Shown one piece after another: positions 1 through 32,349 of a stretch of 32,349 nucleotides of DNA. Numbering within the stretch: position 1 is the stretch's first letter; each line of letters starts with the position of its first letter. Source of the stretch: Candidatus Methanoplasma glyptotermitis. Its GTDB lineage: Archaea > Thermoplasmatota > Thermoplasmata > Methanomassiliicoccales > Methanomethylophilaceae. Where the stretch lies: the NCBI GenBank assembly GCA_031267895.1, contig JAIRYF010000042.1, positions 1 through 32,349 on the forward strand, read 5' to 3'. The position numbers and the translations under genes were made by a program. Under the pieces are notes generated by a model. That model did not search any database. It worked only from the letters and a program-made list of their open reading frames with translations, and was not told where the DNA came from.

Positions 1-201
1 CCTGTACGCACCGCTCTTCAGTCGATGGACAACATTCTCGCGGTCGGGTGCGGAGAACAGTGGAGGATACTGGAGATAACAAAACGCAACCGCACGCTCA
101 TGGAGAGTCTCGGTATCCCTGTCCCCGGTACCAAGATGATTCTGGAGGATCGTATGTACATACCGAAAGCGGCGGCCGGGGAAGCCTTCCGGAATCCGTG
201 A
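1..201 (+). CDS. C-terminal fragment of a probable DDE transposase (runs off left edge)
   Basis: Frame 1 is open from the first base to a TGA at 199-201 and encodes 66 residues that include ITKRNRTLMESLGIPVP. The pattern of a short 'EITK..R..ME.LGI.VP' tail is like the end of IS1634/IS4-type transposases known in methanogens, but this is recognition by eye from a short tail. The start lies outside the window. It sits directly upstream of a second, complete IS1634-type transposase, so this is either a neighbouring insertion or the remains of one. Family assignment is weak; that it is the 3' end of a real gene is somewhat firmer. Confidence 0.4.
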   Translation, partial: PVRTALQSMDNILAVGCGEQWRILEITKRNRTLMESLGIPVPGTKMILEDRMYIPKAAAGEAFRNP

Positions 202-304
202 CGGAGATGAGACGGCTTGCAGACGGGGCAGATATACCTGCATAGTCCGAGAATTTCGGCCCATATGGCACCGTTATATATTTTAACGTTATTTAGTAAT
301 TATA

Positions 305-328
305 GTTCAAACAATAAATTGTTTGAAC
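305..328. repeat. Perfect 11-bp inverted repeat upstream of the transposase
   Basis: GTTCAAACAAT (305-315) and ATTGTTTGAAC (318-328) are perfect inverted copies separated by two A residues. The site lies 65 bp before the transposase start, in AT-rich DNA with a TATA-like TTATATATTTT at about 270-283. It could be an operator for the transposase promoter, the terminator of the upstream fragment, or part of an element end. Confidence 0.5.
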
Positions 329-392
329 ATATATTACTAACTTTCAACTGCGGCATCGGTGTACGGAGCAAGGACGGGAGCATCGCGGAAAA

Positions 393-2036
393 ATGAGGAT
401 AGATCTCAGAGAGGAAACATACGAAGGCATCCCCGCAGCCAGCGCATTGGCGATGGCTGTGATGGAGGAGACGGGGATCAGAGCGTACATAGACAGCATT
501 GCCGATTATGACCGCGGTCAGAGGATGTTGTCTCCGGGCATGGCAATAAAGGCCATGCTCGGCCCCGTATTCGATTCGCGCAGAAAATATGCGCTGATGA
601 ATGTCGGTCTGTTCTACCATTCCGCACCGACGGATCTTCTTTTCGGAGAAAAAGTGGGTCATGAGAACCTCAATGAATCGGCATTCAGACGTTCATTGGA
701 CACTATTTTCAAGATGGACCGCGAAGACGTCCTTTGGCATTGTTCGGAGATGTGCCGGACGAGATACGGATTCTCCTCGGACATCCTGTTCATGGATGCC
801 GCCAACTTCACGTGGTATGCTCCTCCGCCGGGCAGCGCAGCGGAGGGCGCAGCGGTAAGCGCATTCGGAGGCAACGCAAAGAACGGACGGAACGATCTCG
901 CACAATACAGCCTCATGTCGGTGACCGATCATAACGGAATAATACGGTATCTTCGGCCGTACAGCGGAAATACCGCCGATTCCGTCATGGACAGTGATAC
1001 GCTGACATATCTGGAACGGAATTCCGATTGTCTTAAGACTACCGTAATAGCCGATTGCAAACTTGTCAATTCCAGGCTCATGGAAAAGATGTTCGGGATG
1101 GACATCGGATTCGTTTCCAAATGTCCGTCGAACTTCGCGGGAAAGGTCAGAGCAGATATGATCGAGTCTGCCCGCGGACGCATGGATGCTTCCGCAGCTG
1201 TTTGCGGCGCAAAGCTGTATGATGAGGATGCCGTCATTAACGGAAGGGGTCTGAGATTCATCGTATACACGATAGGGGACGGGCGCGAAAGGACCCTGCA
1301 ATACCTGAGAGAACAGGGTGAGCGCGACCTTCGCAAGACATTCGGCCGGTTCTGCAGGGATAAATTCGCATGTTCCCATGATGCGGAGAAAGCATACCGT
1401 GACGCACTTGAGGGACTCGGAGAGTCCGCGTACGATCTCGTTCCCAGCCTGGTAGCGACGGAAACCGGCATCAGACGTCCGGCGCGCGGACGTCCCGGGA
1501 AGGGTTCTCCGGATCCGGGAACACAAACGGTTTGGACCGTTGACGTTCAATGGGAATTCTCCGAGGAACGCGCTGCAAAGATGGCAAAGGACCATGGGAT
1601 GCAGGTCCTGGTGACCAATCTTCCCCGCGCCGCAGGCGATCTTGCAGACATCCGCAAAGGAGCTTCTGCGGACACGGTCCTGAAACTCTACCTCGGGGAA
1701 TACCGCATCGAACACACATTCCGGCTGATGAAGTCCGGGATAGGTATAGACCGGGTCTATATCCACACGCCGGAAAGAGAGAACGCCATGATGTTCGTCG
1801 TGGGTATGATCACGCTTGTATCGAATATCATGGATGCTGTGCTTAAGAGAGAAATGGGATGGAGGTCGAAGACCTCCTCCCGTCTGGGCATGGAACTGAC
1901 GACGTCCAAAGTGGAATTCGACCGCAGAAATGACCGTATGTTCGTCAGAGGGCCGGAAGGGTCCGGATCGGAACTGTCGGAATATGCGGATATCTTTGGA
2001 TTAGACCCGGAACTGCTGCTTGGGTTCAAAGGCTGA
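393..2036 (+). CDS. IS1634-family (DDE) transposase, apparently complete
   Basis: A 547-residue transposase that would catalyse cut-and-paste movement of its own element. The N-terminal ~110 residues match the DUF4277-like head of IS1634 transposases (ETGIRAYIDSI, then LSPGMAIKAM). The DDE triad is visible: Asp135 in LFMDAANF, Asp221 in VIADCKLV, and Glu440 in the YRIEHTFRLMKS signature typical of this IS4-related group. The length is usual for the family and no frameshift is seen, so the gene is probably functional. I could not identify terminal inverted repeats or a target duplication around it, so the element's ends are not defined. It lies 350 bp upstream of the restriction-modification island and could have been involved in its arrival. 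Confidence 0.85.
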   Translation: MRIDLREETYEGIPAASALAMAVMEETGIRAYIDSIADYDRGQRMLSPGMAIKAMLGPVFDSRRKYALMNVGLFYHSAPTDLLFGEKVGHENLNESAFRRSLDTIFKMDREDVLWHCSEMCRTRYGFSSDILFMDAANFTWYAPPPGSAAEGAAVSAFGGNAKNGRNDLAQYSLMSVTDHNGIIRYLRPYSGNTADSVMDSDTLTYLERNSDCLKTTVIADCKLVNSRLMEKMFGMDIGFVSKCPSNFAGKVRADMIESARGRMDASAAVCGAKLYDEDAVINGRGLRFIVYTIGDGRERTLQYLREQGERDLRKTFGRFCRDKFACSHDAEKAYRDALEGLGESAYDLVPSLVATETGIRRPARGRPGKGSPDPGTQTVWTVDVQWEFSEERAAKMAKDHGMQVLVTNLPRAAGDLADIRKGASADTVLKLYLGEYRIEHTFRLMKSGIGIDRVYIHTPERENAMMFVVGMITLVSNIMDAVLKREMGWRSKTSSRLGMELTTSKVEFDRRNDRMFVRGPEGSGSELSEYADIFGLDPELLLGFKG

Positions 2037-2226
2037 TCCGATGTCCGATGCGGAATGAGGGCATCAGCTTATGCTATGTAAACCGCATTCAGAGGGTGAC
2101 GAATCCACGGCTTACGATAACAAACACTCGCTCCGCCGGATATATTCGAACTTCGAACCTCTCAATTCACGGATTCTTAAGGATACGGTGATTGTTTCCC
2201 CGTTCTCAGGATGAAAGCCCCCTCCG

Positions 2227-2315
2227 GACCCTGGGAACTTCAGCAAAATGTGAACTCCCGCAGCCTGATCATCAGCGAAAGCTGTATCGATCAGATTGTG
2301 TAAGTGTCAAACTCG
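2227..2315. repeat. Left inverted copy of the repeat bracketing the R-M island
   Basis: Read on the minus strand this 89-bp block matches two blocks on the far side of the R-M island: 2273-2315 matches 5750-5792 with 2 mismatches in 43, and 2227-2282 matches 5922-5977 with 3 mismatches in 56. It fills most of the 348-bp gap between the transposase and the Vsr gene, so the gap is mobile-element debris rather than an unannotated gene. The remaining sequence of the gap (2037-2226) shows nothing recognisable. Confidence 0.85.
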
Positions 2316-2384
2316 TGGTCAAATGGGGAATTAATGCTCACTGTGTGGACAAACAGTATAACCGTATATACCGATTCGTTTACA

Positions 2385-2825
2385 ATGGATAAACTGACTC
2401 CCGAACAGCGCCGCAGAAATATGCAGGCTATCAAATCGAAGGACACAAAAATTGAAATCATCCTGAGAAATGAACTTTGGAAAAGGGGCCTGAGATATAG
2501 GAAGAACTGCAAAGACCTTCCAGGGCACCCAGATATAGTGTTCATGAGATCCAAATTAGCAGTCTTCTGCGACTCAGAATTCTGGCACGGATATGACTGG
2601 AGCAACAGAAAAGACAACATCCGCACAAACAAAGAGTTTTGGATCAGAAAAATAGAATACAACATGCGACACGATGAAGAAATAAACCAGAAATTAACTG
2701 GGCTTGGGTACACTGTAGTAAGATTCTGGGGGAATGAAATAACTAAAAACCCAGAGATATGCGCCGATAAGATAGAAGAACTTCTGAATCGTGCGACCGC
2801 TCGTTCCAGCAACCTCATTATATAA
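2385..2825 (+). CDS. vsr: Vsr-like very-short-patch repair endonuclease lacking the zinc ligands
   Basis: Vsr enzymes nick next to T:G mismatches left by deamination of 5-methylcytosine, protecting hosts of C5 methyltransferases. The 146-residue product keeps the family layout: NMQAIKSKDTK near the N-terminus, LPGHPDIVF with the metal-binding Asp50 (E. coli Asp51), and FWHGYDW with His68 (E. coli catalytic His69). The E. coli structural zinc ligands Cys66, His71 and Cys73 correspond here to Glu65, Tyr70 and Trp72, so this is a shorter zinc-free variant. The ATG at 2385 was chosen because it begins the conserved region; a TATA-like AGTATAACC at 2354-2362 would give a near-leaderless transcript. 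The endonuclease gene follows 25 bp downstream on the same strand, and two C5 methyltransferases lie just beyond. Confidence 0.85.
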   Translation: MDKLTPEQRRRNMQAIKSKDTKIEIILRNELWKRGLRYRKNCKDLPGHPDIVFMRSKLAVFCDSEFWHGYDWSNRKDNIRTNKEFWIRKIEYNMRHDEEINQKLTGLGYTVVRFWGNEITKNPEICADKIEELLNRATARSSNLII

Positions 2826-2850
2826 ATGTCTGCACCGCTATGCAAGTGGC

Positions 2851-3645
2851 ATGAACATCGGGGAGAAGGGCGAACTTCTCGTCAAAATAAGATTCACCGA
2901 GATGCGTGACAGGAACGAGATTTTCAACGGATAGGCCATAATGAGCGTAGGGTTTTGGAAGGAATACAAATCCGCCCCTGACATCTTCACCGAAACCATG
3001 ACAGTCGATAGTAACTGGTCTGAAAGTAAAATCATGGAAATCGCAGGAGAAATGCTGATTGAAAAAGCGCCCGTCTCCTGCAAAAGCGATGTATACATCA
3101 ACGGGAATGGTTACTCTCTGAAGTCAACATATGGGGCAAACTCGGCACTTGTCAACCACACCAACAGAATAGGGTTCGAGAGAGTATGCCGTGAGACGGG
3201 GGCTGACATTGCAGTATTGGATTCAATCATCGATAACTATTGGAAACTAAGAGAGTCTGGAGACATCAGAGAAGATGTTTCCAACTCTGATCCCGCATCC
3301 CCGTTCCAAGGCTATAAGGAGTATTTCAGGCCGATCCTAGAATACTTCCTGTTCGTTGGTTCTGGTTCGCGCAGATCCAAGAATCCTGCGGATTACATCC
3401 TGGAGTTCGGCGACCCGTTCGATAACACGAAGTGGAAAATAATCACGAAACGGGAAGCCATTGACGTGTTCTGGCCCAAACTTGTTTTCAGCATGCGTTC
3501 CAAAAAAGGAATGCCTCCCAACTATGACCTGGATTACCGTGGACCAGATGCCTCCAGTATCGCAAAATGGGTAAGAAACTGCCGCGGAGAATACAAAGGG
3601 GCATTGCACATCAGGGTGGCTGAGGGTCGAAGACGCCGGTACTGA
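2851..3645 (+). CDS. Probable type II restriction endonuclease, interrupted by in-frame TAG at codon 28
   Basis: Reading from ATG 2851, 27 residues (MNIGEKGELLVKIRFTEMRD...) precede an in-frame TAG at 2932-2934, after which the same frame continues without a stop to TGA at 3645, 264 sense or amber codons in all. A conventional call would start at ATG 2941 and give 234 residues. The upstream part looks coding and starts with a GEKGE motif of the kind found at the N-termini of several restriction enzymes. A PD-(D/E)XK-like core is visible as Asp80 (KSDVYING) and SLK with Lys91, followed by GANSALVNHTNR. Position between vsr and two C5 methyltransferases makes a restriction role likely; I cannot name the specificity. 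The amber codon may be decoded as pyrrolysine, bypassed by reinitiation at 2941, or be an inactivating mutation. The 3' end overlaps the convergent methyltransferase gene by 35 bp. Confidence 0.65.
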
Positions 3646-4465
3646 CGAGTGCCTTTCCCAATTCTCTTACTATCGTTGTCGGAACGGAGTTCCCTATCTG
3701 TCTGTACTTATCGGCGGAGTTTCCTGCAAGATAATGACTGGACGGAAATCCCTGCAACTGAAGACATTCCTCTGGAGTAATATAGTGTATTGACCCGTCG
3801 ACCGTGTAGCAGTCCCAATTGAATTTGTTGTCAATCCCAGAGTGCCTGCCACCGACACGAACCGTGAACCCATATTCTCTTTCGGTTTTCCCTTTCAGGA
3901 TGTCTGAGAGTTTTAACGCACATCCCGTAGGTTCAGGGAATGAAAAATCAACATCAAGGTCATCACGGAATCCGATGATGAAAAGTCTTTTCCGTATCTG
4001 CGGTACGCCGTAATCCTTTGCTTCCAGGATCATGTGGTACACTGTATATCCCGAAGAGGTAAGCTCTTCAAGCATTCTTGAGAAGATCGTGCCTTTGTTG
4101 ATTGTCATGAGGCCTTTGACATTCTCCAGAATGAACGCTTTCGGACGTTTATCTCGGAGTATCCGCGCCACCTGGAATATCAGAGTTCCACGTGAATCCT
4201 CCAAACCGCCCTTTTGGCCGATGTTGCTGAATGGCTGACAGGGGAACCCGCCACACAGAACATCGAAGTCGGGTATATCTTCAGATATGATTTCACAAAC
4301 ATCTCCTCGGGGAACAATCCCGAAATTCCTGGTGTATGATTCGACGGTGACAGGATCGATGTCACTTGCCATGACGCATCTGCCTCCGCACTGCAACAGA
4401 CCGTGGTGGAATCCTCCAATCCCAGAGAACAGATCAATGAACGTGAATTTGGGATGTTTTTCCAT
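3611..4465 (-). CDS. C5-cytosine DNA methyltransferase (second of pair)
   Basis: Transfers a methyl group from SAM to C5 of cytosine, protecting host sites from the island's endonuclease. The 284-residue protein has motif I FTFIDLFSGIGGF at its N-terminus, the catalytic Cys76 in GGFPCQPFS (motif IV), ENV at 114-116 (motif VI), an RKRLFIIGF segment and a C-terminal YRQIGNSVP (motif X). The stretch between motifs VIII and IX is short, so its target recognition domain is small and unlike that of its neighbour. Its ATG directly follows the TGA of the upstream methyltransferase (TGAATG), implying translational coupling. It is convergent with the endonuclease gene and overlaps it by 35 bp. Confidence 0.93.
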   Translation of the reverse strand: MEKHPKFTFIDLFSGIGGFHHGLLQCGGRCVMASDIDPVTVESYTRNFGIVPRGDVCEIISEDIPDFDVLCGGFPCQPFSNIGQKGGLEDSRGTLIFQVARILRDKRPKAFILENVKGLMTINKGTIFSRMLEELTSSGYTVYHMILEAKDYGVPQIRKRLFIIGFRDDLDVDFSFPEPTGCALKLSDILKGKTEREYGFTVRVGGRHSGIDNKFNWDCYTVDGSIHYITPEECLQLQGFPSSHYLAGNSADKYRQIGNSVPTTIVRELGKALVSTGVFDPQPP

Positions 4466-5545
4466 TCATGCCCACTCTTCGATTGCCTTGCGCACGACTA
4501 CATGCTGGGGCTCTACCTCGCCTTCCAACACACGCTTTATCTGCTCTGCTATAGCGCGTATCACCGGCACCGACACGCTGTTGCCCAGCTGTTTGTATGT
4601 ATGGACATCGGCCAGCGGGAAATTATACGAATCTGGGAATCCCTGCAGTCTTGCCCACTCTCTCGGTGTCATTTTGCGTATCCCTTCTCTGTTAACTTTG
4701 CCCTTTATGTGCGTTACAGGTGTGAAATCTGCCAGACGGTCATCACATACCAGATTGCGTTCTTTCCCCATCCCGCCGCATACGATGGCTCCCGCAATCC
4801 CGTCAAGATTTCTTATAACATATCCGAAACCGTTGCCTTTGGCCTCGTGTCTCGCTTTGTGTTTCTTCAGTGTCTCCATGTAAACGTCGCTTATGTAGTA
4901 CTTAACCGACGGAGTCTCTTTTTCGAGTATGTCCCTCAAACAGATTCCAGTGTCAGATCCTGATGGGAACGTGAATCCCGAACTCTCGACATCATTCCTG
5001 AAAGCTACAATGTAAATTCTTTCTCTGTTCTGCGGAACTCCGAAATCCTTGCTGTTCAGGACTTTGCAGTATACTCTGTATCCCAGCTGTTCCAGTGTTT
5101 CCCTGATCACCCTAAACGTTTTTCCTTTGTCATGTATTGTTAGGCCTTTCACGTTCTCGCAGAATATTACTTTGGGCTTATGTTCGGCACATATCCTTAC
5201 AACATCAAAGAACAATGTTCCGCGGCATCTTCCCTTGAAATCATCATTGAACCCCTGCTTCTGGCCTGCGATGGAAAATGCCTGACAGGGGAATCCCGCA
5301 AGACAGATATCAAAGGGAGGTATTTCCTCCTCATCTACCTGGGCGATGTCGCCAGCGATGTCAAATTGGTCTGAATGGTTTGCTCTGTAGGTCTGTTGAG
5401 CATACAAATCCCATTCGCATACGAAATCAGTCCTGATATCGTCCCCGAATGCCTGATCAAAGCCCATGCGTATTCCGCCGATTCCAGCAAACAGATCTAT
5501 AGATCTGTAGAGTGTCTTGCCGCTTTCATTATCCAATTTATACAC
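4466..5545 (-). CDS. C5-cytosine DNA methyltransferase (first of pair)
   Basis: A 359-residue C5 methyltransferase with motif I RSIDLFAGIGGIR, catalytic Cys87 in AGFPCQAFS, ENV at 130-132, QNRERIYIV, and motif X YKQLGNSVSVPV. The segment KHKARHEAKGNGFGY...GGMGKERNLV and the following GIRKMTPREWARLQGFPDSY are like methyltransferases of the HpaII/Dcm-type group, but specificity cannot be read off by eye. The start is a GTG at 5545 preceded by GGGAGA; no ATG exists upstream of motif I. A TATA-like GATTATTAAAC on the minus strand near 5580-5591 could drive both methyltransferase genes. Two different m5C enzymes beside one endonuclease suggest an asymmetric site, or a redundant pair as in the ScrFI system. 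Confidence 0.93.
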   Translation of the reverse strand: MYKLDNESGKTLYRSIDLFAGIGGIRMGFDQAFGDDIRTDFVCEWDLYAQQTYRANHSDQFDIAGDIAQVDEEEIPPFDICLAGFPCQAFSIAGQKQGFNDDFKGRCRGTLFFDVVRICAEHKPKVIFCENVKGLTIHDKGKTFRVIRETLEQLGYRVYCKVLNSKDFGVPQNRERIYIVAFRNDVESSGFTFPSGSDTGICLRDILEKETPSVKYYISDVYMETLKKHKARHEAKGNGFGYVIRNLDGIAGAIVCGGMGKERNLVCDDRLADFTPVTHIKGKVNREGIRKMTPREWARLQGFPDSYNFPLADVHTYKQLGNSVSVPVIRAIAEQIKRVLEGEVEPQHVVVRKAIEEWA

Positions 5546-5749
5546 TCTCCCAGTTGCCTATAGTATACGCACTGTTGTTTAATAATCTGCCGGTTACATC
5601 AACTGTGTTCGGCAACCTTATCTCCACACTCTCAAGACCATAAGGCCATTCTTGCAGAGATTATGGCATGTTATCCTCCAGTATATTTCCTGCGCCATAT
5701 ATTCTCTTTTTCTTGCGGTCATACTACTTCCGAACAGCCGTTTGAAATC

Positions 5750-5977
5750 CGAGTTTGACACTTACACAATCTGACTGATACAGCTTTCGCTGGGAAATGT
5801 GCGTTTTGCATTGGGTTACCGCGTTCTCAGTTATCCCGACCTCGACATTTCACAGTTTGAAATTAGGTCATAACCTGAGTTCGACAGTTGATTTTCATTC
5901 CTGAGAAAATTTTACAGGAGAGCTTACGCTGATGATCAGGCTGCGGGAGTTCTCATTTTGCTGATGTTCCCAGGGTC
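5750..5977. repeat. Right inverted copy of the island-bracketing repeat, split by a 129-bp insertion
   Basis: Segments 5750-5792 and 5922-5977 together correspond to the reverse complement of 2227-2315. They are separated by 129 bp, and the 10-mer GCTTTCGCTG (5783-5792) recurs as GCTTACGCTG (5922-5931) at the other side of the gap, as expected for an insertion or a rearrangement between related element ends. The second segment overlaps the MITE-like element listed separately. Confidence 0.8.
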
Positions 5978-6127
5978 TGAAGGGGGGGGGGCTGAAAGCC
6001 CCCTTCAGACACCAGAAACACCGGCAGAAAGAGGTCATGAATTCCTCCGAATGCAGCGTAAGCTCTCCCGAACATCAACTGTCAAATTTTCCCAATAACG
6101 AAATCAACTGTTGAGGTCAGGTTATGA
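5868..6127. mobile_element. MITE-like 260-bp element with ~49-bp imperfect terminal inverted repeats
   Basis: Left end 5868-5917 and the reverse complement of right end 6079-6127 share TCATAACCTGA, then TC(G/A)ACAGTTGATTT, then GAAAATTT(T/G)ACAG in the same order, with a variable 10-nt patch between. There is no ORF inside. The core contains a strong hairpin: TCTGAAGGGGG (5976-5986) pairs with CCCCCTTCAGA (5999-6009) and includes a run of ten G. I see no clear target duplication. Together with the split repeat it fills the 604-bp gap between the methyltransferase and the ATPase gene. Confidence 0.7.
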
Positions 6128-6149
6128 TATGGCCTCGGACATTTGCCTG

Positions 6150-7415
6150 TCAGTTCCTTAAACATGCTATCGGGATGATGTGCACGCCGTCACTGCGGGT
6201 ATACGCACAGCTAGATCCCGTAATGACTGCCAGAAACGCAGGCTCGCCCATCTCTTCTCTGTTCACTTTCTCCTTTAGTTTCCGGAGATTGTATGCACTC
6301 TCATCAGCCCAGCTCTCTCCCAGTTTGATTTCTATAGCGGCCCATTTACCGTTATGCAGACGTATGACGGCATCTGCCTCCAGCCCGGATTTGTCGCGGT
6401 AATGGAAGACATCTCCGCCTATATTTCTGGCATATGCACGGAGGTCTCTGATAACGAGCGATTCGAATAGCAGTCCGAATGTATTAGGATCATTCATGAG
6501 GCCATCCTTCGATGCTCCTGAGAAATATGCCGCGACCGCCGGATCGCACATATGCACTGTATCTGCGGTCCTGATTGCCGTCTTCGAACGGAGATTCGGA
6601 TTCCAGGCAGGCAGTTCTTCCAAGACAAAGATTTCCCTCAGGGCATCAAGATAATCGTTTAATGTGTTCTCGGATATGCCCGAATCCTCTTTCGAAGAGA
6701 TGTCCCTGATTATATTCTTCCTGGACATCGGAGATGCCGTGCTGCGGGAAAGCGATCTCAGCACACCCCTCATTTTGTGCGGGTTGCGTCTTCTCTCTCC
6801 GATGCTTATAACATCCGTATCAATGATACTCTCGCAGTATCCTTTGATGAGTTTTTGAGCGATCTTCTCGCTCTTACCGACGGATTGGGGCCATCCGCCG
6901 CGAATTATTAGTCCGGCGATGTCTCCCAATTCGGCATTGGATATTCCGGAGACCTCGATGCCTCCGTCAAAGAGTTCTCTCAGGGACACCGAACCGACGG
7001 AATCCCCAGATTCAAAAAGACTCATCGTCCCCATTTTGAGTTTATCTATGTGCCCTGTTCTGGAGTGGTCTATCGTCTCTTTGTTCACGATCGTCGAACC
7101 TGTCAGAATATACAGTCCAGGCTTGTTTCTTAGATCGACGCTCAGTCTGACGGAATCCCATAATTGCGGTGCCATCTGCCACTCGTCTATAAGCCTTGGG
7201 TTGTCTCCTTTGAGCAGTTCCGAAGGCTTCAGTCTAGCTAAGGCCATGTTTCTTTCTCTGGTGTCACGGTCCTGCATTCTCAGAACGCTCTTTGCTATCT
7301 GCAACGCAGTGGTGGTCTTCCCGCACCATTTGGGTCCGACTATAAGGACGGCTCCGAAGGCTTCTAAATCGTCTTTCAGTTCCGAATCAATCAATCTCGG
7401 CTTGTACTCGGACAT
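6150..7415 (-). CDS. AAA-type ATPase with C-terminal DUF4143 domain
   Basis: A 421-residue protein of the widespread archaeal/bacterial AAA_14-DUF4143 class; biological role is unknown. The Walker A motif GPKWCGKTT lies at residues 27-35, a Walker B-like LIDEWQ near residue 78, and an ELPAWNPNLRSK segment before the DUF4143 region, which ends with AAIEIKLGES, an E-x-K arrangement reminiscent of nuclease-like folds. The ATG at 7415 was preferred to the ATG at 7427 because a TATA-like TTATTATACATC on the minus strand lies about 26 bp before it. These genes are common in archaeal accessory regions next to mobile DNA, as here. It is monocistronic and faces the MITE-like element. Confidence 0.85.
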   Translation of the reverse strand: MSEYKPRLIDSELKDDLEAFGAVLIVGPKWCGKTTTALQIAKSVLRMQDRDTRERNMALARLKPSELLKGDNPRLIDEWQMAPQLWDSVRLSVDLRNKPGLYILTGSTIVNKETIDHSRTGHIDKLKMGTMSLFESGDSVGSVSLRELFDGGIEVSGISNAELGDIAGLIIRGGWPQSVGKSEKIAQKLIKGYCESIIDTDVISIGERRRNPHKMRGVLRSLSRSTASPMSRKNIIRDISSKEDSGISENTLNDYLDALREIFVLEELPAWNPNLRSKTAIRTADTVHMCDPAVAAYFSGASKDGLMNDPNTFGLLFESLVIRDLRAYARNIGGDVFHYRDKSGLEADAVIRLHNGKWAAIEIKLGESWADESAYNLRKLKEKVNREEMGEPAFLAVITGSSCAYTRSDGVHIIPIACLRN

Positions 7416-7427
7416 CAATATGCACAC

Positions 7428-7809
7428 ATGCTGTGGATGTATAATAATTGATGTTTTTATCTTGATATTATTGATGATTTTGGCTTAAGTTTATTGAGGA
7501 TTTTGGTCATGGTCTCTGCCGATTTTGTGCGCTATGCCGTCTGCGGAATGACCAAGATGTCAATACACGGAGACATTCCATTCGAATGCAATGCCGCATT
7601 GCCGGGAGACTCTCGGATAAAGAGTGCTTATTTCTGGAGATTGCGCCGAAGCCAGCGTTGCGGCACAACTGAATACATCCCGCAAGCGGCAGAAACCATG
7701 CCGCCGGAGAGACAGAATGCGGTGCCCGCCGGCATCGCGGCCGTCCGATACAGTGCGGCGCATCCAGAACCGTTTTAATCTAAATGAACGATTCGCAGCC
7801 GTGACCGGC
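7428..7809. other. Intergenic stretch without a supportable gene
   Basis: The divergent gap between the ATPase and the ABC operon is 382 bp. The first 70 bp are AT-rich and carry the ATPase promoter, with two copies of GAGGATTTTGG/GATGATTTTGG. The rest is GC-rich and open in several frames, none of which resembles a known protein. A TATA-like TTTTAATC at about 7774-7781 fits a promoter for the ABC operon. Confidence 0.5.
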
Positions 7810-8775
7810 ATGGAGTATGCGATTGTCGCCGAAGACCTCACCCGAACCTATAAATCATTCGTGCCGGGGTCCCCCGTGAAGGCAGCGGTGGACGGGATAT
7901 CCCTCGCGGTGAGACGGGGAGAGATATACGGGATACTCGGTCCGAACGGTGCAGGAAAGACCACTACAATAAAAATGCTGTCCACTCTGCTCACACCAAC
8001 ATCGGGTCTGGCGGAGGTGCTCGGCCTGAATGTATACGACAAAAAGAACATAAGAACCCTGAGAAAAAGAATAAACGTTGTTTCAGGCGGCGAGAGAGGA
8101 TTGTATTACCGTCTGTCGGGAAGACAGAATCTCGAATTCTTCGCCGAACTTTACGGAATTCCCAAGAAAGAACAGAAGACGAGGATAGATGAACTCCTTT
8201 CTCTTGTGGAGCTGACAGAGGCCGCGGACATCAAGGTCGAAAACTACTCCAGAGGCATGAAGCAGAGGATACATATCGCAAGATCTCTGATCAACAGCCC
8301 GGAGATACTGTTTTTGGATGAACCGACGATAGGTCTGGATCCGGAAATCTCGCAGGGCATCCGATCCCTGATAAAGAAACTGTCGGACGGCGGGACCACC
8401 ATTATCCTTACCACCCATTACATGTTTGAAGCGGAAGAACTCTGCGACAACATGATAATCCTTTCCCACGGCACAATCGTCGGCAAAGGCACCGTAGAAG
8501 ACATCAAGAGTACGATATCCGGAGTATCGTCCATGAGGATCGTCACCGAAAAAGATCCTTCGGATGCTGCAGCCGTTATGATCTGTCAGAAGAAATTGGA
8601 CGTGAGCACATCCAGACTTTTGAACGAAAAGTATCTCACAAAAATCATAATGAACAATGCCGAGGAAGAATTCGCCGTCATAGAGGAGTCTTTCAGGCCG
8701 TACAAAATAATATCCATAGGGGTAGAGGAGCCTACTCTGGAAGATGCATATCTTACGCTTGTGAGCGAGGGCTGA
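7810..8775 (+). CDS. ABC-2 type exporter, ATP-binding subunit
   Basis: Energises export by the two membrane proteins encoded immediately downstream. The 321-residue product has Walker A GPNGAGKTT (44-52), a signature loop YSRGMKQR (146-153), Walker B ILFLDEP (166-172) followed by TIGLDPE, and the H-loop LTTHYM near residue 200. It belongs to the CcmA/DrrA-type ATPases of ABC-2 drug, polysaccharide or lipid exporters. The ATG at 7810 starts the conserved domain; upstream in-frame sequence does not look coding. A TATA-like element sits about 30 bp before it. The gene ends 2 bp before the next start, indicating one transcript. The exported substrate cannot be inferred. Confidence 0.92.
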   Translation: MEYAIVAEDLTRTYKSFVPGSPVKAAVDGISLAVRRGEIYGILGPNGAGKTTTIKMLSTLLTPTSGLAEVLGLNVYDKKNIRTLRKRINVVSGGERGLYYRLSGRQNLEFFAELYGIPKKEQKTRIDELLSLVELTEAADIKVENYSRGMKQRIHIARSLINSPEILFLDEPTIGLDPEISQGIRSLIKKLSDGGTTIILTTHYMFEAEELCDNMIILSHGTIVGKGTVEDIKSTISGVSSMRIVTEKDPSDAAAVMICQKKLDVSTSRLLNEKYLTKIIMNNAEEEFAVIEESFRPYKIISIGVEEPTLEDAYLTLVSEG

Positions 8776-8777
8776 CG

Positions 8778-9563
8778 ATGAACTTAAGAGCCGTGAAGGC
8801 CTCATTCAAACAGCAGGCTATCCAATTCGCGGCCGACCCTCAGTGGATTATTCCGAGCATTGTATCGCCGTTCCTGTTCACGATGGTGATGCTGTACATA
8901 TATCAGGATGTGACGGGGCCGATAGTCCTCCAGGCGGTTTTGGGCGGAGGCGTGCTCGGGATGTGGGCGAACACATTGTTCGCCTCAAGCTTCACGATAT
9001 CATACGACAGGATGAACGGCACGTTCGAATCCATGATCCTTTCCCCGACGAAGGTCTTCGATGTTCTGATCGGAAGGTCCATCTGGAATGCTTTCATAGG
9101 TCTTGTGAACGCACTGCTTGTTTTTTTCATTGCGGAACTTATATTCCAGACGGACATTACACTGGCAAATCCGATCGGATTCTTCCTTACACTGACTCTC
9201 ACGCTGATGTCCCTGGCATCATTCGGTATGCTCATTTCCACAGCATTCGTATTCTCTCGGATGGGGAGATTCTTCTCAAGCGTTGCGGAATATCCGATAT
9301 ACATGGTGAGCGGGGCACTGGTGCCCGTGTCTGCACTGCCGCAGGGCCTGCAGTACGTGTCTTTCGCTCTGGCTCCTTCCTGGGGGGTGGATGCGATCAA
9401 ATACACCGCGCTGGAAGGATACGGCGGCACGATGGGAGTGTCGCTTCTGACTGACATCGCAATGCTTGCGGTACTTTCCGCGGCCGTCCTCGTTATGGCA
9501 TATTACATAATGAACGGAGCCGAGAGCGCGATACTGTCCGCAGGGTCAGCGGAGAGGTACTGA
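8778..9563 (+). CDS. ABC-2 type exporter, membrane subunit 1
   Basis: A 261-residue permease of the ABC2_membrane (NodJ/DrrB-like) family with about six hydrophobic segments, beginning at IIPSIVSPFLFTMVMLYIY and ending at ...LAVLSAAVLVMAYYI. The conserved central region MNGTFESMILSPTK and the late segment PIYMVSGALVPVSALP, with the family's 'SG...P...LP' turn before the last helices, are present. It follows the ATPase gene by 2 bp and precedes the second permease by 1 bp, so the three genes form a tight operon. The two permeases probably heterodimerise, since each is a half-transporter. Confidence 0.9.
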   Translation: MNLRAVKASFKQQAIQFAADPQWIIPSIVSPFLFTMVMLYIYQDVTGPIVLQAVLGGGVLGMWANTLFASSFTISYDRMNGTFESMILSPTKVFDVLIGRSIWNAFIGLVNALLVFFIAELIFQTDITLANPIGFFLTLTLTLMSLASFGMLISTAFVFSRMGRFFSSVAEYPIYMVSGALVPVSALPQGLQYVSFALAPSWGVDAIKYTALEGYGGTMGVSLLTDIAMLAVLSAAVLVMAYYIMNGAESAILSAGSAERY

Positions 9564-9564
9564 T

Positions 9565-10368
9565 ATGTTCGCAGAAGCAGGGCCGCTGCGCATCGTCTGG
9601 GCCTCAGCCAGGAATTCGTTCGTAACGAGGTTCACAGCCATGCATCCCATCCTATGGCTGTTTCAGATTCTGATTACGTCCTTCTTTGCGATGTATTTCT
9701 TTGCGGCACTCTCCGAATACATCGGCAATCCGGAGGTCACCGTGTCTTTCGTCGTCATAGGAAACGCGGTGCAGAGCGTGGCAGCGACAACCCTGTATTC
9801 TGTTGCGGAGATACCGGGCGTGGAGAAGCACACCGGAACCCTGGGGGCACTCATCCAGTCGCCGTCATCCCTGTTCAGTGTCTTTCTCGGTATGTCCGCC
9901 TTCGGAATACTCACCGGAATCTTTGCCATGTTTGTATCCCTGGGTTATGCGGCATTCGTCTTCGGGATAAGTTTCGCATCCTGCAATTTCCTTTCCGTCG
10001 GCGTGATTCTGCTGCTGACCTGCCTCTCCCTTACAGGACTCGGCATGCTGCTTGGCAGTGCTGGGATAAGGCTAAGGACCGCCGCGATAATCGCCAACAT
10101 ATTTGCGTACATAGGACTGCTGATAAGCGGAGTGAATTTTCCCGTGTCATATCTGCCGGATTGGGTCCAGGCAGTGTCATACTGCATGCCGCTGACGTAT
10201 GCCGTGGAGGCCGTCAGAGGAGCGGTGGACGGAGCGAGTCTCATCGATCTGTACAGGCCGATCTGCATGATGATCCTGCTCGGCACCGTATTTATGATAA
10301 TCGCATGGTTTTCATTCAAATTCTTTGAGGAATCCTCCCGTAACAGCGGGAAAACGGACTCGTTCTGA
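9565..10368 (+). CDS. ABC-2 type exporter, membrane subunit 2
   Basis: A 267-residue hydrophobic protein of the same ABC2_membrane family as its upstream neighbour but clearly divergent from it. Segments such as HPILWLFQILITSFFAMYFF, GMSAFGILTGIFAMFVSLGYAAFVFG and LLISGVNFPVSYLPDWVQ mark the family fold; the last is the 'SG..FP..YLP' motif. The gene begins 1 bp after its neighbour's TGA. It is the last gene of the operon; the next gene downstream has its own TATA box. Substrate unknown. Confidence 0.88.
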   Translation: MFAEAGPLRIVWASARNSFVTRFTAMHPILWLFQILITSFFAMYFFAALSEYIGNPEVTVSFVVIGNAVQSVAATTLYSVAEIPGVEKHTGTLGALIQSPSSLFSVFLGMSAFGILTGIFAMFVSLGYAAFVFGISFASCNFLSVGVILLLTCLSLTGLGMLLGSAGIRLRTAAIIANIFAYIGLLISGVNFPVSYLPDWVQAVSYCMPLTYAVEAVRGAVDGASLIDLYRPICMMILLGTVFMIIAWFSFKFFEESSRNSGKTDSF

Positions 10369-10372
10369 AAAC

Positions 10373-10380
10373 TTATAAAC
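10373..10380 (+). promoter_or_regulatory. TATA box of the dUTPase-family gene
   Basis: TTATAAAC is centred about 26 bp before ATG 10401, the spacing expected for an archaeal leaderless transcript. Confidence 0.6.
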
Positions 10381-10400
10381 GGTGCTGTCTATTCGGCGGC

Positions 10401-10889
10401 ATGGCAATACTGTCGGATAAAGACATTTTGGCCGGAATGGAATCCGGATATTTGGGGATCGGCGATTATCACGGGAAGGGACTGACTCCGAACGGCTATG
10501 ATCTGAGAATATCCGAAATCTCGGTAAGGGGAGACCCGGAGATCAAAAGAGAAGGCATAGTGAAGATACCTCCGAGAACCATGTTTTATGTTTCCACGGT
10601 CGAGAGGGTCCGCATGCCGAAAGATGTATGCGCACAGCTCTGGATGAGAACCACATGGATCAGAAAGGGGTGCATCGGCGCGTTCGGGAAGATAGACGCG
10701 GGATTCGAGGGAACTCTCACTCTCGGAGCATACAACGCAACAGATGATACCGTGGAGATTCCGATAGGCGAAAGATTCTGCCAGATGATATTCGAGACAC
10801 TCACCACATCGTCGGATAAGGATTATTCACAAAGGAGCGGCAACTACCAGGGTCAGACAGGCATAACGCTGAACCCTCTCAAGAAATAA
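10401..10889 (+). CDS. dUTPase / dCTP deaminase superfamily protein
   Basis: A 162-residue nucleotide-pool enzyme. Family features are NGYDLRISEI near residue 30, the MRTTWIRKG helix segment, IDAGFEGTLTLGAYN and the C-terminal RSGNYQGQTGITL that closes over the triphosphate. dCTP deaminases carry a catalytic Glu right after the 'GFEG...L' strand (E. coli Glu138, in a LEFYN context); here the equivalent position in TLTLGAYN appears to be Gly. That argues for a dUTPase activity (dUTP to dUMP, limiting uracil in DNA) rather than a deaminase, although automated annotation may well say dCTP deaminase. The gene is monocistronic with its own TATA box and ends 1 bp from the convergent trm5. Confidence 0.85.
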   Translation: MAILSDKDILAGMESGYLGIGDYHGKGLTPNGYDLRISEISVRGDPEIKREGIVKIPPRTMFYVSTVERVRMPKDVCAQLWMRTTWIRKGCIGAFGKIDAGFEGTLTLGAYNATDDTVEIPIGERFCQMIFETLTTSSDKDYSQRSGNYQGQTGITLNPLKK

Positions 10890-10890
10890 T

Positions 10891-11901
10891 TCAGCGTTCT
10901 CTCACTATGTCGAGTACGTACACGCTCATGGTGGGAGAGTATGTCTTCAGCTCGGAGATGCCTGAGATATTTATCCCGTACCCGCTGGATGCGGTGTCTT
11001 CCGTGATTTTTTCGGCGAATCCGGCGAGTTCTGATCTCTCGGAAATCTTGTACAGATGTATCGCTCCGCCGATTCTGACCTTCGGGAGGGCATCGCAGAG
11101 AAATGAATCCGCAGTCTGCGGCAGATTCATGATTATCCTGTCCGCATCCGGAAGGCCTTTGATGACATCGGCCGCATCTCCGGTGATCGGAGTGATATTA
11201 TCAATATGGTTCAGTTTGATGCTCCTTCTCACAAATCCTTCCGCATCCGGATTCATGTCAATCGAATACACCCTGTCCGGCTTTGCTTTTTTGCAGATGA
11301 CCAAAGCAAAAGGGGCAACTCCTGCGAACATATCTATTATTATCTCTCCGTCTTTCACGAGGGATGCCACTCTTGCCCTCTCGGTCGCAAGTCTCGGGTT
11401 GAAGTAGACTTTGGAAGGGTCCGTTATCATTTTCACTCCGAACTCCCTGTGCACCGTCTCGGGACCCCCTTCGCCAGATACCCGTTCCAGTTCTCTTATC
11501 CTGAGGTTTCCTTTCACGCCCGAATCATTCATCACGGTCCTTATCGAAGGATTCACTGACATCAGTGCCTTGCCTATATTATTCCTGTACGGAATTAATC
11601 CGCCGGGGATCTTTATTATCGCCACATCGCCGATTTTGTCGAATGACGTTGGCAGATCCTTCCTGAGATCTTCGGGTATGTCCAGTACTTCCTTGTAGTC
11701 TGCAGGTGTCTGTTCCAGAATTTCCAGATCGACCTCTGCCATATCATAATCTCCATAGCTCCCGGCGAGTATCGGAATAAGGAGGAACTGTCCGTCCGAA
11801 CCTATTTTCCTTGACGTGTCCAGAATGCCCTTTGATATCAGATCGATTCTCACGCATTCTCCCTCTGTCTTCGGAACGCGTATGCAGACCGGCATCGTCA
11901 T
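10891..11901 (-). CDS. trm5: tRNA (guanine-37-N1)-methyltransferase Trm5 family
   Basis: Uses SAM to methylate G37 next to the anticodon, which prevents frameshifting; some archaeal paralogues instead act in wyosine synthesis. The 336-residue protein has the archaeal Trm5 layout: N-terminal D1-like region, DIGDVAIIKIP around the D2 linker, IRELERVSGEG, the HREFGVKM segment, then the Rossmann SAM motif IIDMFAGVAPFAL, the acidic strand end YSIDMNPDA and the catalytic-site IIMNLPQTA (Trm5 NLP motif). The ATG at 11901 overlaps the stop of dphB by 4 bp (ATGA), so the two are cotranscribed and translationally coupled. Both modify the translation apparatus. Confidence 0.92.
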   Translation of the reverse strand: MTMPVCIRVPKTEGECVRIDLISKGILDTSRKIGSDGQFLLIPILAGSYGDYDMAEVDLEILEQTPADYKEVLDIPEDLRKDLPTSFDKIGDVAIIKIPGGLIPYRNNIGKALMSVNPSIRTVMNDSGVKGNLRIRELERVSGEGGPETVHREFGVKMITDPSKVYFNPRLATERARVASLVKDGEIIIDMFAGVAPFALVICKKAKPDRVYSIDMNPDAEGFVRRSIKLNHIDNITPITGDAADVIKGLPDADRIIMNLPQTADSFLCDALPKVRIGGAIHLYKISERSELAGFAEKITEDTASSGYGINISGISELKTYSPTMSVYVLDIVRER

Positions 11902-12698
11902 TCCTCTTCGCCGATTATCTCTTTGGGTGCTCCCGCGAAGTCCACGAGTGCGTATGCTTCCATAAAATGAAGGTTTCCGGGGATCACGAGAGTCTGCAGA
12001 GGGACTCCAAGCTCCTTCTTCAGCATGTCCTGCGGATATCCCGCAAAGATTTTTTCATTCTCTGATCCAACATTTGAGACAGCACAGATCACGGTTTTAT
12101 CGGTTATCAGTCCCTCTTTCCACTTCTTTTCTCCCTCTATCAGCCACTCCAGGGCTTGGTGGGCCGTCATGTATCTGAGTTCGTCCGCCCTTATATCCAG
12201 TAGAACCATCGTATGCAGACCTCTGTCCTTGTTCTGTTTTATGTTGTCATACGGAGATTTCGGCTGATAATCTGCCTCCAAAAACGGCAGAGTCACTGTC
12301 CTCCCAAACTTGTACGGCTGGAGACCCAGGGATGCCGGACATGCTCCGAATATCGATACTCCGTGTATAACTCTGACCGGTATGCCTTCCTCTTCCGCCT
12401 GTATCCTGAGATCTACATGGGTCGTCGCAAGCATTGTATCTCCGGCGGAGACGAACCCTACCCTCATGGACCTTGCGTCGGAGATTATTGTGCCTTCCTC
12501 CTCAACCTGAGATCTGTGCACGGCTTGGATCTTCCTGCCTACGGCAGATTCAAGATCGTCTATGCCGGCACCGATCAGCACCGATGTGTAGAATTCCGCG
12601 TATATCTTATCGCATTCCTTCAGCGCATTGAGTCCCTTTACGGTCACGCCGTCCGTACCGCTGAGTCCCAATCCCACGAACACCAGTTCCGATGCCAT
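11898..12698 (-). CDS. dphB: Diphthine synthase (diphthamide biosynthesis methyltransferase)
   Basis: Methylates the modified histidine of elongation factor 2 during diphthamide synthesis, a hallmark of archaea and eukaryotes. The product is about 266 residues and opens with ELVFVGLGLSGTDGVTVKGL, has GDTMLATTHVDLR, VIHGVSIFGACPASLGLQPYKFGRTVTLPF, and a C-terminal LVIPGNLHFMEAYAL, all characteristic of DphB. I use the ATG at 12698; an ATG two codons upstream (12704) is the alternative. A TATA-like GTTTAATCC about 25 bp upstream on the minus strand supports a short or absent leader. It is the first gene of a two-gene operon with trm5. Confidence 0.95.
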   Translation of the reverse strand: MASELVFVGLGLSGTDGVTVKGLNALKECDKIYAEFYTSVLIGAGIDDLESAVGRKIQAVHRSQVEEEGTIISDARSMRVGFVSAGDTMLATTHVDLRIQAEEEGIPVRVIHGVSIFGACPASLGLQPYKFGRTVTLPFLEADYQPKSPYDNIKQNKDRGLHTMVLLDIRADELRYMTAHQALEWLIEGEKKWKEGLITDKTVICAVSNVGSENEKIFAGYPQDMLKKELGVPLQTLVIPGNLHFMEAYALVDFAGAPKEIIGEEE

Positions 12699-12883
12699 GC
12701 GCAATTGATTGACAGCATCGGATTAAACGGTTGCGCCGAAACTGCCGTGTGTTCCGTGCCATGGGGAACAGCGGCCATCCGCGGGACGCGGGACTTCGGA
12801 CCGGATTGGCCGGAAGTCTGGCATATAAAAAGCACTCGCCGAGAGAAAACCCAGATAGACATTAAAAAGCAATAAAGAAGAAT

Positions 12884-12901
12884 ATGCCGCCTTTGCGGCA
12901 T
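12884..12901. terminator. Hairpin with T tracts on both sides
   Basis: ATGCCGC pairs with GCGGCAT around a CTTT loop, followed by TTTTG on the plus strand and by ATTCTTCTTTATT on the minus strand. It could end transcripts from either direction. Confidence 0.5.
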
Positions 12902-13010
12902 TTTGCCTCTGTGTCCAGCTTATGCCGGCTCTCAGCTTCAAGTCAGCCGTTTTCGTCTGCGGTTTCTCCTGCCATCGCAGACACCATGCGGCTTTGTCCT
13001 CCGGACCTTG

Positions 13011-13045
13011 CTGTTCGGGCATTGGCTTACCCAAAGCCCGAACAG
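13011..13045 (-). terminator. Long hairpin just past the surface-protein stop
   Basis: CTGTTCGGGC (13011-13020) and GCCCGAACAG (13036-13045) are perfect inverted repeats with a further TTGG/CCAA pairing inside. The structure starts 13 bp after the stop codon of the minus-strand gene. No long T run follows, so it may be a terminator or an mRNA-stabilising stem. Confidence 0.55.
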
Positions 13046-13057
13046 CGTTTACTGTCC

Positions 13058-15289
13058 TCATTCCGCGTGGCCGTGCCGTCTGAGCCATACAATCAGACAC
13101 ACTGCAAAAATCATAACTGCCAAGACCAGGACAACCCACAAGGCAGTATTGCCGAACTCATCTGTCTTTGACACAGTCAGGGTGATGTCGCCGCTCTCGC
13201 CGTCCGAGAACTCCGCGACAAAGATATGCGTCCCTGCGGCGAGGGTTTTTAGATAGCTTTCTTTCAGCGTGATAACCGTGCTGCCCTCCGAGACGGAGTA
13301 GTCATTACTGTCCACGGCACTCCCGCTGAGAAGCAGGCGGATAAATTCCGTATGGTCGCCGTCAATCTTTGCCGTGGCCGAACCGCTTCCGCTCCAGTCA
13401 TTGAAATGGCTGATAACGGAGTAGGACGGCGTGGCACCTGTCGGCGGGGCGGTGTCGTTAACCGTAATAATCAAAACGGGGTCTGTGCCTCCCGACATGT
13501 CAAAGATAAGTGTGTGCATTCCCGTGGCAAGCGAGGCCAAATAGTCTTTTAGAATCGTGATCGTGTTGACGGAAACACGGTAATCTGTGCCTTTGACGAG
13601 AGCAGACCCGCCTTTTTTGACAGCCGCAAGAGTATAGTCGCCCGGGTTGAGGATGACACTCACATTCCCGCCGCCGTATTTGTCAAAGGACACCGTCGTA
13701 CTTCCCAAACTCGCGTTGTTTGAGATCGAAGGGCCGCCGCTCGTGTCTGCCAGTACGACTCCGATCGGAGAAAGTGTCATCAACTCGAAAGTCACACTGT
13801 TGTTTTCAACGGTGGCTGTGAGCCGTTCAAGCTGACCGTGGTTGCAGTGTAAGATCGTAATCTCTCGCCCATTGAACCCTTCCGGGATCGGTATCGTAAT
13901 CCTGATCGGCCCGCTGTAGCCGCCTCCTGTAATGCTGATGTCATGCAGTGCGAGAAGTGTCTCACTGTCTTCCGCGTCGTGGATCGCATCGCAGGCATCA
14001 TCCGTTCCCGCATCGTGGGCGTAGCCGGGAACATCTTCGAGCGTCGCGTCGGGAGTGATGAGTCCCTCTATTTTGATGCCTGTCTTGATGTCCGCAAGTT
14101 CGCGGTTATCGCGGCCGCCCTCGACCGCGAAGCTGAATGTATCGGCAGGTGTCTCCATTGTATTGCCGGCAATGTCCTTGAAGCCGGAGACAGTCACGTT
14201 GTACAGCCTCCCGGCTGATAGGCCCTCATAGGATGCTGTAAATGATACGCCATCGCCTTCCAGCATGATATTCGTCAGTTCGCTGTGCTCCAGACCGTCT
14301 GCGCGGGAGAGCGTGACTGTTTCCCCGCCGCTCTGCATTTCCTCATCAAACCAGATGGTCACAGTGCCGGCGGCGGGATTGTCGACGCCTATCGGGTTTA
14401 CGTACGTCAAGTGCGGCGGATAAGTGTCGGCAGCCGCGTGGGCGCGGTCACCGATCCATGAGTTAAGGTTTATTTCTATATCTTTGCCGGCAGTCACAAC
14501 GACGGTTTCCGCTTCATTGAGACTTGCAGCATCCGATGTACTGTTATACCATTGGAATATTCCGTCCACATAGTCCTCACTGGTCCAACTGCCTGTACCT
14601 TGGAGAACCGACTTATCGTTATACGAAAACGCGAAGCGGTACGTACCTTCCTCAATGAAGCGAACAGACCAGTTCTCCCATCTGTAGTCTTCCGTCATGG
14701 TGCCGACAACTCCATTTCCCAGCACCCATCCTTCACCTGTGCCCATCCAGCGATACGAGAGCACTGCAAGCTCGGAGTTTGACGCGGGGAGTATCTGCTC
14801 CGCCGGCCAGCAGTCGAACGGTGCGCTTACATTAATCCAACCGCCGCGCTGAAAATAGAGATTCACAGGCTGCCCCGCTATGAAATCCCCGAAAGTGTGC
14901 TCTGGGTTTGAATAGGGGAAAGAATCTCCCGGGCCGCCCCAAAACATCTCCTGATACCCTTGTTCCGGTTCAAAGCGGATTTCTGTTTCGCCCGGTATGC
15001 TGTCGGCCAGGGTCTTGAGCACAAAGAAACTCAGGTTGCCATCGACATCCGTCATATGGCTGTCGAGGTCGTTGCCGTTGCAATAGATGTGTATAATGCA
15101 GTTCGCGGCGGGCTGAAGCGACTCCGTTTCCTGCATGTCCAGACGAAGGTAGGTGAGTACCTTTGCATGGTATTCATAGTAAACATCAGAGTCTCCGGTT
15201 TCTTCTGCGCCGGCCGTAAACGGTACGCTTACGAATAATCCCGCCAAAAGGCAGAGTACGAGAGCAAGGCTGGCCGCTCTTTGTTTCAT
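13058..15289 (-). CDS. Large secreted surface protein with Ig-like and X2-like repeats and C-terminal membrane anchor
   Basis: A 743-residue exported protein of unknown ligand. A Sec signal peptide spans residues 1-27 (MKQRAASLALVLCLLAGLF... to AGA). Residues 30-285 contain a CnaB-like or carbohydrate-associated beta region. Residues 287-390 resemble a Big_5/SbsA Ig-like domain (PPHLTYVNPIGVDNPAAG, ...IWFDEEMQ). Residues 450-512 form another beta unit, and two X2-like modules follow at about 525-612 and 620-706 (pattern YTL/YSV...ITLK..YL..LA.G.H). Residues 715-736 are a transmembrane helix followed by RRHGHAE, giving cell-surface anchoring. The ATG at 15289 is chosen because it starts the signal peptide. 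X2 and Big_5 modules are typical of gut Firmicutes, so this may be acquired and used for adhesion; both points are inference. Confidence 0.8.
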   Translation of the reverse strand: MKQRAASLALVLCLLAGLFVSVPFTAGAEETGDSDVYYEYHAKVLTYLRLDMQETESLQPAANCIIHIYCNGNDLDSHMTDVDGNLSFFVLKTLADSIPGETEIRFEPEQGYQEMFWGGPGDSFPYSNPEHTFGDFIAGQPVNLYFQRGGWINVSAPFDCWPAEQILPASNSELAVLSYRWMGTGEGWVLGNGVVGTMTEDYRWENWSVRFIEEGTYRFAFSYNDKSVLQGTGSWTSEDYVDGIFQWYNSTSDAASLNEAETVVVTAGKDIEINLNSWIGDRAHAAADTYPPHLTYVNPIGVDNPAAGTVTIWFDEEMQSGGETVTLSRADGLEHSELTNIMLEGDGVSFTASYEGLSAGRLYNVTVSGFKDIAGNTMETPADTFSFAVEGGRDNRELADIKTGIKIEGLITPDATLEDVPGYAHDAGTDDACDAIHDAEDSETLLALHDISITGGGYSGPIRITIPIPEGFNGREITILHCNHGQLERLTATVENNSVTFELMTLSPIGVVLADTSGGPSISNNASLGSTTVSFDKYGGGNVSVILNPGDYTLAAVKKGGSALVKGTDYRVSVNTITILKDYLASLATGMHTLIFDMSGGTDPVLIITVNDTAPPTGATPSYSVISHFNDWSGSGSATAKIDGDHTEFIRLLLSGSAVDSNDYSVSEGSTVITLKESYLKTLAAGTHIFVAEFSDGESGDITLTVSKTDEFGNTALWVVLVLAVMIFAVCLIVWLRRHGHAE

Positions 15290-15305
15290 TCTGACTGTTT
15301 TATTT

Positions 15306-15318
15306 CCCCCCCCCCCCC
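15306..15318. repeat. 13-nt poly-C tract (poly-G on the coding strand) upstream of the surface protein
   Basis: Thirteen consecutive C lie 16 bp upstream of the surface-protein start codon, hence a G13 run in its leader or promoter. Homopolymers this long mutate by slippage and often switch surface genes. The remaining ~370 bp up to the next gene (15319-15695) hold nothing recognisable. Confidence 0.6.
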
Positions 15319-15695
15319 TGATGGGCGGGCGGATGTTTTGACGGAAGAAATGATTTCTTCCAGCGGTTTGGGGTTCATAAATCTTCACCTTGTCGTGCCA
15401 CAACATACCCTATTGCGGCTCGTGTATGAATGCATCTGTGTAGTCATATTTATTCAATTCCACACACAGCATGCGGTTTTAACGGGTCGAGTTTTCGTAT
15501 AATCTATGAACCTCCCTTATCCCCCCATTACCGGAGCCGTCTGTCCATGAGCCGCATCAAAAAGAAAATGCAGATCCAAACTGCGACAGTCGGATCCGCG
15601 CTGTGCTTGCGGAGTGAAAATAAATGAGGTAATATGTTTGATTTGCATGGTGTGAGGGAATATCTCTTTCGGATGTAACTCTGCATGCTCTGTTC

Positions 15696-15941
15696 TTAGG
15701 AAATACCGATTTTTCCGGCAACCCAACCCAAAAACATCGGGACTGTAAAAGCAAGCGGCAATGCCACAATAAATCCGATGCACCAGTCTCTCATCCATGC
15801 CCAAGGGAATGCGGATGGTCCGACATTGATAACCGCCATCATTGCGGACATTCCCAAAGACATGAAAAACGTCATCCCCAGACCTGTGAATATCAGCATC
15901 TTTATGCTGTTCTTTGGTTCTGTGACCTTTTCCTTTTTCAT
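15696..15941 (-). CDS. Small DUF2798-like membrane protein
   Basis: An 81-residue protein with two transmembrane segments, MLIFTGLGMTFFMSLGMSAMMAVIN and WCIGFIVALPLAFTVPMFLGWVAGKI, separated by a short WAWMRDW turn. The layout and the 'MS..MS..M..INVG...W..W...F.VALPLA' pattern match DUF2798, whose function is unknown. I use the ATG at 15941 (MKKEKVTEPKN) because a TATA-like TTAAATAT lies about 30 bp upstream on the minus strand; the longer in-frame extension has no obvious promoter. Monocistronic. Confidence 0.7.
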   Translation of the reverse strand: MKKEKVTEPKNSIKMLIFTGLGMTFFMSLGMSAMMAVINVGPSAFPWAWMRDWCIGFIVALPLAFTVPMFLGWVAGKIGIS

Positions 15942-16428
15942 ATTTAAACCCCGTACTTTACGCGTTTCATGCATATTTAACATTTGCACAGCTACGGAAT
16001 TTTGTAAAATCGACCCCGTTTAGGGTATTTAGGAGGTTCAGACAAACTTTATTTTGGTCTGTGCGTGCAAATCATCCTAAGGATTCGCCGCTCGTTGATC
16101 TGATTCATATACCGTCGCTTGCAGGCGGTTGACAGTACTGCATGCACAGGAGGAAATAGACTAAAGACTCCTATTCGAACCTGATTGGCAGTCGATAGTT
16201 CGGTTCGGTGGTATGCAGGATGCCAATGAAAAGAAAAATGCCCTGAGTTGTTTGATTTGCCTGCGGCCAATGGAACTCAGATCACTTTACTTCAAATCCG
16301 ACAGTTGAGGTTCGCTGCAGACCTGACAGCCACCCTCAAAGTATGGCAGGGATGCCGGATTCCGGTGCAATTCTCGAACCGTTGTTAAAATAAAGGCGGA
16401 GGGTTCGCCCTCCGCCGGAAGACCGTGT
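15942..16428. other. Intergenic region, no supportable gene
   Basis: Beyond the promoter of the small membrane-protein gene and the terminator at 16395-16416, this 487-bp stretch shows no convincing coding sequence. A weak likeness to the MITE ends elsewhere in the window (CCGACAGTTGAGGTTCG near 16299) suggests old element debris. Confidence 0.45.
16395..16416 (-). terminator. Terminator of the ADP-forming acyl-CoA synthetase gene
   Basis: GGCGGAGGG and CCCTCCGCC form a perfect 9-bp stem with a 4-nt TTCG/CGAA loop, followed on the minus strand by TTTATTTTAAC. It starts 13 bp after the stop codon of the minus-strand synthetase gene. Confidence 0.8.
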
Positions 16429-18519
16429 TTATTTCAGAGTGCACAGGGCATCGACTGCCCAGCACCCTTCGCCCTTCTTCCCGACTATCACAGGATTGAT
16501 CTCCAACTCGTATATTTCCGGGTTATCCTCGGCAATCGCCACGATCCTTCTGATCATGTCCTTCATTGCATCGATATCGGCGACCGGGAGACCTCTTGCG
16601 CCGGACATCAGTTTATGTGCTTTTGTGGATGTGACCATCTTGTCAAGCTGCTGTTCGCTCATCGGGACATGTGCCTGCGAGATCTCCCCCAGAATCTCCA
16701 CGTATATTCCGCCGAGGCCGAATGACACAACCGGGCCGAACTGCGCGTCCCTTATCATGGAAAGGATCACTTCCTGTCCGAACACCATCTGCTGTATCGA
16801 TACCCCGTCAAGTCTGACATTCGGTTTTGCCGCTTTGCAGCTTGCCATGATCTTATCGAAAGCTGTCCTCGCCTCCTCCGCATTTTTGACACCGACGGCC
16901 ACACCGCCGACATCCGTCTTGTGAGCAATGTCCGGCGACAGTATCTTCATGACCACGGGATACCCCATTCTGCTGCATTCTTTCTCGGCATCGGCCGCCG
17001 TTTTGACGGTAGCTTCGCCGGGAGTCGGCATTCCGTACGCTGCGAATATCGCTTTTCCCTCCGATTCTGTAAGGGCTGTCCTTCCTTCGGATTTTGCGTC
17101 TGCGATAATTTTCCGGGCTGGCGTCTTCCCAGACACCGGCGGTGCCTCCATCGCATCGTGTTTTTCCTGACTCCTGACTGTGTATCCTCTGAGTATCGAA
17201 AGGGCGCGGACCGCTCTGTCAGGTGTCGGGTAGCACGGTATTTTCCCGAGCCTCAGTATCCTGTTGGCCTTCTCGCATTTCTCGCCGCCGGCGAAACAGC
17301 ATACCGTCGGCACAGGTATGTCATCTCTCATCTCGACCATGATTCTGGCTATGCTTTCGAGATCCGCGGTGTCGAGAGGCGAACCCATCACCACAAGGCC
17401 GCCCACGGACGGATCTCTGACAGCAGCATTTATTGCGCCTTTGAAATATTCTGCTTTCGCATCTCCCCTCACATCAATGGGGTTGGTCAGTCCGGCGATG
17501 GTGGGGACCGCTTTCTTTATCGCCTCGATCGTTTCCGGCGCAAGTTTTGCCGCCTCTATGTACGGGGCATTGAATGTCGCATCTGCGGACATTACGCCGA
17601 GTCCTCCTGCATTGGTTATGATTGCAATCCCGTCTTTCTTCATCGGACTGCATGTACTGAAGACAGACAGAGCATCGAACATCTCGTCGAGGTCCTGCGC
17701 TCTGTGCATGTTGAGTTTCCTGAATATTACGTCGTTGACGGCATCGGATCCCGCGAGCGAACCCGTGTGGGATGAGGCTGCTGCCGATCCCGCCGCGGTC
17801 TTTCCCGATTTGAACACTACGATGGGCTTCTTTGTCTTGGCATGTTCCACAGCCTTCACAAGTTTGGCACCGTCCGATATGCCTTCGCAGTACATCCCTA
17901 TGACCTTTGTATCCGGATCTTCTATAAGATCGTCTATAACATCAGCCTCATCGACATCGGATTTGTTTCCGAATGTCATGAAGTTCGCTATGCCGAGTTC
18001 ATTCAGTTTGGACCATTCGAGTATGGAGGATCCGAGTGCTCCGGACTGCGAGAGAATAGATATATTCCCTGCGGGGGGAAGTATGTGCGTGAAGGTGAAG
18101 TTCACCCCGTATTTGACATTCATGTTGCCGAAACAATTGGGACCCACAATCCTTACCCCGTACTTCTTGGCTTCCGACAGAAGTCTCTCTTCCAGCTTTG
18201 CACCCTCCGGTCCTTCTTCCTTGAATCCTGCCGTGAGTATCGATGCATATTTTATGCCGGCGGCACCCAGTTCTTTCATTTCTTCGACTGCCTGCGCATT
18301 CTTTATCGCTATAACTGCAAGTTCTATCGGCTTTCCGACATCCCTGACCGACGGGTAAGCTTTTATACCCTGTATCTCCCCGCCTTTGGGATTTATTGCA
18401 TACAGTCTCCCTTTGTAGCCTGCATTGATCATGTTTTTCAGTAGCATGCCGCCCAGCTTTGCCGTGTCCGCCGATGCGCCTATGACCGCAACGGATTCGG
18501 GCCTGAAATAAGCTTTCAT
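16429..18519 (-). CDS. acd: Acetyl/acyl-CoA synthetase (ADP-forming), fused alpha-beta
   Basis: Converts acyl-CoA, ADP and phosphate to acid, CoA and ATP, an archaeal route for ATP formation from acetyl-CoA or amino-acid-derived acyl-CoAs. The 696-residue protein fuses both subunits: CoA-binding domain (residues 1-130, VAVIGASADTAKLGG, VGPNCFG), succinyl-CoA-ligase-like domain (150-450, SILSQSGALGSS, and the phosphorylated His251 in SSHTGSLAGSD), and a C-terminal ATP-grasp beta domain (about 480-696, YPVVMKILSPDIAHKTDVGGV, LEINPVIV). Length is normal for fused forms. A TATA-like GTTTATCTAAG about 25 bp before the ATG suggests a leaderless mRNA. The AT-rich DNA further upstream carries four copies of a GAAATTCG-type motif, so regulation is likely. 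A strong terminator follows. Confidence 0.93.
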   Translation of the reverse strand: MKAYFRPESVAVIGASADTAKLGGMLLKNMINAGYKGRLYAINPKGGEIQGIKAYPSVRDVGKPIELAVIAIKNAQAVEEMKELGAAGIKYASILTAGFKEEGPEGAKLEERLLSEAKKYGVRIVGPNCFGNMNVKYGVNFTFTHILPPAGNISILSQSGALGSSILEWSKLNELGIANFMTFGNKSDVDEADVIDDLIEDPDTKVIGMYCEGISDGAKLVKAVEHAKTKKPIVVFKSGKTAAGSAAASSHTGSLAGSDAVNDVIFRKLNMHRAQDLDEMFDALSVFSTCSPMKKDGIAIITNAGGLGVMSADATFNAPYIEAAKLAPETIEAIKKAVPTIAGLTNPIDVRGDAKAEYFKGAINAAVRDPSVGGLVVMGSPLDTADLESIARIMVEMRDDIPVPTVCCFAGGEKCEKANRILRLGKIPCYPTPDRAVRALSILRGYTVRSQEKHDAMEAPPVSGKTPARKIIADAKSEGRTALTESEGKAIFAAYGMPTPGEATVKTAADAEKECSRMGYPVVMKILSPDIAHKTDVGGVAVGVKNAEEARTAFDKIMASCKAAKPNVRLDGVSIQQMVFGQEVILSMIRDAQFGPVVSFGLGGIYVEILGEISQAHVPMSEQQLDKMVTSTKAHKLMSGARGLPVADIDAMKDMIRRIVAIAEDNPEIYELEINPVIVGKKGEGCWAVDALCTLK

Positions 18520-18558
18520 GAGGCGTGTAACAAAATCTTCTTAGATAAACCTAACCAT

Positions 18559-18647
18559 GAAATTCGTAGATTTGAGTTATAAATCGTACTATATTTTACG
18601 AATTTCGTATTTTTTTATTAACTTTTAGCGAAATTCGAGAAATTTCG
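18559..18647. promoter_or_regulatory. Cluster of GAAATTCG-type inverted repeats upstream of acd
   Basis: GAAATTCGTA (18559-18568) and TACGAATTTC (18597-18606) are a perfect inverted pair with a 28-bp spacer; CGAAATT (18629-18635) and AATTTCG (18641-18647) form a second pair. All lie in AT-rich DNA 40-130 bp upstream of the synthetase start, beyond its TATA box, as expected for activator or repressor sites. Confidence 0.5.
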
Positions 18648-18753
18648 ACAATAAACTGATATTTTTCACATGTAAGTCGATTCTATACAATAAAATACGC
18701 TGATTGACGTAATCGTGCAAGATATTAATTATCATGCCGTGCATATTGCAGAA

Positions 18754-18980
18754 GCCGAACCGGCGTAAGGGCATGATCGGTGATTGCCACGTGCACGGAG
18801 CGGCTCACAGCGACCCTGTCCCTGCAAAGGGGCTCTTGCGGTAGTGGCGATGTGTCATCGCAGCCGTGACCGGAAGCCAACGCAGGGTCCGACACATACT
18901 CCCGGCGTAAGTCAGTGCCCCGAGACCGGCGTCATCGCCGGACTGTGAAAAGGTGTGTTAACGCCCGGGAGACACGTGCA
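18754..18980. ncRNA. GC-rich, strongly foldable region; possible structured RNA of unknown class
   Basis: Several compensating pairings can be drawn by hand: GACCCTG near 18811 with CAGGGTC near 18882; GCGATG TGT CATCGC (18847-18861); CCGGCG TCAT CGCCGG (18926-18941); and CTCCCGG (18899-18905) with CCGGGAG (18965-18971), extended by CGTAA/TTAACG. No ORF in the stretch resembles a protein. I tested it mentally against SRP RNA, RNase P RNA, tRNA and cobalamin riboswitches and found no convincing match. Strand is undetermined. It fills most of the 619-bp gap between the synthetase and metallopeptidase genes. Confidence 0.4.
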
Positions 18981-19053
18981 TTACTTCTGTTGATTGTGCC
19001 ATCCATTTGTTCTCTGTCTGTATCCAATACCGCCGGGATGTACCCGGCGTAAG
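18760..19053. repeat. Three copies of CCGGCGTAAG spaced exactly 142 bp apart
   Basis: The 10-mer occurs at 18760-18769, 18902-18911 and 19044-19053. The flanking sequences are not tandem copies of each other. Copies one and three each form the 3' arm of a small hairpin (GCCG AAC CGGC; CGCCGGG ATGTA CCCGGCG) with TAAG after it, and copy two pairs with a distal CCGGGAG. Confidence 0.6.
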
Positions 19054-19138
19054 GCGTTTAACCGGATCGTCAGGTTCGGGGCCGTGTGCCTCTGCCGCAT
19101 CCGCCGCCCGTGCTGAAAAACGGCCCGGCGATCTGTGT

Positions 19139-19816
19139 TCACAGATACATGGACAGGCGTTTCAGCCATTCCTCTGCTTCTTCTCTCTTTGAGTATTTTG
19201 CTTCCAGTTTCGAGAACTCTTCTCCGTGTTTCCCGGCTGCAGGATCGAAACCTATGATCAGATGACACAGTTCATGATACAGACAGTAGTCAAGAACAAA
19301 GTCCGGAATCATATCGGTATCCAGTACGCTGGATATCGAAATCACCTTCATGAGCACGGAGCAGTGTCCTATCTTCCTTACGTTGGATTCTCTCGTCCAT
19401 GTCAGGTGGACCGACGGGTCCTTTTCTATCAGTCCCGCCTCCTCCAGCCTGCCGTAGGCCGACTCAAGATCTTTGGCTTCTCCCTTTGCGGACCTTGTGA
19501 GATTTCTGCTCCTTCTGAGATACACCGGCTGTTTGTACTCCGAAAATTCCGGTGCCGTCATCCACCTGCACATCTCCTCCGAATACCCTTCCTCATCCCC
19601 GGTTATCTTCGAAAACAGCGAATTGCACAGCCCCTCTATGACCTCAGGCGGTGCATCCGCCAGATAATCCGACACTTTGAAGTCCGCCCATTTGTAGCTC
19701 CTCTGCCATCTTATCTTGAATTCTTTGAATGCGACAAACTCCGCTTCCACTTTATCAAATCCGTACTCTTTTCCTATCTCCCTGAATTTATTCCTCAGGA
19801 TATCTTCTGTTTCCAT
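19139..19816 (-). CDS. Zinc metallopeptidase-like protein (SprT/YgjP-type HExxH)
   Basis: A 225-residue protein with a C-terminal metallopeptidase signature YHELCHLIIGFDPAAGKHGEEF: the HELCH motif (first His at about residue 181) and a downstream His in GKHGEEF match the HExxH...H zinc site of the SprT/DUF45-like group. The N-terminal half, with FKEFKIRWQRSYKWADFKVSDYL and a basic RRSRNLTRSAKG segment, is archaeal and not otherwise recognised; WTRESNVRKIGHCS precedes the catalytic helix. I use the ATG at 19816 because GGGAG lies 10-14 bp upstream; the ATG at 19855 is possible. Substrate unknown; SprT relatives include proteases acting on DNA-protein crosslinks, but that link is not shown here. 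Confidence 0.75.
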   Translation of the reverse strand: METEDILRNKFREIGKEYGFDKVEAEFVAFKEFKIRWQRSYKWADFKVSDYLADAPPEVIEGLCNSLFSKITGDEEGYSEEMCRWMTAPEFSEYKQPVYLRRSRNLTRSAKGEAKDLESAYGRLEEAGLIEKDPSVHLTWTRESNVRKIGHCSVLMKVISISSVLDTDMIPDFVLDYCLYHELCHLIIGFDPAAGKHGEEFSKLEAKYSKREEAEEWLKRLSMYL

Positions 19817-20335
19817 CTGTTTATTCTCCCAACGATATTCATCGTATGGTGTCAAAGACCCCAGAGGCCTGAATTAAAGACGCTGAAGTACAATTAGCAT
19901 TCGGGCCAACAGACAAGTACGCTAATTAGAGCAACGGAGTCCCATGCAGGAAGACTCCAAAGAGCATAAGATCGCCGGGAAGACACCGGTGGCCGCAGAA
20001 GAGCAGTCCGGCTTTGTACCGGCCGTCGGCCGGATCTTGTCCGAATATCCTGATCTGTTCATACCCGCCGCGAGTCCGGGGGAGACGGCAGCTGATAACC
20101 CGACAAGGTTTGGGATCTCGTGCCGCCGCAGGGGGACGTATGCGGGTGAGTCTGACGCGGGCCTGGGTGCGGCGGCAGGTCTCATCCGGCAGTATGCCTT
20201 GGCCCTGTGCGTCAAAGGAGCGTGCAATGAGAGTTCTTAGAAGAATAATTGTCTCGCGTTTGTACGTTGATCTTCTTCGGATGCCGTATTTTAATCGATT
20301 ATTTATACATCGTGGCCTATCCACTGGCGATCATT
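19817..20335. other. Intergenic region with a GC-rich inverted repeat; no confident gene
   Basis: This divergent 519-bp gap contains TGCCGCCGCA (20121-20130) and TGCGGCGGCA (20168-20177), a perfect 10-bp inverted pair with a 37-bp spacer, and CCGGCCG/CGGCCGG near 20020. A 98-codon plus-strand frame (19944-20240) spans it but has no recognisable homology and would end in TAG, which the called genes in this window avoid. The last 40 bp carry the TATA box (TTTATACA, 20302-20309) of the next gene. Confidence 0.5.
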
Positions 20336-20662
20336 ATGGTACAGATTACACATGATGCGGAGAAGTTCATTGAAGAGCTTCTGGAAAAGAACCAGAAGGT
20401 CGGACACGGTATCAAAATCTATCTTTCGGGGATCGCGTGTTCCGGACCCCAGTTCGGTATGTCCTTTCAGAAGGGCAGTTCGGAAGGTGACACAGTAGAC
20501 AACAGTGCTTCCGGCTTTGAAATCTACTATGACGAGGACACCAAGAAGGCACTTGAGAACTGTGTCGTAGAATTTGTCGACGACCCCAACTTCGGAACCG
20601 GACTCACCATACGCGACCCCAATTTCAGCGGTTGCTCGTCGTGCGGCGGCGGATGCCACTAA
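20336..20662 (+). CDS. IscA/HesB-like iron-sulfur protein
   Basis: A 108-residue member of the HesB/IscA family, which carries or delivers Fe-S clusters or iron. It opens with ITHDAEKFIEELL, has GIKIYLSGIACSGPQFGMSF with the first conserved Cys, DDPNFGTGLTIRDPNF, and ends CSSCGGGCH, a cysteine-richer version of the family's CGC tail. Length is typical. The ATG at 20336 begins the conserved domain; a TATA box TTTATACA at 20302-20309 lies about 30 bp upstream. The next gene has its own TATA box, so this is probably monocistronic. Methanogens lean heavily on Fe-S enzymes; the exact client is unknown. Confidence 0.85.
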   Translation: MVQITHDAEKFIEELLEKNQKVGHGIKIYLSGIACSGPQFGMSFQKGSSEGDTVDNSASGFEIYYDEDTKKALENCVVEFVDDPNFGTGLTIRDPNFSGCSSCGGGCH

Positions 20663-20690
20663 ACCCAGTTTCGGCAACCCCTCAAACAGC

Positions 20691-20699
20691 TTTTTATCC
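20691..20699 (+). promoter_or_regulatory. TATA box of the hef-ligase operon
   Basis: TTTTTATCC lies about 27 bp before ATG 20723, the distance for an archaeal leaderless transcript. Confidence 0.55.
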
Positions 20700-20722
20700 T
20701 ATTATTCTGAATGTGATCCGGT

Positions 20723-22264
20723 ATGGGCTACGTTTCTCACCCGAATATAATCCCGGAAGCCGTGGAGGAAAGAAAATATCAGACGGCCATGGCGGAAGGC
20801 TGCCTTAGGGCTAACACACTCGTTGTTCTGCCGACCGGTCTCGGAAAAACGATAATAGCACTTCACCTGGCAGCGGCCTCGATCCATGAAGGCGGGAAGG
20901 TTCTGCTTATGGCTCCGACGAAACCTCTCGTCGATCAGCATGCGTCTGTTCTTTCGAAACTCATGCCGGACACAAAGATAGGCACAATGAACGGCCTTAT
21001 GAAACCCAAAACGCGAAAGAAGATTGCGGACGGGAACGATCTCATCGTCTCCACTCCTCAATCCGTGGCCAACGATCTTGAGAACGGCATGTACACCCTG
21101 GAAGATTTCAGATTGGTAATATACGACGAGGCACACAGAGGCACCGGGAATTATGCATACGTTACAGTAGCCAGACATTGCGATAAAAACATCAGATCCG
21201 TAGGTCTTACTGCCTCTCCGGGAAGCGATATCGCGAAAGTCGAAGAGGTCTGCCGGAATCTGGGATTTGTGCGCATAGACACGAGGATGGAAGACGATCC
21301 GGATGTTGCTCCGTACATACACGACACATACGTCAAAAGAATAGAGGTCAATATGCCGGAGGAACTCCTGAATATCACGGGAATTCTGAAAGGACTGCTG
21401 GATCACTACTTTGAAGAACTGGTCGGCCTCAGATTGACAAAGGAGAACTGGCCCCCGTCGACCACGCACATGCTGATGATAGGGGAATCGCTTCAGAGAA
21501 GGCTCAGGAGAGGGGAGAAGTCGGCAGTTCTCTACCGAGGCCTGACCGTGCAGGCTGTATGCATCAAGATTCTTCACGCCATAAACCTTGCCGAGACGCA
21601 GGGAATGAGTTCCCTCAGATCGTATATGACAAAACTGAATGACGATTCGCATGCGCAAAAAGGAAACAAAGGCGGAAAAGAGCTGGTTGCCAGAAAGGAA
21701 TATCTGGATGTTTGGAATGCCGTCATTACAAGCAGAACAGAACACCCCAAAGTCTCAAAGCTGATGAGCCTGGTAAGCCAAATACTGAATTCCGACGGCT
21801 CGGCAAAGGTTATGGTCTTCACACAATACCGCGACACCTGCGACGTCCTGGTCGGGAAACTTTCTTCGATAGAGGGCGCGAGAGTCGGGAAACTGATAGG
21901 ACAGTCCAAAGGCGGTCTCAGACAGAAAGAACAGATAGAAATACTGAACGAATTCAGAAACGGCATAAGAAATGTTATCGTAGCAACGTCCGTAGGCGAA
22001 GAGGGTCTGGACATCGCCAGTACGAATGCCGTGATATTCTACGAACCGGTGCCTTCCGAGATAAGGACCGTACAGAGGCGTGGACGCACCGGAAGAAAGA
22101 ATGACGGCGAGGTGTACGTCCTCATTGCCAAAGGGACCATGGACGAAGTTTTCGAAAACTCCAGTAAGAAAAAAGAAGATCAGATGCACTCGGGACTGGA
22201 GAAGCTTAACAGGGAACTTTCGCTGTCCGCCGAGGACGGTCAGATGAAACTGGGAGACTTCTAA
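20723..22264 (+). CDS. hef: Hef/FANCM-type DNA helicase without nuclease domain
   Basis: An archaeal superfamily 2 helicase acting on stalled forks and branched DNA. Motif I LPTGLGKT is at 36-43, Ia APTKPLVDQH at 64-73, DEAH at 135-138, motif III LTASPG, then the Hef-specific helical insertion (about 215-330), and the second RecA domain with VMVFTQYRDTCD, ATSVGEEGLDIASTNAVIFYE and motif VI QRRGRTGR. The 513-residue protein ends with DGQMKLGDF, so the ERCC4-type nuclease and HhH domains of the ~750-residue euryarchaeal Hef are absent; no such domain is encoded downstream. It ends TAATAG. The DNA ligase gene follows by 27 bp in the same direction, suggesting a repair operon. Confidence 0.9.
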   Translation: MGYVSHPNIIPEAVEERKYQTAMAEGCLRANTLVVLPTGLGKTIIALHLAAASIHEGGKVLLMAPTKPLVDQHASVLSKLMPDTKIGTMNGLMKPKTRKKIADGNDLIVSTPQSVANDLENGMYTLEDFRLVIYDEAHRGTGNYAYVTVARHCDKNIRSVGLTASPGSDIAKVEEVCRNLGFVRIDTRMEDDPDVAPYIHDTYVKRIEVNMPEELLNITGILKGLLDHYFEELVGLRLTKENWPPSTTHMLMIGESLQRRLRRGEKSAVLYRGLTVQAVCIKILHAINLAETQGMSSLRSYMTKLNDDSHAQKGNKGGKELVARKEYLDVWNAVITSRTEHPKVSKLMSLVSQILNSDGSAKVMVFTQYRDTCDVLVGKLSSIEGARVGKLIGQSKGGLRQKEQIEILNEFRNGIRNVIVATSVGEEGLDIASTNAVIFYEPVPSEIRTVQRRGRTGRKNDGEVYVLIAKGTMDEVFENSSKKKEDQMHSGLEKLNRELSLSAEDGQMKLGDF

Positions 22265-22291
22265 TAGGCAGGAGTTATAGGGGCCGCTATC

Positions 22292-24049
22292 ATGCTGTTT
22301 GCCGACATCGCGGACGTGTTCGACAGGCTGGAGACTACAAGCAGCCGTCTTGAGATGGCCTCTATACTCTCGGAGTTTTTCAGGACGCTCGAACCCGGAC
22401 ATCTGAGAAGCATTGTCTATCTCTCACAGGGAAAACTGCATCCCGATTTCTGCCCGCAGGAACTCGGCATGGCCGACAAACTTGTTCTGAGGGCCGTGGC
22501 ATCGATATCCGGAACATCTGAGAGCAGAATCGGCGAACTTTGGAAAAAAGAGGGTGACCCGGGCAGGATAGCCGAAATCCTCATAAAGAAAAAGGAGGGG
22601 CAGATGTCTCTGTTCTCGGAGCCGCTGACTCTCGGCAGGGTCCTGAAGAATCTTAATCTCATAGAGAATGCGGAAGGAAGGGATTCGCAGGACAGGAAAA
22701 TGAAGTATCTTTCCCAGATCTTAAGAGATTCCGATCCTGTCGAGGCAAGGTATCTCTGCCGCATAGTGACCGGAAGGATGAGAGTCGGAGCCGGATCGAT
22801 GACCATTCTGGATGCACTGTCTGAGGCCTTCGGAACCAAAGAAGACCGTCCGGATATAGAGAGAGCATTCAATATAACATGCGATCTGGGCCTTGTGGCG
22901 GAAACTCTTGCACTGGGCGGCATCGGCCGCGTCAGACTGATGAAGGTCGCCGTGGCAAACCCCATAAAAGTTATGCTTGCAGAACGTCTGCCTTCTATAC
23001 CGCTGATTTTAGACAGGATGGGCGGAAGATGTGCCATGGAATTCAAGTACGACGGCATACGGGTGCAGGCACATATCGATCGGGATTCGGTGAAACTGTA
23101 TTCAAGACGCCTTGAGGACATGACATCCAATTTTCCGGACATAGCGGAAGAGCTGAGAATACGGTGCAAAGCGGAAAGAGCAATAATCGAGGGAGAATGC
23201 GTTGCCGTTGATCCCAAGACAGGAGGAATGCTGCCTTTTCAGACAGTGACCCACCGCAGGAAGAAACACGGCATGGATAAAGCCGTTGAGGAATACCCGG
23301 TGAAGATCTTCATGTTCGATATCCTGCTTGCCAACGGTACAGACATGACTGTTTTCCCCTTTGAGGAAAGGAGATCGAAGCTCGCCTGTACGTTCGACAT
23401 TTCGGACAGAGTCGGTCTGACCGAGATGGAAATCATCAGCACGGCCGAAGAAGGAGAAAATTTCTTCGATCGGGCACTCAGCATGAAATGCGAAGGGGTA
23501 ATGGCCAAATCTCTGGCCCCGGAATCGGTTTACAGAGCGGGTTCCAGGGGTTTCCTTTGGATAAAATACAAGAAAGATTATGAAGAATCCCTGACTGATT
23601 CGTTCGATCTTGCCGTCGTCGGCGCGTTCCACGGCAGGGGCAAGAGAGCCGGCAAATACGGCGCACTTCTGATGGCAGCGTTCGACGGCGAGAGCGGAAA
23701 ATACCAGACCGTATGCAAACTCGGCACTGGTTTTGACGATGCGTTCCTGGCGGAAATGCCTGAAATGCTTGACCGCTACCTGAGCGCGGAACGTCCTCAC
23801 ACGGTTGACGCGCAGATGATCCCCGATGTCTGGTTTCTGCCCACCGCAGTCCTAGAAGTCACAGCCGCGGAGATCAGCCTCAGTCCCATTCACACAGCGG
23901 GTTTGGGAATCGTGAAGGAAGATACGGGTCTGGGCCTGAGATTTCCGAGATTCACGGGCCGTGTCAGAGACGACAAAGGTCCGGAAGAATGCACCTCCGT
24001 GAACGAGGTCATTGAAATGTATGAGATGCAGAACCAAGATAAAGAATGA
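22292..24049 (+). CDS. lig: ATP-dependent DNA ligase
   Basis: Seals nicks during replication and repair using ATP. The 585-residue protein is the usual archaeal length: N-terminal DNA-binding domain (1-230, with GRMRVGAGSMTILDAL), adenylation domain with the nucleophile Lys252 in EFKYDGIRVQAH, IIEGECVAVDPKTG, CEGVMAKSL, WIKYKKDY (motifs III-V), and an OB-fold tail with KLGTGFDDAFL and GLGLRFPRFTGRVRDDK. All motifs look intact. It lies 27 bp after hef on the same strand and is probably cotranscribed. Just after its stop lies a 173-bp MITE, which must have inserted without harming the coding region. Confidence 0.96.
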   Translation: MLFADIADVFDRLETTSSRLEMASILSEFFRTLEPGHLRSIVYLSQGKLHPDFCPQELGMADKLVLRAVASISGTSESRIGELWKKEGDPGRIAEILIKKKEGQMSLFSEPLTLGRVLKNLNLIENAEGRDSQDRKMKYLSQILRDSDPVEARYLCRIVTGRMRVGAGSMTILDALSEAFGTKEDRPDIERAFNITCDLGLVAETLALGGIGRVRLMKVAVANPIKVMLAERLPSIPLILDRMGGRCAMEFKYDGIRVQAHIDRDSVKLYSRRLEDMTSNFPDIAEELRIRCKAERAIIEGECVAVDPKTGGMLPFQTVTHRRKKHGMDKAVEEYPVKIFMFDILLANGTDMTVFPFEERRSKLACTFDISDRVGLTEMEIISTAEEGENFFDRALSMKCEGVMAKSLAPESVYRAGSRGFLWIKYKKDYEESLTDSFDLAVVGAFHGRGKRAGKYGALLMAAFDGESGKYQTVCKLGTGFDDAFLAEMPEMLDRYLSAERPHTVDAQMIPDVWFLPTAVLEVTAAEISLSPIHTAGLGIVKEDTGLGLRFPRFTGRVRDDKGPEECTSVNEVIEMYEMQNQDKE

Positions 24050-24072
24050 CCCGCGGGCTTCGGAGACACCTC

Positions 24073-24261
24073 CGAGACGAGGCTCTGGTGAAACCCTCTT
24101 CAAAGCAAATACCCTCTATCTGTGAGTCTCATGATATTGTGGGCGATACACCTACACAGAATCTCTTTGCGTCTTGATGATTCGCTTCTTCCGTACACAA
24201 TATCGGGAGGATCTTTGAGTCGGTGGTGAAAATATGAGGATTTCACCAGAGCACGAGACGA
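24073..24261. mobile_element. 173-bp MITE (24081-24253) with 18-bp terminal repeats and 8-bp target duplication
   Basis: Left end GGCTCTGGTGAAACCCTC (24081-24098) and the reverse complement of the right end (24236-24253) match at 16 of 18 positions. The element is flanked by direct repeats CGAGACGA at 24073-24080 and 24254-24261, an 8-bp target duplication as made by the ISH1-type subgroup of IS5. Internally, GATATTGTG (24133-24141) and CACAATATC (24196-24204) form another inverted pair. It has no ORF. The left end is identical over 18 bp to the end at 31904-31921 beside the IS5-type transposase, so that element is the likely source of transposase. Confidence 0.88.
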
Positions 24262-24263
24262 TG

Positions 24264-24272
24264 AAATTATAT
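24264..24272 (+). promoter_or_regulatory. TATA box of the DUF2116-like gene
   Basis: AAATTATAT is centred about 28 bp before ATG 24296 and begins 2 bp after the MITE's right target duplication, so the insertion stopped just short of the promoter. Confidence 0.6.
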
Positions 24273-24295
24273 GCCTCTATACAGCGTGACAGCGT

Positions 24296-24667
24296 ATGCA
24301 GCCTCCAAAGAGATGCAAATACTGCAATGATGTGTCCGAAGGAGAGTTCTGCGGCGAAGAATGTGAAGCAAGTGCCATAGAGTTTCAAGAATACGTCGAC
24401 AGATATTCCGGACTGTTTCTACTTGCGGCTGTCGGACCTATTCTGCTGATCATCCCGGGCTTTGTATTCTTTGATTACATTCTTGTGTTCCTTGCAGCAA
24501 TGATGCTTGTTCTTGGATCAACAGTGATTGTTTTTCCTTTTGTTACGCCTGAAACGGTTTCGATGTTCGGGGTGAAGAAAAGCATAAGGATTGCCAGGTG
24601 GTGCGGATATTCTGTTTTACTCATGGGTGCGGTCTTCGCAGCCATGTTCATACTGATGAGGCAGTGA
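24296..24667 (+). CDS. Zinc-ribbon membrane protein (DUF2116-like)
   Basis: A 123-residue protein. Residues 7-23 (CKYCNDVSEGEFCGEEC) form a four-cysteine zinc ribbon like that of archaeal DUF2116 proteins. It is followed by LFLLAAVGPILLIIPGFVFFDYILVFLAAMMLVLGSTVIVFPFV, two close transmembrane segments, and a third near the C-terminus (WCGYSVLLMGAVFAAMFIL). The function of the family is unknown. The start is fixed by the TATA box 26-30 bp upstream. Monocistronic. Confidence 0.75.
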   Translation: MQPPKRCKYCNDVSEGEFCGEECEASAIEFQEYVDRYSGLFLLAAVGPILLIIPGFVFFDYILVFLAAMMLVLGSTVIVFPFVTPETVSMFGVKKSIRIARWCGYSVLLMGAVFAAMFILMRQ

Positions 24668-25412
24668 TACCTGTTTCGTAAGGTTTACATAAATTCAGAT
24701 GGGGCGGGTGGAATATCGATGATCGGGAGTTTGCATAATCTGAAAAATATCTTTCTTTGCTGCCGTGATTATAACCTGAGTTCAACAGGTAATGTTAAGA
24801 ATTGAATACAGGCACGGCTGCCGGTGTGAGATAAAAGTGTCCGAGCCGATTTGGTTTATTTGTGATAGGAAAACAATTCAAGTTCGGGATATCTGTCTCA
24901 GAGTCGAACAGGAAAATATCACTGCCGATCGGAACAGTAGTTTTTGTACCAGAATCGGCATTTGCGATCTCGGCACTCGGCGTAACAAAGGATACGCTGC
25001 TGAATGATCCCGAAATACTTGGTTTTCTGTCAGAACGCTGTGCATAAGGAATCTGCATGTTTGTTCGCAGCTCCTAGGCAGTAGACGGGATATTTCAGTG
25101 ACGGGGACGGCTTCTGGGAATATCCTGCAGCCGAATTCTCCGACAGGGGCGGAGCGGCGTGTCAAACTCAGAAGCTCTGATATCCAGACCGGTGTCAGGA
25201 ACCTTCTCAGACCGAGGGAGACGGCAGAAACATACCATACCTCTGTCGTTCCTAACGGTTCTGACCGCATGACAGTATCGGTACAGGAGGCCTGACAGAA
25301 TACCGGCCATTCCTGTCAGTCGCCTGAATGAATAATTAATTTCCAATCCGGAAGGTCCTGTGAAGACATTACGGGGACGGATGTTAATCGGTCGCGGAGC
25401 GAGCGCATACAC
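24668..25412. other. 745-bp region without a confident gene
   Basis: Several short frames are open on both strands but none shows a recognisable domain or a promoter in the right place. ATAACCTGAGTTCAACAG at 24771-24788 matches the left end of the element at 5868 at all but one position, so part of this stretch is probably a decayed element copy; I find no partner end. A CTGACAG/CTGTCAG pair lies near 25294-25321. Confidence 0.5.
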
Positions 25413-25727
25413 TCAGAGAAATATCGCAGGTATGATTCCCCTGTAGTGTGTTCTCATGCGTGCGATGACCACTACTCCAGAGAACTCTCCGGTATCATCC
25501 GGAAGAACCTCGTAAACCACTCTGTGTTCCGAGTTCAGCCGTCTGGAATAGTATCTTTTCAAATCGCCTCTCATTTTTTCAAACGGCGGCGGACTGCGAA
25601 ACGGATCCTCCTGCAGCATGTCCAGCATCGCAAGGATTTTATCCTTCAGTCCGGATGATATCTGCACATCCAAATCTTTCCTTGCCTGCTTGGAAAGCCT
25701 TACAGAGTATCTCTGATCTTTTCCCAT
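25413..25727 (-). CDS. RelE/ParE-superfamily toxin, YoeB-like
   Basis: A 104-residue probable mRNA interferase that would cut mRNA at the ribosome. Family features: YSVRLSKQARKDL at the N-terminus, EDPFRSPPPFEKMRGDLKRYYSRRLNSEHRVVYEV, and a C-terminal VVVIARMRTHY, matching the 'F..PP...L.G.....SRRI...HR.VY.V......V..AR.HY' pattern of YoeB/Txe toxins. The ATG at 25727 overlaps the antitoxin gene by 28 bp, so the pair is cotranscribed and coupled, antitoxin first. The catalytic-type Arg and Tyr residues near the C-terminus appear present, so the toxin is likely active. Confidence 0.85.
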   Translation of the reverse strand: MGKDQRYSVRLSKQARKDLDVQISSGLKDKILAMLDMLQEDPFRSPPPFEKMRGDLKRYYSRRLNSEHRVVYEVLPDDTGEFSGVVVIARMRTHYRGIIPAIFL

Positions 25728-25951
25728 CTTTCCATCTCCGAAATGTCCTCTTCCGACGACTCCAATATGGACTCCAGCATGCCGGGCATGGATAGAATGT
25801 AAAGTGTTTCTTTGATGCCGTTCCACTCATTCTCGCTTATCAGCACAGCATTGCCGTCCTTTGATGTTATCGTCACTGCATCGCTGTTCTGAACAGCTTT
25901 GACGATGTTGAATATATCGCGGCGGGCATCGGTCACACTCAAAGAAATCAT
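25700..25951 (-). CDS. Phd/YefM-family antitoxin
   Basis: An 83-residue antitoxin that would bind the downstream toxin through its C-terminus and repress the operon through its N-terminus. The family signature is clear: MISLSVTDARRDIFNIVKAVQ, VTITSKDGNAVLISENEWNGIKETLYILSMPGM. The acidic tail ESSEEDISEMERWEKIRDTL is the expected toxin-binding segment. It is the first gene of a two-gene unit, and the promoter region holds a perfect palindrome, the likely autoregulatory operator. Confidence 0.9.
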   Translation of the reverse strand: MISLSVTDARRDIFNIVKAVQNSDAVTITSKDGNAVLISENEWNGIKETLYILSMPGMLESILESSEEDISEMERWEKIRDTL

Positions 25952-25964
25952 AGGGGTTTATTTC

Positions 25965-25998
25965 ATTGATGATATATCAATGTACGTTTCAACGTACA
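25965..25998. promoter_or_regulatory. Operator and TATA region of the toxin-antitoxin pair
   Basis: TGTACGTTTCAACGTACA (25981-25998) is a palindrome with perfect 8-bp arms, and the adjoining GATATATC carries a TATA-like box and its own dyad, 15-30 bp upstream of the antitoxin start. This arrangement fits antitoxin autorepression. Confidence 0.65.
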
Positions 25999-26009
25999 TA
26001 ATGTCATTT

Positions 26010-26434
26010 TTAGATCAAAACCGATGAGTGTCTTACCGATTCAGCAGGACGGCGGAATGATTTTATTCGCCAGCCATGGTTTTTGCAGCACATTATCATA
26101 TGAATTAGCGATGCTGCACAATACATGCCCCTATTTTCCGGTAAGGCCACCGGGCAACCAAAGCTCGCGAGGACTTCAGAGATATCATCAGCTATTGATT
26201 GATTCTCGCAACTCATTCTGAACTGTTTTGATAATATCCCTGCCGCGACATCCTTTCCATCGTACAATATTGAAAATACAGGCGATATGGCAGAGTTGAG
26301 CGTGTGTACGCCGGTGGCGTAGGCTATTTCAAATTTTTTCTCTTCGGTATCAGTCAAAATACCACTGAAACCTGATCTCCCAATCTTGTCTCATACTTTG
26401 ACATTCTTTCGATGTCTGACCTATCTCCAAACAC
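26010..26434 (-). pseudogene. Unrecognised gene split by a -1 frameshift
   Basis: A 26-codon frame from GTG 26434 (FGDRSDIERMSKYETRLGD...) stops at TGA 26354-26356 inside a TTTTGA sequence; the overlapping frame continues from there for about 115 codons (TDTEEKKFEIAYATGVHTLNS...) to TAA at 26010. Joining them by a one-base slip at the T run gives one continuous protein of about 140 residues. I do not recognise it. It follows the SdpI-like gene by 14 bp on the same strand. It may be a decaying gene, a sequencing error or a true frameshift site; the second frame on its own would need a TTG start. Confidence 0.4.
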
Positions 26435-26448
26435 CCTTTATTCCTTCT

Positions 26449-27132
26449 TCAGTCCGGCTGTTTTTTTGAAACTAAGTGTGATTGCACATAACATGATATG
26501 CCAAGGATCAAGGAAACAGAGATCACGAAGATCACACTGAAGAAAAAGTTATCAATATAGAGGTTTCCGATAATCATCGCCGATCCTGATGCGACGGATG
26601 CGACGGCTCCGAACCTCTGACTCATCTTCCAGCTGGAATCATCTTTCATGCTCCCCGGGGTTCTGACCCCAAAATATTCATTTCTGCCTACGAAAACCAT
26701 CAGCGGCCCTAGTATGATGAGAATAGCCCCCACCAAACTTATTTTATTCAGATTATCCAACGGCTCCATGTTTAGCATGATGTTTTCCAGCACGAGGCAT
26801 ATTATTAACGAAAATACAATTAAAAAGACCACCGACGAAAGAAGTGCCGCTGCCTTTATCGCTGCAAAAATGGGTTTCGGCGTTCGTTTTTTGTCCAATG
26901 TGTTTTGGGTTGTAATAAGAACACCGCATAAAACAGGCGAAATCAGAGGAAGTAAGAACAAAGCGATTATTCCGGCTGCACCAGACTTACTCGACCAGGA
27001 GTCCGGAGCACCAACCGAGAAATGAATAGGAATCGTTTCCGGTAGGAAGGGGAACAAAATGAATGCGACAAACAAAGGGATTAACGAAACCGCCAGCGTA
27101 AATCCATCTACCTTCTCCACACTCAAGCCCAT
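26449..27132 (-). CDS. SdpI/DUF1648-like membrane protein
   Basis: A 227-residue multi-pass membrane protein. The N-terminal part has the DUF1648 motif FLPETIPIHFSVGAPDSWSSK, and the C-terminal part the SdpI motif GRNEYFGVRTPGSMKDDSSWKMSQRFGA. About six hydrophobic helices are visible. SdpI in Bacillus gives immunity to the SdpC killing factor and can also sequester a repressor; relatives in archaea have no assigned role. The TATA-like TTATATATATC lies very close to ATG 27132, so translation could instead begin at GTG 27120 on a leaderless mRNA. The frameshifted gene downstream may belong to the same transcript. Confidence 0.8.
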   Translation of the reverse strand: MGLSVEKVDGFTLAVSLIPLFVAFILFPFLPETIPIHFSVGAPDSWSSKSGAAGIIALFLLPLISPVLCGVLITTQNTLDKKRTPKPIFAAIKAAALLSSVVFLIVFSLIICLVLENIMLNMEPLDNLNKISLVGAILIILGPLMVFVGRNEYFGVRTPGSMKDDSSWKMSQRFGAVASVASGSAMIIGNLYIDNFFFSVIFVISVSLILGISCYVQSHLVSKKQPD

Positions 27133-27338
27133 GTTTTAATGATATATATAACACACGGATTTACTGATCCTCTTTTGAACGTGAGTTCCTTGGAAAAAAA
27201 ACCACGATTCCCTGACTCCATACACACTAGAGGACGACTTGAGAATTAAAATGATTGCTGCACAGATTCCAATGAAAGGCTGTGATTCCACAGATATTAT
27301 TTTAGGCTGCGGACTATGTCCTTGCGGTCGACTAGGAA

Positions 27339-27722
27339 ATGAAATTGAAAGCTGGGATGTATTGTTCTGTGCTTACTGAAGAGAGGCGAAGGAGAGTAGC
27401 TGTCGTCTTAAGTATCTGGGTGATTGTTCCGATAGTTGCTGCAGTATACCTGGCAACTCAGGATCTGACCGAAAATGCAAAGTCCGCGGTAATTATTGCG
27501 CTTTTTATCAGCGCATTCTTTGAAACTGTTGGTGTTGTGTTCAGTCTTAACCATCATTCACTGATGGCGGGAATCAGTACAATGTCAGGAGAAGAAAAGA
27601 AGTATGATCTGGATGGAATAACATCGTTTGCAGGACTCTCATTGTCTGTGATATCCGCAACTGTATTTTTCGTTTCAATGATTTGTATTGCCCGTATTGG
27701 AGTTCTTGCAGCCAGATCGTAA
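27339..27722 (+). CDS. DUF3784-like small membrane protein, possibly C-terminally truncated
   Basis: A 127-residue protein with hydrophobic segments VAVVLSIWVIVPIVAAVYLA, AVIIALFISAFFETVGVVFSL and GLSLSVISATVFFVSMICIARIGV. The loop AGISTMSGEEKKYDLDGI matches the DUF3784 'NTMS.EEK.KYD' motif. It is often found near SdpI-like proteins, as here. The stop codon overlaps an ATG (TAATG) that opens a short hydrophobic frame, which may be the missing last helix. Confidence 0.65.
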   Translation: MKLKAGMYCSVLTEERRRRVAVVLSIWVIVPIVAAVYLATQDLTENAKSAVIIALFISAFFETVGVVFSLNHHSLMAGISTMSGEEKKYDLDGITSFAGLSLSVISATVFFVSMICIARIGVLAARS

Positions 27723-27808
27723 TGGTAATTGCATACGCCGCGGCATTGGTCGTTGTGGCGGTGCATCTTTCAACCAATAAGAGATTTGTTGCAGAAAATC
27801 ATGAGTGA
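27722..27808 (+). CDS. 28-residue hydrophobic ORF overlapping the DUF3784-like gene
   Basis: Starts at the ATG of a TAATG overlap and encodes one membrane helix (MVIAYAAALVVVAVHLS) and a basic tail (TNKRFVAENHE). The tail looks like the normal C-terminus of DUF3784 proteins. Either a frameshift near 27690 has split one gene, or this is a translationally coupled small peptide. Confidence 0.4.
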   Translation: MVIAYAAALVVVAVHLSTNKRFVAENHE

Positions 27809-28042
27809 TTGCCATATTTCATCTAAATTTTGCGGATGGATCTGTGGATACAGACATTTGCCCGGACTGGTTTTTATTTGGCGGCTTGTAAACTCCGAAG
27901 AGTTCTTCTACTCGCTGGCATCTGATGCCAACTGTCAAACCCGCGCTAGAAACAGAGCAAGGCAAATGACTCAATCAATCCTAAAAACAAGCAGAGTGCA
28001 CAATCGTCCCGTATCTCTTCAGAATGGACCGTTGAAGGATAT

Positions 28043-28092
28043 TGCTTATATACAATTATGATAATTCAGATTATGATAATTCAAATTATCAT
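28043..28092 (+). promoter_or_regulatory. Promoter and operator-like repeats of the ATPase_2 gene
   Basis: A TATA-like TTATATAC (28047-28053) is followed by ATGATAATTCA (28058-28068) and then ATGATAATTCAAATTATCAT (28073-28092), a palindrome with perfect 9-bp arms. The direct repeat plus palindrome end 17 bp before the start codon at 28110 and could bind a repressor. The rest of the 27809-28042 gap shows no gene. Confidence 0.55.
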
Positions 28093-28109
28093 TGTTGCTG
28101 GGAATAGTA

Positions 28110-29492
28110 ATGAGATTTGTTGGCAGGAAAGATGAGATTGATCTACTGAACAAAGAATATCACCGTGACAGCGGAAGCTTTGTTGTGGTCTATGGGAGAC
28201 GCCGGATTGGGAAGACAGCTCTTATCTCGGAATTCCTTAAGGGGAAAGACAGCGTATATTTCCTGGCAGGAAATCTTCCGGACAGCGAGAACAGAAAAAA
28301 ATTCTCAGACACAGTGAAGAATAGATTCGGTGCTTCGGGCATTTCCTTTGACAGCTGGGAGTCGGCATTCGGTTATCTTTTAGGACAGAATAGGAAGATG
28401 GTCATCGTCTTGGATGAATTCCAATATCTTGCGTCTTCGAATCCGGGATTTCCGTCGATTATACAGGGAATATGGGATGGAGCAATGAAGGATAGCGGCT
28501 CGATGCTCATACTCTGCGGATCATTCATGGGCATGATGGAACGTTACACCCTGAACTATTCGAGTCCGCTGTACGGCCGGAGGACCGCAAATATAAAATT
28601 GGGTCCTCTGTCGTTCTCAGACGTATCGGACGCATTTCCGCACCTTGGACATAAAGATCTTATGACACTCTATGCCGTGACCGGGGGGATACCGAAGTAT
28701 CTGGAATTGTTTGACGGGGAACCTTATGTCAGAGAAGGCATAAGAAGTATCATACTTGATAAAAAAGGGGCTTTGCATGAAGAACCGCTTTTTCTTCTCG
28801 GAGATGAATTGAAGGAACCGATGAATTATATCTCAATATTGGAAACAATAGCCGCTGGTAATTCTAAACTCGGCGATATAACCGGCAGATTGGAAGTCGG
28901 ATCCGGTTCTGTTACCCCCTATATGAGGACGCTTGAGGATATGATGCTGGTGAAACGGACTGTTCCGGTGACAGAGAACAACCCTCAGAGAAGCAAGAGC
29001 GGACTGTATACCATATGCGACGGATTCATGGCATTCTGGTTCAAGTTCGTATTTCCGAACAAGAACTTTCTTGAGCTTAATGAATTCGGAGAGGCGGAAC
29101 GCATGCTGGATGAGCATCTTGACGATGGATTCGTAAGTTTTGCTTTCGAGAATCTGTGCAGATCTGTTACGTTCCGTCTGCGCGGCAGTATAGGATTCCC
29201 CTTCACAAAGGTCGGAAAGTTCTGGAACAAGGATACAGAGATAGATGTGGTGGCGTTGGATCCTAAGTCCCGTAAAGCATTCGTTGCCGAATGTAAGTAT
29301 TCTGTCAACAAGGTGACGATTTCGGTCTACAGCGATCTGAAGGAGAAATGCGCTCGAACAAAACAGCTTGACGGCTGCGAGATTGTGTACGGGCTGTTCT
29401 CTTTATCGGGATTTGATGAGAATCTGACAAGGGAAGCAAAGAGAGAAGGAGTCTTGTTAATATCGATGGACGACATCCTCAGACTCGGCTGA
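28110..29492 (+). CDS. Archaeal ATPase_2 / DUF234 protein
   Basis: A 460-residue P-loop ATPase of the archaeal 'ATPase_2' group with a C-terminal DUF234 domain; cellular role unknown. It begins FVGRKDEIDLL, the family's usual opening; Walker A GRRRIGKT is at 29-36 and Walker B VIVLDEF at 98-104, with sensor-like LILCGSFMGMM after it and PLYGRRTANIKLGPLS. A winged-helix-like region (about 240-300) links to DUF234, which contains EIDVVALDPKSRKAFVAECKYS, a D...ExK pattern typical of a restriction-endonuclease-like fold. The ATG at 28110 is chosen as it starts the conserved domain. These genes spread with mobile DNA in archaea. Its architecture parallels that of the DUF4143 ATPase at 6150-7415. 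Confidence 0.88.
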   Translation: MRFVGRKDEIDLLNKEYHRDSGSFVVVYGRRRIGKTALISEFLKGKDSVYFLAGNLPDSENRKKFSDTVKNRFGASGISFDSWESAFGYLLGQNRKMVIVLDEFQYLASSNPGFPSIIQGIWDGAMKDSGSMLILCGSFMGMMERYTLNYSSPLYGRRTANIKLGPLSFSDVSDAFPHLGHKDLMTLYAVTGGIPKYLELFDGEPYVREGIRSIILDKKGALHEEPLFLLGDELKEPMNYISILETIAAGNSKLGDITGRLEVGSGSVTPYMRTLEDMMLVKRTVPVTENNPQRSKSGLYTICDGFMAFWFKFVFPNKNFLELNEFGEAERMLDEHLDDGFVSFAFENLCRSVTFRLRGSIGFPFTKVGKFWNKDTEIDVVALDPKSRKAFVAECKYSVNKVTISVYSDLKEKCARTKQLDGCEIVYGLFSLSGFDENLTREAKREGVLLISMDDILRLG

Positions 29493-29876
29493 ATTAAACC
29501 TTATCTGATACAATATCTCCGATTCCTCTGTCAGCAGCATCGGCCATTAGCAGCCGGCGGTGCATCGTATCTTGTTATCGACACGATCATCCGGGCAAGG
29601 AAAGATAACTGATGTCTTAGATCCATCTGACTGCCCTCTAAGACATTTCGAATATGTTTGATTTTCATTCCAACATCGACGGTTGATTTAGATGCTGGAG
29701 AAATTTGACAGCAGATTCGCCTGACAGTCCTTGGACATAAGCAACATAACCGTACAGAACGATAAACAGAACACACATCCCGCCTGCATTTCCGTAGGGG
29801 GACGGCGGCGTGCAGCCAGCCGGTGCGTCCCGTCAAAGGGTACAGCCGGAATAAGCAACCGTATCCGGGTGATGTT
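29493..29876. other. Intergenic region with a decayed element end
   Basis: Positions 29676-29711 keep the order TCGAC(G)GTTGATTT ... GAGAAATTTGACAG seen in the terminal repeats of the 5868-6127 element, so this is a degraded solo end. Nothing else is recognisable. Confidence 0.4.
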
Positions 29877-29978
29877 ATGAAAGCAGAGATGATAAATGCA
29901 AAGGAAGAGGATATCCCGGCGATTATGGGGCTTATCCGGGAGTTTGCGGAATACGAGCACCTTTCGGAGTCGTTTTGA
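29877..29978 (+). pseudogene. Truncated GNAT acetyltransferase N-terminus
   Basis: Encodes 33 residues, MINAKEEDIPAIMGLIREFAEYEHLSESF after the first few, which closely resemble the first helix of GNAT-family N-acetyltransferases ('I..A...DIP.I..LI.E.A.YE.L'). The frame then stops at TGA and no continuation is seen in any frame before the Fic gene. It is the stump of a deleted gene. Confidence 0.55.
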
Positions 29979-30026
29979 TCGGCATTGCCGTCAGCAATAT
30001 TCCCGTAATCTGTGCAAACGGGAAGA

Positions 30027-30926
30027 TCATTCCTCGACTCCGCCCGTGATTTCATCCTCTTGTTCGTAATAGTAGGAATAATCAATACCTTTCATAAACA
30101 CCTCGCGGTCGTTTATTCTGTCTGTCAGCGCGGCACCTAGCAAGACTTTCAAAGGCTTGCTGTCCGATACGCTCCGCTCCATCGCGGCAAGATAGTCTTT
30201 CTTGCCGACTCTGCTCCAATCCACGCAGAGTTTCAGATTCTTTTTGATTATCAGGTCAAGCCAGATCCTCGTGCTTCTGCCGTTGCCCTCCATGAATGGG
30301 TGGGCGATGTTCATCTCTGCATATTTGTCTGCGATTTCATCAAAATCGTTTTCGGGCATGGCTGCAATTGTTTCCAGTGTCTTCGGAAGAAACTTCGCTG
30401 CCGCGAATCGAAAGCCGCCCTTTGCGATATTGTGAGTCCTGATTTTTCCGGCGAAGTCGTACAGGCCGCCGAACATATAGGCGTGTATCTGCTGCAAACC
30501 CCTGACCGTCCCGATCTCGATCTCGTCAAGCAAGGTGCTGTCAAACAGTGCGTATGCCTTGCTCTTGCTTTTCCCGTCTATCGTTTCATCGCTGTATGTG
30601 AACCATTCGATGAAGCGATTCGCTTTCTTGCTCGGAAAGTTTTTCGCAAGCTCTATGATGCCGTCACCGTCAAACGTGTCGGTGAAATACTCCTTGCCGT
30701 CCGAGGCCGTGATTTTCAGTCGGTTAGTCTCACTAACCAACTGACTGTTCTCTTTCTTCAGTTTGCCTTTGAGATACTTCCAGTAGTTGCGGTTTTTCTG
30801 ATAATCGCTTTCGTCGCGCAACACACCGATAATGTCGAGCACGGAGAACTGCCACGTGGAACTCACATCATCCCAAACCGCGCGGACTTCTCTGTCATCG
30901 AAAAAACGGATCGATATTTTACTCAT
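30027..30926 (-). CDS. Fic-domain protein (probable AMP-transferase) with N-terminal Bro-N/RhuM-like region
   Basis: Fic proteins transfer AMP or another nucleotide moiety to target hydroxyls, often as toxins. The 299-residue product has the complete Fic motif HPFMEGNGRSTR at about residues 208-219, preceded by FAGKIRTHNIAKGGFRFAAAKFL. Residues 1-120 (IRFFDDREVRAVWDDVSSTWQFSVLDIIGVL, YWKYLKGKLKKEN) look like the phage-antirepressor-type N-terminus found on such Fic proteins in gut bacteria. I see no inhibitory (S/T)xxxE(G/N) helix by eye and no obvious antitoxin gene beside it. A strong Shine-Dalgarno-like GGAGAGG lies 13 bp before the ATG, unlike the leaderless genes of the window, which suggests acquisition from a bacterium. 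Confidence 0.88.
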   Translation of the reverse strand: MSKISIRFFDDREVRAVWDDVSSTWQFSVLDIIGVLRDESDYQKNRNYWKYLKGKLKKENSQLVSETNRLKITASDGKEYFTDTFDGDGIIELAKNFPSKKANRFIEWFTYSDETIDGKSKSKAYALFDSTLLDEIEIGTVRGLQQIHAYMFGGLYDFAGKIRTHNIAKGGFRFAAAKFLPKTLETIAAMPENDFDEIADKYAEMNIAHPFMEGNGRSTRIWLDLIIKKNLKLCVDWSRVGKKDYLAAMERSVSDSKPLKVLLGAALTDRINDREVFMKGIDYSYYYEQEDEITGGVEE

Positions 30927-31444
30927 CGGTTGTTTATCCTCTCCATTATTCTGTTTTCTATTAGCCCGAACCCGTCTTTGGTTGCGGCTGAGTCATACAG
31001 CTGCCACCTCCGCATCGGCAGTGTTCATTGACGGGACTTAGACTCTGGCGGAGATCGCTGCCGCGCCCCCGGTGTTTTCTTACACTCGGGAAATCTGCAA
31101 ATTCTCTAATAGTCTTTTGCATAATAAACTCAATGGCCCTTCCGCTCAAATCCTTAGAGGGCTATTATTTTCTGTGTTCACTCCATCGCCCCAAAGTAAT
31201 AATCTATCATTAACAACAGTTGCGTTCTATAACAATGTTAATTTTGTAGTAGAATCGCTGACTCGGATCAAAGGTCTCCTGGCTGATGACAAGTACACAA
31301 AAATCAAGTTTGTCATCGACAGTGAAAATACCATCTGGCAATGTGCAGCAAATACCAGTCGATTGCTGGTCCCAGATATGAGCATAGATACCCATATCAG
31401 ATTGGAGTCAGTCTGTGTATTCGTACTGTTTTTCCGATTGACGG
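30927..31444. other. 518-bp region without a confident gene
   Basis: Overlapping frames are open on both strands (for example plus 31072-31476 and minus 31210-31395), but none has a promoter, recognisable domain or clear advantage over the opposite strand. Composition becomes AT-rich from about 31090. Confidence 0.45.
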
Positions 31445-31855
31445 TCACTTTATTCTTAGTGTCAACTCTACTATGAACTCTTGTTTGCGGGTTGGAGAGA
31501 CATACACGGATTTATTGTTCCTACACTTGATTTCCACCCTATCTGTAGATAGTGCCTTGGCCGAAATTGGATTGTTAGATTCTTTAATCGATTTAATATC
31601 CGAATATGGTATGATTTCATCCTTTGATCCTAGTGATTTGGTAACTAATCCATTTTCAGACAGGAAATAAATTGTTGTTTGCTTCAACAATATGAGTAGC
31701 ACTAGTATAGGTGCACAGATACATACAGATAGAAAGGCTATGTAAATCGAACCGACATATAATCCGATAATAATGATAACTGAAAGGACTGTCAGATCTA
31801 ATGCAATAGCCAGAAAATATACAATCCCCGCTGATGTTCTGTAGCTGTCAGACAT
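31445..31855 (-). CDS. Membrane protein with PH-like domain
   Basis: A 136-residue protein with two N-terminal transmembrane segments (AGIVYFLAIALDLTVLSVIIIIGLYV and IYIAFLSVCICAPILVLLILL) followed by a soluble region, TIYFLSENGLVTKSLGSKDEIIPYSDIKSIKE...DRVEIKCRNNKSVYVSPTRKQEFIVEL, whose strand pattern and 'I.Y.DI..I' are those of bacterial PH-like domains. Function unknown. The ATG at 31855 is preferred to an upstream TTG, as a TATA-like TATTTATG lies about 28 bp before it. The IS5-type element begins only about 50 bp upstream of the start, so its insertion has probably displaced part of the promoter region. Confidence 0.6.
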   Translation of the reverse strand: MSDSYRTSAGIVYFLAIALDLTVLSVIIIIGLYVGSIYIAFLSVCICAPILVLLILLKQTTIYFLSENGLVTKSLGSKDEIIPYSDIKSIKESNNPISAKALSTDRVEIKCRNNKSVYVSPTRKQEFIVELTLRIK

Positions 31856-31903
31856 AATTCGTGCCAGGTTCAACTTTTCTGCATAAATAGTTTCTGCATC
31901 TCT

Positions 31904-32349
31904 GGCTCTGGTGAAACCCTCAGATAAAAGTTAATCTCTCCTGTCCACTTCACTCCCACGGCCGGCCGCTCAGTCACAAGAATGTCCGGTCCAGGATGGG
32001 ATTTGTGTACACGGAAGGTCAGCTCAATACGGGGTAGGATAGCCTATGTTATTAGGATAACGTCCGCGGTGTTGGACGAGTTGGGTGTTCTGAGGTGTTC
32101 CTCGGAATTCTCCAACCAGCTGTATGATGATCATCTGAAGATATCGCTGTTGGTGCTGAAACAAAATCTGAATGTTTCTTATCGGGAACTGTGTTCGGCA
32201 TTGGGTTCGCTGAAGATATGGAAAGGACGAATACCAAACCATTCCACGCTTGTAAAGTTCTCCAAGAGAATGAAAACGGACATGATGGACAGAATCCTGA
32301 GATATATCACAGAGATGTTATGCGGCAGGGACATGATCGTTGCCGCGGA
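31904..32349 (+). mobile_element. Left end of an IS5-family (ISH1-like) insertion sequence, continues past the window
   Basis: The left terminal repeat GGCTCTGGTGAAACCCTC (31904-31921) is identical to that of the 173-bp MITE at 24081. The transposase gene begins 60 bp inside. The right end and target duplication lie beyond the window. Confidence 0.8.
31982..32349 (+). CDS. IS5-family transposase, N-terminal part
   Basis: The frame is open from ATG 31982 to the window's end (122 codons). The segment EFSNQLYDDHLKISLLVLKQ, then SYRELCSALGSLKIWKGRIPNHSTLVKFSKRMKTDMMDRIL, is the N-terminal domain of archaeal IS5-type DDE transposases ('YDDHLKI..L.LK..L..SYR.....L......L....IP..STL.KF..R'). The catalytic Asp residues lie further on, outside the window. 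Start uncertain by a few codons. Confidence 0.8.
   Translation, partial: MSGPGWDLCTRKVSSIRGRIAYVIRITSAVLDELGVLRCSSEFSNQLYDDHLKISLLVLKQNLNVSYRELCSALGSLKIWKGRIPNHSTLVKFSKRMKTDMMDRILRYITEMLCGRDMIVAA

Follow-up and report, generated by a model that had tools for sequence, protein, structure and literature searches.

Organization of the restriction-modification island

The stretch of DNA analysed here, referred to as the window, comprises 32,349 nucleotides of a contig of Candidatus Methanoplasma glyptotermitis. Close to its beginning lie the genes and features listed below.

2385..2825, plus strand: vsr, very-short-patch mismatch endonuclease (Pfam Vsr, 3e-29; NCBIfam TIGR00632, above cut-off)
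2818..2827, plus strand: TATA-like box, possible leaderless start, tentative (sequence and upstream-pattern scan)
2851..3645, plus strand: R, predicted Type II restriction endonuclease, 264 codons through the TAG (alignment with four full-length homologues beginning at residue 1, linked methyltransferases, HinP1I fold match with E 0.07)
2932..2934, plus strand: TAG, in-frame codon 28, predicted pyrrolysine codon (frame, alignment, genome TAG census)
3611..4465, minus strand: M2, cytosine-5 DNA methyltransferase (Pfam PF00145, 4e-79)
4466..5545, minus strand: M1, cytosine-5 DNA methyltransferase (Pfam PF00145, 7e-95)

Translation bears out the claim of an earlier sequence-only reading that ATG 2851 and TGA 3645 delimit a single frame of 264 codons, the sole internal stop of which is the TAG at codon 28 (2932-2934, as given by a 72-contig draft assembly). 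M2 is convergent with R and overlaps its 3′ end by 35 bases. The same reading had described an island of vsr, an endonuclease and two methyltransferases, which agrees with the family matches of vsr, M1 and M2 and with the recurrence of their linkage in relatives.

The island was likely acquired horizontally. The codon-usage score of R, 0.124 per codon, lies under the lower quartile of the host genome (0.144), the GC content of vsr is 42% vs 49.7% in the genome sample, and a transposase gene is found beside the island. Inverted repeats flank the vsr-R-M2-M1 block at 2218-2315 and 5750-5986, matching over 66 bases at 92% and over 43 bases at 95%, and belong to a family that recurs on numerous further contigs of the host. 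Such repeats were possibly the route of insertion.

Relatives and probable identity of R

Four full-length relatives of R, 43-49% identical to it, were found on viral contigs (L073, L083, L084 and L085), and in all of them the homology spans the whole protein from residue 1, across the TAG. The first was reached by scanning the viral contigs with M2, and the alignment of R with this L073 homologue (259 residues, 49% identical, E 3e-72) then gave the other three. When the R protein alone served as query, no match was obtained in genome contigs, viral contigs, plasmids or phages by a pattern method that requires near-identical peptides. Likewise, R was not found in any other of 147 genomes of the host order, nor in 390 drawn from the host phylum. 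Weak phylum-wide matches (best E 6.6e-4) were rejected, as they covered short parts, mostly of larger frames, and were unsupported by a profile of the five sequences.

Cytosine-5 methyltransferase genes adjoin R in all five loci, that is, in the window and in its four viral-contig relatives. The L073 locus is arranged as the window is, with M1 followed by an M2 that is 61% identical to that of the window and likewise convergent with the R homologue; the L084 locus also carries M1, M2 and Vsr, and the L085 locus carries Vsr. Since these methyltransferases stand beside every R homologue, R would be the endonuclease of the island. Genes of 327-376 residues directly adjoin the R homologues of three loci (L073:4347-5330, L084:6783-7913 and L085:6720-7727); they gave no confident family match where scanned, and the window has no counterpart of them. 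A further locus, L076:4187-6726, holds the closest M1 relative found (71%), located after a vsr gene (61%) and before a different endonuclease-like gene, for which tblastn showed no relation to R. As vsr and M1 stand there beside an unrelated endonuclease-like gene, this part of the island may be shuffled between systems.

R had no match in Pfam, NCBIfam, PADLOC, PHROG or the sequences of the PDB, so the endonuclease label needed another test. A structure predicted from the single sequence was useless (pLDDT 36), and the AlphaFold2 model built from the five-sequence alignment reached a pLDDT of 82.8; in it, residues 3-20 are helical and residue 28 comes after this helix, within short strands and turns. 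The best fold match in the PDB is HinP1I, a restriction enzyme of similar length and of the PD-(D/E)XK type; the match is weak (Foldseek E 0.07, TM about 0.34, identity 12%), and the cleavage specificity of HinP1I is not transferable to R. The invariant residues K78, D80, S89 and K91 form a KxD...SxK pattern, presumably PD-(D/E)XK-like. The label is based on the methyltransferase linkage in all five loci, this motif and the weak HinP1I match, and the best reading of R is that of a Type II restriction endonuclease whose family is uncurated, being new to the protein-family libraries searched. In such a system, R would cut unmodified DNA, M1 and M2 would shield the DNA of the host, and the repair of deaminated 5-methylcytosine would fall to Vsr.

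The amber codon and the start of R

Both sides of the TAG have coding character, as the sequence-only reading had stated. With a codon-usage score trained on the host genome, codons 1-27 obtain +8.8 in their own frame, compared to +0.4 and -13.7 in the alternative forward frames, and none of the reverse frames is positive; the part downstream of the TAG obtains +23.9. As the upstream segment is thus coding, the TAG interrupts one gene. Homology leads to the same picture. R and its four relatives have in common the motif MNxGExxELLxK, 5′ of the TAG, and the five-way alignment is invariant at M1, N2, G4, E5, E8, L10 and R19 before the TAG and, after it, at K78, D80, S89, K91, N102 and H103. The conservation that the earlier reading had looked for in residues 1-27 is therefore present, but it does not extend to the TAG column itself, which is occupied by Met, Val or Glu in the homologues, the segment being absent from L085. 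Residue 28 differs from the pyrrolysine of methylamine methyltransferases in that its position is not conserved, and none of the four homologues provides a second case of a TAG.

Standard annotation would be expected to call R from ATG 2941, which opens a stop-free frame of 234 codons, and the TAG would then sit in untranslated sequence. It is extremely unlikely that this is the real start: the N-terminal segment is present in all four homologues, none of which begins at a counterpart of Met 2941, its residues 1-27 are both conserved and coding by score, and residues 3-20 are modelled as a helix, so that a protein starting at Met 2941 would lose the conserved GExxE helix. In addition, the TATA-like box lies 24-33 bases 5′ of ATG 2851, while the upstream-pattern scan found none ahead of ATG 2941; in the host genome, boxes of this kind show a mild enrichment 25-30 bases 5′ of ATGs (9 vs about 4 per 6-base bin). 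Translation of R most likely starts at ATG 2851.

Predicted pyrrolysine decoding and TAG usage in the host

The host possesses the genes for synthesis and use of pyrrolysine. On contig C35, pylS scored above the profile cut-off, pylB, pylC and pylD were recognised downstream of it by position and sequence (the domain match of pylC is weak), and a tRNA with the anticodon CUA (pylT), read by eye, lies directly upstream. This tRNA was missed by ARAGORN, and the sole Rfam match, to an unrelated family, was below threshold. The methylamine methyltransferase genes mtmB (two copies), mtbB and mttB contain one TAG apiece. The pyl genes which the sequence-only reading had proposed to look for are thus present, and neither a lack of homology before residue 31 nor homologues starting at Met 2941, the other observations that it had named as contrary to its view, were encountered.

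A census of TAG was made on 959 kb, corresponding to 56% of the genome, with gene ends taken from table-11 prediction. Among the 779 gene ends, TGA was used in 576, TAA in 187 and TAG in 16, although TAG accounts for 10,063 of the 60,757 stop triplets counted in all frames of the same sample. Moreover, 12 of the 16 TAG gene ends appear internal to longer genes, namely both copies of mtmB, mtbB, mttB, purH, a bacterial-type aspS, a BspA-type repeat protein gene, porC, two paralogues with a Cys-rich end and two unnamed genes, and at most four of the 779 predicted genes (0.5%) may be truly terminated by TAG. An additional in-frame TAG, beyond these 12, is found in trpF. Of 63 frames with an internal TAG, most are mere 5′ extensions of frames and were left out of the count. 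A separate tally of stops with coding sequence on both sides was only mildly informative, as adjacent in-frame genes inflate the figure for TGA. Positions of TAG-bearing genes are as follows.

L133:2033-3673, plus strand: purH with in-frame TAG
L112:2535-4355, plus strand: bacterial-type aspS with in-frame TAG
L106:3072-3689, minus strand: trpF with in-frame TAG
L146:7483-8019, minus strand: porC with in-frame TAG
L138:11695-12186 and L141:2639-3088: paralogue pair with TAG at codon 80 in both

purH is present in a single copy in the genome and has its TAG within the AICARFT domain, and 23 of 25 relatives have no stop at this place, the remaining two giving no match. The two paralogues are 90% identical beyond their common TAG and differ there by an indel of two codons, which leaves the frame intact; they have a Cys-rich, zinc-ribbon-like end and showed no family match. 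The TAG-bearing aspS encodes the second AspRS of the genome, and an argument from its essentiality was dropped because a stop-free AspRS of the archaeal type is encoded at G000:C29:5442-6710.

Since few genes end in TAG and most of these ends are internal to longer genes, TAG is very probably, in essence, a pyrrolysine sense codon in this host. Decoding appears general because TAG terminates about 0.5% of genes at most and occurs within housekeeping genes such as purH. The complete pyl cassette, the rarity of terminal TAG and its presence inside housekeeping genes all agree with the decodability of TAG that the earlier reading had proposed.

Origin and meaning of the amber codon

From the frame of R, the homology across its TAG, the pyl genes and the near-absence of TAG stops, we infer an intact Type II endonuclease with pyrrolysine at position 28, made by general decoding in a probably horizontally acquired island, and consider this reading to have a probability of about 0.8. 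The tRNA-Pyl(CUA) would let the ribosome place pyrrolysine at codon 28 and, with UAG handled as a general sense codon, run on to TGA 3645, giving an enzyme of 264 residues. Neutral fixation probably accounts for the codon itself, as a genome of this kind tolerates a newly arisen TAG.

The plainer explanation offered by the sequence-only reading, a recent nonsense mutation, would mean that UAG mostly terminates, that the nuclease is dead and that the methyltransferases are left solitary. It is in accordance with the ordinary residues that homologues have at the TAG position and with R being unique to the host among the genomes searched, and a competition between release factor and Pyl-tRNA at UAG is assumed in the literature (PMC9499178). 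Still, we regard it as unlikely, because UAG almost never ends genes here, being found even within the single-copy purH, and because R, apart from the TAG, is without lesion across its 264 codons and has kept the family-invariant residues on either side.

Competition with the release factor could also act in another way, as scarcer Pyl-tRNA would yield less full-length nuclease (PMC9499178), and in a cell able to decode UAG the output of the nuclease could be deliberately tied to the supply of pyrrolysine and so to methylamine availability. This coupling, suggested by the sequence-only reading for a toxic nuclease, is not supported by our data and seems very improbable: the codon of R is one among a dozen or more, housekeeping genes included, its site is variable in the R family, and no other member has a TAG. 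A PYLIS-type stem-loop was not found just 3′ of the UAG, the RNA there folding no better than shuffles (z = 0.76), although such a stem-loop is dispensable for pyrrolysine insertion (PMC9499178).

It is also conceivable, but improbable, that the island is mobile and its amber codon confines the full endonuclease to pyrrolysine-decoding hosts, while the methyltransferases can be made anywhere. If true, transfer beyond the lineage would bring modification without restriction, and the system would be bound to recoded hosts.

Comparison with known systems

The use of TAG in the host resembles the archaeal "Pyl code" reportedly described in 2025, where every TAG codon is said to be sense. In the host, too, TAG hardly ever serves as a stop and occurs within many genes; on the other hand, it is known here from sequence, and 4 of the 779 predicted gene ends may remain TAG. 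A tRNA-His guanylyltransferase with pyrrolysine in Methanosarcina (Heinemann et al. 2009, as cited in PMC3639795) resembles R in having an amber codon in a non-methyltransferase gene, ascribed to neutral evolution, whereas it is a different protein and the pyrrolysine of R is predicted.

Closer counterparts are found among defence nucleases of the Methanomassiliicoccales, the order to which the gene content of the host points. In 'Ca. Methanomethylophilus alvus', where TAG stops amount to 1.6%, 16 extra Pyl proteins are predicted, including Cas1 (PMC4153887), and ISO4-H5 has 46 amber genes, including Cas3 (PMC5011839). Like R, Cas1 and Cas3 are defence nucleases with an in-frame amber codon in a pylTSBCD genome where TAG stops are scarce, and they have amber-free homologues. 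They are, however, CRISPR genes, while R sits in a restriction-modification island, a setting for which the literature searched contained no case of a pyrrolysine-containing restriction endonuclease. With R, the few defence proteins predicted to contain pyrrolysine would come to include a restriction endonuclease. The host has nearly abandoned UAG for termination, and for this reason standard annotation would wrongly present R, and a dozen or more further genes, in truncated form.

Follow-up and report, generated by a model that had tools for sequence, protein, structure and literature searches.

A non-coding element of 225 nt in the window is very probably the gene of a stand-alone box H/ACA guide sRNA with three hairpins, an orthologue of HgcG (Pab40) with helix 69 and the A-loop of 23S rRNA as its predicted targets. 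The window is the whole stretch of DNA that was analysed, 32,349 nucleotides of contig JAIRYF010000042.1 from Candidatus Methanoplasma glyptotermitis (assembly GCA_031267895.1), and the element occupies positions 18752–18976 of its forward strand (Table 1). The locus is conserved and structured in relatives, is homologous to HgcG and carries pockets complementary to 23S rRNA. We infer that the RNA of the window is transcribed, is assembled into an RNP and directs pseudouridylation.

Table 1. Coordinates of the RNA, its hairpins and motifs and the candidate promoter element in the window.
Feature	Position	Strand	Evidence
TATA-box-like promoter element (putative)	18725–18730	+	A+T-rich, 22–27 nt upstream of the RNA 5′ end
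Whole RNA: three-hairpin box H/ACA guide sRNA, divergent HgcG/Pab40 (very probable)	18752–18976	+	conservation, covariation, HgcG model matches, reciprocal matches
Hairpin D1, with kink-loop-like apex UGA...UGA at 18774–18784	18754–18804	+	helix 1: 5 of 9 pairs covary; helix 2: 4 of 4
ACA box 1	18807–18809	+	near-invariant ACA after D1
Hairpin D2, predicted guide for the 23S A-loop	18812–18890	+	helices 3, 5 and 6 covary; A-loop target rank
Mini-hairpin in the D2 5′ guide arm, window's family only	18821–18831	+	inner pair covaries; no sister-family counterpart
D2 5′ guide GGGC (predicted)	18830–18833	+	pairs with GCCC of 23S H92, E. coli 2557–2560
D2 3′ guide CAAC (predicted)	18878–18881	+	invariant in the family; pairs with GUUG, E. 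coli 2550–2553
ACA box 2, 15 nt after pocket-closing pair 18876	18892–18894	+	both A invariant; middle C or U
Hairpin D3, predicted guide for 23S helix 69	18900–18970	+	helices 7–9 covary; H69 target rank
D3 5′ guide GUCA, GGGUCA in sister families (predicted)	18911–18914	+	invariant; pairs with UGAC(CC), E. coli 1917–1920 onward
D3 3′ guide GUUA (predicted)	18957–18960	+	invariant; pairs with UAAC, E. coli 1911–1914
ACA box 3 at the RNA 3′ end, 15 nt after pocket-closing pair 18956	18972–18974	+	C and second A invariant, first A conserved

Conservation and covariation

A blastn query of 18740–19140 finds the element as a single copy in 47 of 101 relatives, all within the window's own family, and the matches mostly stop near 18976. 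The alignment contains 29 sequences and the structure derived from it has 55 pairs, 31 of which show two-sided changes. Paired cells amount to 98.1%, against 32.9–42.4% in a control count with the partner slid. Two-sided changes are seen in 132 cells, whereas shuffles average 33.5 and slid structures do not exceed 31.

A covariance model from related genomes, which the preliminary description had proposed, was built solely from the window's family. This model (R1) matches 132 of the 147 genomes of the order Methanomassiliicoccales (72 of the 74 good ones, 29 of the 30 genera), almost always at one locus per genome. Among the named records with the core pattern Methanomethylophilaceae and Methanoplasma genomes predominate, and many come from gut, rumen or faeces. 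The element is strongly supported as a real conserved structured RNA. The earlier suggestion of a new structured RNA stands as regards structure, on covariation and on conservation in relatives, but not as regards a place outside the known classes, since the RNA is of the HgcG/Pab40 type. A 28-mer pattern from D2 has no match in the viral contigs searched, and a viral or mobile origin was dropped for this reason.

Support for the structure comes from covariation, not from folding energy. When the full 251 nt region is folded and compared with shuffled sequence, a check that had also been proposed, the advantage is only slight (z −1.0, with 32 of 200 shuffles equally good), barely above shuffled sequence. 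Folded singly, D1, D2 and D3 give z-scores of −1.8, −2.4 and −2.9, with folds near the comparative structure. The long closing stem of the full-region fold is built with non-conserved sequence past 18976.

Hairpin architecture and relationship to HgcG

A conserved ACA or AUA stands directly 3′ of each of the three hairpins of the element (at 18807, 18892 and 18972). The hairpins are built as in H/ACA RNAs, with an internal loop between a lower and an upper stem, and covariation supports this form. In published H/ACA RNAs 14–16 nt separate the pocket from the ACA (PMC4652768). The distance from the pocket-closing pair to the ACA is 15 nt in D2 and D3 and about 18 nt in D1, the one hairpin that falls outside this rule.

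Known H/ACA RNAs have a kink-turn or kink-loop with tandem G·A. Candidate motifs of this kind were read by eye on the alignments, as UGA...UGA in D1 and GAG/UGA in D3; the D2 motif, also read by eye, is GA/UGA in the sister families and UAG/UGA in most of the window's family. The motif lies about 9–10 pairs above the pocket in D2 and D3, again by eye (known range 8–11). Most members of the window's family have a non-canonical D2 kink-turn, with U replacing G at 18842. Within hairpin 2 of this family U18842 tends to occur with C18877 and G18842 with A18877, two positions that are unpaired in the consensus, and their co-change is possibly tertiary or linked to the kink-turn.

The Rfam search suggested in the preliminary description gives a divided answer. 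No family reaches threshold in the window, and HgcG (RF00064, gathering cut-off 77 bits) has no match in the window sequence itself even at E 5, and so stays below its cut-off there. Relatives, at the same locus, do match HgcG: one sister family gives 56.6 bits (E 2.9e-13), and a second gives E 1.5e-7; 56.6 bits is the best HgcG score among the scanned loci of the order, all of which are below 77 bits. The HgcG model matches 71 of 200 genomes of the class, one of them above the cut-off with 78.7 bits, and the five matches inside the order in this class search fall on R1 loci. Conversely, R1 matches all 20 of the 20 HgcG loci tested outside the order (E 1e-17 to 5e-4). The reciprocal model matches at the same loci indicate full-length homology to HgcG, meaning orthology and not formal family membership. 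Because the window's own sequence is unmatched by HgcG, the assignment goes by homology through relatives.

If the RNA instead founded a new stand-alone structured class with no relation to H/ACA guides, this would account for the lack of any Rfam family at threshold in the window, with HgcG absent even at this permissive E-value, and for the two of three hairpins that deviate from the textbook H/ACA form. Against such a class stand the reciprocal matches with HgcG at the same loci, and the ACA boxes, pocket spacing and target complementarity that are kept across families of the order, which leaves it very improbable. Where the preliminary description had found that no known archaeal RNA class fits, the HgcG and reciprocal matches point to a divergent three-hairpin H/ACA sRNA of the HgcG/Pab40 type. 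The RNA of the window is most likely a previously uncalled member of this type, too diverged for Rfam to call. The Methanomassiliicoccales have been without a called HgcG because the order's version scores below the Rfam threshold, a gap that is now filled by one model that detects an HgcG-type RNA in nearly every genome of the order. HgcG-type RNAs are widespread through the Thermoplasmata.

RNase P RNA (RF00373) and archaeal SRP RNA (RF01857) were dropped as candidates, as their genes lie elsewhere in the genome (G000:C47:38162-38452 and G000:C29:2605-2911, respectively). A match to Pyrobac-1 is weak (E 0.16, 21.8 of 40 bits) and covers part of hairpin 3 only.

Genomic context and the repeated 10-mer

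The left neighbour of the RNA (16429–18519, minus strand, gene start 18519) is an ADP-forming acyl-CoA synthetase by its Pfam domains. The right neighbour (19139–19855, minus strand) is weakly SprT-like, below the Pfam cut-off; its product is a conserved 238-aa protein, which usually adjoins the RNA and faces it. The gene order is widely kept in relatives, with both neighbours on the strand opposite to the RNA, the left one divergent and the right one convergent. Across 29 homologous loci the A+T content is 86–96% at each position from −27 to −22, against about 35–65% at most other positions. Judged from its sequence, this peak would correspond to an archaeal TATA box, and the RNA is probably transcribed as its own gene from this conserved element. 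Elsewhere in the window 13058–15406 (minus strand) encodes a 782-aa protein that combines two CBM_X2 stretches with a Big_5 domain and is probably a cell-surface carbohydrate-binding protein.

A cis-regulatory RNA of an adjoining gene (riboswitch, leader or attenuator) might be suspected from the position of the RNA beside the acyl-CoA synthetase gene and from the conservation of that neighbourhood. Both flanking genes, however, lie on the minus strand in an arrangement shared by many relatives, so the RNA is not the leader of either, and a riboswitch or leader was dropped. The RNA also has a candidate TATA box of its own upstream and terminates in ACA with no sense-strand gene after it, and cis-regulation retains hardly any probability. 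The RNA likewise runs away from the synthetase gene, which speaks against the array of protein-binding stem-loops upstream of that gene that had been envisaged earlier. The three stem-loops of the guide RNA presumably bind proteins, by analogy Cbf5, Nop10, L7Ae and Gar1, as guide hairpins and not as a repeat array.

The idea of an array arose from the 10-mer CCGGCGTAAG, which has three exact copies in the window, starting at 18760, 18902 and 19044 (forward strand), and none elsewhere in it; the expected mean is 0.02 and three copies occur in 0 of 100 shuffles. Counting verified these positions and the two successive intervals of 142, and every copy does take part in a stem, each CCGGC being one stem strand. 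The identical spacing of three exact copies is what would favour a functional repeat array at 142-bp spacing. The spacing is not kept across 28 homologous loci, however: it recurs in only one of them (L007), with two copies, and the third copy has no equivalent in any of the 28. This third copy falls outside the conserved element, about 70 nt beyond its end at 18976. The copy equivalent to 18902, in D3, is common across the homologous loci, as it forms the lower stem of that hairpin. The array was dropped for want of conservation among homologous loci, its probability being negligible; the 142 periodicity is without biological support and the exact spacing is a coincidence. Exact repeat spacing should not be taken as function without comparative data. 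Positions 19032–19050 form a perfect small separate hairpin, CGCCGGG-ATGTA-CCCGGCG, with the 19044 10-mer as its 3′ strand, and relatives are without the 10-mer there.

Predicted targets in 23S rRNA

The 16S and 23S rRNAs of nine genomes were used to score every U for pairing with the pockets. In the window's genome (L121 and L136, on C72 and C33 of G000) and in G007 (C1:159793, C1:1070956) the 16S and 23S genes are far apart and unlinked. Pocket complementarity flanking a U-N is present between D2 and the A-loop and between D3 and helix 69; it is strong in the sister families and short (4+4) in the window's family. As the duplexes there are short and some shuffled rRNAs do equally well, the matches are convincing only through conservation and through the sister families.

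D3 can form 4+4 or 4+6 pairs with the helix 69 sequence GUAAC-UA-UGACCC, in which the predicted target U is E. coli U1915. The helix 69 uridine ranks 1–3 of about 1000 rRNA uridines in nine of nine genomes, and the sister-family guide GGGUCA is the full complement of UGACCC. Within any one genome of the window's family the match by itself lacks significance (52 of 100 shuffled rRNAs equal it in the window's genome), and it carries weight because the guides are invariant and the orthologous target is known. On pairing with helix 69, D3 would place U1915 in the active site of Cbf5.

In the sister families the D2 guides ACAACCCC and UGGGU pair with GGGGUUGU-UC-GCCCA of the A-loop and H92. The A-loop is the rank 1 target in four sister-family genomes, with 8–9 + 3–8 pairs and 0 of 100 shuffled rRNAs equal. 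The guides of the window's family, CAAC and GGGC, form 4+4 pairs and leave three target bases unpaired. With a 3-nt-gap model the A-loop takes first or second place among all rRNA uridines of every scanned genome; in this family it has rank 1 in four genomes and rank 2 in one, a match equalled by 3–7 of 100 shuffled rRNAs (4 of 100 for the window's genome). By pairing with the A-loop and H92, D2 would place its predicted target, E. coli U2554 or U2555, in the Cbf5 active site. The GGG predicted to contact the A-loop is also base-paired within the mini-hairpin of the 5′ guide arm. In this mini-hairpin the innermost pair covaries (UG/AU/CG/UA) and the two outer pairs hardly vary, so support for it is moderate.

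In the window's family a stem closes the D1 pocket, and five of its pairs covary on both sides; a flexible scan of rRNA with D1 finds no recurrent site in the window's order. With its internal loop shut in this way, D1 is probably without guide function here. In other Thermoplasmata the hairpin 1 guides GCGAAG and GCAAG form 6+5 pairs with the sequence GCUUGC-UA-CUUCGC at E. coli 2496. These guides are absent from the window's order, and the 2496 site of the rRNA is unchanged in the genomes checked. The site is probably L2588, the target of Pab40.1, since T. kodakarensis has pseudouridines at 2589, 2592 and 2607 (PMC6138745), which correspond to uridines at −3, 0 and +15 here. With its ACA and kink-loop-like apex kept and its guide lost, D1 would probably have a structural role only; one hairpin of a multi-guide RNA has apparently lost its guide yet kept its fold. 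In one sister family (f6; L144, L147, L151, L155 and L159) hairpin 1 keeps a 3′ UUGCA(A/U), which resembles the UGCAAG guide of other Thermoplasmata, and the 5′ guide is gone; this hairpin is a possible intermediate in guide loss.

A tentative reading, close to evenly balanced, is that HgcG has been reduced to two guides in the window's family, which comprises methanogens of guts and termites. On this reading the D1 pocket is a structural stem, and D2 has switched to U2554 or U2555 of the A-loop and conceals its 5′ guide in a mini-hairpin, which would have to open for the target to bind.

It is unlikely that the hairpins of this H/ACA RNA are directed to other sites, either elsewhere in rRNA or in tRNA. 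The shortness of the duplexes in the window's family leaves room for such targets; a site near local 23S position 2369 outscores helix 69 for D3 in three genomes of the family, and in G007 D2 matches local 23S position 291 better. These alternatives do not recur in the sister families, whereas helix 69 and the A-loop do, and the helix 69 target of D3 is also that of Pab40.3 and Af4.3. Guiding to helix 69 and the A-loop gives concrete pseudouridine predictions for these methanogens, in helix 69 and at an A-loop site common to eukaryotes.

Protein components

Cbf5 and Gar1 are present in eight of eight genomes and Nop10 in seven of eight. Nop10 was not found in the window's assembly (97.85% complete), even with a query protein from a congeneric species, perhaps owing to assembly incompleteness. 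If the RNA assembles as known H/ACA RNPs do, Cbf5, Nop10 and Gar1 would bind the lower stem and ACA of each hairpin, and L7Ae its kink-turn or kink-loop. The Cbf5-type enzyme would then convert the guided 23S uridines to pseudouridine.

Comparison with known guide RNAs

HgcG/Pab40 (RF00064), which is Pf7 of Pyrococcus furiosus, likewise has three consecutive H/ACA hairpins in one stand-alone RNA, and its model matches relatives of the window's RNA over its full length (1–276). Hairpin 3 is assigned to one helix 69 uridine in Pab40 and is predicted to guide to the same one here (Pa L2016, E. coli 1915), the nucleotide to which Pab40.3, Af4.3 and Hvo HP2 are assigned (PMC4652768, PMC2584109). 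The two differ in several respects. The Rfam model does not recognise the window sequence, and Pab40.1 targets L2588, whereas hairpin 1 of the window has lost its guide. Pab40.2 is assigned to L1932, and hairpin 2 of the window's type fits the A-loop instead. The D2 guide arm also has an inserted mini-hairpin not seen in Pab40; the internal loop of Pab40.2 is itself unusually large (PMC4652768).

Afu-4 of Archaeoglobus fulgidus and the HP1–HP2 RNA of Haloferax and Haloarcula are also composed of H/ACA hairpins, of which Af4.3 and HP2 are assigned to the helix 69 pseudouridine. Haloferax and Haloarcula HP1, unlike D2, targets E. coli 2586 and not the A-loop.

The eukaryotic guides snR10 (A-loop) and snR191/U19 (helix 69) serve the same rRNA sites as those predicted here, a functional parallel only. 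Yeast Ψ2258 and Ψ2260, in helix 69, correspond to E. coli 1915 and 1917 and are guided by snR191/U19. Yeast snR10 modifies Ψ2923, and Um2921 is equivalent to E. coli 2552 (PMC2584109), therefore Ψ2923 corresponds to E. coli U2554.
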